Part shown: positions 1-64,000 of the stretch, in pieces
Layout: every line of letters starts with the position of its first letter
Position numbering within the stretch: the first letter of the stretch is position 1
NCBI GenBank assembly: GCA_016875395.1
Contig: VGRF01000002.1
Location: forward strand, 1-64,000
Direction: 5' to 3'
Origin: Deltaproteobacteria bacterium
GTDB taxonomy: Bacteria > Myxococcota_A > UBA9160 > UBA6930
Length of the DNA: 64,000 bases
Made by a program: the position numbers and the translations under genes
The notes under the pieces: generated by a model
What the model was told of the DNA's origin: nothing
The model's database searches: none
What the model saw: only the letters and a program-made list of their open reading frames with translations

Positions 1-22
1 AACGAGGCAAGACAACGAAGGC

Positions 23-96
23 GGGGACGTTCCGCGAGAAAGTAAAGCAGCGCCTCCTTTACTTACTTGCGGAACGTCCCCGGCTCCTGGGATCCG
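23..96. repeat. Dispersed palindromic repeat, family 1 (full copy)
   Basis: Two inverted arms: GGGGACGTTCCGC (23-35) followed by AAGTAAAG, and its mirror CTTTACTT then GCGGAACGTCCCC (69-81). The 25-base arms match at about 23 positions and are separated by only 9 bases. A CTGGGATCCG tail follows at 87-96. One arm plus the same tail recurs at 46660-46694. The layout resembles REP/BIME-type mobile palindromes associated with IS200-like (RAYT) transposases; that link is inference, since no transposase lies in the window. Confidence 0.8.
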
Positions 97-158
97 AGAG
101 CAGCGATGAACCTCACCTACACCGATCAACACCCCTCCTTCGCGCACTCGGAGATCGC

Positions 159-596
159 ATGAGCAAGACCCGCACGTCCGCCGCCCCCGGCTGGTTCAAG
201 ATGGACGACGCCAAGCCCGCGCTGCTCGGCACGCGCTGCACCGGCTGCGGCACGGTGTTCTTCCCGCGCGAAGAGAAGTTCTGCAGGAACCCCGCGTGCG
301 CGAACACGAAGTTCGAGGAAGTGGAACTGTCGACGCGCGGACGCGTCTGGTCCTACACGAACAATTGTTATGCGCCGCCTGCGCCGTTCGTCGCGCCCAC
401 GACGCCGTTCGAGCCGTACTCGATCGCCGCGGTCGAGCTCGAGCGCGAGAAGATGGTCGTGCTCGGGCAGGTCGTGCGCGGCGTCGACATTTCGCAGCTC
501 GAAGTCGGCATGGAGATGGAGCTCGTGCTGGACACGCTGTTCGAGGACGAGGCGAACGAGTACGTCGTGTGGAAGTGGAAGCCCGCGGCGGCGTGA
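159..596 (+). CDS. DUF35 Zn-ribbon/OB-fold acyl-CoA-associated protein
   Basis: 145 residues. The N-terminal zinc ribbon has C27, C30, C42 and C47; residues 55 to 130 have the character of the OB-fold that follows in the DUF35 family. Such proteins are obligate partners of thiolase-like enzymes (for example ChsH2 with the aldolase Ltp2 in steroid side-chain degradation, or HMG-CoA synthase/thiolase complexes in archaea). The thiolase-like gene starts 41 bases downstream on the same strand, so the two very likely form a complex. A GGAG stretch precedes the ATG. Family assignment is firm; the substrate is unknown. Confidence 0.9.
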   Translation: MSKTRTSAAPGWFKMDDAKPALLGTRCTGCGTVFFPREEKFCRNPACANTKFEEVELSTRGRVWSYTNNCYAPPAPFVAPTTPFEPYSIAAVELEREKMVVLGQVVRGVDISQLEVGMEMELVLDTLFEDEANEYVVWKWKPAAA

Positions 597-637
597 TCGC
601 GCGCGCCTTCGTCACGAACTGTTCCTAGGAGACTGAC

Positions 638-1825
638 ATGGTCGGGGAAGTGGCCGTTCTCGGCGTCGGCATGCATCCGTGGGGGAAGTGGGGGCGCAAC
701 TTCGTCGAGTACGGCGTGGCGGCGGCCCGCGCGGCGATGGCGGACGCGGGCGTCGCGTGGAGCGACATCCAGTTCGTGGCCGGCGGCGAGAACATCCGCA
801 ACGGCTACCCCGGCTTCGTGGCGGGCTCCTCGATCATGCAGGCGCTCGGCTTCAACGGCGCGCAGGTCGCGAGCACCTACGGCGCGTGCGCGACCGGCTC
901 GCAGGCGATCTCGATGGCGCGCGCGCAGATCCTCGCTGGCGTGTGCGACGTGGCGCTCGTGGTCGGCGCCGACACCACGCCGAAGGGCTTCTTTGCGCCG
1001 ACCCCCGGCGAACGCAGCGCGGACCCGGACTGGCTGCGCTTCCGCTTGTTAGGTGCGACGAACCCCGTCTACTTCGGCCTCTACGCGCGCCGGCGCATGG
1101 ACCTGTACGGCGACACCGAACGCGACTTCGCCCAGGTGAAGGTGAAGAACTCGCGCTGCGCCGTGCACAACGAGAACGCGCGCTACCGCAAGGTCTACAC
1201 GCTCGAGGAAGTGCTCGCGTCGCAGATGGTGAGCGACCCGCTGCGCCTCCTGCAGATCTGCGCGACGAGCGACGGCGGCGCCGCGCTAGTGCTGTGCTCG
1301 ATGGAGTACGCGCGCAGGCGCACGACGAGGCCCGTGAAGATCGCGGGCGTCTCGACCGTGACGCCGCGCTACCCGCAGACCGTGGTCGAGGTGCCGAACT
1401 TCGCGAGCGACTCGGCCGCCGCGGTGCGCGTGCCCGACGTCGCGTTCAAGGACTCGATCGCGAAGTTCGCCTACGAGCAGGCCGGCCTCGGCCCCGAGGA
1501 CATGAGCTGCGCCGAGGTCTACGACCTCAGCTCCGCGCTCGAGCTCGACTGGATCGAGCACATCGGCCTGTGCAAGCCCGGCGACGCCGCGAAGTTGTTA
1601 CGGGATGGCGCGACGGCGCTCGGCGGCAAGCAGCCGGTCAACCCGAGCGGCGGCCTCGGCGCGTTCGGCGAGGCGATCCCGGCGCAGGCGATCGCGCAGG
1701 TGTGCGAGCTCACCTGGCAGATCCGCGGCCAAGCGGGCGGCCGCCAGGTCGAGGGCGCGAAGGCAGGCGTCACAGCAAACCTCGGTCTGTTCGGACACGG
1801 CTCTTCGGTCGTGGTGAAGGCGTAG
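638..1825 (+). CDS. Thiolase-like lipid-transfer protein (acetyl-CoA acetyltransferase or Ltp2-type aldolase)
   Basis: 395 residues with the thiolase fold. The nucleophile position is kept (C84 in YGACATGSQA), and an NPSGGLGAFGEAIPAQ stretch is present. The usual GHPxGATG and the C-terminal CGGG of degradative thiolases are altered (here GEAIPAQ and GLFGHGSS). That pattern fits the SCP-x/Ltp group, some of whose members act as retro-aldolases on CoA esters together with a DUF35 partner, which is what lies upstream. An AGGAG site precedes the ATG. The choice between thiolysis and aldol cleavage cannot be settled from sequence. Confidence 0.88.
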   Translation: MVGEVAVLGVGMHPWGKWGRNFVEYGVAAARAAMADAGVAWSDIQFVAGGENIRNGYPGFVAGSSIMQALGFNGAQVASTYGACATGSQAISMARAQILAGVCDVALVVGADTTPKGFFAPTPGERSADPDWLRFRLLGATNPVYFGLYARRRMDLYGDTERDFAQVKVKNSRCAVHNENARYRKVYTLEEVLASQMVSDPLRLLQICATSDGGAALVLCSMEYARRRTTRPVKIAGVSTVTPRYPQTVVEVPNFASDSAAAVRVPDVAFKDSIAKFAYEQAGLGPEDMSCAEVYDLSSALELDWIEHIGLCKPGDAAKLLRDGATALGGKQPVNPSGGLGAFGEAIPAQAIAQVCELTWQIRGQAGGRQVEGAKAGVTANLGLFGHGSSVVVKA

Positions 1826-1901
1826 GCGCGCACGAGCGCACGCAGCCAGACACGAGACGACGCCTCCGGGCGCGCAGCCCACTCCGCGTCGGCGGAGCCG
1901 T

Positions 1902-2933
1902 TCAACCGTGCTCGTGGCGGTGGTGCAGGTCCGGCCAGTGCGGGTGCGCGTGCGTCATGCGCTCGTGGCGATGCGCGTGGCTGTGGCGCTCGCTCGCGGC
2001 GACGCCTGCGTGCGCGTGGGCGTGGTGGCCGTCGTCGTGGCGGTGGCTGTGCGTGTGCTCGAGCGCGTCGTGGGTGTGGGCGTGAGCGTGCTGGCTGCGC
2101 AGCAACAACCAGAGCGACGGCACGAGCAGCGCGAACGCCGCGACGTGGGCGAGCGAGAGCGGCTCGCCGAGCAGTGTGAAGGAAAGTGCAGCGCCTGCGA
2201 AGGGCGCGCTCGCGAAGATCGCTTGCGCGCGCGTCGCGCCGAGCTCGTGCGCGGCGCGGATGTAGAGCGCGATGCTGGCGCCGTAGGAGAGCGCGCCCAC
2301 CGCGATCGCGGCGGCGAGAGTCGCAGTGCTCGCGTCCAGCGGACCGAGTGCGAGCCCGATCGCGAGGTTCGTTGCGCCCGCGACGAGCCCCTTCACGAAC
2401 GTGCTGCGCGCGGGCGAGATGCCGTCGATCAGCGCAGTGAGGTGGTTGTCGAGCCCCCAACAAGTGCACGCCGCCGCAACGAGCGCCGCGGCCGCGAGGC
2501 CGGGGCTGCCGCCGTCTGCGCCGACGAGCGCGCCTGCGAGCACGACGCCCGCCACGCCGAGCCATGCGCTGCGCCCGAGGTGCTCGCGGAACAGCGCCAC
2601 GCCGAGCACGGCGGTCGCGACGATCTCGATGTTCAGCAGCAGCGAGATCGATCCCGCTCCCGCGAGCTTCAGCCCTGCGAGCAGCAGCACTGGCCCGAGC
2701 GCGCCGCCGCACAGCACTGCGCCACCGAGGCGCAGCTCGCTCGCGCGATCGAGGCGCAGCGTCGCGCCGCGGCGCGGCTCGTTCGCCACGAGCGGCGCCA
2801 TGCCCAGCGCGGCGCCAAGATAGAGCAAGCCAGCGAGCTGGAACGCGTCGAGGGAGCCGAGCAGCAGCTTGCTCGCCGGCGTCGAGGCGCCGAACAGCAG
2901 CGCCGAGAGCAGTGCGAGCACGGCGGCGAACAT
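1902..2933 (-). CDS. EamA/DMT-family transporter with long His-rich tail
   Basis: 343 residues. The first roughly 275 residues form about ten hydrophobic helices with the internal duplication typical of EamA (drug/metabolite transporter) permeases. The last roughly 65 residues are extremely rich in His, with repeated HAH, HSH and HTH units and interspersed D/E. Such tails bind Ni, Co or Zn ions in metal exporters such as RcnA and in CDF proteins, so a metal link is plausible, though EamA proteins mostly move metabolites. The gene is convergent with the thiolase gene and divergent from the small zinc-ribbon gene at 2977. No metal regulator is adjacent. Confidence 0.85.
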   Translation of the reverse strand: MFAAVLALLSALLFGASTPASKLLLGSLDAFQLAGLLYLGAALGMAPLVANEPRRGATLRLDRASELRLGGAVLCGGALGPVLLLAGLKLAGAGSISLLLNIEIVATAVLGVALFREHLGRSAWLGVAGVVLAGALVGADGGSPGLAAAALVAAACTCWGLDNHLTALIDGISPARSTFVKGLVAGATNLAIGLALGPLDASTATLAAAIAVGALSYGASIALYIRAAHELGATRAQAIFASAPFAGAALSFTLLGEPLSLAHVAAFALLVPSLWLLLRSQHAHAHTHDALEHTHSHRHDDGHHAHAHAGVAASERHSHAHRHERMTHAHPHWPDLHHRHEHG

Positions 2934-2976
2934 GCGCGCATCGTAACCACGCCGCGCATGCGGCTACGCTGCCTGA

Positions 2977-3252
2977 ATGGCGGACACCACCTACTTCGAA
3001 GTGCGCTGCGAGCGCTGCAAGACTTCGTTCGCGCCTGGCACGAAGCAATGCATCCACTGCGGCGGATCGATCGGGCGGCGCATGCTCGCGTTCGACACGC
3101 TGAGCGGCCAGCGCGCGGGCGGGCCGACACCGGGTTCCTTCGACACCCCCGACGCCGACGAGCAGCCGAAGGTGGGCCGCATCGTGCAGCTCGTGATGTT
3201 CGCGCTCATCGTCGGCGCTGCGATTCTGCGCAACTGCATGAGCGAGTCGTGA
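2977..3252 (+). CDS. Small zinc-ribbon membrane protein
   Basis: 91 residues. An N-terminal zinc ribbon (CERC then CIHC, 12 residues apart) is followed by a polar linker and one C-terminal hydrophobic helix (about residues 68 to 85). No family is recognised. Paired CxxC motifs plus a single membrane anchor suggest a small membrane-tethered zinc protein. It reads away from the EamA gene (43 bases between starts) and lies 63 bases upstream of msrB on the same strand. Confidence 0.7.
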   Translation: MADTTYFEVRCERCKTSFAPGTKQCIHCGGSIGRRMLAFDTLSGQRAGGPTPGSFDTPDADEQPKVGRIVQLVMFALIVGAAILRNCMSES

Positions 3253-3315
3253 AAGGTCGGCAAAGGCGCGCCCGGCGACGGGGTGAGTCCCGAGATGCGT
3301 TCTAGGGAGGACACG

Positions 3316-3711
3316 ATGTCCGAGAAGGTGAAGAAGACCGACGCCGAGTGGCGCTCGCAGCTCACGCCGATGCAGTACGCGGTGCTGCGCGAAGCAGCGA
3401 CCGAGCGCCCGTTCACGGGCGAGTACGAGTTCTGCCACGACGCGGGCACGTATCGCTGCGCGGGCTGCGGCGCCGAGCTCTTCGACTCGGGCACGAAGTA
3501 CGACTCGGGCTGCGGCTGGCCGGCATTCTACGCCGCGAAGGAAGGCGGCGCGATCGAAGAACGCGTCGACACGAGCCACGGCATGCTGCGCACCGAAGTG
3601 CTGTGCGCGAAGTGCGACGGCCACCTCGGCCACGTCTTCCCTGACGGCCCGCGCCCGACGGGCATCCGCTACTGCATCAACTCGGCGGCGATCAAGCTGG
3701 AGCGGAAGTAG
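3316..3711 (+). CDS. msrB: Peptide-methionine (R)-S-oxide reductase MsrB
   Basis: 131 residues, a complete single-domain MsrB that repairs methionine-R-sulfoxide in proteins with thioredoxin as reductant. Structural zinc cysteines are C48, C51, C97 and C100, and the catalytic cysteine is C120 in the RYCINS motif. The characteristic GCGWPAF and GHVFPDGP segments are present. The ATG at 3316 follows AGGGAGGACACG, a strong ribosome site; an upstream in-frame ATG at 3283 lacks one. No signal peptide, so cytoplasmic. MsrA is not in the window. Confidence 0.97.
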
Positions 3712-3712
3712 C

Positions 3713-3729
3713 GGCCCGCCTGTCGGGCC
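3713..3729. terminator. Hairpin between convergent msrB and ferredoxin genes
   Basis: GGCCCG and CGGGCC pair around a short CCTGT loop, 2 bases after the msrB stop and upstream of the convergent ferredoxin stop. No T-run follows on either strand, so termination is only likely from position. Confidence 0.35.
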
Positions 3730-3753
3730 CGCGCGTCGCGCGCGATCTCGCCC

Positions 3754-3972
3754 TTACTTCTCGATGATCGTCAGCGCCTGGCGCGGGCAGAGGCGCACGG
3801 CTTCGCGCGCTTTGCTCTCGAGGTGCTTCGGGACGTCGCCGGAGACGTCGTCGCTAGCGCCCTTCACGAGGTGATGGAAGGCGTCGTTGTCGTCGACCTT
3901 GTAGAGCTCGGGCGCGACGTCCATGCAGACTGCGTTCGCTTCGCAGAGATCCCAGTCGACCTTGACCTTCAT
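3754..3972 (-). CDS. 3Fe-4S-type ferredoxin
   Basis: 72 residues. Three cluster cysteines are visible, C10 and C16 (C-x5-C) and C62 followed by Pro. The central position that would carry the fourth cysteine of a 4Fe-4S cluster is Ala/Asn, so a 3Fe-4S cluster is expected. Acidic one-cluster ferredoxins of this kind (SoyB/FdxD-like) pass electrons to cytochromes P450 or Rieske oxygenases. It sits 23 bases downstream of the MBL hydrolase gene on the same strand. No P450 is in the window, so the partner is elsewhere. Confidence 0.92.
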   Translation of the reverse strand: MKVKVDWDLCEANAVCMDVAPELYKVDDNDAFHHLVKGASDDVSGDVPKHLESKAREAVRLCPRQALTIIEK

Positions 3973-3995
3973 CGCGTCCTCCGAAAGAGCGGCTT

Positions 3996-4910
3996 CTATA
4001 CCACGCGAGCCTCGAACCTGCCGGGCGAAATTTCGCGCGCGCGGCCGCTCGCGACGAGGCGCGCGAGGTGCTGCGACATGCTGCGCCGCTCGACCGGATC
4101 GGCGAACGAAACCGGGTCGCTCGGTCGGTAGACGAAGCGGTGCTTGGTGATCTCATCGAGCGTGCGCGGCGCCTCGGCGAGGTACGCGTGGAGGCGCTGC
4201 TCGCGACTCGCGATCACGGCGCTGAACTTGTCGAGCCGCGCCACGAAGGTGTCGCGATCCACCACGCCGATGTGATGGAACGTGGCGTAGTGCTTCGCCT
4301 GCACCGCGCGCACGAGGCGCAGCGAGCGCTCGAAGTCCTCGAGCTCGCTCCAGGCGTCTCCGTAATAGGGGCCGAAGCTCGAGAGATCGATGTCGCCGAT
4401 GTAGAGCACGTCGTCGGGCTCGACATGGAAGGCGCAGTGGCCGCGCGTGTGGCCGGGCGTGTGGATCACGCGCACGCGCACGCCGCCGCCGAGATCGAGC
4501 ACGTGGCCGTCGCGGAAGCCCGCGGCGCGCGGGTTCGCGGTGTAGAAGAACTGCTCCTTCAGCTCCTTCTCCCAACCGCCGCCGAGCACCGTGTCGTCGT
4601 AGCCGTAGATCTGGAGGAATCCGGCGAAGGAGTGGAGCCCTAACAAATCGGCTTCGTGCAGCTCCCAAAGCGCATCCGGGAAGAGGTGATTTCCCGCGAT
4701 GTGGTCCTCGTGGCAGTGGCTGTTCCAGACGCGGTCGACGCGCGGGAGCCTGCCCTTGCGCGCGACGACGCCGAGCGACGGGTCGACGATCAGCGCCTCG
4801 CGCGCGCCGCGCACGACGAGCGAGTTGCCGTGCGGATACTTCCCGTGCCCCGCCCCGAACAGCACGGTCACGTTTCCGATCACCTGATCTTCGAGCGACT
4901 CGTCGGCCAC
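3996..4910 (-). CDS. MBL-fold metallo-hydrolase
   Basis: 304 residues. The metallo-beta-lactamase signature HCHEDH (H65, H67, D69, H70), a PGHTRGH motif, a GDIDL motif and a downstream HH pair make a full two-metal site. The C-terminal 60 residues look like a winged-helix segment, as in LACTB2-like and other glyoxalase-II-like hydrolases. Substrate unknown. It is the first gene of a probable two-gene unit with the ferredoxin. Its start region is divergent from the EVE gene at 5010. Confidence 0.88.
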   Translation of the reverse strand: MADESLEDQVIGNVTVLFGAGHGKYPHGNSLVVRGAREALIVDPSLGVVARKGRLPRVDRVWNSHCHEDHIAGNHLFPDALWELHEADLLGLHSFAGFLQIYGYDDTVLGGGWEKELKEQFFYTANPRAAGFRDGHVLDLGGGVRVRVIHTPGHTRGHCAFHVEPDDVLYIGDIDLSSFGPYYGDAWSELEDFERSLRLVRAVQAKHYATFHHIGVVDRDTFVARLDKFSAVIASREQRLHAYLAEAPRTLDEITKHRFVYRPSDPVSFADPVERRSMSQHLARLVASGRAREISPGRFEARVV

Positions 4911-5009
4911 CTGGGCTACCTCACTTTCTCAACTTCGCTCGCCTACGGCTCGCTGCGCGTTCGCGCTCGCGCGAACTCGCGGGCGAGAGGGGAGCTTACG
5001 GAGGGCGCG

Positions 5010-5435
5010 ATGGCGAGCGCACGCTCGTTTTGGCTCGTGAAGTCCGAGCCGAGCACGTACTCGTGGGCGCAGTTCGTCGCCGAGAAGGGCACGTTCTGGA
5101 GCGGTGTGCGCAACGCGCTCGCGCGCATGCATCTCGCCGCGATGAAGAAGGGTGACGCGGTGCTCTTCTATCACTCGGGCGAAGGCAAGGAAGTCGTCGG
5201 GCTCGCGCGCGTGACGAAGGAGTCGTACCCGGACCCGACCGCCGACGACCCGCAGTGGCTCGTCGTCGATCTCGCGCCCGTGAAGCCGCTCGCGCAGGCG
5301 GTGACGCTCGCCGCGATCAAGGCGGAGAGATCGCTCGCGGACATCGCGCTCGTGCGCATGTCGCGCCTCTCGGTGATGCCGCTGAGCAAAGCCGCTTTCG
5401 AGAAAATTCTCGCGATGGGGAAAACGAAAGCATGA
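5010..5435 (+). CDS. EVE-domain protein
   Basis: 141 residues comprising one EVE domain (PUA-like fold), beginning FWLVKSEPSTYSW, the hallmark opening of the family. EVE proteins bind modified bases in RNA or DNA, and some belong to modification-dependent defence, but stand-alone members are widespread and mostly uncharacterised. The ATG at 5010 follows GGAGGGCGCG. Its stop overlaps the start of the nitroreductase gene by ATGA, so the two are translationally coupled. Confidence 0.92.
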   Translation: MASARSFWLVKSEPSTYSWAQFVAEKGTFWSGVRNALARMHLAAMKKGDAVLFYHSGEGKEVVGLARVTKESYPDPTADDPQWLVVDLAPVKPLAQAVTLAAIKAERSLADIALVRMSRLSVMPLSKAAFEKILAMGKTKA

Positions 5436-6136
5436 GCGCGCCCAGCACTCCGACTGCACCGGCGCACGTCGACATCGCCACGATCGGCGAGGACGTGAAG
5501 CTGTTCGAAGGCATGCGCACGACGCGCGCGATTCGCCGCCTGCTGCCCGATCCGGTGCCGCCCGCGCTGATTCGCAAGGTGTGCGAGGCGGCGACGTTCG
5601 CGCCGAGCGGCGGCAACCGGCAGCCGTGGAAGTTCGTCGCGGTGACCGAGCCCGAGCGAAAGCGCTGGATCGCGGAGCGCTACCGCGCCGAGTTCTTGCA
5701 GTACATCAAGCCGGCGCAAGAAGCTGCGCAGCGCGCGGACTACCCCGAGCGCAAGCGCAAGAACCAAGCCTCGGCGCTGCATCTCGCGGAGCACATGGCG
5801 GAGGTGCCGGTGCTGCTGTTCGTCGCGGGCTGGACGCGGCGCGGTCGCCCGCAGACGCAGGCGCTGTTCCCGTGCGTGCAGAACCTCTTGCTCGCGTGCC
5901 GCGCGGTCGGCCTCGGCGCGAGTCTCACCACGATGCACACGAGCTTCGGCGAAGAGTGCGACCGCTTCCTCGGGCTCCCCGACGGCTGCCCGAGCTGCGC
6001 GCTGATTCCGATCGGCTGGCCGCGCGGCAAGTACGGCACGCCGCCGCGGCGGCCCGTCGACGAGTCGCTGTTCTTCGAGCGCTACGACGCGGCGCGAGAT
6101 CCCGAGGCGCTGCGGCGCGCGGAAGCGGACGACTGA
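5432..6136 (+). CDS. Nitroreductase-family flavoprotein
   Basis: 234 residues. The FMN-binding nitroreductase pattern is clear: an MRTTRAIRRL opening, then APSGGNRQPWKF (residues 58 to 68). An FPCVQNLLLACRAVGLG segment and a C-terminal IPIGWPRGKYG also fit. Family members reduce nitro groups, quinones or enones with NAD(P)H, and some use F420. No signal peptide. It overlaps the EVE gene by 4 bases. A bidirectional hairpin terminator follows 16 bases after its stop. Confidence 0.92.
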   Translation: MSAPSTPTAPAHVDIATIGEDVKLFEGMRTTRAIRRLLPDPVPPALIRKVCEAATFAPSGGNRQPWKFVAVTEPERKRWIAERYRAEFLQYIKPAQEAAQRADYPERKRKNQASALHLAEHMAEVPVLLFVAGWTRRGRPQTQALFPCVQNLLLACRAVGLGASLTTMHTSFGEECDRFLGLPDGCPSCALIPIGWPRGKYGTPPRRPVDESLFFERYDAARDPEALRRAEADD

Positions 6137-6152
6137 GCCGCGCAGAAAAGGG

Positions 6153-6191
6153 ATCGGGCCCGCTGGTTCGCGCCAGCGGGCCCGATTGTTA
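6153..6191. terminator. Bidirectional hairpin terminator
   Basis: A perfect 14-bp stem, ATCGGGCCCGCTGG (6153-6166) and CCAGCGGGCCCGAT (6173-6186), closes a 6-base loop between convergent genes. On the minus strand a CTTTT tract follows the stem after two bases. On the plus strand TTGTTAGG follows, itself a copy of the recurrent word described in the findings. Confidence 0.8.
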
Positions 6192-6204
6192 GGAGCTCGG
6201 GGAG

Positions 6205-6861
6205 CTACTCGGCCTTGCGCCGCAGCAGCGAGCGGCCCACGAGCAGCGCACCGGCGCCGAACACGAACATCGCGCTCGGCTCCGGAACCGGCGGCGTGAA
6301 GAGCTGATCCTGCTTCGTCGGCGAGTGGTAGAGCAGCGTGCGGCCATAGCTCGCGTACTTGTGCCCGAGCACGTGCTGATAGACCGACCAGGCGCCGCCG
6401 CTCATCGACGCAGCGGTCGCCGTGAACGCGTTGCCGTAGACCGCTTCCCAGATCGCAGCCTGCACGCCGGTGATCGCCTGCTTGTTGGTCACGCCGAGCG
6501 TGGTCACCAACTCGTTCAGGTCGTTCGCCCAGCGGTCCGCGATCTGCGCGGCCCACGCGAACTTGCGCACGGGCGGGCCCGACGCGAAGGCCTGGCTCTC
6601 GGCCGCGGCCGGGTCGTGCGCGACGAAATCGGTGTACGTCGCCGTCGTGATGTACTGCGAGAGGTCGGCGCAGAAGCTCACGCCGGTCACGCCGTCGACC
6701 TGCTCGTGAAACTGCGTGGTCGTGAACGAGCGCGCCTGGCTGTTGAACGTGACCCTGACGACTTCGCCCGCGTCCCAGCCGAGCACGGTGAACGACGTGG
6801 CGAATGACGGGGCCGCGAGTAGCAGCATGGCTGCCATCGCGAGAAGCTTGATCGAACGCAT
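6205..6861 (-). CDS. PEP-CTERM surface protein with putative thioester domain
   Basis: 218 residues. A signal peptide (residues 1 to 21) and a C-terminal PEP-CTERM signal are present: VPEPSA at 191-196, a hydrophobic helix, then RRK. These predict export and processing by an exosortase. Inside lie an SFCADL motif (C64) and a GVQAAIWEAVYG motif (Q133, W137). This pairing matches the Cys/Gln signature of thioester domains that form an intramolecular Cys-Gln bond in bacterial adhesins. The thioester is inference from motif spacing; the sorting signal is firm. Confidence 0.85.
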   Translation of the reverse strand: MRSIKLLAMAAMLLLAAPSFATSFTVLGWDAGEVVRVTFNSQARSFTTTQFHEQVDGVTGVSFCADLSQYITTATYTDFVAHDPAAAESQAFASGPPVRKFAWAAQIADRWANDLNELVTTLGVTNKQAITGVQAAIWEAVYGNAFTATAASMSGGAWSVYQHVLGHKYASYGRTLLYHSPTKQDQLFTPPVPEPSAMFVFGAGALLVGRSLLRRKAE

Positions 6862-6875
6862 CGCTTGGTTGTTCC

Positions 6876-6892
6876 TTCGAAGTTGGTTCGAA
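6876..6892 (-). promoter_or_regulatory. Paired TTCGAA elements upstream of PEP-CTERM gene
   Basis: Two TTCGAA hexamers, 11 bases apart start to start, sit 15 to 31 bases upstream of the ATG at 6861. One turn of helix between palindromes is compatible with an operator, but no cognate regulator is known. Confidence 0.25.
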
Positions 6893-7048
6893 CGTTTGTG
6901 GCTCTTCGTCTCGACCCTGGTGCGAGATGCGAGTCACGTCCGAACGAGCCGCGAGTGGAGCAATCGGCATGCCGTGCCCCTAATGACTCGCGCCAGCCCG
7001 AGGCCCAGCGCGCGCTTGCCTCGGCGAGTTGCGCGCGCGTGAGGTGCG

Positions 7049-7077
7049 AAGCGCGCTGCGCGGTGTGGAGCGCGCTT
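7049..7077 (-). terminator. Hairpin downstream of TIM-barrel epimerase gene
   Basis: A perfect 9-bp stem (AAGCGCGCT and AGCGCGCTT) with an 11-base loop lies 13 bases beyond the stop of the gene at 7090. No T-run follows, so its role as a terminator is uncertain. Confidence 0.35.
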
Positions 7078-7089
7078 CCGTTCTAGGCG

Positions 7090-7917
7090 TCAGCGCGAGC
7101 GAGCGGCGGCGATCACGCGCCGCGCAGCATCTCCGCAGCGCCGGCCCACTTCGGCGGGCGGCAGCTGATCGAGCGCTGCGGAGAAGATCTCGACGCCGAT
7201 CGGCGCGCGCGAGCCGTTCTGCTCGAGAATGCGCAGCCAGCGCGCAACCGGGATCGCGCCTTCGCCGGGCAAGAGACGCGCGCTGGTCGTCTCGCTGATC
7301 AGGTCGCCGCTCGGCTGCGCCGGCGCGTCGTTGATCTGAATGCTGCCCACGAGCTTGCCCGGCAGCGAGCGCAGCTGGTCCTCGCGGGTCGGCCCACGGA
7401 ACGTGTGCCAGGTGTCGATCATCAGCGTCGCGTTCGGGCGCGCCGCGCGCTCGACGATCGCGCGCGCAGTCACCAGGTCCGGCACGCCGGCCCACGGTAG
7501 GTACTCGAGCGTCACGAGCAGGCCGAACTCCCATGCGCGATCGCAAACGCCAGCGAACGCCTCGGCTGCTTCGTCGACGTTCACGCTCGGGCGCGCCATC
7601 ACCGCCACGTTCAGCGAGCGCGCGCGCAGCGCCTCGGCGACCGAGTAGTGCTCGGCCTCGGTCGCGGCGAGCTCGTTCTGGAGGTTGTCGCCCGGCAGCC
7701 AGTTGAGCAGCGGATCGAGGTCCGCGTACGCGAGGCCGCGCGCTTCGAGCTCGCGCCGCATCGCGCTGAGCGTGATGCCTTCCGCGCGCGCGCGACGGAT
7801 CTGCGTGGGGTAGAGCGTGAGCGCCGTGAAGCCGCCCGCGACCGCCGCGTCGCACACTTCCTGAAACGAGCGGCTGCGCAGCGTTCCGGCGTGCAGCACG
7901 AGATCGTTCGGGCCCAT
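7090..7917 (-). CDS. Sugar phosphate isomerase/epimerase-like TIM barrel
   Basis: 275 residues. An AP-endonuclease-2/xylose-isomerase-like barrel with metal-ligand-type segments LEYLPW, LMIDTWH, SIQINDAPA and GVEIFS along its strands. Such proteins isomerise or epimerise keto-sugars or inositol derivatives. The start is taken at the ATG at 7917, where the fold begins; the frame is open further upstream but lacks fold character. Two similar barrels are encoded at 34024 and 36022. Substrate unknown. Confidence 0.82.
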   Translation of the reverse strand: MGPNDLVLHAGTLRSRSFQEVCDAAVAGGFTALTLYPTQIRRARAEGITLSAMRRELEARGLAYADLDPLLNWLPGDNLQNELAATEAEHYSVAEALRARSLNVAVMARPSVNVDEAAEAFAGVCDRAWEFGLLVTLEYLPWAGVPDLVTARAIVERAARPNATLMIDTWHTFRGPTREDQLRSLPGKLVGSIQINDAPAQPSGDLISETTSARLLPGEGAIPVARWLRILEQNGSRAPIGVEIFSAALDQLPPAEVGRRCGDAARRVIAAARSR

Positions 7918-7955
7918 GCGCGCAGCATGCCGCGCGCTCCCGAGCTTCGCCGCGG

Positions 7956-8723
7956 CTACTTCTTCGGCGCTGGCGCCGCGGCCGGCTTCAGCTCGAAGCG
8001 CTGGGTCACCATGGTGACGTGCCGACGAATCGCCGCCTTCGCCTCGTACGCGACGCCCGAGAACTCGACGCCCATGCCCGCGTCGAGCCAGCCCGCGAAG
8101 CCGCCGTCGAGCGACGTTCGCCACTTCACCTCTGCTTTCACGCTCAGCTTCATCGTGTCGATCTCGAAGGCGAGCGTGAGTGGTGTCCCGGGCTTCAGCG
8201 GTGAGCGCGACGCGATGTACGCGCCGCCCGTGGAGAGATCGATCAGCGAGGCGCGGAACGTGCGCTCCACGGTGGTCACGTCGACCGGAAGCTCGCACGG
8301 AACGCGCGGATCCCTTCGCAGCTCGGACTTGTCCGAGCTGGACATCGCGAGCGCGATGATGAAGCGCAGATCGCGCGGCGTGTGCGGATCGAACACGCCC
8401 CAGCGCACGCCCGCGTTCGCGAGCTTCTCGAGTTCACTCGGCGAGGGCTGCGAGCCGATCGGGATGGCGCACGCGATCGGCACGCCGTTCTGCGCGAGCA
8501 CTTCCTTGCGGATCAGCTCGAGCTTGTCGACGAGCAGCGTGGTCGGCGCCGCGAGCGCACCGATGCGCGTGCGGTGCTCCGATGCGAGCCAGATCGCGTC
8601 GTCGAGGTTGTTCGCGTAGTGCGGATGAATCCCCATCGAAATGAGGCCCACCGCGATGTCGCCGAGGCTCGCGTGCGGATGGTCGAAGATGAGGACTGCG
8701 CGCTCGTACACGCGGGAACACAT
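7956..8723 (-). CDS. PilZ-domain protein with receiver-like N-terminus
   Basis: 255 residues. Residues 1 to 125 resemble a degenerate response-regulator receiver. Residues 130 to 245 are a PilZ domain with the c-di-GMP-binding pair RRDPR (136-140) and DLSTGG (162-167). It should therefore bind c-di-GMP and act in motility, surface or polysaccharide control. Myxobacterial and related genomes carry many such stand-alone PilZ effectors. A start at 8723 is preferred because the fold begins directly; an in-frame start at 8792 adds 23 basic residues. Confidence 0.88.
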   Translation of the reverse strand: MCSRVYERAVLIFDHPHASLGDIAVGLISMGIHPHYANNLDDAIWLASEHRTRIGALAAPTTLLVDKLELIRKEVLAQNGVPIACAIPIGSQPSPSELEKLANAGVRWGVFDPHTPRDLRFIIALAMSSSDKSELRRDPRVPCELPVDVTTVERTFRASLIDLSTGGAYIASRSPLKPGTPLTLAFEIDTMKLSVKAEVKWRTSLDGGFAGWLDAGMGVEFSGVAYEAKAAIRRHVTMVTQRFELKPAAAPAPKK

Positions 8724-8808
8724 CGGCGAGCCCTCGGCGTCTCTAGAGGGCGCAACCAGCGCGGCACGCGCGAGCCTGCAGCGAACCGGCAACTCGAGTG
8801 CAGAGCCG

Positions 8809-9288
8809 TTACGCCCGGTCGAGCATCCAGTACGTGGCGAGCGCGTCCGCGTACTCGTTCCAGCGCGAGCCGTCGTGCGCTTTGATCCAGCGCAGCTGCA
8901 CGCGCGGGTGCGCCTTCGCGAGGGCGTACAGCTCCTGCACCAGCTCGAGGTTCGCGATCGGGCCCGTCTTGCGCCGCCAGCCGCGCGCCTCCCAGCCGCG
9001 CGCCCACTCGTTGATCGTGTTCACGCACAGCTGCGAGTCCGTGTACACGGTGATCTGCGCGTCGCGAGGCAGCGCTTTGTAGGCCGCGATCAGCCCCGAC
9101 AGCTCCATGCGGTTGTTGGTGGTGGCCGGATCGTGTCCGCACGCCTCCGCACGGATCACGTCGTCCTCCACCCACACGAAGCCCCAGCCGCCGGGGCCCG
9201 GGTTGCCCTCGCACGAGCCGTCCGTGAACACGCCCGTCTTCGGTCCGGCCGAGAAGCGCGCGAGCGTTTCCTTCGGACTGAGCGGCAC
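8809..9288 (-). CDS. rnhA: Ribonuclease HI
   Basis: 159 residues, the usual length. Catalytic acids D23 (FTDGSCEGNPGPGG), E62 (NNRMEL), D84 (VYTDS) and D148 (NEYAD), and H138 of the flexible loop, are all present. It removes RNA from RNA-DNA hybrids (primers, R-loops) in the cytoplasm. The start is GTG at 9288, 3 bases after the engD stop, so it is probably cotranscribed with engD. Confidence 0.95.
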   Translation of the reverse strand: MPLSPKETLARFSAGPKTGVFTDGSCEGNPGPGGWGFVWVEDDVIRAEACGHDPATTNNRMELSGLIAAYKALPRDAQITVYTDSQLCVNTINEWARGWEARGWRRKTGPIANLELVQELYALAKAHPRVQLRWIKAHDGSRWNEYADALATYWMLDRA

Positions 9289-9291
9289 TTG

Positions 9292-10386
9292 TCAGGCACC
9301 GACCCTGAAGTGCACGACGTCGCCATCCTGCATCTCGTAGTCCTTGCCCTCGAGCCGCAGCTTGCCCGCGGCGCGCGCGCCGGCTTCGCCGTTCGCGGCG
9401 ACGTAGTCGTCGAACTTGATGATCTCGGCGCGAATGAACGTGCGCTCGAAGTCGGTGTGAATCGTGCCCGCGGCGCCGGGCGCCTTCGTGCCGCGCGAGA
9501 TCGTCCACGCGCGCACTTCCTTCTCGCCCGCGGTGAGGAACGTGATGAGGTCGAGCAGTGCGTAGGCCGCGCGGATCAGCCGATTCAGCCCCGGCTCCTC
9601 GAGCCCGAGCGCGGCGAGGAACTCCTTGCGCCCCGCGGCGTCGAGCTCCGCGAGCTCGGACTCGATCTTCGCGCACACGCGGATCACGCCCGCGCCCGTC
9701 TTCGCCGCGTAGTCCTCGAGCGCGCGCACGTGCTCGTTGCCTTCGCTGAGCCCCGCTTCGTCGACGTTCGCGACGAACAGCACGGGCTTGCCGGTGAGGA
9801 AGAAGCTCGAGCGGTACGCCTCCTCCGCTTCCTTCGGCACCGCGAACGAGCGCGCGGGCTTGCCCGACGAGAGGTGCGCGATCAGCCCCTCGAAGAACGC
9901 CGCCTCCGCCTGCTCCTCCTTGCGCCCCGCCTTCGCCGCGCGCTTCACGCGATCGAGTCGCTTCTCCGCGGTGTCGATGTCGGCGAGGCCGAGCTCGGTC
10001 TCGATCGTCTCGACGTCGCGCAGCGGGTTCACGCCGCCGTCGACGTGCGTGACGTCGCTGTCCTCGAAGCAGCGCACGACGTGCACGATCGCCGCGGTCT
10101 CGCGGATGTGCGCGAGGAACTGGTTGCCGAGCCCCTCGCCCTTGCTCGCGCCGCGCACGAGGCCCGCGATGTCCGTGAACTCGACCGTCGCCGGAATGAC
10201 CTGCTTGCTGTGCACGATCGCGTCGAGCGCTTCGAGCCGCGGGTCGGGCACGATCACGACGCCGGAGTTCGGCTCGATCGTGCAGAACGGGTAGTTCTCC
10301 GCCGCGATGCCGGCCTCGGTGAGCGCGTTGAAGAGCGTGCTCTTCCCGACGTTGGGGAGACCGACGATGCCGACGCGGAGTGCCAT
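9292..10386 (-). CDS. ychF: Ribosome-associated GTPase/ATPase YchF (EngD/Obg family)
   Basis: 364 residues, as usual for YchF. The P-loop is GLPNVGKS (9-16), followed by the switch region DIAGLVRGASKGEGLGN, a central coiled insertion and the C-terminal TGS domain (ending HFRVGA). YchF prefers ATP, binds ribosomes and modulates oxidative-stress and translation responses. The ATG at 10386 begins MALRVGIVGLPNVGKS, matching the family start; the open frame upstream is ignored. rnhA lies 3 bases downstream. Confidence 0.96.
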   Translation of the reverse strand: MALRVGIVGLPNVGKSTLFNALTEAGIAAENYPFCTIEPNSGVVIVPDPRLEALDAIVHSKQVIPATVEFTDIAGLVRGASKGEGLGNQFLAHIRETAAIVHVVRCFEDSDVTHVDGGVNPLRDVETIETELGLADIDTAEKRLDRVKRAAKAGRKEEQAEAAFFEGLIAHLSSGKPARSFAVPKEAEEAYRSSFFLTGKPVLFVANVDEAGLSEGNEHVRALEDYAAKTGAGVIRVCAKIESELAELDAAGRKEFLAALGLEEPGLNRLIRAAYALLDLITFLTAGEKEVRAWTISRGTKAPGAAGTIHTDFERTFIRAEIIKFDDYVAANGEAGARAAGKLRLEGKDYEMQDGDVVHFRVGA

Positions 10387-10452
10387 AGGGCGGGGCAGGG
10401 TGACGGCGCAGCGAAGTTCCGCAACCAACGCTGCGCGCCCGAGTAGCCAGGC

Positions 10453-11592
10453 TCACTCGCCGCGCGTGTCCGCCTTGTCGCCCTCGCCGCGATAGTTCGC
10501 GAGGAACGCCGCGCGCCAGTCGTCGTAGCGCCGAGCGAGAATCGCTTCGCGCGCCTCGCGCACGAGTCGCTGATAGAAGTGCACGTTGTGGATCGAGGCG
10601 AGGATCGCGCTCAGCACTTCGTTCGCGGCGAAGAGGTGATGGAGATAAGCGCGCGAGAAGCCGCCGGCGCAGGCGGCGCAGTCGCAGCTCGTGTCGATCG
10701 GATACGCGTCGCGGCGATATCGCCGATTCGTCAGGCGCAGTCGCCCGCGCGAGGTGAAGACGCTCGCGGAGCGCGCGTAGCGCGTCGGGATCACGCAATC
10801 GAAGAGATCGATGCCGTAGCCGATCGAGGCGATCAGATCTTCGGGGAGACCGACGCCCATCAGGTACCGCGGCTTGTCCGCCGGCAGCAGCGGCGCGGTG
10901 TGCGAGGTGATGCGGCATAACAACTCGTGCCCCTCGCCGACCGAGACGCCGCCGATCGCGTAGCCGGGCAGATCGTGCTGCAGCACGCCCGCGGCGCAGC
11001 GCGTGCGCATCGACTCGTAGGTGCTGCCCTGCACGATCCCGAACAGCGCCTGGTCCTTGCGCGCGTGCGCGCGCACGCAGCGCTCGAGCCAATCGAGCGT
11101 GCGCTTCACGCCCGCGGCGGCCTGCGGCTCGGTCGCGGGAAACGGCGTGCACTCGTCGAAGGCCATGATCACGTCGGCGCCGAGCGCGTTCTGGATCTGG
11201 ATCGAGCGCTCCGGCGTCAGGTCCATCACGTCGCCGGTCACCTCGTTCTTGAAGCGCACGCCGTGGTCCGTGATCTCTTTGCTCTCGAGCGAGAACACCT
11301 GAAAGCCGCCCGAGTCCGTGAGGATCGGACCGCTCCAGCGCATGAACGCGTGCAGCCCGCCGAGCTTCTCGATCACCGCCTCGCCCGGCCGCAGCGCGCA
11401 GTGATACGTGTTCGCGAGCAGCACCTCCGCGCCGGTCGCGCGCACCTGATCGGGCGTCATCGCGCGCACCGCGGCTTGCGTGCCCACGACCATGAACGCG
11501 GGCGTGTGCACCGGGCCGTGCGGCGTCTGAAACACGCCCGCGCGCGCGGCGCCGTCGGTCGCGTGGAGCTGAAACGAGAACGGAGCGCTCAT
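10453..11592 (-). CDS. tgt: tRNA-guanine transglycosylase
   Basis: 379 residues. Tgt exchanges G34 of GUN-anticodon tRNAs for preQ1 in queuosine synthesis. The nucleophile/base region LTDSGGFQVFSL (D93), the LANTYH motif and the C-terminal zinc site (CDCAAC with a following HH) are intact. Family length is normal. It lies upstream of ychF on the same strand with a 66-base gap. No other queuosine gene is nearby. Confidence 0.96.
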   Translation of the reverse strand: MSAPFSFQLHATDGAARAGVFQTPHGPVHTPAFMVVGTQAAVRAMTPDQVRATGAEVLLANTYHCALRPGEAVIEKLGGLHAFMRWSGPILTDSGGFQVFSLESKEITDHGVRFKNEVTGDVMDLTPERSIQIQNALGADVIMAFDECTPFPATEPQAAAGVKRTLDWLERCVRAHARKDQALFGIVQGSTYESMRTRCAAGVLQHDLPGYAIGGVSVGEGHELLCRITSHTAPLLPADKPRYLMGVGLPEDLIASIGYGIDLFDCVIPTRYARSASVFTSRGRLRLTNRRYRRDAYPIDTSCDCAACAGGFSRAYLHHLFAANEVLSAILASIHNVHFYQRLVREAREAILARRYDDWRAAFLANYRGEGDKADTRGE

Positions 11593-11677
11593 GGGCGGCG
11601 CACAGTAGCCGCGCGCGCGCGGCCCCCGACTGGGGGCCTCGCGCTCCTGCGATCCTCTCTCCTACGGTGCGCGCGCG

Positions 11678-12589
11678 ATGACCGAAGCCTTCGCCGACCG
11701 CCTCATCCGCCGCGTGCGCGCGCTCGGACATCCGCTGTGCGTCGGCATCGATCCGCACCTCGAGCTGCTGCCGCGCTGCTTTCGCGTGGGGTCGATGGCC
11801 GCGGGCGAGCTCGCCACCGCGCGCGCGGCGGAGCGCTTCTCGCTCGCGCTGATCGAGCGCGTCGCGGGCAAAGTCGCCGCGGTGAAGCCGCAGAGCGCGT
11901 GCTTCGAGCGCCTCGGACCCGCGGGCGTGGCCGCACTCGCGCGCGTGATGGACGAAGCGCGGCGCGCCGGCCTGCTCGTGATCCTCGACGCGAAGCGCAG
12001 CGACATCGGCAGCACCGCCGCGAGCTACGCCTCCGCCTACCTCGCCGCCGACGCGCCGATGCGCGCCGACGCGCTCACGATCAACCCGTACCTCGGCATC
12101 GACTCGCTCGAGCCGTTCTTCGCGGCGGCGCACGCCGGCGGCGCGGGCGTGTTCGTGTTGTTACGGACGAGCAACCCAGGCGCCGTCGACGTGCAAGACC
12201 TGATCGTGCGCGACCGCCCGCTCTATCAGCGCCTCGCCGACTTGTTACAGCCCCTCGCGCTGAAGCTGCGCGGTCCGTCGACGGAGTGGTCCGGCCTCGG
12301 CGTCGTGGTCGGCGCGACGTGGCCCGAAGAAAGTCGCAAAGTGCGCGCGCTGCTCCCCGGCTCGCTCTTCCTCGTGCCCGGCTACGGCGCGCAGGGCGCC
12401 AGCGCGGAAGACGCGGTCGCAGGATTCGTGCGAGGCCCGGGTGGCGTGCTCGAAGGCGGCGTCGTGAACGCGTCGCGCGCGCTGGGGATGCCGGCAGGCG
12501 GGGACGATGGCAGCGCGGCGACGTGGGAGCGCGCGGTGGACGCGGCGGTGGCGGGAGCGATCAGGGAGTTAGGGGAGGCGGTCGCGTGA
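11678..12589 (+). CDS. pyrF: Orotidine-5'-phosphate decarboxylase, type 2
   Basis: 303 residues, the longer type-2 PyrF found in actinobacteria, myxobacteria and mycobacteria. The catalytic KxD array is ILDAKRSDIGSTA, preceded by CVGIDPH and VKPQSACFE, with a C-terminal VPGYGAQGA phosphate-binding loop. It makes UMP from OMP. pyrE, the preceding step, is 1.6 kb downstream on the same strand, separated by an acyl-CoA dehydrogenase gene. Confidence 0.95.
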   Translation: MTEAFADRLIRRVRALGHPLCVGIDPHLELLPRCFRVGSMAAGELATARAAERFSLALIERVAGKVAAVKPQSACFERLGPAGVAALARVMDEARRAGLLVILDAKRSDIGSTAASYASAYLAADAPMRADALTINPYLGIDSLEPFFAAAHAGGAGVFVLLRTSNPGAVDVQDLIVRDRPLYQRLADLLQPLALKLRGPSTEWSGLGVVVGATWPEESRKVRALLPGSLFLVPGYGAQGASAEDAVAGFVRGPGGVLEGGVVNASRALGMPAGGDDGSAATWERAVDAAVAGAIRELGEAVA

Positions 12590-12608
12590 AGCGGCGCGGA
12601 CCCGCGCC

Positions 12609-12737
12609 CTACTTGTAGTACCCGCGCACGCCCTTGCTGCGGCGCAGGTGCGCCTTCTTCAGCTTGTTCTTCAGCTTCGCGCGGTGGCGAGCGCTCTTCT
12701 TGCGGTTGCGGTGGGGCAGGGTCGTGGACTTGCGCAT
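12609..12737 (-). CDS. 42-residue highly basic protein (ribosomal-protein-like)
   Basis: A complete reading frame from ATG at 12737 to TAG at 12609, beginning MRKSTTLPHRNRKKSARHR and ending GVRGYYK. Nearly half of its residues are Lys, Arg or His, and there are no acidic residues. Size and composition are those of small ribosomal proteins such as bTHX, bL36 or the bS22/bL37 group, but it matches none I can name. It is convergent with pyrF (19-base gap), and its strand lacks any competing gene. Coding status rests on the clean frame and composition. Confidence 0.6.
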   Translation of the reverse strand: MRKSTTLPHRNRKKSARHRAKLKNKLKKAHLRRSKGVRGYYK

Positions 12738-12850
12738 CTCGGCTCCGAGCAGCCCGCGGGCGCGAAGCCCAGGGCGAAAGGGGCGCGCAACCTAGGCGAG
12801 CGGTTGCGGAAAAGCGAGGCTCGCGACGCGCCCCGGTGGCGAGGCCAAGG

Positions 12851-12943
12851 GAATCGCGAACTCGGCGTCAGACGCCGAATCAGCGATTCCGCCTCGGGCG
12901 GGCCGAATCGAGGTTTTCGCGTCTGACGCCAAACCCTCGATTC
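12851..12943. repeat. Dispersed palindromic repeat, family 2 (two units)
   Basis: Two nested palindromes. Unit 1: GAATCGC (12851) and GCGATTC (12883) flank a perfect GGCGTCAGACGCC core (12864-12876). Unit 2: GAATCGAGG (12905) and CCTCGATTC (12935) flank GCGTCTGACGC (12919-12929). The same cores and GAATCG/CGATTC arms recur at 47573-47655. The rest of the 12738-13023 gap holds no recognisable gene. Confidence 0.8.
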
Positions 12944-13023
12944 TCTCGGAGCCCTGCTCGCCCTCGGATTTCCCGCCGCTCGCCCTACCTTGCGCCGCTT
13001 CCTCTTCACGAAAGGCGCACGCG

Positions 13024-14202
13024 ATGCAGACCCCGCTCGACCGCATGGCGGACTTCGACCTCACCGAGGAGCAGCGCGAGGTGCGCCGCACGGTTCGCGA
13101 GTTCGCGGAGAAGGAGATTCTCCCGCACGTCGAGCGCTACGAGCGCGAGAGCCGCTACCCGCTCGAGCTGATCGCGAAGCTCCCCGAGCTCGGCCTGATG
13201 GGCCCGATGATTCCCGAGGAGTACGGCGGCTCGTTCTCGGACACGACGTCGTACGGAATCATCTGCGAGGAGCTCGCGCGCATCGACTGGGTGATCGCGA
13301 GCGTCGTCTCCGTCTCGAACTCGCTCGTCGCGCGCTCGATCCTCGCCTTCGGCACCGACGCACAGAAGCAACGCTGGCTGCCGGGCATCGCGAAGGGCGA
13401 AGTGATCTGCTCCGCGTGCCTCACGGAAACGGGCGGCGGCACGGATCTCGGCAACATGAAGACCGTCGCGAAGAAGGTGCCCGGCGGCTGGAAGATCACG
13501 GGCACCAAGGTGTTCATCTCGCACGCGGCGCACGCGGGTTTGTTCCTGCTCGTTGCGAGCGTCGACCTCGCGAAGAAGCACGGCGGCGTGACCGCGTTCC
13601 TCGTCGACCCGAAGAACACGCCGGGCCTGACCATCGGCGAGTTCCCGATGCGCACGCTGAAGCGCGACAACCTCGCCGAGGTCCACTTCGAGGACGCGTT
13701 CCTGCCCGACGAGGCGCTGCTCGGCGAGCCGGGCAAGGGCTTCCCCGTGCTCGGCTCCGCACTCGACACGGGCCGCTTCTCGGTGGCGGCGCGCTGTGTC
13801 GGACAAGCGCAGCGCTGCATCGATCTCGCGCTGCCGTATGCGCTCCAGCGCGAGGCATTCGGCCAAAAGATCGGCGAGTTCCAGATGATCCAGCAGAAGA
13901 TCGCCGACATGACGTGCCGCACACAGGCCGCGCGCAGCATCGTCTACCAGCTCGGACGCATGAAGGACCAGGGCGCTGCGCGCGCGTCGATGGAGAGCTC
14001 GATGGCGAAGCTGATGGCGAGCCAGGCCGCCGTCGCGAACGCGCTCGACGCGATCCAGATTCACGGCGGCTACGGGCTCAGCGAGGAGTACGAGGTTGGC
14101 CGCTTGTTATTGGAGGCGAAGTCGCTCGAGTTCGGCGAGGGCACGAGCGAGCTGCACACGAAGATGATCGCCGAGTTCATGCTCGGGATCCGGAAGCAGT
14201 GA
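13024..14202 (+). CDS. Acyl-CoA dehydrogenase
   Basis: 392 residues, full length for the family. The opening DFDLTEEQREVRRTVREFAE, the CLTE substrate/FAD segment and the C-terminal IHGGYGLSEEYEV region (with the following Glu-containing segment EFGEGTSELH) are typical. It oxidises an acyl-CoA to the 2-enoyl-CoA with FAD, passing electrons to ETF. The TGA overlaps the pyrE ATG by one base (TGATG), so the two are translationally coupled, although metabolically unrelated. Confidence 0.95.
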   Translation: MQTPLDRMADFDLTEEQREVRRTVREFAEKEILPHVERYERESRYPLELIAKLPELGLMGPMIPEEYGGSFSDTTSYGIICEELARIDWVIASVVSVSNSLVARSILAFGTDAQKQRWLPGIAKGEVICSACLTETGGGTDLGNMKTVAKKVPGGWKITGTKVFISHAAHAGLFLLVASVDLAKKHGGVTAFLVDPKNTPGLTIGEFPMRTLKRDNLAEVHFEDAFLPDEALLGEPGKGFPVLGSALDTGRFSVAARCVGQAQRCIDLALPYALQREAFGQKIGEFQMIQQKIADMTCRTQAARSIVYQLGRMKDQGAARASMESSMAKLMASQAAVANALDAIQIHGGYGLSEEYEVGRLLLEAKSLEFGEGTSELHTKMIAEFMLGIRKQ

Positions 14203-14765
14203 TGACGAGCCTCGAGCAGAAGCGCGCCGAGCTGCTTAAGCTGATCCTCGCCGTCTCGTTCGAGCGCCGCGAGATCACGCTCTCGAGCGGCAAGAAGAGC
14301 AACTTCTACCTCGATCTGCGCACGACGCTGATGCGGCCCCTCGGCCAGAAGCTCGCCGGCGAGTTGTTACTGGCGAAGCTGATGGCCGGCGGCCCGCGGG
14401 TCGAGGCGGTCGGCGGCATGGCGGTCGGTGCGGTGCCGCTCGTGAGCGCCGTGCTCTCCGCTGCGGCGAGTCACGACCCGGATACGAAGCTGCTCGGTTT
14501 CTTCGTGCGCAAAGAGGCGAAGAAGCACGGCAAGGGCCAGCAGATCGAGGGCGCGTTCAAGAGCGGCATGACGGTCGCGCTCGTCGAAGACACCACCACC
14601 ACGGGCGGCTCCACGCTCGAGGCGCTGGGCATCGTGCAAGCCGCCGGCGGGAAGGTGGCGCGCGTGCTCTGCCTCGTGGACCGCGGCGAGGGCGCCGCCG
14701 AGGCGTTCGCCGCGCGCGGCGTGGCGCTCGAGGCGCTGTTCACGCGGAGCGACTTGCCGGTGTAG
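14202..14765 (+). CDS. pyrE: Orotate phosphoribosyltransferase
   Basis: 187 residues. The PRPP-binding motif VALVEDTTTTGGSTLEAL, an SGKKSNFYLDLR opening and a FFVRKEAKKHGKGQQIEGA loop (catalytic Lys and Arg) identify OPRTase, which makes OMP from orotate and PRPP. The start overlaps the stop of the acyl-CoA dehydrogenase gene. pyrF is in the same neighbourhood. Confidence 0.95.
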   Translation: MTSLEQKRAELLKLILAVSFERREITLSSGKKSNFYLDLRTTLMRPLGQKLAGELLLAKLMAGGPRVEAVGGMAVGAVPLVSAVLSAAASHDPDTKLLGFFVRKEAKKHGKGQQIEGAFKSGMTVALVEDTTTTGGSTLEALGIVQAAGGKVARVLCLVDRGEGAAEAFAARGVALEALFTRSDLPV

Positions 14766-14780
14766 CGGCGCTCGGCGCGG

Positions 14781-14888
14781 TCAGCGCGCGCCGCGGATGT
14801 ACTCGTGAAGCTCGTCGATCGTGGCTTCGCGGTCGGCGATCACCGCCTTCACCGCATCGCCGATCGAGACGACGCCGGCGATACCTGC
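14781..14888 (-). pseudogene. 3' remnant of a CBS-domain protein gene
   Basis: Reading leftward, the last 35 codons of a CBS-domain gene are intact: GVVSIGDAVKAVIADREATI followed by DELHEYIRGAR and TGA (14781-14783). The GVVSIGD motif is the hallmark of a CBS domain's last strand and helix. Everything upstream (N-terminus, first CBS motif, start) is missing. The frame runs straight into an unrelated gene tail around 14877-14890. Confidence 0.75.
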
Positions 14889-15022
14889 TCGATCGCAAGG
14901 ACAGCGACATCGACTACTTCTACGAGTCGCGCACTTCACCGACCGCGCCGCTCAGCGAAGAACGCCACTTCCATCCCGTGGAGCCGATTTCGGCGCGGCT
15001 GACGCTGAGCGCGCAGTTCTAG
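14879..15022 (+). pseudogene. 3' remnant of a TonB-dependent receptor gene
   Basis: Reading rightward, 47 codons end at TAG 15020-15022. They include YLLDRKDSDIDYFYESR, ERHFHPVEP and a final beta-strand ending in aromatic Phe (LTLSAQF). These are characteristic of the last strands of one class of TonB-dependent outer-membrane receptors. The preceding several hundred codons, including plug and barrel, are absent. It abuts the CBS remnant at a single junction. Confidence 0.72.
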
Positions 15023-15029
15023 GGCCGCT

Positions 15030-15761
15030 TCAGTCCTCGCGCTTCGCTCGCTGCTCGACGAGATGCGCGTAGGTGCCCGCCTTCATCGAGATGAACACGG
15101 CGCTGCACTCGGCGCACAGCCGTTCGCCGGCGTGGAGCTCTCCCGTCACGAAGATCTTGCGCCCCTCGATGCGCTCGATCTTCGCGTTGAACACCACCGG
15201 AGTGTGCAGCGGCGTGGGCGTGCGGTAGACGACGTTAAGCGTGCCGGTCATGCCGGGCGCGTTCGAGAACGTCTCGGCGAACCCTAATACCTCGTCGAAC
15301 GCCGCGGCGACGTAGCCGCCGTGCACGCACCCGGGCGGGCCCTCGTACGCGGAGCCGAACACGACGCGGCCAGTGACGAGTCCGTCCTCGGTCGCGCTCA
15401 TCACGATGGGCGGCGAGAGCGGGTTCGAGCGGCCGATCAGCGGGGAGAAGTCGAAGTGGCCGCCGGCTGCGGCCTCCGCGTCCTCGGTCTCGGCGTCGGC
15501 GAGCGCGCTCTCGGCGAAGCCGACGTAACGCCTGCGCTTCGGGTGGCTCTCGAGATGCTCCGCGTAGTCCTCGAGCTGCTGCGCGGCACGCTGCAGCTCC
15601 GCCTCGGGCGCATCGCTCGTGATGAGGCGCTCGATCACGGCGCGCACCGCGCTCGCGAGCCGCCGCCGCGCGGCCCACACGCCGGTGACGAGCGTCTGAT
15701 TCGCCTCCCAGCGCCGACGGAAGAACTGGCGGTGCGGCGCGCGTTCGTCTCCCGTGGTCAT
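15030..15761 (-). CDS. PaaI-like hotdog thioesterase with N-terminal extension
   Basis: 243 residues. The C-terminal 140 residues are a hotdog thioesterase (GPPGCVHGGYVAAAFDEVLG, with the catalytic Asp/Glu of the AAAFDE helix). The N-terminal 100 residues are helical and charged. It probably hydrolyses acyl-CoA esters. The ATG at 15761 overlaps the stop of the LLM oxidoreductase gene by one base (TGATG on the minus strand), so the two are coupled. Confidence 0.85.
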   Translation of the reverse strand: MTTGDERAPHRQFFRRRWEANQTLVTGVWAARRRLASAVRAVIERLITSDAPEAELQRAAQQLEDYAEHLESHPKRRRYVGFAESALADAETEDAEAAAGGHFDFSPLIGRSNPLSPPIVMSATEDGLVTGRVVFGSAYEGPPGCVHGGYVAAAFDEVLGFAETFSNAPGMTGTLNVVYRTPTPLHTPVVFNAKIERIEGRKIFVTGELHAGERLCAECSAVFISMKAGTYAHLVEQRAKRED

Positions 15762-16777
15762 CAAGCCGCTCCCAGCCCGAACGTCGCGAAGATCAGATCG
15801 AGGTTCTCGCGCTGCTTTTCGGGCCGCAGGCCGACGCTCGGCGGATAGAGCAGCGGGTCGCCGGTCAGGTCCTTCCACTGCGCGAGCCGGTCCTGCGCCT
15901 CGTCGGGCGTGCACGCGATCGCGATCTCGTCGACGAGCGCGTCCGGAATCGCCTCGGCCATCGCGCGCGTGTCGAACTTCTTGAGCGCGGCGCGGCAGGC
16001 GTCGCCCACGTGCTTGAGACCGTGGTGCTCGAGGATCGAGTGGTAGAGATCGGTCGTGTAGTAGAAGCCGATCTGGCCCTTCGCGTTGCGCACCGCCTCT
16101 TCGCGCGTCGGCGCGAGCGACGTGAGCACGTAGGGCGCGAGCCTGCACGAGCCCGCCGCGCGCCCGGCCTCGCGCTCGCCCTCGGCGATGCACGCGAGCG
16201 TCACCTCGCGGTGCCAGCGCCGCGTCGCGATCGGATGCCCGATCAGCGCGTCGGCGACGGCGCCGCAGGTCTTCGCGACGCCGCGGTTCACCGCCGCGAT
16301 CCAGATCGGCACGCTCGCGCGCGCCGCGTTCGGCCGCGCGTAGACCGGCACGTTCAGCTTCCAGAACTCGCCATCCCAGCGGAAGCCGCCGCCCTTCTGC
16401 GCCGCGAAAGCCGCCCGTAACAACTGCACCAGCTCGCGCGTGCGCGCCGCCGGCTTCGAGAAGGCGACGCCGTACCAATCCTCGTTCATGCGCCGCGTCG
16501 CCGAGCCGAGCCCGAGGATCATGCGCCCGCCCGAGAGCTCGTCGATGTCCATCGCCGCGCTCGCCAGCAGGAGCGGCGCGCGCGTGAACGAGTTCGCGAT
16601 GCCGGTGCCGAGCTGGATCGACCTGGTCTGGGGGGCCGACGCTGCGAGCGGCACGAAGCCGTTGCGGTTGAAGAACTCGATCGTGAATGCGGAATGGAAG
16701 CCGTTGCGTTCGGCGCGCGAGATCAGCTCCACGTCGCCGCGCACGGAGCCGGACACGAGCACGAGACCGAGGCGCAT
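15761..16777 (-). CDS. LLM-class (F420-dependent type) oxidoreductase
   Basis: 338 residues, a luciferase-like TIM barrel. The segments IQLGTGIANSFTRAP, GGRMILGLGSATRR and a WIAAVNRG flavin/F420-binding strand are typical of the class that transfers hydride from F420H2 or FMNH2. It is upstream of, and overlaps, the thioesterase gene. The gene at 16866 diverges from it and encodes a MaoC-type hydratase, so the cluster looks like acyl-CoA side-chain catabolism. Cofactor choice is inference. Confidence 0.88.
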   Translation of the reverse strand: MRLGLVLVSGSVRGDVELISRAERNGFHSAFTIEFFNRNGFVPLAASAPQTRSIQLGTGIANSFTRAPLLLASAAMDIDELSGGRMILGLGSATRRMNEDWYGVAFSKPAARTRELVQLLRAAFAAQKGGGFRWDGEFWKLNVPVYARPNAARASVPIWIAAVNRGVAKTCGAVADALIGHPIATRRWHREVTLACIAEGEREAGRAAGSCRLAPYVLTSLAPTREEAVRNAKGQIGFYYTTDLYHSILEHHGLKHVGDACRAALKKFDTRAMAEAIPDALVDEIAIACTPDEAQDRLAQWKDLTGDPLLYPPSVGLRPEKQRENLDLIFATFGLGAA

Positions 16778-16865
16778 GCGAGACCCTCCGTGAGAGGGCG
16801 CACGTTACCGGCGCAGCACGCGCGCACGCACTCGCGCTATCAGCCGTGCGAGCGAGGAGCATGCG

Positions 16866-17849
16866 ATGAGCGAGGAGTTCGTGGCGAAGCTGCGCGCACA
16901 CATCGGCGAGCGCGGCGCGCCCGAGGTTGCGCGCGACGCGGTGAATCTCCCGATGATCCGCCACTGGTGCGATGCGATGGAGGACGCGAACCCCGCGTAT
17001 CTCGACGCGGCGTTCGCGGCGAAGAGCGTGCACGGCGAGATCGTGGCGCCGCCCGCGATGCTGAATGCGTGGACGATGCCGGGGCTGCCGGGCCGGCCGC
17101 CCCGCGTCGATCCGGCGGGCGAGGTGTACCGCGCGCTCGACGACGCGGGCTTCACGTCGGTCGTCGCCACCGACAGCGCGCACGAGTACGTGCGGTACCT
17201 GCGCCTCGGGGATCTCGTTCACGGCGCCGGCGAAGTCGAGGAGGTGAGTGACGAGAAGCAGACCGCGCTGGGGACGGGGCACTTCGTCACGACGCGCACG
17301 ACCTACACGACGCAGACCGGCGCGGCCGTCGGCCACATGCGCTTCCGCATTCTGAAGTTCAAGCCCGGCACGGGACGCGCGGCGGGCGCTGCGCTGCCTC
17401 CGAGCGCGCCTCGCGAGTTGCCGCCGCGCGTGCCTCGGCGCGAGGCGACACTTCGCGCGAGCGAGGTGAAGGCGGGCGACGCGCTCGCAGCGTGCGCGGT
17501 GCCGATCACCGCGACGCTCATCGTCGCGGCGGCGATCGCGTCGCGCGACTACCAGGACGTCCACCACGATCGCGAGCTCGCGAAGCTGCGCGGCTCGCCG
17601 GACATCTTCATGAACATCCTCACCACCAGCGGCCTCGTGGCGCGCTTCGTCACGGACTGGGCGGGGCCCGGCGTGTTGTTACGGAAGCTCGCGATCCGGC
17701 TCGGCGCGCCGAACTATCCGGGCGACGCGATGCTGCTGATCGGCAGCGTCGCGAGCGCGCAGGGCCGCGAGCTCGAGATCGCGCTGCGCGGCGACAACCG
17801 CCTCGGTCCCCACGTGACGGGCACGGTCGCGCTCACGTTGCCGAGCTGA
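16866..17849 (+). CDS. MaoC-family double-hotdog dehydratase/hydratase
   Basis: 327 residues with two hotdog halves. Residues 1 to 160 match the FAS1-type dehydratase N-terminal fold (IRHWCDAMEDANPAYLD). Residues 190 to 325 hold the MaoC-like half with the YQDVHHD segment that carries the catalytic Asp/His dyad. It probably hydrates 2-enoyl-CoA esters. GAGGAGC precedes the ATG. Neighbouring LLM, thioesterase and acyl-CoA dehydrogenase genes support a beta-oxidation-like role. Confidence 0.82.
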   Translation: MSEEFVAKLRAHIGERGAPEVARDAVNLPMIRHWCDAMEDANPAYLDAAFAAKSVHGEIVAPPAMLNAWTMPGLPGRPPRVDPAGEVYRALDDAGFTSVVATDSAHEYVRYLRLGDLVHGAGEVEEVSDEKQTALGTGHFVTTRTTYTTQTGAAVGHMRFRILKFKPGTGRAAGAALPPSAPRELPPRVPRREATLRASEVKAGDALAACAVPITATLIVAAAIASRDYQDVHHDRELAKLRGSPDIFMNILTTSGLVARFVTDWAGPGVLLRKLAIRLGAPNYPGDAMLLIGSVASAQGRELEIALRGDNRLGPHVTGTVALTLPS

Positions 17850-17907
17850 CGCACTTCGCGTGACTGCGCGCACACCTCGCGCGCGGCGTCGCTCCGAAAC
17901 GCGCGGG

Positions 17908-18573
17908 ATGAGAACACTCCGTCTGCTCGCGACCAGCGCTCTGCTCTCGTTCGCCCTCGCGGCGTCCGCCTTCGCCGACGGCAGGGTGACGCTCGGCCTC
18001 ACCGGCGGAACGCTCGGCGTCGGGCCCGAAGTGAGCCTGCGCCCGCTCGAAGGCCTCGGCCTGCGCGGCAACCTCACGTGGCTCGGCTTCAAGCTCACGG
18101 AGGACGTGGACGACATCGCCTACGACGGCGACGTCGATCTGTTCTCCGTCGGCGCGATGGCCGACTGGTATCCCTTCGACGGTGGTCTGTGCATCTCCGC
18201 CGGCGTGCGCTGGAACGGGAACGACCTCGGCGTGAGCGCGCGTCCCGCGAACGACGTCACGATCGGCGGCGTCACGTACACGCCCGCCGAGATCGGGCGC
18301 CTCACCGGCACCGTCGACGCGAATGCGGTTGCGCCGGTCGTGACCGCGGGCTGGGGTGGGCGCCTGCGTTCGGGCTTCACGGTCGCCGCCGAGGCCGGCT
18401 TCGCGTATCAGGGTGCCCTGAAGATCAGCAACCTGCGCGCGCGTGGCGGCTTGCTCGAGGGCGATCCGGGCTTGCTCGCGGACCTCGAAGACGAGGAGGA
18501 GCGCATCGAGCGCGAGGTGAAGTCGTACAAGTACCTGCCCATCGCTCAGATCGTTCTCGTGTATCGCTTCTAG
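17908..18573 (+). CDS. Outer-membrane beta-barrel protein
   Basis: 221 residues. A signal peptide (1 to 23, ending ASAFA) is followed by alternating amphipathic strands with Gly/aromatic pattern, and the chain ends in Phe (LVYRF), the standard outer-membrane barrel terminus. Length suits an eight-stranded OmpW/OmpA-like barrel. No finer family is recognised. An ATG at 17908 is chosen because it starts the signal peptide. It is 47 bases upstream of the lipoprotein MBL gene. Confidence 0.75.
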   Translation: MRTLRLLATSALLSFALAASAFADGRVTLGLTGGTLGVGPEVSLRPLEGLGLRGNLTWLGFKLTEDVDDIAYDGDVDLFSVGAMADWYPFDGGLCISAGVRWNGNDLGVSARPANDVTIGGVTYTPAEIGRLTGTVDANAVAPVVTAGWGGRLRSGFTVAAEAGFAYQGALKISNLRARGGLLEGDPGLLADLEDEEERIEREVKSYKYLPIAQIVLVYRF

Positions 18574-18620
18574 CGCGCCTCGGCTTGCGAGCGCGCGGCG
18601 CGCTCGGGAGGCTGCGCGCG

Positions 18621-19349
18621 ATGCGGAGCCTCCTCGTCTCGTGTCTGCTGCTCGCTGCATGTACGCCCGTGCCCGCGCCGGTCGACAACGCGCCCACGCT
18701 CGAGCCGCTCGCCGAGAACGTGTGGCTCCACGGCTCGCATCGCGACATCGCGCGCGTCGGGCTCGTGCTGTCGCACGGCCTCGTGATTCGCAGCGCGGAA
18801 GGCGTGCTGCTCGTCGACACCGCGTGGGACGACGCAGACACCGAGGAGATCCTCCGGCGCGTGCGCGCAGAGGTCGGTGCGAACGTCGACGCGGCGGTCG
18901 TCACGCACGCGCACGCAGACAAGATGGGCGGCATGGCGGCGCTCCGGCTCGCCGGCATTCGGAGCTTTGCGCATGTGCTCTCGAGCGAAGACGCACCCGC
19001 CCGCGGGCTCGAGCCGGCGAGCGACGCGCTGTTCGCGGATGGCGCCCGCGAGCGAGTCGTCATGGGCGCCGTCGTCTTTCATCCGGGCCCCGGCCACACG
19101 CGCGACAACCTCGTCGTGTACTTCGCGCCCGCGCGCGTGCTCTTCGGCGGCTGCCTGATTCGCCCGGGCGATTCGCGCGATCTCGGCAACACCGCGGACG
19201 GCGATGTCGCGCGCTGGGCCGACACGGTGCGAGCCGTCCGCGCGCGCTTCCCCGAGACGCGCATCGTGGTGCCGAGCCACGGCCCGCCCGGTGGCCCCGA
19301 GCTGCTCGATCACACGATCGCCCTCGCCGAGCGCGCCGCGCGGCGCTGA
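18621..19349 (+). CDS. Subclass B1 metallo-beta-lactamase-like lipoprotein (NDM-like)
   Basis: 242 residues. A lipobox (LLAAC, C14) predicts a lipoprotein. The zinc ligands of subclass B1 enzymes are complete and correctly spaced: H96, H98, D100 (THAHADKMGG), H159 (GPGHTRDN), C178 (FGGCLIR) and H220 (VPSHGPP). The LGN motif (N190) is also kept. The position of B1 Lys224 carries Arg181. The stretches THAHADKMGGM and FGGCLIR closely resemble NDM-type enzymes, which are themselves lipoproteins. Activity on beta-lactams is plausible but unproven; other substrates are possible. Confidence 0.9.
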   Translation: MRSLLVSCLLLAACTPVPAPVDNAPTLEPLAENVWLHGSHRDIARVGLVLSHGLVIRSAEGVLLVDTAWDDADTEEILRRVRAEVGANVDAAVVTHAHADKMGGMAALRLAGIRSFAHVLSSEDAPARGLEPASDALFADGARERVVMGAVVFHPGPGHTRDNLVVYFAPARVLFGGCLIRPGDSRDLGNTADGDVARWADTVRAVRARFPETRIVVPSHGPPGGPELLDHTIALAERAARR

Positions 19350-19363
19350 GCTCGGAATTTTTT
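19327..19363 (+). terminator. Rho-independent terminator overlapping a stop codon
   Basis: CCGAGC-GCGCC pairs with GGCGC-GCTCGG around a GCGC loop, with the gene's own TGA stop (19347-19349) forming a 3-base bulge. TTTTTT follows after two bases (19358-19363). It ends the transcript of the B1 metallo-beta-lactamase-like gene. Confidence 0.78.
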
Positions 19364-19575
19364 CGCGCTCGCGTTCGCGTGTGACCGCGCCTGTCACAAG
19401 CGCCCTGTTTCATGTCCTTCGCAGCGTGAAGTCCCCCTGGCGCGCTGCCGCGGCGAGGCGCCCCCCGCCTCGCCGCGGGTCTCTCGAATCGCGTGACCGG
19501 CGGCGAGCCGTCGGCTTCGGAGGAGCGAGACCGAGCCCAACACCGGGCGGCGAGACCGGGTGGAAGGAGACGGAG

Positions 19576-19818
19576 ATGATCGCGACGACGAACCGACGAA
19601 CGCGAGCGAGTGCCCGTGTCCACACGCTGACGAGCGCGCTGCGAACGCTGACGCGCTGCCTCGTGTGCGGCTTCGCCGAAGTGCGCACGGACGAGGTGGT
19701 CGACCGCGGCGTGCTGCTGCTGAACGAGTGCCCGCGCTGCGACCACCGCTGGACCGAGCGCCCGGCGGCGCCCGTGGTGCGCGTGGTGCACGACATCGAT
19801 CCGCCGCTCGCGGCGTAG
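19576..19818 (+). CDS. Small zinc-ribbon protein
   Basis: 80 residues with two cysteine pairs, CLVC and CPRC, about 21 residues apart, flanking a short beta-hairpin (VLLLNECPRCDHRW). The arrangement is a classic small zinc ribbon. No membrane helix or signal. A strong GGAAGGAGACGGAG ribosome site precedes the ATG at 19576. No family is recognised; nucleic-acid or protein binding is the usual role of such domains. Confidence 0.65.
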   Translation: MIATTNRRTRASARVHTLTSALRTLTRCLVCGFAEVRTDEVVDRGVLLLNECPRCDHRWTERPAAPVVRVVHDIDPPLAA

Positions 19819-19939
19819 CGAGGCGTGCGAGCCGAGGCGGAGCCGCGCGGAAATCGAGCAGCGCCGCCCGCGCGAGTGGAGCCTCGCGGCGCCCGCGCCT
19901 CGCGCGCGCGCTTCGCGTTCGCGCACGGCCCCCTACCGT

Positions 19940-20812
19940 GTGCGCGTGAACGACGAAGCCGCGAGCGAGTCCCCCATGCGCGGGCGCCCGAGTGCGCCGC
20001 CGCAGCGCATCGTGTCGCTCGTGCCGAGCCTCAGCGAGGCGCTGTTCGCGCTCGGGCTCGGCGAGCGCGTCGTGGGCGTGACCGAGTGGTGCGTGCATCC
20101 CGCCGAGGCGGTGGCGCGCGTGCCCAAGCTGGGCGGCACGAAGAATCCCGACCTCGATGCGATTCGGGCGCTCGCGCCGGACCTCGTCATCGCGAATCAG
20201 GAGGAGAACCGAAAGCGCGACGTCGAGCGGCTAGAAGCCGCGGGCATTCCCGTGTGGGTGACGTACCCGCGCACTGTGCGCGAGGGCGCGGAGCTGTTCG
20301 CCGAGATGGCGGAACTCGGCGCGGCCGCCGAGGTGCGCACTCGCGTCGTGGCGCCCGTGCTGGGGGCGGTTCAGGAGGCGGAGCAGGCGCTCGCCGAGCT
20401 GCGCGCTTCTGGCGCGAGGCCGGCGCGCGTGTTCTGTCCGATCTGGCGCGAGCCCTGGATGGCCGTGGGCGCGCCGACCTACGCGGACGATCTGATCACG
20501 CTGTGCGGCGGCGAAAACGTGTTCGGCGTGCGCGACGGGCCACGAGCACCTCGCGCCGCGGCCGAGCGCCGCTACCCGCGCGTCACGCTCGCCGAGATCG
20601 AAGCGGCGCAGCCCGACGTCGTGCTGCTCCCCGATGAGCCCTACGCCTTCGGCCCACCCGATGCAGCGGAGCTTTCGCGACTCGATGCGCCGTTCGCAGC
20701 TTCAGGGCGTATCCATTTGATCGACGGCACTTTTGTTTCTTGGTACGGTCCGCGAATTCTCCGTGCGATTGAGCTGTTACGTCGCCTCCTCCTCGGCGTA
20801 ACAAGGGGGTGA
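19940..20812 (+). CDS. BtuF-like helical-backbone substrate-binding protein
   Basis: 290 residues with the TroA/BtuF fold: RIVSLVPSLSEALFALGL, GGTKNPDLDAI, LAPDLVIANQEEN and a long backbone helix. Such proteins bind cobalamin, hemes or siderophores for ABC importers. No clear signal peptide or lipobox is seen from the GTG at 19940, GTG 19946 or ATG 19976, so a cytoplasmic enzyme-like or mis-called N-terminus is possible. No permease or ATPase gene is adjacent. The stop overlaps the next start (GTGA). Confidence 0.8.
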   Translation: MRVNDEAASESPMRGRPSAPPQRIVSLVPSLSEALFALGLGERVVGVTEWCVHPAEAVARVPKLGGTKNPDLDAIRALAPDLVIANQEENRKRDVERLEAAGIPVWVTYPRTVREGAELFAEMAELGAAAEVRTRVVAPVLGAVQEAEQALAELRASGARPARVFCPIWREPWMAVGAPTYADDLITLCGGENVFGVRDGPRAPRAAAERRYPRVTLAEIEAAQPDVVLLPDEPYAFGPPDAAELSRLDAPFAASGRIHLIDGTFVSWYGPRILRAIELLRRLLLGVTRG

Positions 20813-22161
20813 GCTCGGTGCCGGTTGGGTTCCGGATTCGTCCGGTCTCGTTTGCGTTATCGGCCTTGGTCTCCGCGGCGCTCGCCTCGGCGGGCTTGGC
20901 GTCTGCGCTGAAGGACGTGCGCGTCGGGCCGAACCCCGACTACACGCGCGTCGTGATCGAAACGGACGCAAAGGCGTCCTACTCGCTCAACCAGGGCGAC
21001 GGCGTGATCACGGTCGAGGTGCAGGCCAGCTCGACGCCGAGGTCGGTCGCCGCGAAGAGCCAGCAGCTCTCGTGGGTGCGCGTCGAGCCCGCCGGCGCGA
21101 GCAGCATCGTGAAGATCGAGCTCAAGCGCCCCGCGCGCGTGAAGCAGATGGTGCTCACCGGCCCGCATCGCATCGTGCTCGACGTGTACGCCGATGCGAG
21201 CGCCGTCGCGCAAACGCCAGCGCCAGCTCCCAAGCCCGCGCCCGCCATCGCGCCGAAGCCCAATCCGATCGCGACCGCGCCGGTGGCCGAGGAGAAGCGG
21301 CAGCCCTCGACTCCGCTCACTGCCGAAGACGCGCTGCTGCACGAGGAGGCGAACTCGCTGCTCGGTCCCGATCCCAGCGTGACGCCAAGCGATCAGATCG
21401 CGGCGGCCGAGGGCGCGCGGGACCCCAACGAAGTGAGCGACTCTGCGGCGACTGAGGCGGCGCCCGAGCCCGTCGCCGTGGCCGAGGAGAAGCCGAAGCT
21501 TCCGCCGATTCGCGTGGCCGCCAAGAAAGATCGCGGCCTCATGGACTGGCTGATGACGCCCTGGGTGCTCGGCCTGTTCGCCGTGGTCGCGCTCGGCCTC
21601 GCCGTGATCCTGATGCGGCGGCGCCCCACGAAGCAAGCCGCGGCCGAAGCCCCCGCGGAGGAAGAGCCGTCGGTCGGATCGCTGTTCTCGTCCGAAACAC
21701 CCGCGGCCGCGGCCGCGGACGCGCCGGCGGCGGATGCGACGGAGGGCGCCTTCGCGATCGGCTCGAGCGAGCCGGCGCCCTCGCCGCAGGCCGCGGACGA
21801 AGGCGCGAGCGCCTTCGACTTCGAGTCGCCGGATGCCGCGGAGCCCGAGAAGCCCGAGGAAGGCCCGGCGCAGGGCGCGATGGTTTCGACGATCGGCGCC
21901 GTTACCTCGACCGCTGCATTCCAGTCTTCGCCGACCGCCACCGGAGGACTCAACTTGGCCGAGCTCGACCGCCGCCTCGCTCTTCTCGAGCAGCGCCTCG
22001 AAGAGGTGATCGACGCCAAGGATCGCCTCGAGCGCCAGGTCTCGGCGCAGACCGAGGAGCTGCGCGTGCAGCGCGCGGCGATCGCGCGCACGCAGCGCGT
22101 GCTGCGCACCGTCGTTCGGCCCGAGGACGATCAGCCGAGCGAGCCGGTGCTGAAGAGCTGA
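20809..22161 (+). CDS. AMIN-domain membrane protein with acidic linker and coiled coil
   Basis: 450 residues. A signal or anchor helix (about 12 to 33) leads into an AMIN domain (35 to 125: RVGPNPDYTRVVIETD), which binds peptidoglycan in AmiC and PilQ. A Pro/Ala/Glu-rich linker follows. A transmembrane helix (about 246 to 266) is capped by RRR, then another acidic Ala-rich region and a C-terminal coiled coil (about 385 to 440). This order recalls FimV/PilQ-associated scaffold proteins. It starts with GTG overlapping the upstream stop, after AAGGGGG. Confidence 0.8.
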   Translation: MSSVPVGFRIRPVSFALSALVSAALASAGLASALKDVRVGPNPDYTRVVIETDAKASYSLNQGDGVITVEVQASSTPRSVAAKSQQLSWVRVEPAGASSIVKIELKRPARVKQMVLTGPHRIVLDVYADASAVAQTPAPAPKPAPAIAPKPNPIATAPVAEEKRQPSTPLTAEDALLHEEANSLLGPDPSVTPSDQIAAAEGARDPNEVSDSAATEAAPEPVAVAEEKPKLPPIRVAAKKDRGLMDWLMTPWVLGLFAVVALGLAVILMRRRPTKQAAAEAPAEEEPSVGSLFSSETPAAAAADAPAADATEGAFAIGSSEPAPSPQAADEGASAFDFESPDAAEPEKPEEGPAQGAMVSTIGAVTSTAAFQSSPTATGGLNLAELDRRLALLEQRLEEVIDAKDRLERQVSAQTEELRVQRAAIARTQRVLRTVVRPEDDQPSEPVLKS

Positions 22162-22363
22162 GGCGCGCGCGCAAACGCGGCTCACACAGCGGCAACTCGC
22201 GCCCGAAGTGAAGCGCGGCCGCGCCCGGCCAATGTGCACCTCAGCTTTGACTCGGATTGCCTCGCTCGCGCTGAATCCTTCCTGCGCGCGAGCCGTCGTC
22301 AGCGCACGGCCGCGTTCGGCCGAAGCGCACGCATCGCCGCATCAAGCGGCCAAGGAGATCGCG

Positions 22364-22939
22364 ATGAAACGAATGCTGCTCGCTTCGCTCGGCTTGTTGT
22401 GGCTCGCCGCCGGATCCGCACAGGGGGCGGACTACTTTCTGAAGATCGAAGGCATCGAGGGAGAGAGCATCGGCTCGCAGGGCCAGGACGGGGTGAGCGT
22501 CGCGAGCTGGTCGCTCGGCGCGAGCAATCCCACGAGCGTGGGCAGCAGCGGGATGAGCCAGGGCCGCATGGCGGCAGCGCCCGCCGCGGCCGAGCCGGCG
22601 CAGGGCAGCAGCGGCACCGCCACCGTGGTGAAGAAGTACGACAAGGCCTCGCCGCTGCTCGCGAAGAAGTGCGCGCAGGGTGAGCACATCAAGAGCGCAC
22701 AGCTGACGCGCTGCCAGGACGGGCAGTGCCGCGTCGCCGAGCTCGAGAACGTGATGGTCAGCTCCTACTCCGTGACCCACGACGGCGGGCAGGCGACCGA
22801 GAGCGTCACGCTTCGGTACCACCGCTGGCGCTGGGCGGACGCTGCGATGAGCGAGAGCACGACGCTTCGCGAAAGTCCCACGCGTCAGTCGCTGAAGGGC
22901 GGCGGGGCCTCGGTCGGGAAGCCGAACCCGGGCAAGTGA
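22364..22939 (+). CDS. Secreted Hcp-family protein
   Basis: 191 residues. A signal peptide (1 to 22, ending AQGAD) precedes a domain with Hcp features: YFLKIEGIEGES, a GVSVASWSLG strand, SPLLAKKCAQGEHI and ENVMVSSYSV with TESVTLRYHRW at the end. Hcp normally forms the cytoplasmic inner tube of type VI secretion and has no signal peptide. Signal-bearing homologs occur outside T6SS loci, and no other T6SS gene is nearby, so a tube role is doubtful. AAGGAG precedes the ATG. Its stop overlaps the ancestral start of the GNAT gene. Confidence 0.8.
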   Translation: MKRMLLASLGLLWLAAGSAQGADYFLKIEGIEGESIGSQGQDGVSVASWSLGASNPTSVGSSGMSQGRMAAAPAAAEPAQGSSGTATVVKKYDKASPLLAKKCAQGEHIKSAQLTRCQDGQCRVAELENVMVSSYSVTHDGGQATESVTLRYHRWRWADAAMSESTTLRESPTRQSLKGGGASVGKPNPGK

Positions 22940-23475
22940 TCGCGCCGCTCGCGAGCGCGCGCCTCGATCTCGTCGCGCTGAGCGCCGAGTTTCACTAGGC
23001 GTCGCTCGCGGGTGATCGCGCGCGCATGGAGGCGCTGCTCGGCGCGCGCGTGCCCGCAGATTGGCCGCAGCAGAGCTACGTGGCGCACTGGCTGCGCCTC
23101 CTGCGCGATGACGCCTCGCTCGGACGCTGGCTCGCGCGCGCGCTCGTACTGCGCGACGAGCGCCGCATGATCGGCCACGCGGGATTTCACAGCGCGCCCG
23201 CACCCGAGTACCTGCGCGAGTTTCTGCCCGGCGCGATCGAGCTCGGTTACACGGTCTTCGCCCGCGACCGCCGCTGCGGCTACGCGCGCGAAGCCGTCCT
23301 CGCGCTGATGGCGTTCGCGCGTAGCGAGCATCCTGCTCTGACAGGCTTCGTCGCTTCGATCGCGCCGACCAACGCGCCTTCGCTCGCTCTGATCCGCGGC
23401 CTCGGCTTCGAGAAGGTCGGCGAGCACGACGATCCCGAGGACGGAGTCGAGCACGTCTACGCGCTGCGCGTGTAG
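22936..23475 (+). pseudogene. GNAT N-acetyltransferase interrupted by an in-frame amber codon
   Basis: From a GTG at 22936 that overlaps the Hcp-like stop (GTGA), the frame reads a normal GNAT N-terminus (ASARLDLVALSAEFH). It then meets TAG at 22996-22998, and continues in the same frame with ASLAGDRARMEALLGARVPADWP and the rest of the domain, including the RRCGYAREAV acetyl-CoA loop and SLALIRGLGF. Translation may restart at ATG 23026, giving 149 residues that lack the first strand. Fresh pseudogene, readthrough, truncated gene and sequencing error are all possible. Confidence 0.8.
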
Positions 23476-23506
23476 GCTCGGCTCCTCACAACTCGAGGAG
23501 CCGCTC

Positions 23507-23971
23507 ATGCCCGCTTCCTGGAACGACATCGCCAAGACCTTCGACGAGCGCGTGCGCCGCATCGTGTGGTGCACCGTGACCACGATCGACACGAAGGGCC
23601 GCCCGTTCTCGCGCGTCCTTCACCCCGTGTGGGAAGGCGCGACCGGCTGGATCGCGACGGGTCGCCAGACGCTGAAGACGAAACATCTCGCCGGCAACAC
23701 GAACGTCGCGCTGAGTTATTGGGACCCGCAGCACGACACGGTGATCATCCAAGCCACGGCGCAGTGGCAGGACGACGACGCCACGAAGCGACGCATCTGG
23801 GACCTGATCAAGAACGCGCCCGCGCCGATCGGTTACGACCCGGCGATGTTCTGGCGCGGAGGCGTCACGGACCCCACGTACGGCGTGCTGAAGATCACGC
23901 CGTACCGCGTGGACTTGTTGGGCGCTCAAGAGATGATGGCGGGGAAGGGCAGCACCGTGTGGAAGGCGTGA
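23507..23971 (+). CDS. PPOX-class FMN/F420-binding protein
   Basis: 154 residues with the split-barrel pyridoxamine-phosphate-oxidase-like fold: WCTVTTIDTKGRPFSRVLHPVW, a GWIATGRQT strand and HLAGNTNVALSYW. Members bind FMN, F420 or heme and reduce small molecules. ACTCGAGGAGC precedes the ATG. The stop overlaps the cupin start by one base (TGATG), so the two are coupled. Four LLM oxidoreductases in this window make F420 a reasonable guess. Confidence 0.85.
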   Translation: MPASWNDIAKTFDERVRRIVWCTVTTIDTKGRPFSRVLHPVWEGATGWIATGRQTLKTKHLAGNTNVALSYWDPQHDTVIIQATAQWQDDDATKRRIWDLIKNAPAPIGYDPAMFWRGGVTDPTYGVLKITPYRVDLLGAQEMMAGKGSTVWKA

Positions 23972-24342
23972 TGCGCAAGCATGCGACACGTCGCGTTCCG
24001 CAGAAGCGCGGCGGCGCGGTCGCGTTCGGCGCGGCGCGCATCGGCGTCGCGCGCTCGTGGCCGCCCCACTGGGAGATGCATCCCGCCGGCGAGGAGCTGC
24101 TGCACGTGCTCGCCGGTCGCGTCGATGTAGAGCTGCTCGTGGGTCGGCGCGTTCGCTGCGTTGCGCTACGCGCTGGCGAGTTCGCGGTCGTCCCTCGCGC
24201 CACCTGGCATCGACCGCTCGCGCGCGGTCGCGTCGAGATGTTGCACGTGACGCTCGGCGCCGGCACCGAGGCCACGTTCGAGGACACGCCTCCGCCGCTC
24301 GCGGAGAAGCCGCGAGCGAAGGCGACGCGCAGGCGTACGTAG
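23971..24342 (+). CDS. Cupin-domain protein
   Basis: 123 residues, one cupin. Metal-binding-type residues occur in HWEMHPAGEELLHVLAG and in VPRATWHRPL of the second motif. It has basic ends and no signal peptide. Single-domain cupins act as sensors, isomerases or dioxygenases; the function here is unknown. Translation is coupled to the PPOX-class gene upstream. Confidence 0.82.
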   Translation: MRKHATRRVPQKRGGAVAFGAARIGVARSWPPHWEMHPAGEELLHVLAGRVDVELLVGRRVRCVALRAGEFAVVPRATWHRPLARGRVEMLHVTLGAGTEATFEDTPPPLAEKPRAKATRRRT

Positions 24343-24360
24343 AGCCCATCTCTGGGCTCT
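24341..24360. terminator. Hairpin between convergent cupin and helicase genes
   Basis: AGAGCCCA and TGGGCTCT pair perfectly (8 bp) around a TCTC loop, directly at the cupin stop codon. No T-run follows. A second self-complementary GC block (GCGGGCGCGCCCGC) lies just beyond. Confidence 0.45.
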
Positions 24361-24387
24361 CGCTCGCGGGCGCGCCCGCCTGAGTTG

Positions 24388-25782
24388 TCAGTGCCCGGGC
24401 CGACGCGACTGTGTGAACACTCTGCGCGGGCGGCGGCCGCTGCCGACGCGGTGGGGGCGCACTTGCTCGGGGCGCAGCGCGTCGGGGCTGGCGCCGTGGT
24501 GCGCTTGATCCCCGTGCGCTTGCGGGCGGGCGCCGTGGGAGCGCGGGGCGTGCGAGCGATTGCCGCGTGAGTCGCGGTTCGCGCGCTCTCTCGCGCGCTG
24601 CTCGCGAATCTTCGCGATGCGGTCGGCGTGCGACACCTCGAGCTTCGCTTCGGGCTTTGCGCCGTAGTCGAAGCCGTCGAGCTCGACGCGCGGCACGTTG
24701 GCGCGCAGCACGCGCTCGATGCGCACGAAGTCGCCGCGCTCCTGCGGCGAGATCAGCGTGATCGCTTCGCCCGTCGCCTGCGCGCGGCCTGTGCGGCCGA
24801 CGCGATGCACGTAGTCCTCGGCGAGGTTCGGCACGTCGAAGTTCACGACGTGCGAGAGCGAGTCGATGTCGATGCCGCGCGCGGCGATGTCGGTGGCCAC
24901 GAGCACGCGGTACCTGCCGCGCTTGAAGCCATCGAGCGCCTGCTGGCGCTGGTTCTGCGAGCGGTTCCCGTGAATGCGCTCGGCCTTGACGCCGTGGCGC
25001 GCGAGCCACGTCGCGAGCCGGTCGGCGCGGTGCTTGGTGCGCGTGAACACGAGCGCCTCGCGAACCTCGCCGCGCGCGAGCAGCTCCGCGAGGAGCGGCG
25101 CCTTGAGCTCGCCCGGCACCGGGTACGCCTTCTGCGTCACGGTCTCGGCCGGGCGCGCGCGGCGGCCGATCTGGATCTCGGCGGGCTCCCGTAACAACTC
25201 GCGCGTCAGCTCCTCGATCTCGCGCGGCATCGTCGCGCTGAAGAACAGAGTCTGCTTGCGCGGGGGGAGGTGGCGCAGGATGCGCTTCACGTCGGGCAGA
25301 AAGCCCATGTCGAGCATGCGGTCGGCTTCGTCGAGCACGAGCACTTCGAGCGCGGGCAGCTTCGCGTACGGGTACGAGAAGTGATCGAGCAGGCGGCCCG
25401 GCGTCGCGACGATCACGTCGGAGCCGCGCACGAACGCGTCGCGCTGCGGGCCCATGCCGACGCCGCCGTAGACCGCGGCGCCGCGCAGGCCCGAGCGGCC
25501 CGCGAGGTCGCGCAGGTCGTCGGCGATCTGCTGCGCGAGCTCGCGCGTGGGCGAGAGCACGAGCGCGCGCGTGGCGCCGCGCGGCTTCGCGAGCAGGCGG
25601 TGCAGGATCGGCAGCAGGAACGCCGCAGTCTTGCCGCTGCCCGTCTCGGCGCAGGCGAGCACGTCGCGGCCTTCGACCGCGGGCGGAATCGCGGCGGCCT
25701 GAATCGGCGTCGGCGCTTCGAAGCCGAGCGCCGCGACGTTCGCGAGCAGGGTGGGATTCAAAGAGAGATCGGAGAAAGACAA
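24388..25782 (-). CDS. rhlE: DEAD-box RNA helicase (RhlE-like)
   Basis: 464 residues. All DEAD-box motifs are seen: the Q motif (FEAPTPIQ), [27 protein letters not shown] ([13 protein letters not shown]), SAT, ARGIDID and HRVGRTGR. A basic, low-complexity C-terminal tail of about 80 residues suits RNA binding. RhlE/CsdA-type helicases remodel rRNA and structured mRNAs, often in the cold. Initiation is at TTG (25782). A roughly 280-base structured leader lies upstream. Confidence 0.95.
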
Positions 25783-26066
25783 GTGAGTTTCCTTCGGCGC
25801 GCGCGTGGCCGTGTCCCGGGCGCACTGCGCCGGAGATCAGGCCGCGCGAAGTGCGCGCCTCGTGTAGTGGGACTCCGTCACTGCTGCGGGCCGTGTGCCC
25901 GGGCAGCGGAGCCTGGCGCTTGTGTTGCGAACCGCTGAAGCGCCAAGGCCAACGGGACGGAGCGGCATGAGAGAAGCCGGACAGGCCGCACTGTAACGAG
26001 GGATCGGCGATGCGCGAGCCAGCCTGAAGCGCGAAGTGCATGGAGGGCGTGCGAGCGGCGGATCGC
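25783..26066 (-). other. Gene-free structured leader of the helicase gene
   Basis: No coding sequence is convincing here. The minus strand can form several hairpins, including a perfect 8-bp stem TGGCGCTT (25914-25921) with AAGCGCCA (25938-25945), and a GC-rich stem around 25885-25905. Long structured 5' leaders are common upstream of cold-inducible DEAD-box genes, so a regulatory 5' UTR is plausible. Confidence 0.4.
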
Positions 26067-26162
26067 TCACGCGCCTCGCCGCGCCAGTTCCTCGAGGAAC
26101 ACGCTGAAGAACAGGGCGTAGCTGAGCACGCCGAACGCGAAGATGGAGATGCGGCGGGTCAT
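26067..26162 (-). CDS. 31-residue single-helix membrane peptide (possible gene remnant)
   Basis: From ATG 26162, preceded by GAGGTTCCC, to TGA 26067, the frame encodes one amphipathic start (MTRRIS), a hydrophobic helix (IFAFGVLSYALFFSVFLEEL) and a basic end. The sequence resembles the first helix of NnrU/isoprenylcysteine-methyltransferase-like membrane proteins. It may be a truncated leftover of one, or a free-standing small membrane protein. The good ribosome site argues for translation. Confidence 0.45.
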   Translation of the reverse strand: MTRRISIFAFGVLSYALFFSVFLEELARRGA

Positions 26163-26283
26163 GGGAACCTCACAGGTGTTAGGGCTGCGTGATGCAGCAG
26201 GGCGAACCTATGAGGACTTCGGACGCGAGCCTTTACCGAGAGTTGACCAGTTCCTTACCGAAGCGTGAGCGGTCTGGAGTAGG

Positions 26284-26856
26284 TCACGATGCCGCCAACG
26301 GCGTGTACTCGGAGAAGCGCGGCGCGAAGGCCTCCAGCGGCACGCGCGCGCCGCGGGCCGCGAAGCTGATCGCGTGGTACCAGCCGCACAGCAGGAGCAG
26401 ATCGAGGATCTGAGCGGGCTGATGGCTGGCTGCGAGAGACTTCCAACGCTCGTCGTCGAGGTCCGCAGAGTCGTGGAGCGCGTCACAAGCCGAGACCAAC
26501 GCACGCTCGGACTCGCTCCAGCACGGGTCGGAGGGGGTGCCGTGGGTGAGCGAACGCAGCTGCTCCCGCGTCAGCGCCGCGCGCTCGGCGAAGTACGCGA
26601 CGTGAACGCCCCACTCATACTCGCAGCCACAGCGGGCGCACGTGCGCAGGATCGCGATCTCTCGCTCCCTGAGGCTCAGTGCGAGGCGCTTCGAGAGCTC
26701 GTAGCTGCCCCAGCCGCTCATCGCGTCGGTCATCGCGGGGTTGCGCGCGAAGGTGCGGAACAGGGCGATCGGGGCGATTCCCGGCGGCATCATTCGGGCG
26801 AGTCGCGCCGCCGTCTCGGGCGTGAACGGAGGCTCCAGGGGAGGAATGCGTGTCAC
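26284..26856 (-). CDS. Carboxymuconolactone decarboxylase-family protein (AhpD-like)
   Basis: 190 residues. The CMD signature REREIAILRTCARCGCEYEW followed by GVH is present, with the Glu, Cys and His of the AhpD-type proton relay. AhpD-like members reduce peroxides with a CxxC pair; here the cysteines are CARCGC, so a redox role is possible. Divergent from the HxlR regulator, with two palindromic operators between them, so it is likely the regulator's target. Confidence 0.9.
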   Translation of the reverse strand: MTRIPPLEPPFTPETAARLARMMPPGIAPIALFRTFARNPAMTDAMSGWGSYELSKRLALSLREREIAILRTCARCGCEYEWGVHVAYFAERAALTREQLRSLTHGTPSDPCWSESERALVSACDALHDSADLDDERWKSLAASHQPAQILDLLLLCGWYHAISFAARGARVPLEAFAPRFSEYTPLAAS

Positions 26857-26876
26857 GGGGGGTCTTCTTAGAGGGG

Positions 26877-26928
26877 TGCTTCGGAAACCGAAGCATTCGC
26901 CAGGCTAGTGTTTCGGAATTCGAAGCAC
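26877..26928. promoter_or_regulatory. Two palindromic operators between HxlR and CMD genes
   Basis: TGCTTCGG-aaa-CCGAAGCA (26877-26895) and GTGTTTCG-gaatt-CGAAGCAC (26908-26928) share the half-site TTCG/CGAA with GC ends. Their centres are 32 bases apart, three helical turns. They lie in the 85-base gap between divergent genes, the expected place for HxlR dimers to bind and control both promoters. Confidence 0.7.
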
Positions 26929-26941
26929 CAGTGGAGCGCCC

Positions 26942-27286
26942 ATGGCGAAACGCAAGATCCCTCTGCCTGGCCGTGCGGTGCGCGGCTCCACCAGCGGACG
27001 CCCCGTGATGGCGGCGCTCGACCTGCTCGGAAGGCGCTGGGCGCTGCGCGTGCTCTGGGAGCTCGCGCGTGATCCGCGCGGGTTTCGCGCGCTGCAGGCG
27101 GACTGCGGTGACGTCTCCTCGAGCGTGCTGCGCGAGCGGCTGCTCGAGCTGGTCGACGCGAAGGTGGTCGCGCAGGACGCCGACGGGAGCTACCGGCTCA
27201 CGCCACTCGGCGACGAGCTCGGCACCGCGCTCGCTCCGCTCGACGGCTGGGCGCGCCGCTGGGCGACCGCCCTCGCGCGACGCTGA
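26942..27286 (+). CDS. HxlR-family winged-helix regulator
   Basis: 114 residues with the HxlR pattern: MAALDLLGRRWALRVLWEL, a recognition helix region (SSSVLRERLLELVDAKVV) and the wing YRLTPLGDEL. HxlR proteins are small dimeric repressors or activators, often responsive to electrophiles or redox. No conserved sensing cysteine stands out except one at about position 57. It faces the CMD gene across the paired operators, so mutual regulation is expected. Confidence 0.92.
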   Translation: MAKRKIPLPGRAVRGSTSGRPVMAALDLLGRRWALRVLWELARDPRGFRALQADCGDVSSSVLRERLLELVDAKVVAQDADGSYRLTPLGDELGTALAPLDGWARRWATALARR

Positions 27287-27298
27287 CGGGCGGCTGGC

Positions 27299-28594
27299 TC
27301 AATCCCGCGTGGCGGCGCCCGCGGTGCGCCGATCCCACAGCCAGATCACGCCGAACACGGCGATCAGCACGGCGGGCAGCAGCGCGAGCGTCTCGAACGA
27401 GGTCTGCGCGGCGGCGCGCTCGATCGCGGCGCGCTGCGCTTCGCCGAGTGCGGCGAGCGCGTCGGCGCTGCCCGCAAGCGCGAGGCGCTCGCGGTCGAAG
27501 ATGGCGCCGAGGCGCGGCAGCACGAGCTCGATCGCGAGCGCGCCGGCGACCGCCATGCCGCCAATCGCGAGCTCGCCGCCGCGCGGATATCGCTCGGCCG
27601 CGGTCGCGAGCATAGTCGGCCACATGAAGCACACGCCGAGGCCCCAGATCGTGGCGGCGGCAAGACCTGTCAGGGGGGAGTCGGCGCGCGGCAGCAGGAA
27701 GAGCCCGAGCGTAGCGAGCACGGCGGAGCCCCACAGCATTCCCACGTTCGAGAGGCGGTGCGCGATCGGGCCCGCGAAGTGGCGCAGCACGAACATCATC
27801 CCGCTCACGTAGATCAAGAGCCAAATGCCGCGCATGCCGACCGTGCGCGTGAGCGTGAGGTCGATCCACTGGCCCGGCGCGAGCTCGCTCGACGCGGTGA
27901 GGAACATGCACGCGAGCCACACGAAGTACATCGGGCGGCGCAACAACTCGCGGAACATCTCCGCCCACGCGACGCCAGCGGCTGCGCGCGCGGGGCGCGG
28001 GAACGCGACGCCGAGGCAGAGCGCGATCGTCGCGAGCGCGGGCACGAAGGTCGCTGCGAGCTGCGTCTGCCACGCGAGAGAGAGGTGGCCCGACGCGACG
28101 CCGACGAGGCCGCCCACGATGATGCCGGCGGGCCACCAGGCGTGGAGCACGTTGAGGCGCGCGGTGGCGTCCTGCGGATAGAGCGTCGCCGTGAGCGGAT
28201 TGATCGACGCCTCCATGAAGCCCCAGCCGAGGCCGCACAGCAGGAAGCCCGCCCACAGCACCTGATAAGTCGCGCCGCCCGTCGCGACCGCCGGCGCGGC
28301 GATCGCCACCGCGGTGCCCGCGCTGAAGAGCGCGCCGGCGAGCACGAGCGCGCGGCCCATGCCGATGCGCTCGAGGAACACGGTCGCGAGCGCGAGCGTG
28401 GCGGCGAAGCCGAGCGACGCGGTGCCGAGCAGCGCGCCAGCGCGCTCGCCGGAATGAAGCGGATCGAGCGCGCGCAGGATCTCGCCCTCGATGCCGCTGA
28501 TCGCCGCGGCGCGCAGCGAGAAGGAGAGGCCCGCGGTGAAGAGCGCGAGCGAGGAGGCGACGAAGATGCGGCGAGCGTGCGGTGCGTTTGTCAT
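27299..28594 (-). CDS. MFS transporter
   Basis: 431 residues with about twelve hydrophobic helices in two halves and typical loop motifs (GWGFMEASINPLTATLYP, RLNVLHAWWPAG). It most resembles the sugar-permease-like FucP/GlcP or unassigned MFS branches; substrate unknown. ATG 28594 is chosen since upstream sequence is repeat-like. It is convergent with the HxlR gene (12-base gap). Confidence 0.88.
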   Translation of the reverse strand: MTNAPHARRIFVASSLALFTAGLSFSLRAAAISGIEGEILRALDPLHSGERAGALLGTASLGFAATLALATVFLERIGMGRALVLAGALFSAGTAVAIAAPAVATGGATYQVLWAGFLLCGLGWGFMEASINPLTATLYPQDATARLNVLHAWWPAGIIVGGLVGVASGHLSLAWQTQLAATFVPALATIALCLGVAFPRPARAAAGVAWAEMFRELLRRPMYFVWLACMFLTASSELAPGQWIDLTLTRTVGMRGIWLLIYVSGMMFVLRHFAGPIAHRLSNVGMLWGSAVLATLGLFLLPRADSPLTGLAAATIWGLGVCFMWPTMLATAAERYPRGGELAIGGMAVAGALAIELVLPRLGAIFDRERLALAGSADALAALGEAQRAAIERAAAQTSFETLALLPAVLIAVFGVIWLWDRRTAGAATRD

Positions 28595-28981
28595 GGCGGC
28601 GCAGTGTCTCATGGAAACTCGCCTGAGGACTTGGTTGCAGTTCGCGGCGTCCGCGCCTTGCGGGGGGCCGGGGGCTGCTGCGCGGGATGGCTCGCTCGGG
28701 GCTTGCCGGTTGAAGGTGACGTCCGGGCGGCCGGCCGCGATGCACTGACTGTTCCCACTCACATTCTCGCGCCCCTCGCTGCGCTTGATTCCCGCTCCGC
28801 AGCCCCCGGCCCCCCGCAAGGCGCTCCTCGGGGGGATCTGGTCGCACTCGCGACAGAGAGGCGGGCGGCGGCGATCGCGGCTTTGAGCCGCTCCGCCGCC
28901 GCTGCGCGACTTGGGTGACGTCGCGTGCTTCAAGGAGTGGTCGAAGCGTTGGCGCCAGCGCCGGCGTGCGGAGGCGACTTG
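28595..28981. other. 387-base gene-free region with long inverted repeat
   Basis: No gene is supported here. It contains a perfect 26-base inverted repeat (28654-28679 and 28799-28824), rich in G on one arm and C on the other, enclosing 119 bases. Beyond the right arm the sequence is GC-rich without recognisable signals until a TTGTTACG word at the end of the GST gene. Confidence 0.6.
28654..28824. repeat. Perfect 26-bp inverted repeat around 119 bp
   Basis: The left arm begins GCGCCTTGCGGGGGGCC at 28654; the right arm ends GGCCCCCCGCAAGGCGC at 28824. The arms are exact reverse complements over 26 bases. The enclosed 119 bases have no clear ORF. Such an element could be a non-autonomous mobile element or a transcription barrier; no target duplication is seen. 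Confidence 0.7.
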
Positions 28982-29593
28982 TTACGCGGTCCGGAACTCG
29001 CACTTCGCCCAAGCGGGGCGCAGGCGCATGCGCGCGAGGTAGGCGCTCACGTTCGGGTAGGGCGCGAGGTCGAAGGCCGAGAGCGAGAGCGCGTCGAGCA
29101 CGGGCGCGTAACAACAGTCGACGAGCGAGAATTCGGCGCCGTTCACGAACGCGTGCTTGCCGAGCTGCACTTCCACGAGCCCGAGCGGCGCCGCGATCTC
29201 CTCGGCGCCGCGCGCGCGGTCTGCCTCGCTCACGGGAATCTTCACCTGCGGCGCGACGAAGTCGTTGAACCAGAGGTTGCCGACGTTCTCCGAGAGGTGG
29301 CGCGCTTCGAGGAAGAGCCAGCGGAGCGCGGCTGCTTTGCCCGCGGCGTCCGCGGGCCAAAGCCGCCGCTCGCGCTCGCCGAGGTAGGCGAGCATCGCGT
29401 TCGACTCGGTCAGCACCATCGCGCCGTCCTCGAGCACGGGAACTTTCGCGTGCGGATTCAGGCGCACGAAGTCGGGGTGACGCTGCTGGCCGCGGAACAA
29501 GTCGACCGCGACGAGGTCGTGCGCGAGCCCGAGTTCGTGCAGCGCGAGGCGAACCTTCTGCGGGTTGAACGACCAGAACCAGTAGAGCTTCAT
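28982..29593 (-). CDS. Glutathione S-transferase
   Basis: 203 residues. Thioredoxin-like N-terminal half (MKLYWFWSFNPQKVRLALHE, VPVLEDG, LTESNAMLAYL with the glutathione-binding SNA) and an all-helical C-terminal half. The catalytic residue would be in the SFNPQ loop (Ser). Its ATG overlaps the stop of the kinase/phosphatase gene by ATGA (29590-29593), so the two are translationally coupled. Confidence 0.92.
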   Translation of the reverse strand: MKLYWFWSFNPQKVRLALHELGLAHDLVAVDLFRGQQRHPDFVRLNPHAKVPVLEDGAMVLTESNAMLAYLGERERRLWPADAAGKAAALRWLFLEARHLSENVGNLWFNDFVAPQVKIPVSEADRARGAEEIAAPLGLVEVQLGKHAFVNGAEFSLVDCCYAPVLDALSLSAFDLAPYPNVSAYLARMRLRPAWAKCEFRTA

Positions 29594-30846
29594 GGCAACT
29601 CCTTCGCGTCGCGCCCGAAGCGCGGCTCGAGCGGCGTGCGCTCTTCGAGGCAACCGTAAGCCGTGGGCGTGAGCTTGATGACGGTGTGCAGCGGCATCTC
29701 GAGGTGCGGCACGTCCGCACGCGGCAGCTGCTGGAAGTAGGCGTAGAGCGCGCGCAGCACGGCGCGGTGCGCGATCACGAGCACGGGCGTGCGGTAGCGC
29801 TCGAGCTCGATGATCACGCGGTCGAGGCGCTGGATCACATCCTGATAACTCTCGCCGCGCGGGTAGCGGTAGGCGAGCTTGTCGCGGCGGCGCGCGGCGA
29901 ACTCCTGCGGCAGCGAGTGCTCGATCTCGGCGTAGGTCATGCCGTCGCACTCGCCCGCGTTGATCTCGTCGAGCGCGCGCCACTCGCCCGGATCGATGCC
30001 GAGCGCCGCCGCGGTCTGCTTCGTGCGCTGCAGCGTGCTCGTCCACACGTCGAGGTCGCTCGCTGCGCCGAAGTGCCCGCGCACGTGCGCCGCGAGGTTG
30101 TGCGCGTACTCGAGCCCGCGCGAAGAGAGCGGCGCGTCGCCGCCGATTCGCCCGAGCACGTTCCACTCGCTCTCGCCGTGGCGCGTGATCCACACCTGCC
30201 GCTTCGTCACCTGCAGGTTCGTCAGGAAGAACACGATGCGGCCCTGTACGTAGCCGTAGACCTCGTGGATCACGATCTGGCGCCCGCGGTCGACGTGGCG
30301 CACGAACGCGCCTTCATCTTCGCCGAGCGGCTCGTACACGCTCGCGTAGTGCGCGATGCGCGCGCGAAAGTCGCTGAGCGCGTCAGCCTCGGTCGCGCGC
30401 GCGTAGTCCGGGGAGCCGAGCTTCGCCTCGCGCAGGTTCGCCTCGATCACTTCGAGCTCGTTGTTGATCAGCTCGACGAAGAGCAGATCGCGATCCTCGG
30501 CTTCCGCGCGTGCACGGATCATCTCGCGCTGGCTGCGCGTCGTGTTGGTCGCGTCGTAGATCGCGACGCGCCCGGGGCCGCGCAGGTAGGCGAGCGCGTC
30601 GTCGAGAACGGCCTCCGCGAGCGCTCGGCGCTGCGCGACGGCGTCCTTGTTGTTGGGGTCGAAGAACTCGTGGCTCTGCCCCGGCCCGAGCTGCGTGCGC
30701 CTCCGCGCGCCGACGTTGAACACCTCGGTCGGGTAACCGAGCCACGAGAGGTATCCCGCGAGCTTGCGCGCGGTGAACGACTTGCCGCGCGCGGGAAGCC
30801 CAACCATCGCGATGAGATGCTTTCGGCCTCGTCTCGGGCGTGCCAT
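29590..30846 (-). CDS. Bifunctional 6-phosphofructo-2-kinase/fructose-2,6-bisphosphatase
   Basis: 418 residues with both domains of the eukaryotic PFKFB enzyme in the same order. Kinase half (1 to 215): P-loop GLPARGKS (16-23), VFNVGARRR, IYDATNTTR and SSPDY-like GSPDYARA. Phosphatase half (216 to 418): RHGESEWN (R222, H223), RIGGDAPLSSRG, YPRGESYQD, AHRAVLRAL and PLHTVIKLTPTAYGC. It would make and destroy fructose-2,6-bisphosphate. A phosphofructokinase gene diverges from it 274 bases away. The phospho-acceptor His and acid-base residues of the phosphatase half appear intact. Confidence 0.95.
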   Translation of the reverse strand: MARPRRGRKHLIAMVGLPARGKSFTARKLAGYLSWLGYPTEVFNVGARRRTQLGPGQSHEFFDPNNKDAVAQRRALAEAVLDDALAYLRGPGRVAIYDATNTTRSQREMIRARAEAEDRDLLFVELINNELEVIEANLREAKLGSPDYARATEADALSDFRARIAHYASVYEPLGEDEGAFVRHVDRGRQIVIHEVYGYVQGRIVFFLTNLQVTKRQVWITRHGESEWNVLGRIGGDAPLSSRGLEYAHNLAAHVRGHFGAASDLDVWTSTLQRTKQTAAALGIDPGEWRALDEINAGECDGMTYAEIEHSLPQEFAARRRDKLAYRYPRGESYQDVIQRLDRVIIELERYRTPVLVIAHRAVLRALYAYFQQLPRADVPHLEMPLHTVIKLTPTAYGCLEERTPLEPRFGRDAKELP

Positions 30847-30921
30847 CGGGGTGCCTCACAGCGGCGCGGTGCTTCGCGCTCGCCGGTGGCTTTCCGACGG
30901 CCGAAACCATCTCATCGCGAT
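30806..30921. repeat. Inverted duplication of the kinase gene 5' end
   Basis: The segment ATCGCGATGAGATG-CTTTCGGCC (30806-30828), inside the first codons of the kinase/phosphatase gene, is repeated in reverse at 30899-30921 with one mismatch in 23. The copies are 70 bases apart, across the gene's own start and promoter region. The plus-strand copy would encode RNHLIAI against RKHLIAM in the gene. Confidence 0.7.
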
Positions 30922-31120
30922 CTTCCTGGTTGACTCCGCATCGGGCTCGAAGACTCGCCCGCTGCTGCGCGCTGCGCTTGCCGCCGCGGCCGACCGGCTC
31001 GAGTGGAGAGTTCGACTTCGAGGTCGTTCTGATAGCGAGGCGGCGCGGTGGTTCGCGAGGTGTGCGTGGGAGTTTCTCTGGTGCGCCGTTACTCATCGAA
31101 CGCGTAGAACGGAGGTGGCG

Positions 31121-32344
31121 ATGGCGACTCTGGCGATTCTCGTGGGTGGGGGGCCGGCGCCCGGGATCAATGGCGTGATCGGCGCGGCGACGATTCTGGC
31201 GCGGCGGCGGCGGGCGCGTGTGCTCGGGATTCCGAACGGGTTCGAGCCGCTGATTCGCGGCGAGCTCGATTCGGTGCGCGAGCTGCACATCGACGACGTG
31301 TCGCGCATCCACTTGCTCGGAGGTTCGGTGCTCGGAACTTCGCGCGTGAGCCCGCTCGAGCCGGACGGGGTGCTCGGCCGCACGATCGACTCGCTCGCGC
31401 GACTCGGCGTCGACCACCTCCTCACGATCGGCGGCGACGGCACGGCGCACGTCGCGCGCAAAGTGTCGGACGCGCCTCTCGCGCGCTTCACGCTCGCGCA
31501 CGTGCCCAAGACGATCGACAACGATCTGCCGCTTCCACCCGGAGTGCCCACGTTCGGCTACGAGACCGCGCGTGGCGAAGGCGCGCGCGTGATCGGTCAC
31601 CTGCTCGAAGACGGGCGCACGAGCTCGCGCTGGTACGTCGTCGTCATGATGGGGCGAAGCTCCGGCCACCTCGCTCTCGGCGCCGCGAAGGCCGCTGGCG
31701 CGACGCTCACGATTCTTCCCGAGGAGCTGCGCGGGCGCGCCGTGCACCTCGGCGACGTCGCGCGCATCGTCGAGGGCGCGATGCTGAAGCGCCTCGCGAT
31801 GAAGCGCTCGCACGGTGTCGCGGTGATCGCTGAGGGCGTCGCGGAGCTGCTGCCCGAGTCGGACTTTCCGGACGGAATTCCTCGCGACAAACAGGGGCGG
31901 CCGCGCTTCTCGGAGTTGCCGTTCGGCGATCTCGTCGCGAAACGCGCGCAGGCTGGCCTGCGCGAGCTCGGCATCGATCTCTCGGTGATCGACAAGGACG
32001 TCGGTTACGAGCTGCGCTGTGCGGAACCCAACGCGTTCGACGTCGCCTACACGCGCGATCTCGGCGCGGGAGCCGCCGAGTCGCTGCTCGACGGCGCCCA
32101 TCGCGTGATGATCACACGCGACAACGACGCGATCGTGCGCGTGCCGTTCGCCGACATGCTCGACGCCGAGACCGGTAGGACGCGCGTACGCTCCGTCGAC
32201 GTCGCGGGGCGCACCTACGCCACCTCACGCTTGCTTCAGGTGCGGCTCGAGCCTGCGGACCTCGAGCCGGGCTCGCTCTGCGACGCGATCTGCGCGCTCG
32301 CGAAGCGCAGCGCGGACGAGCTGCGCGCCCGCTACTTCGGCTAG
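31121..32344 (+). CDS. pfkA: 6-phosphofructokinase (PfkA family)
   Basis: 407 residues. Family motifs GGGPAPGINGVI, GGDGTAHVA, PKTIDNDLPLP, GYETARGEGA, MGRSSGHLALGAAK and a sugar-phosphate loop (IPRDKQGRPRFSELPFGD) are clear. Gly in GGDGT is the ATP-type residue, whereas Lys in PKTIDND is more typical of PPi-type enzymes, so phosphoryl donor is ambiguous. GGAGGTGGCG precedes the ATG at 31121. It is divergent from the bifunctional PFK-2/FBPase-2 gene, which suggests coordinated control. Confidence 0.93.
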   Translation: MATLAILVGGGPAPGINGVIGAATILARRRRARVLGIPNGFEPLIRGELDSVRELHIDDVSRIHLLGGSVLGTSRVSPLEPDGVLGRTIDSLARLGVDHLLTIGGDGTAHVARKVSDAPLARFTLAHVPKTIDNDLPLPPGVPTFGYETARGEGARVIGHLLEDGRTSSRWYVVVMMGRSSGHLALGAAKAAGATLTILPEELRGRAVHLGDVARIVEGAMLKRLAMKRSHGVAVIAEGVAELLPESDFPDGIPRDKQGRPRFSELPFGDLVAKRAQAGLRELGIDLSVIDKDVGYELRCAEPNAFDVAYTRDLGAGAAESLLDGAHRVMITRDNDAIVRVPFADMLDAETGRTRVRSVDVAGRTYATSRLLQVRLEPADLEPGSLCDAICALAKRSADELRARYFG

Positions 32345-32357
32345 GCGCCGCCAGCAC

Positions 32358-32786
32358 TCACTTCGTCGGCTCGAGCCCCGTCGCCCCGCCGAGCTTCGGC
32401 AGCGCGTCGCCGATCCTCGTCCACTCCGCGCGGTCGTCGTAGAAGACGTGCAGCTGCGGCTCGCGGTCGATCGGGCCTAACAGATTCGCCACGGGGATGT
32501 CGACGCGATCATGGTGTGCGGTGTTCTCGCAGAACAGCGAGGTGCCGCAGCGCGCGCAGAACGTGCGCGAGCCATGCTCCGACGACGCGTAGCGTGTGAG
32601 CGCTTCGGCTCCCGAGTCGAGCGAGAGCTGTGCTGGCGGAACGGCCGTCCAGGTGACGTACGCGGCGCCGTGGTTGCGCCGGCACATCGTGCAGTGGCAG
32701 TGCGCGCAGAAGAGCGTGGGCAGCGTGATCGTGAAGCGCACGGCGCCGCACAGGCACGCTCCGGAAACTCGCTTCGCGCCGCTCAT
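32358..32786 (-). CDS. GFA-family (Mss4-like) zinc protein
   Basis: 142 residues. Zinc-binding motifs of the glutathione-dependent formaldehyde-activating family are present: GACLCGAVRF, CHCTMCRRNHG and FCARCGTSLF. The name reflects an early proposal for formaldehyde-glutathione adducts; most homologs are unassigned. The ATG at 32786 overlaps the stop of the ABA4-like gene (ATGA). It is the last gene of a three-gene unit. Confidence 0.9.
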   Translation of the reverse strand: MSGAKRVSGACLCGAVRFTITLPTLFCAHCHCTMCRRNHGAAYVTWTAVPPAQLSLDSGAEALTRYASSEHGSRTFCARCGTSLFCENTAHHDRVDIPVANLLGPIDREPQLHVFYDDRAEWTRIGDALPKLGGATGLEPTK

Positions 32787-33235
32787 GCGACTTCTCCGAG
32801 CGAAGCGCTGCGAGCGCGCATCCAGCGGAAGCCGAGGTAGAGCAGCAGACCCATCGGGCCTGCCATCAGCGTGAGGAAGAGGCACGGCACGAGCTGCCAG
32901 TGCGGCACGCCGCGCCGCTGCGCGTCGCGCGCTTCCCACGCGCCGACGAAGAGGTCGAAGCACAGGTAGTGCACCCAGCCGACGAGCAGCGTGCGTGGAT
33001 TCGCGAACGCCGCGGAGATCGCCGCGAGGCTTCCCATGCCGCCCTCGCTCTCGGGGACGGCGCTGAACGCGCCCGCCGCGAGGAAGCCGATCGTGTAGAC
33101 CGCGCCTAACAACACGGGGTAGAGCAGCGAGTGCACGAGGCGCTGCGTCCATACCCAGCGCGGCGCCACGGCGAGCAGCAGCCACGCGGGCATGACGGAG
33201 GCGTTGGCGAGCGTGAAGAGCTGCTCGTCGCTCAT
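32783..33235 (-). CDS. ABA4-like (DUF4281) membrane protein
   Basis: 150 residues, four hydrophobic helices, with the family segments FTLANASVMPAWLLL, HYLCFDLFVGAWEARDAQRRG and AGPMGLLLYL. Plant ABA4 is needed for neoxanthin synthesis; bacterial members are found without carotenoid genes and are uncharacterised. It overlaps the genes on both sides by four bases, so the unit is tightly coupled. Confidence 0.88.
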   Translation of the reverse strand: MSDEQLFTLANASVMPAWLLLAVAPRWVWTQRLVHSLLYPVLLGAVYTIGFLAAGAFSAVPESEGGMGSLAAISAAFANPRTLLVGWVHYLCFDLFVGAWEARDAQRRGVPHWQLVPCLFLTLMAGPMGLLLYLGFRWMRARSASLGEVA

Positions 33236-33972
33236 TGCGCGGCTCCGCTCGCGGGCTTCGCTTCGTCCCCACTTCCATCGAGATCGAAGCGCAGCGAGAT
33301 CTGCTGATTCTCCGCGGCTTGCCCCGGCTCGTACGTCCAGCTCGTCACGGCGTAGAGCGCCACCGCGTCGAACACGAGCGGCGGCGTCGACTCGATCACG
33401 CGAGCGTTCCCGATCGTGCCGTCCTCGCGCACGTCGAAGCGCAGCTTCACGCGGCCGTCGATGTTCGCGGCCTCGGCGTGCGGCGGGTACGCGGGCTGCG
33501 GGCGGCTCACCGGAGTGGGCTTCGGGCCGGCATAATCACCCAGCGGCGGCAGCTCCGCCGCGTCGATCTGGCGCACGTGCATGATCGCGGCGGAAGCCGC
33601 GAACGTGTCCTGGTGGTTCGTGATGATCGCTTCGTACAGCTCGCGCGCCTTCTCCCTCGACTCGCGCTCCACGCAGTTCGCGAGCAGCAGATCGCGCAGC
33701 GGCTTCTGCTCCGCGCCGTCACAGTCTTTGCAGAAGTCGAGGCGACGCCGCGCGGCGGCGCAGCCGCTCTCTGCGTAGTCGCGCGTTGCTGCGGCGATCT
33801 CGCTGAGATCGCCCGAGTCTGCGAGCGGAGCGGCCTCGGCTGCGGGCGTCGCCTCGGCGTTCTCCGCGGGCGCCTCGGCCGCGGCGGCGGGCTTTTCCTC
33901 CTCTTTGCCGCATGCCGCGAGGGCGAGGCTGACGACAACGAACGAGGTCACGGCCAGAGATCGAGCGGTCAC
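33232..33972 (-). CDS. Lipoprotein with TonB C-terminal domain
   Basis: 246 residues. Lipobox LALAAC (C21) and an acidic, Ala-rich linker are followed by a Cys-containing helical section (CDGAEQKPLRDLLLANCVE) and a C-terminal TonB-like domain (YPPHAEAANIDGRVKLRFDV, TSWTYEPG). Unlike TonB it is anchored by lipid rather than by an inner-membrane helix. Such proteins may be periplasmic adaptors. First gene of the unit with the ABA4-like and GFA genes. Confidence 0.82.
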   Translation of the reverse strand: MTARSLAVTSFVVVSLALAACGKEEEKPAAAAEAPAENAEATPAAEAAPLADSGDLSEIAAATRDYAESGCAAARRRLDFCKDCDGAEQKPLRDLLLANCVERESREKARELYEAIITNHQDTFAASAAIMHVRQIDAAELPPLGDYAGPKPTPVSRPQPAYPPHAEAANIDGRVKLRFDVREDGTIGNARVIESTPPLVFDAVALYAVTSWTYEPGQAAENQQISLRFDLDGSGDEAKPASGAAQ

Positions 33973-34023
33973 GCTTTTCTCCTACACGAAGCGAGAGATT
34001 GACGCGCGGTAGCATCGTTCGCC

Positions 34024-34878
34024 GTGCGCGTTGGAATCAATCTTCTGCTCTGGACCGACGACCCGACGAACGAGCGGTTCCTGCCGCTCTACGAGCGCCT
34101 CGCGCGCATGGGCTACGACGGCCTCGAGCTGCCGATCTTCGGGGGCGAGCCCGAACGCTTCCGCATGCTCGGCGCGCGCCTCGCGGATCTCGGCCTCGCG
34201 CGCACCGCGACGGCGGTGTGCCCGCCCGAGACGGATCCCATTCACCCCGACGTCGCGGTGCGGCGTGCCGCGGTGGCGCACCTCTCACGCGCGATCGACT
34301 GCTGCGAGGCGGCCGGCGCCGACTTGCTCGGCGGTCCGCTGTATGCGGCGATCGGGAAGTTCTCAGGCAAGCCGCCGACCGACAGCGAGTGGGAGACGAG
34401 CGTGGACGTGATGCAGCACGCCGCCGACTACGCCGCGCGCGCCCGCGTGACGCTCGTGTTCGAGTTCCTGAACCGCTTCGAGATCTATCTGCTCAACGAC
34501 ACCGCGCAGACCGCGCGCTACGCGCGCTGCGTCGCGCGGCCGAACGTTGGCGTTCACTACGACACCTTCCACGCGCACATCGAGGAGAAGGAGCCGGCGC
34601 TCGCGATCGAGAACGCCGGCGCCGCGATCCGTCACGTGCACGTCTCCGAGAACGACCGCAGCACGCCGGGTCGCGGCCAGGTGCGCTGGGCCGAGACCTT
34701 CTCCGCGCTGAAGCGCGTGGGCTACGACGGCTGGCTCACGCTCGAAGCGTTCGGCGCCGCGATCCCGTCGCTCGCCGCGGCGACGCGCATCTGGCGGCGC
34801 ATGTTCGTGGACGAAGAGGTGCTCGCGCGCGAAGGCCTCGCGTTCACGCGACGCGCGTGGGAGGCGACGGGGCGCTGA
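34024..34878 (+). CDS. Ketose 3-epimerase-like TIM-barrel protein
   Basis: 284 residues. An AP-endonuclease-2-type barrel with metal-ligand-like motifs VFEFLNRFE, GVHYDTFHAHIEE, HVHVSENDR and LTLEAFG, close to D-tagatose/D-psicose 3-epimerases. These interconvert ketoses with Mn or Co. Starts at GTG 34024. The next genes on its strand include another barrel at 36022, suggesting uptake and interconversion of unusual sugars. Confidence 0.88.
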   Translation: MRVGINLLLWTDDPTNERFLPLYERLARMGYDGLELPIFGGEPERFRMLGARLADLGLARTATAVCPPETDPIHPDVAVRRAAVAHLSRAIDCCEAAGADLLGGPLYAAIGKFSGKPPTDSEWETSVDVMQHAADYAARARVTLVFEFLNRFEIYLLNDTAQTARYARCVARPNVGVHYDTFHAHIEEKEPALAIENAGAAIRHVHVSENDRSTPGRGQVRWAETFSALKRVGYDGWLTLEAFGAAIPSLAAATRIWRRMFVDEEVLAREGLAFTRRAWEATGR

Positions 34879-34881
34879 CGC

Positions 34882-35382
34882 TCAGATGTCCGCGCGGTTC
34901 CACGCGCCGCGCACGCGCAGCTTGTACTGCACTGCGCCGCTTCCGCTTGCGCTCGTGCCCTGGCCCACCGCATGAGCTCGCATCTTCGCGAACGTCTCGC
35001 GCTTGTTGATCTTGAGCACGCTGCGCACTCTCAACGAGCTGATCGCGACCGCCTCGTCGCACAGGTCCGAGGCCTCGCTCTCGAGCGCAGTCTCGAATGC
35101 GGCGAGGCTCGCGGAGTCGAGCGTGAGGCTCAGCACGGGGCGACTGAGCGCGGTCGCGGTGCCGGTGAGGGTGGTGGTGCCGTCGTTGGCCGACCACGCA
35201 CCCGCTTGATTGAGCGTCACCGCCAGCGTCACGGGACTCGCGGTTCGACCGCAGCCCCGCACGCCCAGGCGCTCGCCACCACTCAGCGTGCCGATGCCTT
35301 GAGCGCCAGTTTGTGCGTTTGCTGCGCCCGCGGTCGCGAGCAGCGCGGTCAAGATCCAGAGCTTCGCGTTCAGCTTCTTGAT
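34882..35382 (-). CDS. Novel secreted protein, paralog A (no standard start codon)
   Basis: 166 residues if read from an ATC at 35382. Codons 2 onward encode KKLNAKLWILTALLATAGAA, a textbook signal peptide, and GAGGAG lies six bases upstream of the ATC. No ATG, GTG or TTG lies at the natural beginning; the nearest is GTG 35433, inside the upstream gene. The mature part shares LSGGERLGVRGCGR and EASDLCDEAVAISSLR with the neighbouring paralog. Family unknown. Confidence 0.65.
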   Translation of the reverse strand: MKKLNAKLWILTALLATAGAANAQTGAQGIGTLSGGERLGVRGCGRTASPVTLAVTLNQAGAWSANDGTTTLTGTATALSRPVLSLTLDSASLAAFETALESEASDLCDEAVAISSLRVRSVLKINKRETFAKMRAHAVGQGTSASGSGAVQYKLRVRGAWNRADI

Positions 35383-35408
35383 CGTGATCTCCTCGACTTG
35401 CGAAGATG

Positions 35409-35942
35409 TTATAGCGAAAGGGCTTCGAGCCACTTACCGCGAGCGCGCACCCGATAGGTCGCGCGGCTCGACTCGCCGTCCGCACTCGTGGCGCGCGCGC
35501 TCGCGAACAACACGAGGCGCGCTTGCTCGCGGCTCTTGCTGATCTTCAGCGCTCCGCCGGCGCGCAGACCGGCCAGGTCGATCGCCTCACCGCAGATTTC
35601 CGACGCCTCCGCTTCCAGCGCGGCTTCGAGTGCGCCGAGGCTCTGGTCGTCGAGCGAGAGCCGCACGGCGCGGGGCCCCCCGCGCGAGAGACCACTCAGC
35701 GGCGCGGGCGTCCCTGTCAGCGACCAGGCGCCGTCCTCGGGGCAGGGCAGGATCGACGCGATGCAGACGAGCGGCTGAATCTCGAAGTCGAGCGTGAGCG
35801 CGCCGCCGCTGCGACCACAGCTCGTCACGCGTAGGCGCTCGGCGCCGCTCAGCTGCGCTTTGCCGTAGGGGGCCTCCGCGAGCGCGGAGCCCGCGAGTGC
35901 AAGCGCAAAGACCGGTGCGAGCAAACGAAACAGGTTCCTCAT
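35409..35942 (-). CDS. Novel secreted protein, paralog B
   Basis: 177 residues. Signal peptide (1 to 22), then [21 protein letters not shown] and [19 protein letters not shown], both shared with the paralog just downstream. Two pairs of cysteines suggest disulfides in the periplasm. The C-terminal YRVRARGKW matches YKLRVRGAW of the paralog. No recognised domain. The two are tandem duplicates of a family I cannot name. Confidence 0.75.
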
Positions 35943-36021
35943 GAGATGGCTCCTTGGATGTGCGCCTGCCTCTCACGCAAACCCGTACTCTGGGACTCGG
36001 TTGCGCGAGGAGCTCAAGCCG

Positions 36022-37233
36022 ATGCCGACGATTCGCCCGTTCGCCCCTAAGCACATGCCGGTCGGTGTCCTCACCGCCGCGCTGCAGGAGCTGACGCCGC
36101 GCGCGAAGCGCGACGCAGACCCGGATCTCGCGATCGAGGAATGGCTCGATTACGCGCGCAGAATGGGCGCGGACTGCATCCAGCTTTCCGCCGCGCTGCA
36201 TCCGAGCGAAGCCGACGTACCGGCCGAGGCGATGCTCGACCCCGTCGCGAACACGCTCGACCTGCGCGCGCCGTTCTCGCAGCAGCGTGCGCAGCGCGTG
36301 CTCGCGGCCGTGCGCGCCACCGGCGTCGCGATCGCGGACGTGGGTTACTTCGACGACATGCTGCACGCCGACGCGGCGCTGCGCGCCAAGAAGCACGCCT
36401 TCATGCTGCGCGCGATGGACGCCGCGGTGCTGTTAGGGGCGCCAGCAGTGTGCGGCTTCGTGGGACGCAACCAGTCGCTCACGCTCGAGCAGAACCTCGC
36501 GGACTTCGAGCGTTCGTTCGTGCCGCTGCTGCGCGAGGCCAAAGCGCGCGGGCTCCAGTACCGCATCGAGCAGTGCCCGATGCCCGGCTGGACCGCGGGC
36601 GACAACTTCCACAACAACCTCGCCTACACGCCGGGCGCCTGGATCGCGCTGCACCGGATCTGCGAGAAGCACGGCGTGGGCGACCAGCTGCGCATCCACT
36701 ACGACCCGTCGCACGCGATCTTGTTGGGGCAGGACACGCGCTCGCTGTTCCAGTACCTGCGCGACGAAGGCTACGGCTTCCTGATCGCGGGCTTCCACGT
36801 GAAGGGCCAGGTGATCGACGCGCGGGGTCTCGCGGCGTGGGGCTACCACGGGCAGACGCTCGAGCGCGGCGCGCATCCCGCCGCGGCGTGGAAGAAGCAG
36901 AGCGTGTTCAGCGAGCACGAGTTGCCCGGCACCGCGAAGCACGATCCGCTCGCGTACTTGCAGAACCGCAGCGTCGACTGGCTCGATCACCAGCTCGCCG
37001 CACGCGAGCTGCTCCCGCTCGATCCCGCCACGACGCCGCTGATCGTCGAGCACGAGTACGGCCCCGCGCGCGTGCAGGACCCCGAAGCGCTGCTGCCGAT
37101 CCTCGCCGGCTCGCTCGCCTTCACGCGCGCGACCGACCGCGCCGCCGCGGCGATGTTCGCGCTGCAGCGCGAGGTGCTCGCGGCGCAGGGAATTCCCGCG
37201 CAGGGGAGGGGGCGGGAGCCGTTTCGCAGCTGA
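36022..37233 (+). CDS. Sugar phosphate isomerase/epimerase TIM barrel
   Basis: 403 residues, longer than simple epimerases. Motifs [41 protein letters not shown] and LIVEHEYG line the barrel. Similar proteins act on inositol or keto-sugar intermediates. The ATG at 36022 follows GAGGAGC and is preferred over an upstream ATG at 35941 that adds 27 residues. Substrate unknown. Confidence 0.85.
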
Positions 37234-37263
37234 ACGGGAGCGCGCTCGTGCGATGCTGGTCCC

Positions 37264-38304
37264 ATGCGACGGATTGCGGCGGCCGCCGGAGTCGTTGGGA
37301 CGTTGCTCGCAGGCTGTGAGCCTGAGGACGCGCCGCCAGCGCCAGCCCGGAACGCAGCCGAGTCGCACGACACGGTGCCGGAGTCACCGCTCGCGCAGGT
37401 GGCGCCCGACCGCGCTCCGCGCTTCGAGCCGCCACGCTTCGAAGCGCCCCAGTTCGAGGCGCCGAGCGCGACGCCGGATCTCGATGCGCGCGCGCGTGTG
37501 ATTCGCGCCGAGACGTTGCCCGCGCCGTTCGCCGCGCTGCAGCGCACCGCAGAGGCGAAGGGCCCGAGCATCTGGCTGCTCTCGCAGCCCGAGACGGGGC
37601 AGAGCTACGCGCAGTTTCTCGCGGCGCAGGCGCAGCTGCCGGGTCGCACGATCTACCTAACAACCGCGGGGGAGCTCGATCCGGGACAAGCGGCGCTCGC
37701 ACGCGACGTCACGCGCCTCACGCGCGCCTGGTTCCAGATGCGCGTGGAGCAGGCGCCCGCGCTTCCCGCTGAAGTCGCGAGCGTGAAGTCGCGCGAGCAC
37801 CAGCTCGGCACGCAGTGGCTCACGCACACGATCATGGACGCGCTCGCGAAGCGGAAGCCGCAGGATGCCGTCGCGTTCATGGCGCTCACGCAGACCGACC
37901 TCTACCCCGCGCCCGACTGGAACTTCCTGTTCGGGCAAGCGCGCTACGGCTCGCGCGTCGGCGTCACGAGCACGGCGCGCATGGGCGACGCCGCGAGTGA
38001 ACGCACGCTCGCGCTGCGACGCACGTTCGCGATCTCGTCGCACGAGATCGGACACATGTTCGGCATCAAGCACTGCATCGCGTGGGAGTGCGCGATGAAC
38101 GGCATGATGAACCTCGTCGAGCTCGACATGCGTCCACTCGAGCCGTGCCCCTCGTGCCTCGCGAAGCTGCATCACGCGATCGGCTTCGACCCGCAGCGCC
38201 GCTGGCGCGAGCTCGCGCGCCTGTACGCAGAGCTCGGCCTCGGCGAGGAGGCGCTCGCGGTGACGATGCTGGCGCGGCAGGCGAAGGACAGCGGGATCGA
38301 GTGA
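37264..38304 (+). CDS. Archaemetzincin-like metalloprotease lipoprotein
   Basis: 346 residues. A lipobox (LLAGC, C18) and a proline-rich linker precede a domain with the archaemetzincin (M54) site: HEIGHMFGIKH (zinc ligands H260, H264, H270), then C271, C276 with M278, and CPSC (C295, C298). ALTQTDLYPAPDWNFLFGQA is also typical. Archaemetzincins are usually small cytoplasmic proteins, so the lipid anchor is unusual. Convergent with the VWA gene. Confidence 0.88.
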   Translation: MRRIAAAAGVVGTLLAGCEPEDAPPAPARNAAESHDTVPESPLAQVAPDRAPRFEPPRFEAPQFEAPSATPDLDARARVIRAETLPAPFAALQRTAEAKGPSIWLLSQPETGQSYAQFLAAQAQLPGRTIYLTTAGELDPGQAALARDVTRLTRAWFQMRVEQAPALPAEVASVKSREHQLGTQWLTHTIMDALAKRKPQDAVAFMALTQTDLYPAPDWNFLFGQARYGSRVGVTSTARMGDAASERTLALRRTFAISSHEIGHMFGIKHCIAWECAMNGMMNLVELDMRPLEPCPSCLAKLHHAIGFDPQRRWRELARLYAELGLGEEALAVTMLARQAKDSGIE

Positions 38305-38317
38305 GTAGGCCGGCGAC

Positions 38318-40102
38318 TCAGCCCTCGCGCACGAGGCGGAGGACCACGTTTGCGCGCTCGTGCCGCAGCCTCAGCTTCCCGTCGCTCGCGAGCCAGTACT
38401 CGAACATGAGCGACGACTCGTCGAAGTAGACCTGCTCGTTCGTCGACGAGTAGGTCTCCACTTCGAGCTCCTCGCCGCTCTTCGCGAACACGCGGAGATC
38501 GCCGTGGGGCGAGAACTCGACGACCTGCCCGCGCCGAAGGCTCGTGACGCCGCGCCCTCCCGTGTGCTCGATGCGCCAGCGTCCCCACAGCTTTGCGAAC
38601 GGCGGCGCGGCGCCTTCCACGCCGTGCCCCGACAGCACCGAGAGCTGCGCATCGAGCGCGGCCACGAGCTCGCGCTCGGGCGCGAGGCCCGGGTGTGCGT
38701 AGCGCTCGAGGCGGCCGCGGAGCGCGCGCACGAGCTGGTACGCCGTCTCTTGGTCGTTCTCGATGTAGTGCGCCGAGGTTGCCCTGTGCAGCACGGTGAA
38801 TTCGTCGATCAGCGTGTGGCCGAGCGCGAGGCCGTCGCTCGGCTCCGACGCGAAGCCCAGCTCGGCGGCATCCGTCTCGGGCTCGTTCGCTCCGAGCGGC
38901 AAGTAGCTCAGCGCGACGCGCGCGATCGCATCGCCGTCGCGCCAACGCTCGGGCAGAAAGGCGTGCCCTGAATCCGGCGCCAGCGTGAAGAAGATGCCGC
39001 CGCCCTTCGTGTCGAGAAACACGCTCGGCAGCTCGAGCACGATCTCCCGCTCGTTCTGCCAGCCGAGCAGCTCGCCCGGCACGCCATACACCGCCGAGAT
39101 CTTCGCGCCGGCCGCGGGCGTGATCGTGAGGCGCAGGTCGTGGGCGAGCTCGCTCACGAGCGTGTCGAAGCGCTCGCCGAACACCTCGGCGGCATCCGCC
39201 TCGTCGCGCAGGAAGAAGAGGTTGCCACCGCGCACGCTCGAGATGCGCGTCGCGAGCTGCGCGCCGAAGTGCACGCCCACGCCGATGGTCGTTAGGCCGA
39301 CGCCGTCGCGCGACGCCGCCTCGGCCATTCCCATGAAGCTCGCGGCATCCGTGGAGCCCACGTTCGGGCGCTCGTCCGTGAACAGGATCAAGCGCGTGCG
39401 CCCGCGAAAGCCCGGCGCCGTTTCGCGCGCGAGCGCGTAACCCGTGCGCAGGCCGTCCTCCATGAACGTCGAGCCCGCGCTCCGAATCGCGCCGATCGAG
39501 CGGTGGATCTCGGCGCGCGATCGGTCGCTCACCGGCGTGGGCGCGAGATGCACGTGGGAAGTCTCGCCGTAGAGCACGATCGCGAGCTGGTCGCCGGGGC
39601 GGAGCGCGCCGAGCATCCGGCGCAGGCTCTCGCGCACGAGCTCCAGCGGCGCGCCGTCCATCGAGCCGGACTTGTCGACCACCGCGATCACGTTCACCGG
39701 ATCGCGCCGCCAGCCGCTCTGCTCGAGCCGTGTCGTGAAGCCGATGCCGGCGAGCGCGCGCGCCGCAGGCGCCGCGATCAGATCGGCCGGCATCGCTTCG
39801 CCGGTGAGGCACAGCAGCTGCGCGCATGAGCGCGCCGCGGGCAGGACGAGGTCGTGGGCGCCCAACAAGCCTTCCGCCGTGAGCGTGTTCGGGTGCGGGA
39901 TGCGCGACGACGCGACCTCGCCGCGGAAGTGGTTCGCGTCCTGCGCGCCGCCGGGGCTCACGCGCATCGACGTGACGACGATCTCCTCCACGCCGGCGTC
40001 TTGTTCTTCTTCCTCACCGCCGATGACACCGCTCTGAGCGGACGCAGAAGCCGCGAGCATCGATGCGAACAGCCACGAAGCGAGACGATGCGTGAGCGCC
40101 AT
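38318..40102 (-). CDS. Secreted VWA-domain protein (YfbK-like)
   Basis: 594 residues. Signal peptide (1 to 22), then an acidic stretch and an EEIVVTSMRVSPGG segment, followed by a von Willebrand A domain with MIDAS VVDKSGSMDG (D143, S145, S147), and a C-terminal VIT/DUF3520-like region. These periplasmic proteins bind metal and partner proteins. It faces the archaemetzincin gene across a 13-base gap, but no functional link is known. Confidence 0.85.
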   Translation of the reverse strand: MALTHRLASWLFASMLAASASAQSGVIGGEEEEQDAGVEEIVVTSMRVSPGGAQDANHFRGEVASSRIPHPNTLTAEGLLGAHDLVLPAARSCAQLLCLTGEAMPADLIAAPAARALAGIGFTTRLEQSGWRRDPVNVIAVVDKSGSMDGAPLELVRESLRRMLGALRPGDQLAIVLYGETSHVHLAPTPVSDRSRAEIHRSIGAIRSAGSTFMEDGLRTGYALARETAPGFRGRTRLILFTDERPNVGSTDAASFMGMAEAASRDGVGLTTIGVGVHFGAQLATRISSVRGGNLFFLRDEADAAEVFGERFDTLVSELAHDLRLTITPAAGAKISAVYGVPGELLGWQNEREIVLELPSVFLDTKGGGIFFTLAPDSGHAFLPERWRDGDAIARVALSYLPLGANEPETDAAELGFASEPSDGLALGHTLIDEFTVLHRATSAHYIENDQETAYQLVRALRGRLERYAHPGLAPERELVAALDAQLSVLSGHGVEGAAPPFAKLWGRWRIEHTGGRGVTSLRRGQVVEFSPHGDLRVFAKSGEELEVETYSSTNEQVYFDESSLMFEYWLASDGKLRLRHERANVVLRLVREG

Positions 40103-40192
40103 GGCGAAGTCTCCTGAGCACGAGGTGTGTGCGCAGACATCGCACGAAGCGCGGGTCGCGGGCGTAAATCGTGTGTAACGAGATGCGCTCGC

Positions 40193-41323
40193 TTACGGCA
40201 GCCCGAGCTCGCTGCAGAGGGCTCGGAACGGAATCACGGTCGCCGCGCCGCTCTCGTAGTGCCGCTCGCCGAGGTGCACCTGATAGAAGCGCGGGATCTT
40301 CGTGCGCTCGGCGAAGTACGGAATCGCGGGGCTCACGCTGCGCTCGCCGGTCTTGCACTCGACCGCGAACAGCGGGCGCTTGTCCTTCAGCACGACGAAG
40401 TCGACCTCGCGCTTGTCGACATCGCGTAGGAAGCGCAGCTCCATCGCAAAGCCCTCGGTGTCCTCGATCCAGTGGCAGTACTTGAGCAGCTGGCTCGCCA
40501 CGAGATTCTCGAAGCGCGCGCCGCCTTCGGGCGTCGCCGACCAATCCCATAGGTAGAGCTTCGGCGACTTCTTCACCGCACGAATGCGCGGCGCGCCGAA
40601 CGGCGCGATGCGGAAACAGATGTAGAGATTCTCGAGGATCGTGAGCCAGCGCTCGACGGTCTTGTGATCCACCTCGAGGTCTTCGCGGAGGCTCTTCACC
40701 GAGAGCGGCGATCCGACGCGGCTCGGCAGCAGGTCCACGAGCTGCTCGACGAGCGACACCTCGCGCACGTTCTCGAGATCGCGCAGGTCTTCGCGCACGA
40801 CGCGCGCGATGCGGTCGCGCTGCCAGATGCGCCACTCGCGCTCGTCCTGCGCGAGGAACGGCTCGGGGAAGCCGCCGAAGCGCAGCAGGACCTCGAGGTC
40901 GCGCGCGTTCGGCTTCGCGTTCAGCTCGCGCAGCGAGAACGGGTGCAGGCGAAACGAGCGATAGCGGCCGGCGAGGGAGTCGCCGCCCTTGCGGTAGTAG
41001 TCGAGCCGCGCCGAGCCCGTGACAAGCACGCGGCGTCGCGACTTCTCCTTGTCCCAGAGCCCCTTCACGAGGTTCCGCCAGCGCGCGTACTTGTGGATCT
41101 CGTCGAGCAGAAGCAGCGGCTCATCCGGCGGCAGCTCGAGCTTTCGCAACCGCGCTGCGTCGCGCGGGTCGTCCCAGTTCAGATAGGCCGGATGCGTCTC
41201 GTCCGCGTTCTTGCCGAGCAGCGAGAGCGCGAGCGTGGTCTTGCCCACCTGCCTTGGCCCGTTCAAGAAGACGAGCTTCTTGGCGAGGATGGGCTCGATC
41301 ACGCTGGCGAGGGCTCTCCGCAT
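40193..41323 (-). CDS. AAA+ ATPase with DUF4143 domain
   Basis: 376 residues. P-loop NGPRQVGKTTLALSLLG, Walker B LLLLDEIHKYARW, sensor VLVTGSARLDYYRKGG and C-terminal DUF4143 part (DFVVLKDKRPLFAVECKTGE, a PD-(D/E)xK-like core). The family is widespread, often horizontally moved, and of unknown function. A perfect 30-bp palindrome lies 12 bases upstream of the ATG. Divergent from the TauD gene. Confidence 0.9.
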   Translation of the reverse strand: MRRALASVIEPILAKKLVFLNGPRQVGKTTLALSLLGKNADETHPAYLNWDDPRDAARLRKLELPPDEPLLLLDEIHKYARWRNLVKGLWDKEKSRRRVLVTGSARLDYYRKGGDSLAGRYRSFRLHPFSLRELNAKPNARDLEVLLRFGGFPEPFLAQDEREWRIWQRDRIARVVREDLRDLENVREVSLVEQLVDLLPSRVGSPLSVKSLREDLEVDHKTVERWLTILENLYICFRIAPFGAPRIRAVKKSPKLYLWDWSATPEGGARFENLVASQLLKYCHWIEDTEGFAMELRFLRDVDKREVDFVVLKDKRPLFAVECKTGERSVSPAIPYFAERTKIPRFYQVHLGERHYESGAATVIPFRALCSELGLP

Positions 41324-41324
41324 G

Positions 41325-41366
41325 AAGTGGACCGTAGTCCACTTTACTCGCGAGTAAAGTGGACTT
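41325..41366. promoter_or_regulatory. Perfect 30-bp palindrome upstream of DUF4143 gene
   Basis: AGTCCACTTTACTCG at 41336-41350 is followed directly by its reverse complement CGAGTAAAGTGGACT (41351-41365), with a further AAGTGGAC half at 41325-41332 just before the ATG. It covers the likely promoter and 5' leader, so it can serve as an operator and as a leader hairpin. AT-richer than its surroundings. Confidence 0.8.
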
Positions 41367-41443
41367 GGCGCCACAATCATCAGGCCCGCCCCGGCGGGCT
41401 CCCGCGCTTGCCCGCCCGCCCTGCGCTGCTCCAAGCTCCGCGC

Positions 41444-42307
41444 ATGGCGTGCACCATCACCAAGCTCGACGCGACCCTCGGCGCCGTCGTTCGCGGCGTG
41501 AAGCTCACCTCGCTCGGCGACGCCGACTGGCGCGCGATCGAGAGCGCCTTCCACGAGCACGCGCTGCTCATCTTCCCCGGCCAACACCTGAGCGCGGAAG
41601 ATCAGGCGGCGTTCGCGAAACGTTTCGGCGCGCTCGAGCACATCGCGAAGGACCGCGAGACGGTGCCGATCAGCAACAAGCGCGCGGACGGCACGCTCCT
41701 CTCGGACGACGATCCCGGCATGAAGATCATGCTCGGCAACGAGGGCTGGCACACGGACAGCTCGTACATGCCCGTCTCCGCGAAGGCGTCCGTGCTCTCC
41801 GCGCACGTCGTGCCCACGCGCGGCGGCCAAACCGAGTGGGCCGACATGCGCGCCGCGTACGAGGCGCTCGATGACGCGACGCGCGCGCGCATCGCAAAGC
41901 TCTCCGCGTACCACTCGATCCAGTACTCGCAGTCGCGCATCGGCTTCGGCGATGGCTACGCGGGCTACGGCGCGAACGTCGCGACGCCGCCGCTGCGTCC
42001 GCTCGTGAAGCGCCACCCCGTAACAACTCGCCCCGCGCTCTACATCGGCCGCCACGCCTACGGCATCCCCGGCCTCGCTCCCGAAGAGAGCACGCGCCTG
42101 CTCGACGGGCTGCTGGCGTTCGCGTGCCAGCCGCCGCGCACGTACGAGCACGCGTGGACGGCGGGCGACGTCGTGATCTGGGACAACCGCTGCGTGCTGC
42201 ACCGCGCGCGGCCCTACGACCACCGCGAGGCGCGCGTGATGCATCACACGCGCGTGGCGGGGGATCCCGCGACGGAGTCGGGCGCGGAGACCGCGCGAGC
42301 TTCGTGA
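41444..42307 (+). CDS. TauD/TfdA-family 2-oxoglutarate dioxygenase
   Basis: 287 residues. Iron ligands are H103 and D105 (GWHTDSSYM) and the distal His in DNRCVLHRARPYD, with the 2-oxoglutarate-binding Arg soon after (REARVMHHTR). Members oxidise taurine, 2,4-D or other sulfonates and phenoxy acids. No sulfonate transporter is adjacent. The next gene is a short-chain fatty acid transporter. Confidence 0.92.
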   Translation: MACTITKLDATLGAVVRGVKLTSLGDADWRAIESAFHEHALLIFPGQHLSAEDQAAFAKRFGALEHIAKDRETVPISNKRADGTLLSDDDPGMKIMLGNEGWHTDSSYMPVSAKASVLSAHVVPTRGGQTEWADMRAAYEALDDATRARIAKLSAYHSIQYSQSRIGFGDGYAGYGANVATPPLRPLVKRHPVTTRPALYIGRHAYGIPGLAPEESTRLLDGLLAFACQPPRTYEHAWTAGDVVIWDNRCVLHRARPYDHREARVMHHTRVAGDPATESGAETARAS

Positions 42308-42320
42308 GCGCAACGCCCGA

Positions 42321-43691
42321 ATGACCGCAGCCTCGAACGAACCCAACGCGAACGGCGCCGCCGCCCTCGACCGCTTCGCCTCGCTCATCTCGCGCTACGT
42401 GCCCGACGCGATCACCGCCTGCGCGGTGCTGCTGCTCGTGCTGTTCGGCGCCGCGCTCGCGCTCGGGAACACGCCCGCGGAGGTCGGCGACGCCTACTAC
42501 ACCGGCCTCTGGTCGCTGCTGCCGTTCACGATGCAGATGACGCTCATCATCGTGCTCTCGGCCACGCTCGCGACCACGCCGTTCTTCCGCAGCGCGATCT
42601 CCGCGCTCGCGCGGCTGCCGCGCACGACGGCGCAGGTCGTCGCGCTGTCCGTGCTCATCACGGCCTCGGTCTCCTACTTCTATTGGGGCCTCGGCATCGT
42701 GCTCAGCCCGATCATCGCGGTGAGCTTTGCGCGCGAGGCGGAGCGGCGCGGCATCGCGGTCGACTTCTTGTTCTTGCTCGCGACGATCTGGGGAAGCCAC
42801 GCGGTCTGGCAGTACGGCCTCTCGTCGAGCGCGCCGCTGATCGTCGCGACGCCGGGGCATCCGCTGGAAGCGTCGATCGGAGTGCTGCCGCTCGCGACCA
42901 CGATCGGCTCGCCCGCCGCGATCGCGCACGTGTGCGCCTACATGCTCGCGTGCATCGGCGCGGGCGTGTTCTTCATGCCGAAGCAGCCGCGCCCGGTCTC
43001 GCAGTTCCCCGGCACCGCGAAGCTCGGCGAGCCGGTGGTGGGCGACGGCGACGATGCGGGGCGCAGCTTCGCCGAGCGCCTCGAGCGCACCTCGTTCGCG
43101 AGCGTCGTCTTCATCGCGGCGCTCGCGGCGTGGCTGTGGCTGCACCTCACCGCGAAGGGCGGCGGCCTCGACTTCAACTCGCTGAACGCGGTGTTGTTAC
43201 TGCTGTGCCTCGCGTTCCATCGCAACGTGAGCCGCTTCTCGCGCGCGCTCGAGCGCGCCGTCACCACCGGCTGGCCCGTGATCGTGCTCTATCACCTCTA
43301 CGCCGGCGTCGCGGGCCTGATCCAGCACACGACGCTCGGCGCCGAGATGGCGGGCTTCGTCGCGGGCGTGTCGACGCCGCTCACGTTCCCGCTGCTCACC
43401 GCCGCCAGCGGCACGCTGTTCTCGCTGTTCATCCCGTCGAGCGGCGGGCAGTGGGCGATTCAGGGCTTCGTCACGTCGCAAGCGGCCAGCGAAGTGGGAG
43501 TCAGCGTGCAGCGCGGCCTGCTCGCACTCGGCGTCGGCGACCACATGGGCAACCTGATGTCGCCGTTCTGGTACCTCGTCGTCGCAGGCATCGCGGGCGT
43601 GAGCTTCCGCAGCTTCTACGGCTACGGCCTTGCCTACGCGGCGCTCTGGTTCGTGATGGGCACCGCGGCGTTCACGTTCTTGCCTTGTTAG
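42321..43691 (+). CDS. AtoE-type short-chain fatty acid transporter
   Basis: 456 residues and about twelve hydrophobic helices. RYVPDAITACAVLLLVLF, SYFYWGLGIVLSPIIAV, GSHAVWQYGLSSSAPL and PSSGGQWAIQGF are typical of the TIGR00366/AtoE family that carries acetoacetate and short-chain fatty acids. It starts 13 bases after the TauD stop, so it is probably cotranscribed. Its stop (TGT TAG) coincides with a TTGTTAGG word. Confidence 0.9.
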   Translation: MTAASNEPNANGAAALDRFASLISRYVPDAITACAVLLLVLFGAALALGNTPAEVGDAYYTGLWSLLPFTMQMTLIIVLSATLATTPFFRSAISALARLPRTTAQVVALSVLITASVSYFYWGLGIVLSPIIAVSFAREAERRGIAVDFLFLLATIWGSHAVWQYGLSSSAPLIVATPGHPLEASIGVLPLATTIGSPAAIAHVCAYMLACIGAGVFFMPKQPRPVSQFPGTAKLGEPVVGDGDDAGRSFAERLERTSFASVVFIAALAAWLWLHLTAKGGGLDFNSLNAVLLLLCLAFHRNVSRFSRALERAVTTGWPVIVLYHLYAGVAGLIQHTTLGAEMAGFVAGVSTPLTFPLLTAASGTLFSLFIPSSGGQWAIQGFVTSQAASEVGVSVQRGLLALGVGDHMGNLMSPFWYLVVAGIAGVSFRSFYGYGLAYAALWFVMGTAAFTFLPC

Positions 43692-43692
43692 G

Positions 43693-44091
43693 TCACCCCG
43701 CGAACGCCGCCATCCCCGCGCCGATCAGCGAGCCCAGCAGCAGCGCCATCTGCGCAAGCGCGCCGATCGCGAAGCCCGTACCGCGCTTCGAGGCTTCGGC
43801 GACGTAGCCGCGGAAGTAGAGGACGCGGCCGACGATGAAGACGAGACCGAGCGCGCAGGCGATCGGCGCGCTCACGAAGCGACCGAACGCGAGCATGCTC
43901 GGGACGAAGATGACGAGTTGTTCGAGCGTGTTCTGGTGCACGCGGAACGTGCGCTCGAACTCGGGGTGCCCGGTCGTTGCGGGCGCGGGCACGTTGAACT
44001 TGCCGCGCGCGACTCCGACCAGCATGCCGAAGGTGAAGTACTCGACGAGCGCGAGCGCGATCACGGCGTAGACGGCGGCTTCGTAGTTCAC
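43693..44091 (-). CDS. MAPEG-family membrane protein
   Basis: 132 residues and four helices. PEFERTFRVHQNTLEQLVIF is the MAPEG signature, including the glutathione-binding Arg/Asn/Glu set. Eukaryotic relatives are microsomal glutathione transferases and leukotriene synthases. GTG start at 44091, after GAGGAGATCTCC. It lies downstream of an LLM oxidoreductase gene on the same strand, 44 bases away. Confidence 0.9.
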   Translation of the reverse strand: MNYEAAVYAVIALALVEYFTFGMLVGVARGKFNVPAPATTGHPEFERTFRVHQNTLEQLVIFVPSMLAFGRFVSAPIACALGLVFIVGRVLYFRGYVAEASKRGTGFAIGALAQMALLLGSLIGAGMAAFAG

Positions 44092-44135
44092 GGAGATCTC
44101 CTCGGGTGCGCGCTGGGCGCGCGGGTTATCAGAGA

Positions 44136-44978
44136 CTAGCCGACCTGCTTCGCGAGCGTGGCGTAGCGGTCGAGCAGCGGCAGCACTTCCTCCGCCTTCG
44201 CGGGGGGCAGGCCGAACACGCAGCGCGTCACGCCGGCGTCGCGCGCCTTCGCGAGCACGTCCGCGTTCGGCGGCGCGGCGAAGATGCTGATCTCGAACTT
44301 CGCGGGGTCGCGTCCGGCGGCGCGGAGCTTCTCGCGCACTTCGGGGATGCGCTCGATGATCTCGTCGCGCCCGAAGATGGGCATCCAGCCGTCGCCGTAC
44401 TCGATCGCGCGCTCGGCGGCTTTCGGGTAGCCGCCGCCGACGTGGATCGGCGGGTGCGGCTTCTGCACCGGCTTCGGCCACGTCATCACGGGCGCGAACT
44501 CCACGAACTTGCCGTGGAACTCGGCCTTGCTCTTCGTCCACAGCTCCTTCATTGCGAGCACGCGCTCGCGCATCAGCGAGAGGCGCGTCTTGAACTCGGT
44601 GCCGTGGTTGCGCATCTCCTCCGCGTTCCAGCCGGCGCCGATGCCGAACAGGAAGCGCCCGTTCGAGACGCGGTCGAGCGTCGCCACGTCCTTCGCGGTC
44701 TGCAGCGGATCGCGCTGCACCACGAGGCAGATGCCCGTCGCGAGCTTGATCCGAGTTGTTACGGCCGCTGCTGCTCCGAGCGAGATGAACGGCTCGTACA
44801 CGTCGTAGTACATCATCGGCAGCTCGGCGCCGCCCGGCCACGGCGACTTTCGCTCCACCGGGATGTGCGTGTGCTCGGGGAACCAGAGCGACTCGAAGCC
44901 GCGCGCCTCGGCCTCGCGCGCGAGCTCCGCAGGCTGGATCGAGTAATCGGTGGTGAAGATCGTGAGTCCGTAGTGCAT
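44136..44978 (-). CDS. LLM-class F420-type oxidoreductase
   Basis: 280 residues of the luciferase-like barrel: GFESLWFPEHTHIPV, KLATGICLVVQRDP, RFLFGIGAGWNAEE and PPIHVGGGYPKAAERA. The FPEHTHIP motif is characteristic of one F420-dependent TIGR03619-like subgroup in actinobacteria and related bacteria. The reaction is unknown; the nearby alpha/beta hydrolase and SDR genes on the same strand suggest xenobiotic or terpenoid breakdown. Confidence 0.9.
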   Translation of the reverse strand: MHYGLTIFTTDYSIQPAELAREAEARGFESLWFPEHTHIPVERKSPWPGGAELPMMYYDVYEPFISLGAAAAVTTRIKLATGICLVVQRDPLQTAKDVATLDRVSNGRFLFGIGAGWNAEEMRNHGTEFKTRLSLMRERVLAMKELWTKSKAEFHGKFVEFAPVMTWPKPVQKPHPPIHVGGGYPKAAERAIEYGDGWMPIFGRDEIIERIPEVREKLRAAGRDPAKFEISIFAAPPNADVLAKARDAGVTRCVFGLPPAKAEEVLPLLDRYATLAKQVG

Positions 44979-45007
44979 GACGCGATCATGCCACGGAATG
45001 CGCGTCG

Positions 45008-45811
45008 TCAGCTCCGCGCGTGGAGCTCGCGCGCGCGCGCGACGAATCGCTCGGGCTCGATGCGATGGAGCCAGTGCCCGAGGCCCGGCCACACCTCGAC
45101 GCGCGCGCTCGGAATCGCGGCGCGCAGCCACGCCTCGTAGTCGCTGCCAGGGTCGTCGCCGTGCAACGAGAGGTAGGGCGCGCGCAGCTGCGCGAGCGCG
45201 GGAAGCAGGGTCGCCGTGAGCGCCGCCTCGTCCTGGTCGACGAGCGGCAGCCAGAGCTGTTCGACGACGGGTCGGCGCGCTTCGACGCGGTAGCCGCGCA
45301 GCTCGTGGCGGACGCGCTGCGGAAGGAGCGGGCCGGCGAGCAGCTCCATCTCTTCGTTCAGCGCATCGCAGAAGCCGGCCCCGCGCAGCCGCGGCGCGAT
45401 CTTGCGCACGAGCTCGATGAACGGACCGAGGCGCAGCGACTGATCGACGTTCACCACCGAGCGCACCGGCGTGAGCGCGCCGAGCAGCGTCGCGACGAGG
45501 CCGCCGAGCGAGTGGCCGACGACGCGCGGCGGCTCCGGGAGTGCGAGCGCGCGCACGAAGCTCGCGACCGCCTGCGCGAGCGCGAAGGCGCTGTACGCCG
45601 GTAGCGGCGACGACGCGCCGTGGCCGGGCAGATCGACGCGAATCACGCGCGCCTCGCGAGCGAGCAGCGGCGCGATCTCGTCCCACGCGCGGTGATCCTC
45701 GGTGATGCCGTGCAGCAGGAGCAGCGGTGCGCCCGCGCCCTCCTCGCGATACGCGATCTCGCCGCCGCCTTCCAGCGCGACGCGGTGAAGTTGTTGGGGC
45801 GTCGCGCTCAC
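45008..45811 (-). CDS. Alpha/beta-hydrolase
   Basis: 267 residues. Oxyanion HGITEDHRAW, nucleophile elbow GHSLGG, a late Asp in LHGDDPGSDY and the catalytic His in GLGHWLHRIEP complete the triad. Family members hydrolyse esters or C-C bonds (MhpC-like). Starts at GTG 45811 overlapping the SDR stop (GTGA), after GGAGGT. So the SDR and hydrolase are coupled. Confidence 0.9.
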   Translation of the reverse strand: MSATPQQLHRVALEGGGEIAYREEGAGAPLLLLHGITEDHRAWDEIAPLLAREARVIRVDLPGHGASSPLPAYSAFALAQAVASFVRALALPEPPRVVGHSLGGLVATLLGALTPVRSVVNVDQSLRLGPFIELVRKIAPRLRGAGFCDALNEEMELLAGPLLPQRVRHELRGYRVEARRPVVEQLWLPLVDQDEAALTATLLPALAQLRAPYLSLHGDDPGSDYEAWLRAAIPSARVEVWPGLGHWLHRIEPERFVARARELHARS

Positions 45812-46602
45812 CACACCTCCATCCCGCCCGCGACGTTCAGCGCGACACCGGTGACGTTCTGCGCGGTTGCGAGATAGAGCACGGCCTGCGCGATGTCGGC
45901 GGGCGTTTGCTCGCGGCCCAGCGGGATCATCCGCTTCACCGCGGTGTCGTACGCCTGCTTCCCGCCGCGCGCCTCGCTCGTCAGGTGGTGCGTCCACATG
46001 TGCGTGGCGAGGATGCCGGGGCACACCGCGTTCACGCGCACGCCGCGCGGCGCCACTTCGTCCGCGAGCGCCTGGGTGAAGCCGACCGCGGCGAACTTGC
46101 TCGAGCAGTAGAGCGTGCCGGTCGCGCGGCCGCGCTTGCCGGCGACCGAGGCGATGTTCACGATCGAGCCGCGCGTCTCTGCGAGCGCGGCCAGCGCGGC
46201 GCGCGAGACGAGATACGGGCCCTTCACGTTCACCGCGTACACGAAGTCCCAGCGCGCTTCGTCGATCGTCTCGAGCGGCGCGAAGTGCACGACGCCGGCG
46301 TTGTTCACGACGAGATCGATGCGCCCGAACGCCTCGCGCGTGCGCGCGACGAGCGCGTCCACCTGCTGCGCGTTCGTGACGTCGCACGCAACCGCGAGCG
46401 TGCGCCCGTTGCCGCGCGCCGCGATCTCGCGCGCGGTCGCCTCGAGCTGCGCAGCGGAGGAGAGCTCGTACGTGAGGTGAGTGTCTGGCGCCGCGATGTC
46501 CGAGACGACCACGCTCGCGCCCGCGTCCGCGAGCGCCTCCGCGATGCCGCGCCCGATTCCGCGCGCCGCGCCCGTCACGATCGCGACCTTGCCTGCGAGC
46601 AT
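45808..46602 (-). CDS. SDR-family oxidoreductase
   Basis: 264 residues, classical SDR: nucleotide-binding VTGAARGIGRG, VVNNAGVV, IASVAGKRG with the active-site Ser, and a YCSSK motif (Tyr-x-x-x-Lys). NAD(P)-dependent alcohol/ketone conversion. It is the first gene of the SDR-hydrolase pair; the repeat element at 46660 lies just upstream. Confidence 0.93.
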   Translation of the reverse strand: MLAGKVAIVTGAARGIGRGIAEALADAGASVVVSDIAAPDTHLTYELSSAAQLEATAREIAARGNGRTLAVACDVTNAQQVDALVARTREAFGRIDLVVNNAGVVHFAPLETIDEARWDFVYAVNVKGPYLVSRAALAALAETRGSIVNIASVAGKRGRATGTLYCSSKFAAVGFTQALADEVAPRGVRVNAVCPGILATHMWTHHLTSEARGGKQAYDTAVKRMIPLGREQTPADIAQAVLYLATAQNVTGVALNVAGGMEVW

Positions 46603-46659
46603 CGAAGTTCCCTCCGGCCTCGGAGGCTAGTTCGAGGCGGGAGCGCCGGACCTCGGATT

Positions 46660-46694
46660 GGGGACGTTCCGCAAGAAAGTAAAGCTGGGATCCG
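46660..46694. repeat. Dispersed palindromic repeat, family 1 (half copy)
   Basis: GGGGACGTTCCGCAAGAAAGTAAAG is matched by the arm at 23-47 (one base different), followed here by CTGGGATCCG, the tail found at 87-96. The second arm is absent. It sits in the 162-base gap between divergent SDR genes. Confidence 0.8.
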
Positions 46695-46764
46695 GGGCTC
46701 CGTGACCGAAGGTTCACGCTGGTCCGCTGTGCCAGCCTGCGCGCCCACGGCGGGAGGCTTTGCC

Positions 46765-47550
46765 ATGGCGAGGCTCGACGGGCGGGTGGTGCTGGTGACG
46801 GGCGGCGGGCGCGGGATCGGGCGCTCGCTCGCGCTCGCGGCGGCGCGCGAGGGCGCGCGCGTCGCGATCACGTCGCGCACGCAGCGCGAGCTCGACGCAG
46901 TCGTCGTGGAGATGCGCGCGCTCGGGAGCGACGGGCTCGCGATCACGGCAGACGCGCTGTCGCGCGGCGAGACGAAGGCGGCGGTGGAGCGCGTGCTCGC
47001 GCACTTCGGGCGCATCGACGGCGTCGTGAACAACGCGGGCGGCGGCGTCGGGTGGAAGCCGGCGCCGGGCAAGGACCGCGACGAGCACGAGGACGAGCTG
47101 TTCGAGGCGAACCTGCGCCTGAATCTCACCTCCGCCTACTACGCGACGCGCTTCGCGATGCCCACGCTGCGCGCGCAGAAGTGGGGGCGCGTGATCACGA
47201 TCGGCTCGGGCTTCGCGAAGCGCAGTGGCGGCGCGCTCGCCTACACCGCCGCGAAGCACGGCCTCGTCGGCCTCACGCGCGCATGGGCGGCGCAGGTCGC
47301 GGCCGACGGCGTCACGGTGAACTGCCTCTGCCCCGGCTGGACCAACACGAGCCTCGTCGACTGGAACGCGCTCGCGAAGGCCTACGGCACCGACCCCGCC
47401 GGCGCGAAGCGCATCGCCGAGAGCGACAACCTCCAGCGCCGCGTGCTCGAGCCCGACGAGCTCGGCCCGATGTGCGTGCTGCTGCTGAGCGAAGAAGCGC
47501 GCGGGATCACGGGCCAAGTGATCAGCGTGGACGGCGGGTACAAGGTGTGA
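46765..47550 (+). CDS. SDR-family oxidoreductase
   Basis: 261 residues. Cofactor motif VTGGGRGIGRS, VVNNAGGGVG, an IGSGFAKRSG loop with the active-site Ser and a YTAAK Tyr-Lys pair. It ends GQVISVDGGYKV, typical of FabG-like SDRs. CGGGAGGC precedes the ATG. Divergent from the SDR at 45808, from which it differs considerably. Followed by the family-2 repeat. Confidence 0.93.
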   Translation: MARLDGRVVLVTGGGRGIGRSLALAAAREGARVAITSRTQRELDAVVVEMRALGSDGLAITADALSRGETKAAVERVLAHFGRIDGVVNNAGGGVGWKPAPGKDRDEHEDELFEANLRLNLTSAYYATRFAMPTLRAQKWGRVITIGSGFAKRSGGALAYTAAKHGLVGLTRAWAAQVAADGVTVNCLCPGWTNTSLVDWNALAKAYGTDPAGAKRIAESDNLQRRVLEPDELGPMCVLLLSEEARGITGQVISVDGGYKV

Positions 47551-47572
47551 ACGCGCGTTCACGCCCGCCGCG

Positions 47573-47655
47573 GAATCGCGGAAGCCGCGTCTGACGCCGA
47601 CCCCTCGATTCTTCGGAATCGCCAACTCAGCGTCAGACGCAACTTCCGCGATTTC
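47573..47655. repeat. Dispersed palindromic repeat, family 2
   Basis: GAATCGCGGAA (47573-47583) and TTCCGCGATTTC (47644-47655) form outer arms. Inside are GCGTCTGACGC (47587-47597) and GCGTCAGACGC (47630-47640), with CCTCGATTC-TTCG-GAATCG in the centre. These are the same cores and arms as at 12851-12943. It lies 22 bases after the SDR stop. Confidence 0.8.
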
Positions 47656-47711
47656 TCGCCACAGCGCGGCCCTCCGGCTGTAGCGTCCCGCGCTTCTCGC
47701 CGAGGTCCCGT

Positions 47712-48833
47712 TTGCCCAAGCCCAAGCTCCGCGTCGCGATGATCGGCTGCGAGTTCATGGGGCGCGCGCACGCGAACGCGTGGCGGCAGGCGCCGCGCTT
47801 CTTCGAGCTCGCCGCCGAGCCCGTGCTGCAGGTGCTGTGTGCGCGCGACGCCGCGAAGCTCGCGCGCGCCGCGGAGAAGCTCGGCTTCGCAGAGCACACG
47901 ACCGATTGGCGCAGCGCGATTCGGCGACCCGACGTCGACGTGGTCGACATCTGCACGCCCGGCGACTCGCACGCGGAGATCGCGATCGCGGCGGCGCAGG
48001 CAGGCAAGGCGCTGCTGTGCGAGAAGCCGCTCGCGAACACGCTCGCCGAGGCGGAGGCGATGGCGAACGCGGCGCGCGCGGCGGGCGTCGCGAGCCTCGT
48101 CTTTCACAACTACCGGCGCGTGCCCGCCGTCGCGCTCGCGAAGCGGCTGATCGCGGAGGGGCGCATCGGCGAGATTCACCACTACCGCGGGGCCTATCTC
48201 CAAGACTGGATCGTCGACCCCGCGTTCCCGCGCGTGTGGAGGCTCGTCAGGGCGCAGGCGGGCAGCGGCGCGCTCGGCGACATCGGCTCGCATCAGGTCG
48301 ATCTCGCGCGCTTCCTCGTCGGCGAGATCGCCGAGGTGAGCGGCCTGCTGCACACGTTCGTGGCGGAGCGCCCGCTGCCCGGCGGCGGCGGTCGCGGGCG
48401 CGTCGACGTGGACGACGCCTCGCTCGCGCTCGTTCGGTTCGCGAACGGCGCGATCGGCTCGCTCGAAGGCACGCGCTTCGCGACGGGGCGCAAGAACGCG
48501 AACCGCTTCGAGATCAACGGCTCGCGCGGCAGTCTCGCGTTCGATCTCGAGCGCCTGAACGAGCTCGAGCTCTACGAAGAGCAGGGCGCGAGCTCGGGTT
48601 TCCGCACGCTGCTCGCGACCGACGCGTCGCATCCCTACGTGGATGCGTGGTGGCCGCCCGGTCACGTGCTCGGGTGGGAGCACACCTTCGTACACACGAT
48701 CGCGGACTTCACTCGCGCACTCGCGCGCGGAGAGGCGCCGAGCCCGAGCTTCGACGAGGGCGTCGCGAATCAGCGCGTGCTCGCCGCGATCGAGCGCTCG
48801 GCCGCGAGCAAGCGTTGGGAGGCGGTGGCGTGA
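47712..48833 (+). CDS. Gfo/Idh/MocA-family sugar dehydrogenase
   Basis: 373 residues. N-terminal dinucleotide fold ([15 protein letters not shown]), [13 protein letters not shown] and LLCEKPLAN (catalytic Lys), and C-terminal alpha/beta half with [11 protein letters not shown]. It oxidises or isomerises sugars and inositols with NAD(P). TTG start at 47712. Its stop overlaps the next gene's GTG (GTGA). Grouping with ThuA and a heme-binding HEAT protein suggests a keto-sugar pathway. Confidence 0.92.
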
Positions 48834-51800
48834 AGATCGTGAAGTGGGTGCTGCGCGTCGCCGTCGCTCTCGCGCTGCTCGTCGGCCTCGTGATCGGCGG
48901 CATCGCCGCTTACTACAAGGATCGAGCGGGCGAAGAAGTGCCATTCACGACGCTCTACGGAATCGTGGCCACCGAGCTGTGGAGCCGCTCGGTCTGCGCC
49001 ATCACCGGCTGCCCCGCGGAGCTGCCCGAGGGCATGACGTCGAAGCTGTGGGACGAGACGCAGCTGAAGTCGACACCCGTCGCGATCGACGTCGATCCGC
49101 TCGGGCGCGTGTTTGTCGCGGAGGCCGATCGCCACCAAGGCGCGGTGCCCGACAACCGCCAGCACATGTACTGGCTGCTGGACGAGCTTGCGGCGCGCAC
49201 GGTCGAGGATCGCCGCGCTTATTACGAGAAGTGGATCGCGGCGGGGAAGTTCCCCGACCCGAGCGTGTTCACGAGCCGCACCGACAAGGCCGTGATGCTC
49301 ACCGACACGAACGACGACGGCGTCGCCGATGCGCGCCACGAGCTGGCTTCGTGGAGCGACATGGTCGACGGCCTCGTCTCCGGCGTGCTCGCGATCGACG
49401 ACGAGCTGTGGGTCACGTCGCTCCCGTATCTCACGAAGCTCACGGACGCGGACGGCGATGGCGTTCCCGAGCAGCGCGAAGACATCGCGTACGGCTTTGG
49501 GGTGAAGACGTCGCTCGGCGGTCACGACCTTCACGGCCTGGCACTCGGGCCCGACGGCAAGATCTACTTCTCGATGGGCGACCGCGGTTACTCCGTGCGC
49601 ACGCGCGAGGGCGTGCTGCTGGAGCCGCCGATGGATCCCGGCCGCGGCGCGGTGTTCCGCGTGAATCGCGACGGCTCGAACCTCGAGGTGTTCGCGACGG
49701 GGCTGCGCAATCCGCAGGAGCTCGCCTTCGACGACCACGGGAACCTCTTCACGGGCGAGAACAACTCCGACTCCGAGGACCAAGCGCGCATCGCGTACGT
49801 CATCGAAGGCGGCGACTCGGGCTGGGCGATGCCGTTTCAGACGATGAGCGGCGACTACCCGCGCGCGTCGTGGGTGGCGGAGAAGCTCTGGCAGACGCAG
49901 CACGAAGGGCAGCCCGCGTGGATCGTGCCGCCGCTCGCGCACCTCGGGCGCGGGCCGTCGGGATTCGCGCACTACCCCGGCACGGGTCTCGCCGATCGCT
50001 ACCGCGATCGCTTCTTCATGGCGGACTACCGCTACACGCCGGCGGCGTCGGCGATCTTCTCGTTCGGCGTGCACCCCAAGGGCGCTGGCTTCGAGGTCAT
50101 CGACGTGCGCCCGTTCATCTCGCAGGTGGTCGCGACGGACTTCGCGTTCGGCTTCGACGGGCGCTTCTACGTCGCGCACTACGAGGACTTGTCGAAGAAG
50201 CAGCGGCTGCTCGTGATGGAGGACGCCGAGGCGCGCAAGCAGGACGTGGTCGCCGAGACCGCGCGGCTCGCGCGCGAGGGCATGCGCGGGCGCAGCGCGG
50301 AGGAGCTCGTGGAGCTGCTCGCGCACGCGGACCAGCGCATCCGCCTGCGCGCGCAGTTCGAGCTCGCGCGGCGCGGCGATGCGGCGCCGCTGGCGGCGCT
50401 CGCGCGCGATGCGGAAGCGCCCGAGCTCGCGCGGGTTCACGCGCTGTGGGGTCTCGGCCAGCTCGGTGCGCCTGCGCTCGCCGGCTTCGAGGCGCCCGAG
50501 GTCGCGGCCTCGTTCGACCCCGAGCTGCGCGCGCAGCTCGCGCGCGTGGCCGGCGATGCGCGCGCCGAGGCGTTCGCACCGCTGCTGATCGAGTGGCTGC
50601 GCGACGCCGAGCCGCGCGTGCGCTTCTTCGCCGCGCAGTCGCTCGGTGCGCTCCACGCGATCCCCGCGGTGAAGCCGCTGTTCGAGTTGTTACGGGAGAA
50701 CGCGGACCAGGATCCGTTCCTGCGCCACGCCGCCGTGTGGGCGCTGAAGCGCATCGGCGACGGCGACGCGATGCTCGCGTTCGCGGACGACAGCTCTCGC
50801 TCGGTGCGGCTCGGCTCGCTGCTCGCGCTGCGCTGGCTCGGCGACGCGCGCGTCGCGCGTTTCCTCACGGACGCCGATCCGCTCCTCCAGGCTGAAGCGG
50901 CACGCGCGATTTGGGACGCGCCGATCGCGGGCGCGAACGCAGCGCTGGCTGCGCGGATCGCGAGGCTCACGCCGGTGGCGGAGGACGACGTTCAGACCGG
51001 CTTCGCGCTGCATCGCCGCGTGATCGCCGCGAACGTTGCCGAGGGCCGCGCGGAGAACGCGACGGCACTCGCCGCCTACGCCGCGAATCGCAAGCACCCG
51101 CGCGCGCTGCGCGAGATTGCGCTCGAGGCGCTCGCGACGTTCGCGAAGCCCGAGCCGCGCGATCTCGTGCTCGGCTTCTATCGCCCCTTGCCCGAGCGCG
51201 ATGCGAGCCTCGTGCATCCCGCCCTCGATGCGCACGGCCGTGCGCTCGTGGAAGGCGACCTCGGCGATCGCGCGCTCGCGATCGCGACCGAGTTCGGGCG
51301 GCTGCCGATGCAGAGTCACGAGCTCGCGCTGCGCGCGAACGACAAGCGCGCCGCGACGCCCGCGCGCGAGGCTGCGCTGCGCGCGCTCGTGGCGCGACCC
51401 GACGAGGGTTCGCGCGACCTCGCGATCGAATCGGCCGAGAACTGCCTCCCGGCCGAGTCGCCCGAGCTGCGCGCGACGGCGCGCGAAGCGCTGCTCGCGC
51501 TCGACGCGCCGCGCGGCGTGGGCTTGCTCGCGGCGGTGCCTGCGGATGCGCCGCTCGTCGAGCGACAGCGCGCGTTCGCCGCTCTCGCGACCGCGCAGGA
51601 TCCGCGCGCGAGCGCTGCGCTCGAGAGCGCGCTCGATGCGCTGGCGGAAGGCACGCTCGCGAACGACGTGCAGCTCGACGTGCTCGAGGCGGCCCGCAAG
51701 CTGCGCACACCGGCGCTGATCGACAAGCTCGCGAGGTACGAAGCCGCGCTGCCCGCGGACGATCTCGTCGCGCGCAGTGCCTTTGCGCTCGCCGGAGGCG

Positions 51801-52204
51801 ACGCGACACGCGGCGCCGCGGTGTTCGAGAGCGAGACTGCGGAGTGCATGCGCTGCCACGGCAGCGGCGGCCACGGCGCCGGCGCGGGCCCCGATCTCGC
51901 GGGCGTTTCGAAGCGCCACGACGCGCGCGGCCTGCTCGAGTCCGTGCTGCTCCCGAACGCGAAGATCGCCGAGGGCTACGGCTCGGTCGCCGTCACGCTG
52001 AAAGACGGCAGCGTCGTGAACGGCGTCCAGGTCGAGGAGACGCGCAGCGAAGTCGTGGTCGATTCCGGTGACGGCAAGCCGCGCCGCATCGCGCTGCGCG
52101 ACGTCGCCTCGCGCACGCCGCCGGCCTCCGCGATGCCGCCGACCGCGCTCGGTCTCACGCCGCGCGAGCTGCGCGATTTGATCGCACATCTCCAGACCCG
52201 CTGA
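48830..52204 (+). CDS. Membrane-anchored heme-binding HEAT-repeat dehydrogenase (PVC type)
   Basis: 1124 residues. An N-terminal membrane helix (4 to 26) is followed by a beta-propeller of the membrane-bound sugar dehydrogenase type ([43 protein letters not shown], to about 470), HEAT-like repeats (about 470 to 960), and a C-terminal cytochrome c segment with CMRCH (C1006, C1009, H1010). Such proteins are abundant in Planctomycetes and Verrucomicrobia and act in periplasmic sugar oxidation. Starts GTG 48830 after GGGAGGCGGTGGC. Confidence 0.9.
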
Positions 52205-52214
52205 AGGAGCCGCC

Positions 52215-53069
52215 ATGCGCCGCCCGCTGCTCGCTCTCGCCCTGACAAGCACGCTCGCGCTCGCCGGCTGCGACTCGCTGCGCGTGTTCTTTCCGAAGCA
52301 GGAGTACGAGACCGCGCCGGTGGAGTTGCCCGCGGACCTGAAGGCGCCGGCGCTGCTGCTCTTCACGAAGACGAACGGCTTCCGTCACACCGAAGGCATT
52401 CCCGCCGGCGTCGCGCTCGTCAGCGAGATCGCGAAGCGCCGCGGCTGGTCGGTCTTCCACACCGAGAGCGGCGGAGTCTTCAACGACGCGCAGCTCGCGA
52501 AGTTCCAGGCCGCGATGTGGCATCAGGTGAGCGGCGACGTGCTCACCGAGGAGCAGCGCGATTCGTTCAAGCGCTGGCTCGAGGCGGGCGGCGGCTTCGT
52601 CGGCGTGCACGGCGCGGGCGGCGACGGCGAGTACGCCTGGCGCTGGTACGTGGAGACGCTGATCGGTGCGCAGTTCATCGGGCACACGATGGGGCCGCAG
52701 TTCCAGACCGCGACCTGGCGCGTCGAGAACGCGGCGCATCCCGCGACGAAGAATCTGCCCGCGAGCTGGCAGCACGAGGAGGAGATCTACTCCTTCGACG
52801 CGAGCGTGCGCAGCAAGCCCGGCGTCGAGGTGCTCGTCTCGGTCGACGAGACGACGTACTCGCCGCAGCTGAAGTTTCTCTGGCAAGACCGCAGCATCGC
52901 GATGGGCGCGGACCACCCGATGGTGTGGCGCCAGTGCATCGGCCGCGGCCGCGCGCTCTACTCCGCGATCGGGCACCAGGCGAAGACGTACGACGTGCCC
53001 GAAGTGAAGGCGCTCACCGAAGGCGCGCTGGCGTGGGCGATGCGCGAAGAGGGCGAGGGCTGCGAGTGA
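52215..53069 (+). CDS. ThuA-domain lipoprotein
   Basis: 284 residues. Lipobox LALAGC (C18) and a ThuA (class-I glutaminase-amidotransferase-like) fold: LFTKTNGFRHT, GGFVGVHGAGGDGEY, IGHTMGPQFQ, PMVWRQCIGRGRALYSAIGH. ThuA takes part in trehalose utilisation through 3-keto sugars. It is separated by 10 bases from the heme protein, third gene of the unit. The lipid anchor puts it in the periplasm, like its partner. Confidence 0.92.
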   Translation: MRRPLLALALTSTLALAGCDSLRVFFPKQEYETAPVELPADLKAPALLLFTKTNGFRHTEGIPAGVALVSEIAKRRGWSVFHTESGGVFNDAQLAKFQAAMWHQVSGDVLTEEQRDSFKRWLEAGGGFVGVHGAGGDGEYAWRWYVETLIGAQFIGHTMGPQFQTATWRVENAAHPATKNLPASWQHEEEIYSFDASVRSKPGVEVLVSVDETTYSPQLKFLWQDRSIAMGADHPMVWRQCIGRGRALYSAIGHQAKTYDVPEVKALTEGALAWAMREEGEGCE

Positions 53070-53112
53070 CGCAAGCGGCGCCGTCGACGATTCCTGACGA
53101 GGAGATCACGCG

Positions 53113-54147
53113 ATGAAGCTCGGACTCATGCTCGGCTACTCGGGCGCGCAGCTCTCGTTGCCGATCGAGACGATTCAGCGCGCGGAAGCGCTCGGCTTCG
53201 ACTCGGTGTGGACCGCGGAGGCGTACGGCTCGGACGCGACCTCGCCGCTCGCCTACATCGCGGCGCTCACGAAGCGCATCCGCCTCGGCACCGCGGTGAT
53301 GCAAGTGGCGGCGCGCACGCCGGCGCTCGCGGCGATGCAGGTCGCCACGATCGACGCGCTGGCGGGCGGCGACCGCGTGATCGCGGGCTTCGGCGTCTCG
53401 GGCCCGCAGATCGTCGAGGGTTGGTACGGCGAGCCGTGGGGCCGGCCGTATCACCGCATCAAGGACTACGTCACGATCGTCAGGAAGATCCTCGCGCGAA
53501 ACGGCCCCGTGTCGCACGACGGTCCGGAGATTCAGCTGCCGTACAAGGGCCCGGGGGCGATGGGCATCGGCAAGCCGCTGCAGTCGATCCTGCACATGAA
53601 CTCGCGCATCCCGATCTGGCTCGGCACCGGCACCGAGTCGAACGTGAAGCTCACCGCCGAGATCGCCGACGGCTGGCTGCCGCTCTCGTTCGTGCCGGGG
53701 ATGATGAAGACGTACAAGCCGTGGCTCGACGAGGGCTTCAAGCGCGCCGGCGGCGGCAAGTCGCTCGCGCAGTTCGAGATCATGCCGATGTGCTTCGCCG
53801 CCATCACAGATGACGTGCGCGGCGTGCTGCGGCGCATGAAGGACCACACCGCGCTCTACGTCGGCGGCATGGGGCACCGTAACAAGAACTTCCACAACGA
53901 CATGATGGTGCGGCGCGGCTACGGCGAAGCCGCGAAGCGCATCCAGGAGCTCTACCTCGCGGGCCGCAAGGTCGAGGCCGCCGAGGCCGTGCCGGACGAG
54001 TACCTCGACGAGGGCGCGCTCGTCGGCCCGCGCGCGCGCATCCAGGAGCGCTGGGCGGACTGGCGCGACTCGGGCGCGACGGGGTTGATCCTGAACGGCT
54101 CCACGCCCGAGACGATGGAGCTCATGGCGGAGCTGGCGCGGAAGTAG
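53113..54147 (+). CDS. LLM-class F420-type oxidoreductase
   Basis: 344 residues: MKLGLMLGYSGAQLSLPIET, GFDSVWTAEAYGSDATSP, RLGTAVMQVAARTPA, GFGVSGPQIVEGWYG and IPIWLGTGTESNVKL. This matches the TIGR03559-like F420-dependent group. It follows ThuA by 43 bases on the same strand, but the role may be separate. Substrate unknown. Confidence 0.92.
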   Translation: MKLGLMLGYSGAQLSLPIETIQRAEALGFDSVWTAEAYGSDATSPLAYIAALTKRIRLGTAVMQVAARTPALAAMQVATIDALAGGDRVIAGFGVSGPQIVEGWYGEPWGRPYHRIKDYVTIVRKILARNGPVSHDGPEIQLPYKGPGAMGIGKPLQSILHMNSRIPIWLGTGTESNVKLTAEIADGWLPLSFVPGMMKTYKPWLDEGFKRAGGGKSLAQFEIMPMCFAAITDDVRGVLRRMKDHTALYVGGMGHRNKNFHNDMMVRRGYGEAAKRIQELYLAGRKVEAAEAVPDEYLDEGALVGPRARIQERWADWRDSGATGLILNGSTPETMELMAELARK

Positions 54148-54180
54148 ACTGCGGCGGTCGCGCTCGACGTGGGAGGTTCC

Positions 54181-54918
54181 GTGAAGGCCACGACGACCGA
54201 GATCGCACCGTCGATCTTCCGGATCAGCGCGTTTCACCCGGACTTCGGGATCCAGTTCAATCAGTTCCTCCTGACCGGCGACGAGCCGATGCTGATTCAC
54301 ACGGGGCTGCGGCAGTCCTTCGAGGTCACCGTCGCGGGAGTGCGCGCGGTCATGGATCCATCGAAGTTGCGCTGGATCGGGTTCAGCCACTTCGAGCCCG
54401 ACGAGTGCGGCGCGCTCAATCCATGGCTCGCGCTCGCACCAGGCGCCCAGGCGGCAGCCGGCGTCGTGGGAGTCACCGTCATGCTCGCCGACTACGCCGA
54501 CCGGCCTGCGCGCGTGATGGCGGACGGCGAGACGCTCGCAACCGGAGCGCACCGCATGCGCTACCTCGCGACGCCGCACTTCCCGCACGGCTGGGATGCG
54601 GGACTCTGGTTCGAGGAGAGCTCGCGAACGCTCTTTTGTTCAGACCTGTTCTTTCAACCCGGCGATCCCGAGCCGTTCACGCGCGCGGACATCCTGCCCG
54701 CCGTTCGCGAGGCGATCGTCGAAGGCGCGAAGGGTCCGCTCGCGCACGATCTCCCGTACACGCAAACGACCGACGCGAAGCTCGAGCGTCTCGCCGCGCT
54801 CTCGCCCGCGACGCTCGCGATCATGCACGGTTCGTCCGTGCGCACCGACGGCGCGAAGCTCTTGCGCGATTACGCGCGAATCCTGCGCGAGACGATCGGG
54901 CCGGCCGCCTCGCACTGA
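54181..54918 (+). CDS. Stand-alone ODP-type diiron MBL protein
   Basis: 245 residues. The oxygen-binding diiron domain pattern of flavodiiron proteins is visible: FHPDFGIQFNQFLL opening, H-x-E-x-D (H70, E72, D74 in SHFEPDE), a His (H133 or H136 in TPHFPHG), D155 in FCSDLFF and H216 in IMHGSS. There is no flavodoxin domain, so it cannot receive electrons as a complete flavodiiron protein does. Starts GTG 54181 after GGGAGGTTCC. Confidence 0.85.
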   Translation: MKATTTEIAPSIFRISAFHPDFGIQFNQFLLTGDEPMLIHTGLRQSFEVTVAGVRAVMDPSKLRWIGFSHFEPDECGALNPWLALAPGAQAAAGVVGVTVMLADYADRPARVMADGETLATGAHRMRYLATPHFPHGWDAGLWFEESSRTLFCSDLFFQPGDPEPFTRADILPAVREAIVEGAKGPLAHDLPYTQTTDAKLERLAALSPATLAIMHGSSVRTDGAKLLRDYARILRETIGPAASH

Positions 54919-54927
54919 TCCGAGTCG

Positions 54928-56424
54928 TTACGCCGCCGCGCGCTCCCGCTCGCGGGTTTGCTTCGGCTCGCGGCTGCCGAACTGCATCGCGCCGTCGTCG
55001 ATGCGTCCCCACCCGATCATCGCCAGGTCGAGCGCGTAGTTCTGATAGAGCTTCCACGGCAGCTTCGAGCCCTGCTTCGGGAACAGGTGGATGCTGCGCT
55101 GCACGTAGCCCGACGTGAGATTCATCCAGTTCTCGGGCTGCACCTCGGGGTCGTTCAGCTCGGGCCGCGCGATCTCGTGTCCGTGCTCGGCCATGTGATT
55201 GAGCAGCTTGCACACGTACTCGCAGTTGAGGTCGGCGCGCAGCGTCCACGACGCGTTCGTGTACCCGAACGCCCACGCGAGGTTCGGCACGCCGCGCAGC
55301 ATCATCCCGCGATACGTCATGCCCTCGGCGGGATCGATGCGCTCGCCATCCACGTGGACCTGCATGCCGCCGAGGAACTTCAGGTTGAGGCCGGTCGCCG
55401 TGACGATCAGATCGGCGGGAAGCTCTTCGCCCGACTTCAGGCGAATGCCGTTCGCGGTGAAGCGCTCGATCTGATCCGTAACAACTGACGCGCGTCCCTC
55501 GCGCATTGCCTTGAAGAGGTCCGCGTTCGGCACGAGGCAGAGGCGCTGATCCCACGGGTAGTAGGAGGGCGTGAAGTGCTTCGCGACGTCGAAGCCCGCG
55601 CCGAGCTCCTTCTCCACCATGCGCAGGAAGAAGCGCTTCGCACGCTCGGGCCAGCGCTTGCAGAATTGGAACAAGAGCAAGCTGCCGACGATGTTGCGCC
55701 AGCGCGTGATCGCGTACGCGACCCTCTCCGGCAGCCAGCGGCGCAGCGCGTTGGCCATGCGGTCTTCGTCGGGCGCCGAGCCCATGTAGGTCGGCGAGCG
55801 CTGCAGCATCGTCACGTGCGCCGCGGTCTCGGCCATCGCCGGCACGAGCGTCACCGCGGTCGCGCCGCTGCCGATCACGACCACGCGCTTGCCCGCGAAG
55901 TCGATGTCCTCGGTCCACTTCTGCGGGTGCACCACGCGCCCGCGGAAGTCCTCGCGCCCCGCGAACTCGGGCGTGTAGCCCTGCTCGTAGTCGTAATAAC
56001 CGCTGCACATGAACAAGAAGTTGCAGGTGAAGCGAACGACCTCACGCCGATCGCCGCGCTCGGCCTCGACCGTCCAGCGCGCGGTCTCGCTCGACCACGA
56101 CGCGCTCTTCACCCAGTGCCCGAAGCGGATGCGGCGGTCGATGCCGTACTCGCGCGCGGTCTCGTTCACGTACGCCAGGATCGAGGGGCCGTCGGCGATC
56201 GCCTTCGGGTTCGTCCACGGCTTGAACTTGTACCCGAGCGTGTACATGTCGGAGTCGGAGCGGATGCCGGGGTAGCGGAACAAGTCCCAGGTCCCGCCGA
56301 TCGCATCGCGGCCCTCTAGAATCGCGTACGTGCGCCGCGGGCACTTGTACTGGAGGTGGTAGGCGGCGCCGATGCCAGAGAGGCCGGCGCCGACGATCAG
56401 GACGTCGAAGTGTTCGAGGGACAT
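54928..56424 (-). CDS. Baeyer-Villiger-type flavin monooxygenase (EthA-like)
   Basis: 498 residues. FAD motif IVGAGLSGIGAAYHL, DLFRYPGIRSDSDMYTLGY, the BVMO fingerprint FRGRVVHPQKW (FxGxxxHxxxW), NADP motif VVIGSGATAVTLVPA, then TATGLNLKFLGG. This is the EthA/HapE class that inserts oxygen into ketones or oxidises sulfur. Convergent with the diiron gene. Acyl-CoA and LLM genes around it fit degradative metabolism of ketones. Confidence 0.94.
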   Translation of the reverse strand: MSLEHFDVLIVGAGLSGIGAAYHLQYKCPRRTYAILEGRDAIGGTWDLFRYPGIRSDSDMYTLGYKFKPWTNPKAIADGPSILAYVNETAREYGIDRRIRFGHWVKSASWSSETARWTVEAERGDRREVVRFTCNFLFMCSGYYDYEQGYTPEFAGREDFRGRVVHPQKWTEDIDFAGKRVVVIGSGATAVTLVPAMAETAAHVTMLQRSPTYMGSAPDEDRMANALRRWLPERVAYAITRWRNIVGSLLLFQFCKRWPERAKRFFLRMVEKELGAGFDVAKHFTPSYYPWDQRLCLVPNADLFKAMREGRASVVTDQIERFTANGIRLKSGEELPADLIVTATGLNLKFLGGMQVHVDGERIDPAEGMTYRGMMLRGVPNLAWAFGYTNASWTLRADLNCEYVCKLLNHMAEHGHEIARPELNDPEVQPENWMNLTSGYVQRSIHLFPKQGSKLPWKLYQNYALDLAMIGWGRIDDGAMQFGSREPKQTRERERAAA

Positions 56425-56528
56425 GGGCGAAGGGCTCCGAGGCGCGGGAGAGGCCGCGTACCTTAGGAGTGCGCAGGCGCCGGCGAAATGTCGCCCGTCA
56501 CGGGGTGCGCTGCGCATAAGCTTCCGGA

Positions 56529-57002
56529 GTGGATGACGACCTTCGTGACCGCTTCCGCCCACCCGCGAGCGATTTGCCCGAGCCCCCCGGCTCGGGGCAC
56601 GGTCGCTTCCGCATCCTGCCGGTGGTCGTCTCCGCGTTGCTCGTCGACTTCGGCGGCACCCAGATCGCGTCGATGGTGATCGCCTTCGCGGGGAACGCTG
56701 CGGCCGAGCGGGGTGTCGCGCCCGCGACGATCGCTTCGGTCTATTACTGGCTCGCAAACATCATCGGCGCGTGCTTCAGCGCTTTGGCCGGATACGTCGC
56801 GGCGCGCTGGAGCGGTGCGCGCTTTCTGGTGCACGGCGCGGCAACGGCGTTCGTCGTGCTTGCGATCAACCTGCCGACCTTCCTGACGGCCCTGATGGGT
56901 CCGAACCCAGCGCCCGTGATCGTGTCCTACTCGGCGGCGCTGCCAGCCGCGCTGCTCGGGGCTTGGTTTGCTCGCCGTCGCGCAGCGCTGCTCCAGAGCT
57001 GA
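56529..57002 (+). CDS. Four-helix integral membrane protein
   Basis: 157 residues with an acidic, Pro-rich N-terminus (1 to 27) and four hydrophobic helices (about 30-53, 67-90, 98-120 and 128-147), ending ARRRAALLQS. No family is recognised. It begins about 100 bases from the divergent monooxygenase start, and is followed by an acyl-CoA dehydrogenase gene on the same strand (48-base gap). Confidence 0.65.
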   Translation: MDDDLRDRFRPPASDLPEPPGSGHGRFRILPVVVSALLVDFGGTQIASMVIAFAGNAAAERGVAPATIASVYYWLANIIGACFSALAGYVAARWSGARFLVHGAATAFVVLAINLPTFLTALMGPNPAPVIVSYSAALPAALLGAWFARRRAALLQS

Positions 57003-57050
57003 GCGCGACCGGCGCGGTCGGCGATAGCGTGTCGAGCAAAGGAGACGCCC

Positions 57051-58244
57051 ATGTCGTTCCACATCCCCGAGCACGTGCAAGAAGTCCGCGAGCGCGTGCG
57101 CCGCTTCGTCGAGGACAAGTGCTACCCGGCCGAGGAGCAGATCGAGAGCCGCGGCGACGAGAACGCGCGCGAGATCATCCGTGGCCTGATGGCTGACGCG
57201 AAGCAGCAAGGGCTGTGGGCGCTCGGGCACCCGAAAGAGATCGGCGGCGGCGGCATGCCGTTCCTCGACTACGTGTACGTGAACGAGGTCGTCGGCCGCA
57301 GCGAGCTCGCGATGGTCGGGCTCGGCACGCACTCGCTGCAGGACTCGATCATGCTGCACCTCTACGCGTCGCCGAAGTGGAAGGACGCCTACCTGAAGCC
57401 GCTCGTGGAAGGCGAGATCTTCCCGAGCTTCGGCATGACGGAGCCGCACGTCGCGAGCTCGGATCCGACGCAGCTCACCACCACCGCGCGGCTCGAGAAC
57501 GGACAGTGGGTGATCAACGGCCGCAAGTGGTTCACGAGCGGCGCGAACCGCGCGGCGTACACCACGGTGATGGTGCGCACCGAGCTGGATCAGCCCGATC
57601 ACGGCGCGTTCTCGATGATCATCGTTCCCACGAACACGCGCGGGTACAACATCATTCGCGACGTGAAGGTGATGGGGCAGGCGCACGGCCACTGCGAGGT
57701 GCAGTACGACGACGTGCGCGTGCCCGAGGAGAACTTGTTGGGGCCGCGCGGCGCGGGCTTCAAGATCGCGCAGAAGCGCCTCGGGCCCGGCCGCATCTTC
57801 CACTGCATGCGCTGGCTCGGTCAGGCGCAGCGCGCGTTCGATCTGATGTGCGAGCGCGCGAACAACCGCGTCGCGTTCGGCGGGCCGCTCTCGGACAAGC
57901 AGCTGATCCAGAAGTTCGTGTTCGACTCGGCGGCCGAGATTCAGGCGTCTCGCATGCTCACGCTGAGCGCCGCGGAGAAGATCGACCGCGGCGACGAGGC
58001 GCGGGTCGAGATCGCGCTGATCAAGGTGGTGGGCGCGTCGATGCTGCACAACGTGATCGACCGCGCGATCCAGGTGTTCGGGGCGAAAGGTGTTACGGAG
58101 GACACGCCGCTCGAGCGCATGTACCGGGCGGCGCGTTACGCGCGCATCTACGACGGACCGGACGAGGTGCACATCACGAACACGGCGCGACGGATTCTGT
58201 CGTCGTATCGCCGCGGGGATGGGTGGGACTTCGGGCTGCGCTGA
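57051..58244 (+). CDS. Acyl-CoA dehydrogenase
   Basis: 397 residues. A full acyl-CoA dehydrogenase: ESRGDENAREIIRGLMADAK, GMTEPHVASSDPTQL, FGGPLSDKQLIQKF and a C-terminal VFGAKGVTEDTPLERMYRAA instead of the usual GGYG. It resembles the FadE-like large family of actinobacteria and Deltaproteobacteria. ACGCCC and AAAGGAG precede the ATG. It oxidises an acyl-CoA with FAD. Confidence 0.94.
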   Translation: MSFHIPEHVQEVRERVRRFVEDKCYPAEEQIESRGDENAREIIRGLMADAKQQGLWALGHPKEIGGGGMPFLDYVYVNEVVGRSELAMVGLGTHSLQDSIMLHLYASPKWKDAYLKPLVEGEIFPSFGMTEPHVASSDPTQLTTTARLENGQWVINGRKWFTSGANRAAYTTVMVRTELDQPDHGAFSMIIVPTNTRGYNIIRDVKVMGQAHGHCEVQYDDVRVPEENLLGPRGAGFKIAQKRLGPGRIFHCMRWLGQAQRAFDLMCERANNRVAFGGPLSDKQLIQKFVFDSAAEIQASRMLTLSAAEKIDRGDEARVEIALIKVVGASMLHNVIDRAIQVFGAKGVTEDTPLERMYRAARYARIYDGPDEVHITNTARRILSSYRRGDGWDFGLR

Positions 58245-58553
58245 GCGTGTGGCGGCAACTCGCGCGCGGCGATCGCGCTGATGTCCTGTCCAGGCGCGCT
58301 CCGGAGCATCGCGCTCGGCGGCGACGCGCGGCGGAGTCGCGCCGCGCGCCGCTCGCAGCGCGCGAGCACCCGCCGCGCCAGCCTTCGCGGTAGCGAGGCG
58401 CTTCGCTCTCTCACAGCGACAGGGCGGTCGCGCGAGGTGCCCCAAACGCGAGTAGTAGCCGAGTCGTGAGATGTCCCAGCGCGCGCCCCCCTCGCGCCTT
58501 TCGACGAGGAATCCGCAATGGCGCGGAGTCCCGAACTCCACGCGGAGGCTCAC
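58245..58553. other. 309-base region without a supported gene
   Basis: No start plus domain is found on either strand. On the minus strand an open stretch reads GARWDISRLGYYSRLGHLAR (about 58417-58476), but it has no start codon in a good context and no family. A run of CGC/GCG palindromes lies at 58320-58380. It may contain a decayed gene or dispersed repeat. Confidence 0.4.
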
Positions 58554-59432
58554 ATGCGGCTGTTGGTTGTTTCTGCTCTTTCGCTGATGCTCGCTTCGCC
58601 CGCGCTCGCTGCGCCGATCATTCGCGTCGACTCGAGCGTGCAGGGCGGCGGGTACACCGCGTCCCACATCTACGTACCTGGCGGCGGGTCGACCTCCCAG
58701 AGTGGGACCGGCAGCGTCCTCCCCAGCAGCACCGCGTCGGGCACCCCGTTCGTCCTGGCTGCGCAGAGCGGGACGACGAGCGGAACCACGCCCGCAACGA
58801 CCGCGTCATCGTTCGCCGACCTCGTCTCCGGCGCGGGCGGCCTGACTGCGATCAGTCAGGGCTCGTTCTTCGGCGCAGACCAGGCATCGGGGTTCTACAG
58901 CTACGGCGACGACTTCACCGTGGCCGTGGCTGGAGGCGGGGTAGGCACGATCGAGCTCGAGATGCGCATCACGGGAATTGTCAGTGATCTCACCAGCGTC
59001 TCGGACATCTTCGGCTACGCCGTATTCGGGGTCGGCCAGACGACGCAGTTCTCGTTCGGCCACAACGTGTTCAACCCAGCGAGCAGCGGCACCTACGTCG
59101 CGCGGCACGATGTCGGTCAGAACTTCTTCACGGACTTCGACGTCGTGAGCAGCGACCCGACGAACCTGATCTTCCGAGCGCGAATCAACGTGACCGACGG
59201 GTCCGTGATCCAGTTCCGCTCGGAGATGTCCCTCACCTGCCGGGGCGGCGCGAAGTGCGATTACTCGGATGGCTTCACGCCGCTGATCCTGCTCGGGCCC
59301 GGCGTCACGCTCACGAGCGCTGCGACCGGCGCGCCGGTGGCTTTCGCCCGCCCGGTTCCCGAGCCGAGCGCAGCGCTCACGCTCGCCTCCTCGCTCGGAT
59401 GGGTCGTGCTCAGGCCGCGGAACGCAGCCTGA
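58554..59432 (+). CDS. PEP-CTERM secreted protein
   Basis: 292 residues. Signal peptide (1 to 19), a Gly/Ser/Thr-rich beta-structured body, and a C-terminal sorting signal VPEPSAALTLASSLGWVVL followed by RPRNAA. The hydrophobic part is short, with few Arg. An exosortase would process it. The exosortase gene is not in this window. ATG 58554 follows GCGGAGGCTCAC; an upstream ATG adds 12 residues without a signal peptide. Confidence 0.85.
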   Translation: MRLLVVSALSLMLASPALAAPIIRVDSSVQGGGYTASHIYVPGGGSTSQSGTGSVLPSSTASGTPFVLAAQSGTTSGTTPATTASSFADLVSGAGGLTAISQGSFFGADQASGFYSYGDDFTVAVAGGGVGTIELEMRITGIVSDLTSVSDIFGYAVFGVGQTTQFSFGHNVFNPASSGTYVARHDVGQNFFTDFDVVSSDPTNLIFRARINVTDGSVIQFRSEMSLTCRGGAKCDYSDGFTPLILLGPGVTLTSAATGAPVAFARPVPEPSAALTLASSLGWVVLRPRNAA

Positions 59433-59455
59433 CGCACTGAGGTCGCCTCGCGCGC

Positions 59456-59947
59456 CTACTTCGCGAGTGCAGCGTCGATCGCGGCGCGCACCTCGGGCGC
59501 TGTCGCTTCGGCGCGCGGGCTGAAGCGCGCGGCGACTTGGCCGTCTTTGCCGACGACGAACTTCGCGAAGTTCCAGCCGATGTCCCCGGCGCCGTCGGGC
59601 TTCGTGGCCTGAGAGGTGAGCCAGGCGTAGAGCGGCGCGCGGGCGGCGCCGTTCACGTCGAGCTTCGCGAACATCGGGAACGTCACGCCGTACTTCGTGC
59701 TGCAGAACGATTTGATGTCCGCCTCGCTACTGGGCTCTTGGCCCGCGAACTGATTGCACGGGAAGCCGAGCACGGCGAAGCCGCGCGGCGCGAGCTCTTC
59801 GTGGAGCTGCTGCATGCCCGCGTAGTGCGGCGTGAGCCCGCAGCGCGACGCGACGTTCACGACGAGCAGCACCTTGCCCTTGTAGTCGGCGAGAGATTGC
59901 TGCGCGCCGTCGATGGTCTTGTGCGAGAAGTCGTGGAACGAAGTCAT
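59456..59947 (-). CDS. Glutathione peroxidase
   Basis: 163 residues. GPx/thioredoxin fold with peroxidatic C36 in NVASRCGLTP, GFPCNQFAGQEP and WNFAKFVV (Cys, Gln, Trp, Asn tetrad). The codon is Cys rather than Sec, as in most bacterial enzymes that use thioredoxin. Length is typical. Convergent with the PEP-CTERM gene, from which it is 23 bases away. Confidence 0.95.
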   Translation of the reverse strand: MTSFHDFSHKTIDGAQQSLADYKGKVLLVVNVASRCGLTPHYAGMQQLHEELAPRGFAVLGFPCNQFAGQEPSSEADIKSFCSTKYGVTFPMFAKLDVNGAARAPLYAWLTSQATKPDGAGDIGWNFAKFVVGKDGQVAARFSPRAEATAPEVRAAIDAALAK

Positions 59948-60005
59948 GGGGCCTCCGAGTGGGGAGCGCGACGCTAACTCGCCGCGCCGGAAGTAGGATC
60001 GCGCG

Positions 60006-60326
60006 ATGCCGCGCCGCGATCCGCAGCCCGAAGCGCGCTCGCACACCGTGCGCCAAGACCTCGCGCTCGCGTTGCGTGAAGGCCGCGCCACGGCGCGCGA
60101 TCTCTCGAAGGCGGTGGGCGCGAGCGAGAAGGACGTGCTCGATCACCTCGTGCACCTCGCCAAGTCGCTGAAGTCGCGCGGCGAGGAGCTCGCGATCTCG
60201 CCCGCGGAGTGCCTCGACTGAGGCTTCGTGTTCCGCCAACGCGAGAAGCCGGCGCGTCCGTCGCGCTGCGCGCAGTGCCACGGCACGCGGCTCACGCTGC
60301 CGGAGTTCGAGATTCGCGCGCGATAG
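60006..60326 (+). pseudogene. COG3357-like HTH/zinc-ribbon regulator with in-frame TGA at a cysteine position
   Basis: The frame gives a winged-helix N-terminus (HTVRQDLALALREGRATARD, then DLSKAVGASEKDVLDHLVHL) and PAECLD (C69), then TGA at 60219-60221. It continues in the same frame with GFVFRQREKPARPSRCAQCH to TAG 60326. In the COG3357-like family I recall, the motif is CxxCGFxF, so TGA stands at the second zinc-binding Cys. A stem-loop (60222-60250) follows TGA directly. The simplest reading is a nonsense mutation; Sec recoding is possible. Confidence 0.75.
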
Positions 60327-60338
60327 CGTGCGCGCGAG

Positions 60339-61352
60339 ATGAAGCTCTACACCGTCCCGCCCCTCGAAGACCCGCGCGATGCGCGCACGCTGTTTCCACG
60401 CCTCGAAGCGATCGGCTACGACGGCGCCTTCAGCTTCGAGGCGAAGCACGACCCGTTCTTGCCGATCGCGGTCGCCGCGGAGCACACCAAGACGCTGCGG
60501 CTCGGCACCGCGGTGGCGATCGCGTTCGCGCGCAATCCGATGAACCTCGCGAATCTCGCGTGGGGCGCGCAGCTGCTCAGCGAGGGGCGCTTCCTGTTAG
60601 GGCTCGGCACGCAGGTGCGGCCGCACATCGAGCACCGCTTCTCGATGCCGTGGTCAAAGCCGGCCGCGCGCATGCGCGAGACGGTGCTCGCGCTGCGCGC
60701 GATCTTCGCGGCGTGGCAGCGCGGCGAGAAGCTCGACTTTCGCGGCGAGCACTACCGCCACACGCTGATGATTCCCGCGTTCGACCCCGGCCCGAATCCG
60801 TTCGGCCCGCCGCCGATCTTCGTGGGCGGCTTTGGCCCGCGCATGTGCGAAGTGGCGGGTGAAACCGGCGACGGCTTCCTCGCGCACCCGTTCAACACGC
60901 GCGGGTCCCTGACAACACTCGTGCTGCCCGCGCTCGAACGAGGCCTCGCGAAGAGCGCGCGCACGCGGCGCGACGTCGAGGTGATCTGCGCGACGCTCGT
61001 CGTCACCGCGGACGAAGAGCGCGACTTCGCGCGCGTGGTCGCCGCCGCGCGCAAGCACCTCGCGTTCTACGGCTCGACGCCCGCGTACCGCCAAACGCTC
61101 GATTTGCACGGCTGGGGCGACCTGCACGTCGAGCTGAACCGCCTCTCGAAGCAGGGACGCTGGGACGACATGGCGGGCCTGATCGGCGACGACGTGCTCC
61201 ACGCAATCGCCGTCGTGGGCCCGCGCCGCGAGATCGCCGCCAAGCTGCGCGCTCGCCTCGCCGGCATCGCCGACGGCGTGAGCCTCACCCACAACCGCGC
61301 GCCGGATCCCGAGCACTGGGCGGACGTGGTGCGGGAGATGAAGCGGACCTAG
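60339..61352 (+). CDS. LLM-class F420-type oxidoreductase (TIGR03617-like)
   Basis: 337 residues: EAIGYDGAFSFEAKHDPFLP, RLGTAVAIAFARNPM, GRFLLGLGTQVRPHIEHRFS, FVGGFGPRMCEVAGETGDG. The RPHIEHRFSMPW stretch is characteristic of the TIGR03617 F420-dependent group. It is convergent with the YaiI-like gene; their stop codons share a CTAG (61349-61352). Starts 12 bases after the COG3357-like reading frame ends. Confidence 0.93.
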   Translation: MKLYTVPPLEDPRDARTLFPRLEAIGYDGAFSFEAKHDPFLPIAVAAEHTKTLRLGTAVAIAFARNPMNLANLAWGAQLLSEGRFLLGLGTQVRPHIEHRFSMPWSKPAARMRETVLALRAIFAAWQRGEKLDFRGEHYRHTLMIPAFDPGPNPFGPPPIFVGGFGPRMCEVAGETGDGFLAHPFNTRGSLTTLVLPALERGLAKSARTRRDVEVICATLVVTADEERDFARVVAAARKHLAFYGSTPAYRQTLDLHGWGDLHVELNRLSKQGRWDDMAGLIGDDVLHAIAVVGPRREIAAKLRARLAGIADGVSLTHNRAPDPEHWADVVREMKRT

Positions 61353-61810
61353 GCGCCCGCCGCCCGCAGCGCGCGATTCACCAGCGCATCGAGCCGCTCC
61401 GCGAAGCGCGAGCGGTCTTTCGCGGTGAGCGCGCGCGGGCCGTGCGTGGTCACGCCGGCGCCGCGCAGGTCGCTCTTCAGCGCGCGCGTCGCGAGCGCGT
61501 CGCCGATCATGTCGGCGGTGAACTCGCGGCCGTCGCTCCCTAACACCAGCGCGCTCTTCTCGAGGCAGCGCGAGGCGAGCGGGATGTCGGCGGTGATGAC
61601 GACGTCGTGCGCTTGCACGTTCTCCGCGATCCAGTCGTCCGCGGCGTCCGGGCCCTCCTCGACGACGATGAGCTGCACGCCGAAGCCGGGCGGCACGTGC
61701 ATCGCCGAGTTCGCGACGAGCGCGACGGCGAGCCCGTAGCGCGTCGCGACGACGTACACCTCGTCCTTCACCGGGCATGCATCGCCGTCGACGAAGATCG
61801 CGATGGGCAA
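61349..61810 (-). CDS. yaiI: YaiI/YqxD (DUF188)-family protein
   Basis: 153 residues: IFVDGDACPVKDEVY, VANSAMHVPP, ADDWIAENVQAHDVVITADI and RFAERLDALV. A PIN-like fold with Asp residues is proposed for this family; function unknown. TTG start at 61810, 6 bases after the aguA stop, since no ATG fits the family's length. Downstream of aguA on the same strand, so probably cotranscribed. Confidence 0.88.
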   Translation of the reverse strand: MPIAIFVDGDACPVKDEVYVVATRYGLAVALVANSAMHVPPGFGVQLIVVEEGPDAADDWIAENVQAHDVVITADIPLASRCLEKSALVLGSDGREFTADMIGDALATRALKSDLRGAGVTTHGPRALTAKDRSRFAERLDALVNRALRAAGA

Positions 61811-61815
61811 GTGGC

Positions 61816-62934
61816 TCAGCGGCGGCGCATGCCCGCCGGCTCCTGCTGCGTGAGGCAGTGCAGCGTGCCGAGACCCCACACGAGGTCGACGGCGTGGATG
61901 CCGACGACTGCGCGCGTCGGGAACAGCTTCGCGAGCGTGTTCAGCGCGACGCGATCGTTCGGGTCGTTGAAGGTGGGCACGAGCACGGCGCGGTTCGCGA
62001 TGTAGAAGTTCGCGTAGCTCGCGGGCAAGCGCGTGCCGCCCATCACGACCGGTCGTGGGTACGGGAGCTTCACGACGCGCAGGCCGCGCACGTGGGCGAG
62101 GCGGCGCACGTTGTCTTCGGAGCGCGCGTGGTTCTCGTCCGCGGGGTCGGCCTCGTACGCGAGCACGACGGTGTTCTTCGAGACGAACCGCGCGATGTCG
62201 TCGACGTGGCCGTGCGTGTCGTCGCCGACGCAGCCCTCGCCGAGCCAGATCGTCTCGCGGATGCCGAGCGCCGCGGCGAACACGCGCTCGTAGTCCGCGC
62301 GCGTCATGCCCGGATTGCGCTCCTGCACTCTCGAGAGCAGGCATTCCTCGGTCGTGAGCAGGCGCCCCGCGCCGTTCGCGTCGATCGCGCCGCCCTCGAG
62401 CACGACGCGCTGCGCGTCGCGCGCGCCGTCGGTCGCGCTCCGTAACAAGTTCTCGCTGCGGTCGGGGCGGCACGGCAGCACGCGCGCGTGGCCGCTGATG
62501 CGCTCGATCGCGGCGCCGACCAGCACGTCGCGCTTCCAGTTCGCGTACTTCGCCCACGCGTTGAATCGCCAGCTCGCGAGCACCACGCGGCCGCGCGCAT
62601 CGTGCACGAACGTGGGCGCGCTGTCGCGCAGCCACACGCGATCGTTCGGCACGAGATGCAGCCGCACGCGCTCCTTCGGCACGCCGTGTGCGGCGAGCTT
62701 CTGCTTGGCGTCGGCGCGCACGCTCGCGTCGTGGCAGAGAATCTCGACCTGCTCACTCTGCGCGAGCACGCGCGCGATCTCGGCGTACACCCACGGAATC
62801 GGCGCGAGCTTGCCGGGCCAATCGGGCTCGTGGTGAGGCCACGCGATCCAGGTCGCGCGGTGCGGCTCCCACTCGCCAGGGAAGCGCAGCGGGAACTCGG
62901 GCGTGCGCACCGTCTTCGCGCTGCGAGCCGCCAT
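61816..62934 (-). CDS. aguA: Agmatine deiminase
   Basis: 372 residues of the guanidino-modifying (PPAD) fold: MxxxEWEPHRATWIAWP, NDRVWLRDSAPTFV, EGGAIDANGAG, GDDTHGHVDDIARF and catalytic C360 in GTLHCLTQQEP. It converts agmatine to N-carbamoylputrescine. aguB is immediately upstream on the same strand (39-base gap), completing the route to putrescine. No arginine decarboxylase is in the window. Confidence 0.95.
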   Translation of the reverse strand: MAARSAKTVRTPEFPLRFPGEWEPHRATWIAWPHHEPDWPGKLAPIPWVYAEIARVLAQSEQVEILCHDASVRADAKQKLAAHGVPKERVRLHLVPNDRVWLRDSAPTFVHDARGRVVLASWRFNAWAKYANWKRDVLVGAAIERISGHARVLPCRPDRSENLLRSATDGARDAQRVVLEGGAIDANGAGRLLTTEECLLSRVQERNPGMTRADYERVFAAALGIRETIWLGEGCVGDDTHGHVDDIARFVSKNTVVLAYEADPADENHARSEDNVRRLAHVRGLRVVKLPYPRPVVMGGTRLPASYANFYIANRAVLVPTFNDPNDRVALNTLAKLFPTRAVVGIHAVDLVWGLGTLHCLTQQEPAGMRRR

Positions 62935-62973
62935 CGCGTCCCTAATTCCTCGCCTCGGCGGCGAGCCGCTTGC

Positions 62974-63891
62974 TCAACTCAGCCATCTCTTCGTGATGCC
63001 GCCGTACGCGTCGATGCGGCGGTCGCGCAGGAAGGGCCAGTTGCGGCGCGTCTCCTCGGCGAGCGCGTGGTCGCAGCGCGCGACGAGCGTGGCGGGCTCG
63101 GTCTTCGCTTCGGCGAGGATGCGGCCGAACGGGTCGTAGATCGTCGAATGCCCGAAGAACTCGATGCCGTCGGTGCCGGGCTCCGGCTCGAAGCCGACGC
63201 GATTCGGCGACGCGACGAACACGCCGTTCGCGATCGCGTGCGCGCGCTGGATCGTCTGCCACGCCGTGCGCTGCGCTTCGCCGAACGTGGCCTTCTCCGC
63301 GGGGTGCCAGCCGATCGCGGTGGGGTAGAAGATCACGTCTGCCCCTAACAACGCCGTGATGCGCGCCGCTTCCGGGTACCACTGGTCCCAGCAGATCAGC
63401 ACGCCGACGCGCGCGTGTTTCGTCTGCCACACCGCGAAGCCGTTCGACGAGGCCGCGGCGCCCGGCACCGAGACGGCGTCGCCCGGCGCGAAGTAGTACT
63501 TCTCGAAGTAGAGCGGGTCGTCGGGGATGTGCATCTTGCGGTAGACGCCGAGCAGCGCGCCGTCCGCATCGATCACCGCCGCCGAGTTGCGGTACACGCC
63601 CGCGGCTTCGCGCTCGAACAGCGGCACGACGAGCACGACGCCGAGCTCGCGCGCGAGGGCCTGCATGCGCTGCGTGGTCGGGCCGGGAATCGACTCCGCG
63701 AGATCGAAGCGCGCCGTCTCTTCCTTCTTGCAGAAGTAGGGCGCGTTGAACATCTCCTGCAGGCAGATCACGCGCGCGCCCTGCGCGTGCGCCTCGCGGA
63801 CGCGCGCGACCTGGCGCGAGGCGTTCGCTTCGAGATCCGCGTCGCCCGCGCGCTCCTGCACGATGCCGACCGTGAAAGCTGCCGTTCGCAT
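62974..63891 (-). CDS. aguB: N-carbamoylputrescine amidase
   Basis: 305 residues, nitrilase superfamily. Catalytic E46 (CLQEMFNAPYF), K119 (YRKMHIPDDP) and C167 (LICWDQWYPEAAR) are all present. EKYYFAPGD is characteristic of the AguB branch. It hydrolyses N-carbamoylputrescine to putrescine, CO2 and ammonia. First gene of the aguB-aguA-yaiI unit. Confidence 0.95.
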   Translation of the reverse strand: MRTAAFTVGIVQERAGDADLEANASRQVARVREAHAQGARVICLQEMFNAPYFCKKEETARFDLAESIPGPTTQRMQALARELGVVLVVPLFEREAAGVYRNSAAVIDADGALLGVYRKMHIPDDPLYFEKYYFAPGDAVSVPGAAASSNGFAVWQTKHARVGVLICWDQWYPEAARITALLGADVIFYPTAIGWHPAEKATFGEAQRTAWQTIQRAHAIANGVFVASPNRVGFEPEPGTDGIEFFGHSTIYDPFGRILAEAKTEPATLVARCDHALAEETRRNWPFLRDRRIDAYGGITKRWLS

Positions 63892-63923
63892 GGCGGCGCA
63901 CGGTAACGCCTGGCCGACGTTTG

Positions 63924-63969
63924 GGGCCTGGCGTGGAACGTCGCTGTCGCGTCACTCCGTGCCAGGCCC
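63924..63969. repeat. Inverted repeat upstream of aguB
   Basis: GGGCCTGGC (63924-63932) and GCCAGGCCC (63961-63969) pair around 28 bases; allowing two mismatches the arms extend to 14 bases. Located between aguB (minus) and a probable gene starting with the ATG at the window edge (63998). It may be an operator or a repeat. Confidence 0.5.
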
Positions 63970-63997
63970 GAAATGGCCCTGGTCTAGCCTCGCGCCC

Positions 63998-64000
63998 ATG
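63998..64000 (+). other. Possible start codon of a gene cut by the window edge
   Basis: The window ends with CGCGCCCATG. The ATG is divergent from aguB and could begin a gene. Only the three bases are seen, so no product can be given. Confidence 0.2.

Follow-up and report, generated by a model that had tools for sequence, protein, structure and literature searches.

Does a bacterium regulate glycolysis with fructose-2,6-bisphosphate (F-2,6-P2)? This question is raised by a divergent gene pair in the 64,000-nucleotide stretch of DNA analysed here (hereafter the window), one gene encoding a protein of the PFK-2/FBPase-2 (PFKFB) type and the other a phosphofructokinase (PFK). In animals, fungi, and plants, PFK-2/FBPase-2 makes and destroys F-2,6-P2, which serves as a glycolytic signal. 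Control of PFK by F-2,6-P2 is called eukaryote-specific in a preprint of January 2026 (PMC12873801) that cites Michels and Rigden 2006, and a passage in a 2022 paper (PMC9721465), citing Rider et al. 2004, states that F-2,6-P2 is absent from bacteria except Desulfovibrio desulfuricans. A literature search, with most subscription journals outside its reach, found no study of a bacterial PFKFB. The PFKFB family is itself well known and its sequences are public; what is unusual here is the breadth of its conservation within a single bacterial phylum, together with its pairing with a PFK altered at the phosphoryl-donor site.

A full-length bifunctional PFKFB with intact active sites

The minus-strand gene, whose boundaries had been placed exactly in a preliminary description of this DNA, is present in a single copy in the genome (Table 1). 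Pfam analysis detected a 6PF2K domain followed by a His_Phos_1 domain in one chain, confirming that the kinase and phosphatase halves stand in the eukaryotic order. The best solved structure by sequence in a full-length phmmer search was human PFKFB3 (E = 1.7e-112, residues 11-403), to which the protein is 46% identical, and the phosphatase domain alone had rat liver bisphosphatase (1fbt) as its top PDB match (E = 6.8e-63). Foldseek comparison of an AlphaFold model (pLDDT 86) with human and bovine PFKFB2/3 gave TM scores of 0.92-0.93 (E = 4e-49). A chance likeness is excluded. The P-loop starts at residue 16 and little sequence follows the core, indicating a nearly bare catalytic unit that lacks long regulatory tails.

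Table 1. Features of the PFKFB/PFK locus, in window coordinates
Feature	Coordinates	Strand	Details
PFKFB-type gene (6-phosphofructo-2-kinase / fructose-2,6-bisphosphatase)	29590..30846	-	418 aa, ATG start; Pfam, PDB, AlphaFold model
Fructose-2,6-bisphosphatase domain, residues 218-399	29650..30195	-	His_Phos_1 PF00300, 138 bits
RHG motif, phospho-acceptor histidine H223	30175..30183	-	Invariant in 119 sequences
6-phosphofructo-2-kinase domain, residues 7-214	30205..30828	-	6PF2K PF01591, 212 bits
P-loop GLPARGKS, residues 16-23	30778..30801	-	Alignment
Divergent intergenic region, 274 bp	30847..31120		63 bp in genus g4 relatives (loci L053, L055, L052)
PfkA-family phosphofructokinase, PPi-PFK (Thermotogales-like) clade	31121..32344	+	PF00365, NF041103, tree, fold
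Gly109 codon GGC (GGDG; E. coli 104)	31439..31441	+	Asp in 31/31 close relatives
Val113 codon GTC (E. coli 108)	31451..31453	+	Ser in 31/31 close relatives
Lys132 codon AAG (PKTIDND; E. coli 124)	31508..31510	+	PPi-type Lys kept
Xylose-isomerase-like gene	34024..34875

Active-site residues were compared in an alignment of 119 bacterial PFKFB sequences (99 once near-duplicates were removed). The motifs previously reported as intact, namely the P-loop, RHGESEWN, RIGGD, and LHTVIKLTPTAYGC, were all present, as was DATNTTR, and a search of the alignment for catalytic-residue loss found none among the residues checked, the key ones being invariant in all 119 sequences. Within the P-loop, G16, P18, R20, G21, and K22 are invariant and residue 23 is either Thr or Ser. 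No variation was seen at kinase residues K22, R49, R50, D98, N101, K142, R163, and Y167, or at phosphatase residues R222, H223, N229, R274, E294, R319, K323, E332, and H360; the catalytic roles that we take these positions to have are those established for the mammalian enzymes. Alignment to 1fbt matched the rat liver phosphatase set (the RHG His, Arg307, Glu327, and His392) with R222, H223, R274, E294, and H360 of the window protein; R274 corresponds to an Arg of the rat liver enzyme at a position where human PFKFB3 has Ser. As judged from sequence, these results support a full-length bifunctional PFK-2/FBPase-2 with intact active sites, which would be expected both to synthesize and to hydrolyze F-2,6-P2.

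A bifunctional sugar-phosphate kinase/phosphatase might instead act on a metabolite other than F-2,6-P2. Consistent with this, R361 stands where the rat enzyme has Gln393, Arg also occurs there in 19 of the 119 relatives, and position 391 is variable. However, the remaining contact positions for F6P and F-2,6-P2 that were checked are all as in the mammalian enzymes, and the commonest residue at 361 in the relatives (92 of 119) is the eukaryotic Gln, and we consider a different metabolite very unlikely.

PFKFB is common in Myxococcota

Among 379 Myxococcota genomes, 83 (about one-fifth) encode a protein above the PFKFB family cut-off, two of these being short fragments, and the previous claim that only scattered bacteria have PFK-2/FBPase-2 is wrong. 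A scan of genome contigs recovered 253 PFKFB-encoding stretches; the best 80 of these, which were analysed, bear largely Myxococcota labels, including Sorangium, Polyangium, Minicystis, and Sandaracinaceae, with a few labelled Binatota or Acidobacteriota. A search of plasmids for PFKFB returned matches to the histidine-phosphatase domain only, none of them full-length. With an intact, conserved PFKFB in about one-fifth of the sampled Myxococcota, among them cultured Sorangium, Polyangium, and Minicystis, a possible bacterial F-2,6-P2 circuit comes within direct experimental reach.

The strong likeness to human PFKFB might suggest contamination or a recent transfer from a eukaryote. However, the gene is an intact bacterial one on a 342-kb contig, and its nearest kin are PFKFB proteins of same-family bacteria (65-70%). 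In the PFKFB protein tree, which is unrooted and contains one eukaryotic sequence (human), bacterial diversity is deep and human PFKFB3 falls outside the well-supported bacterial groups, which excludes recent capture. Together, the bacterial contig and the tree rule out contamination or recent capture from a eukaryote with near certainty. That the window's phylum is Myxococcota is inferred from one genome of that phylum (G308), which carries a PFKFB almost the same as that of Polyangium. The bacterial proteins bear on the origin of the eukaryotic enzyme.

The divergent pair is retained in two genera

The divergent PFKFB/PFK arrangement occurs in two genera (g1 and g4) of one family. In g4, five genomes (G003, G008, G011, G012, and G013) and locus L063 show the same divergent orientation as the window. 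None of the other window neighbours tested was common to g4, and the persistence of the pair while these neighbours differ supports its retention. A promoter scan of the intergenic region detected no sigma-70-like site.

Beyond these genera, PFK lies away from PFKFB in the PFKFB-bearing genomes G004, G006, G010, G031, and G047. PFK adjoins PFKFB at four of the best 80 of the 253 genome-contig loci, and clustering of the neighbourhoods of these same 80 found no recurrent PFKFB neighbour beyond near-identical Sorangium strains. The xylose-isomerase-like gene of the window is near PFKFB in G004 as well, where PFK is absent from the locus, implying that PFK joined or left the locus within the family. 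Conservation of the pair in relatives, which the preliminary description had raised, thus holds as a divergent arrangement in g1 and g4, but the genes are unpaired in most PFKFB-bearing relatives.

The paired PFK is a PPi-type enzyme with an altered donor site

The plus-strand open reading frame spans 30764..32344, but homology begins at MATLAILVGG, placing the start at the ATG at 31121 (or the GTG at 31115) and not at the distal TTG. The protein matches PF00365 (153 bits) and is the sole such match in the genome, making it the only detected PfkA-type PFK. It scores 482 bits against the Thermotogales PPi-PFK model NF041103, under the 550 cut-off, and its best structure, by both sequence and fold, is Trichomonas vaginalis PPi-PFK (9dqm/9mdt by fold). 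In the PFK tree it is nested in the PPi-type clade with same-family enzymes (SH-aLRT 99), on a long branch (0.7 versus a median of 0.19).

At E. coli positions 104, 108, and 124, all 31 distinct clade relatives have D, S, and K, and the window enzyme, alone among the 32 members, has G, V, and K. The GGDD aspartate that selects PPi is therefore absent, as is the Gly at 108 that marks ATP-PFKs, while the Lys of PKTIDXD is present. According to a 2025 review (PMC12203962), the GGDD Asp shuts out ATP and sets the PPi register, every ATP-PFK of solved structure carries Gly at position 108 where PPi-PFKs have a larger residue, and the PKTIDXD Lys is not diagnostic by itself. The donor marks thus conflict, one being ATP-like and two still PPi-like, in agreement with the earlier characterization of this gene as a PfkA-family member with mixed marks (GGDG beside PKTIDND). 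The D-to-G and S-to-V changes, with the Lys kept, may have switched this enzyme from PPi to ATP. A G/I/K combination recurs in a separate PFK group of Myxococcota (20 sequences), probably the PFK_mixed group (TIGR02483), and its frequency there makes ATP use by the window PFK plausible. The paired PFK offers a natural test case for the passage from a PPi enzyme to an ATP enzyme.

The window PFK also departs from its relatives at 13 of 119 otherwise conserved columns (relatives, 0-8), and it is 53-59% identical to same-family PFKs that are themselves 59-95% identical to one another, indicating a general acceleration on top of the donor-site change. In contrast, the window PFKFB is not unusually diverged. 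The case for a donor switch depends on two residues of a fast-evolving protein in a draft assembly. Even in a draft assembly, sequencing error is an unlikely source of these changes, since two separate donor positions are altered within a generally diverged gene.

Candidate targets of F-2,6-P2

Eukaryotic FBPases are inhibited at the active site by F-2,6-P2, animal PFK binds it at a site that lies in the duplicated half, and in trypanosomes it acts on pyruvate kinase. The window's genome encodes one class I FBPase, with no match to GlpX, FBPase_2, or FBPase_3, and a pyruvate kinase. This FBPase shares 47% identity with human FBP2, its closest match in the PDB (1e-86), ahead of the E. coli type (1e-78). 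Its sugar-phosphate contacts, NE(A)Y, GARYIGSMVADVHR, YP, and KGKLRLMYE, are conserved; their conservation is no sign of adaptation to F-2,6-P2, since they also serve as ordinary substrate contacts. The KRGKYV region of the AMP site reads AGGQYV, and AMP control may be weakened. With its conserved sugar contacts, the class I FBPase would be as good a candidate target as the adjacent PFK.

The preliminary description had F-2,6-P2 possibly acting on the adjacent PFK, which is plausible from gene content and arrangement. We regard it as possible, though doubtful, that the main role of F-2,6-P2 is direct allosteric regulation of this enzyme. The divergent adjacency persists in two genera while other neighbours are shuffled, no other PfkA-type PFK was detected in the genome, and in genome G031 (96% complete), where PFKFB accompanies a PPi-type PFK, searches for four FBPase families found no member, which would make PFK the evident target there. 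Conversely, the window PFK is a short homomeric protein that lacks the duplicated half in which the animal site lies, and genome G151 (97% complete) encodes PFKFB and a class I FBPase but no detected PfkA-type PFK. The 2025 review describes plant PPi-PFKs as activated by F-2,6-P2 and all characterized bacterial PPi-PFKs as non-allosteric (PMC12203962).

It is equally possible, and to us equally doubtful, that the sole target of F-2,6-P2 is FBPase or some other enzyme, such as pyruvate kinase as in trypanosomes, with the PFK adjacency reflecting shared expression only. A class I FBPase was present in 12 of the 13 genomes checked, including PfkA-less G151, and the resemblance of the window FBPase to human FBP2 is in keeping with this. 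The G031 gene set and the pairing with PFK in two genera argue against it. The gene sets of G151 and G031 imply that neither PFK nor FBPase alone fits every genome.

This mixed inventory of targets, together with the non-allosteric nature of the characterized bacterial PPi-PFKs and the responsiveness of plant ones, favours a working PFK-2/FBPase-2 that sets F-2,6-P2 for the F6P/F1,6-P2 step, an interpretation that we hold to be reasonably probable. PFKFB would make F-2,6-P2 from F6P and ATP and hydrolyze it back through a phosphohistidine, so that the balance of its two active sites would set the signal level and thereby control this step, catalysed here by the one detected PfkA-type PFK, transcribed divergently from the same intergenic region, and the one class I FBPase. 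Most likely, F-2,6-P2 would inhibit FBPase at the active site, whether or not it also activates PFK directly, the inhibition being slightly more secure than the activation. The local PFK, descended from reversible PPi enzymes, has probably shifted towards ATP; such a shift would make the step one-way and create a futile cycle with FBPase that would need a switch of this kind.

A more far-reaching proposal, which we think improbable, is that F-2,6-P2 signalling is a native and old Myxococcota system that, in the window's family, acts directly on the paired PFK, in which a change of the donor site from PPi to ATP made a reversible step one-way and regulated. The eukaryotic PFKFB might then derive from, or have originated together with, a Myxococcota lineage.

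Comparison with known systems

The window PFKFB shares its domain order, full-length alignment, both catalytic sets, and fold with eukaryotic PFK-2/FBPase-2 (PFKFB1-4; PDB 2axn, 5hr5, 1k6m, and 1bif), but differs in its short N- and C-terminal tails, which lack long regulatory extensions, in having R361 in place of Gln393, and in its bacterial host and pairing with a PFK. The window FBPase has the substrate contacts of class I FBPases (FBP1/FBP2), classically the second target of F-2,6-P2, but differs from them at the AMP-site region noted above.

The window PFK resembles the Thermotogales-type PPi-PFKs (NF041103) and T. vaginalis PPi-PFK1 (9dqm, 9mdt) in sequence clade, length (~409 aa), fold, and the PKTIDND Lys. 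In contrast with these enzymes, it reads GGDG where they have GGDD, carries Val in place of Ser at 108, lies on a long branch, and scores under the NF041103 cut-off. At the donor positions it shares the G/(I or V)/K pattern with the separate Myxococcota PfkA group, but it is only ~30% identical to members of that group and acquired the pattern independently of them, starting inside the PPi clade.

Phosphofructokinase and fructose-bisphosphatase complements of genomes encoding PFKFB

In G031, a 96% complete genome from the window's order, PFKFB (locus L049) is accompanied by a PPi-type PFK with the D/S/K pattern (locus L039), and searches for class I FBPase, GlpX, FBPase_2, and FBPase_3 returned no match. 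This gene content makes the organism a candidate in which a reversible PPi-PFK may serve glycolysis and gluconeogenesis alike, a dual role treated as an open question in a 2025 review (PMC12203962). G151, from the window's phylum, encodes both a class I FBPase and a full-length 6PF2K, and no PF00365 phosphofructokinase was found in this 97% complete genome. Loci L108, L113, L126, and L127 carry Myxococcota-like PFKFB genes from MAGs whose records name Klebsiella pneumoniae, Rhodobacterales, or Sulfopaludibacter as the organism; these names are probably wrong.

Genes surrounding PFKFB and the class I FBPase

The overlap between PFKFB and the GST-family gene suggests that the two are co-transcribed, and the latter is not shared by the g4 relatives from the window's family. 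The TIM-barrel gene also lies near PFKFB in G004 (63% identity), with no PFK between them. The ABA DEFICIENT 4-like gene is flanked by a member of the GFA family on one side and a TonB-C gene on the other.

Features discussed in the text
Feature	Location	Strand	Remarks
GST-family gene	window 28982-29593	-	start within PFKFB stop, ATGA overlap
ABA DEFICIENT 4-like gene	window 32786-33235	-	PF14108, 142 bits
Xylose-isomerase-like TIM-barrel gene	window 34024-34875	+	near PFKFB
Xylose-isomerase-like TIM-barrel gene, G004	L056:1966-2808		
Class I FBPase	L206, C1 336313-336834		window's own genome

In the class I FBPase of the window's genome, the AMP-site Lys-Tyr region is altered (AGGQYV), and in a PDB search the protein matched human FBP2 better than bacterial-type FBPase.
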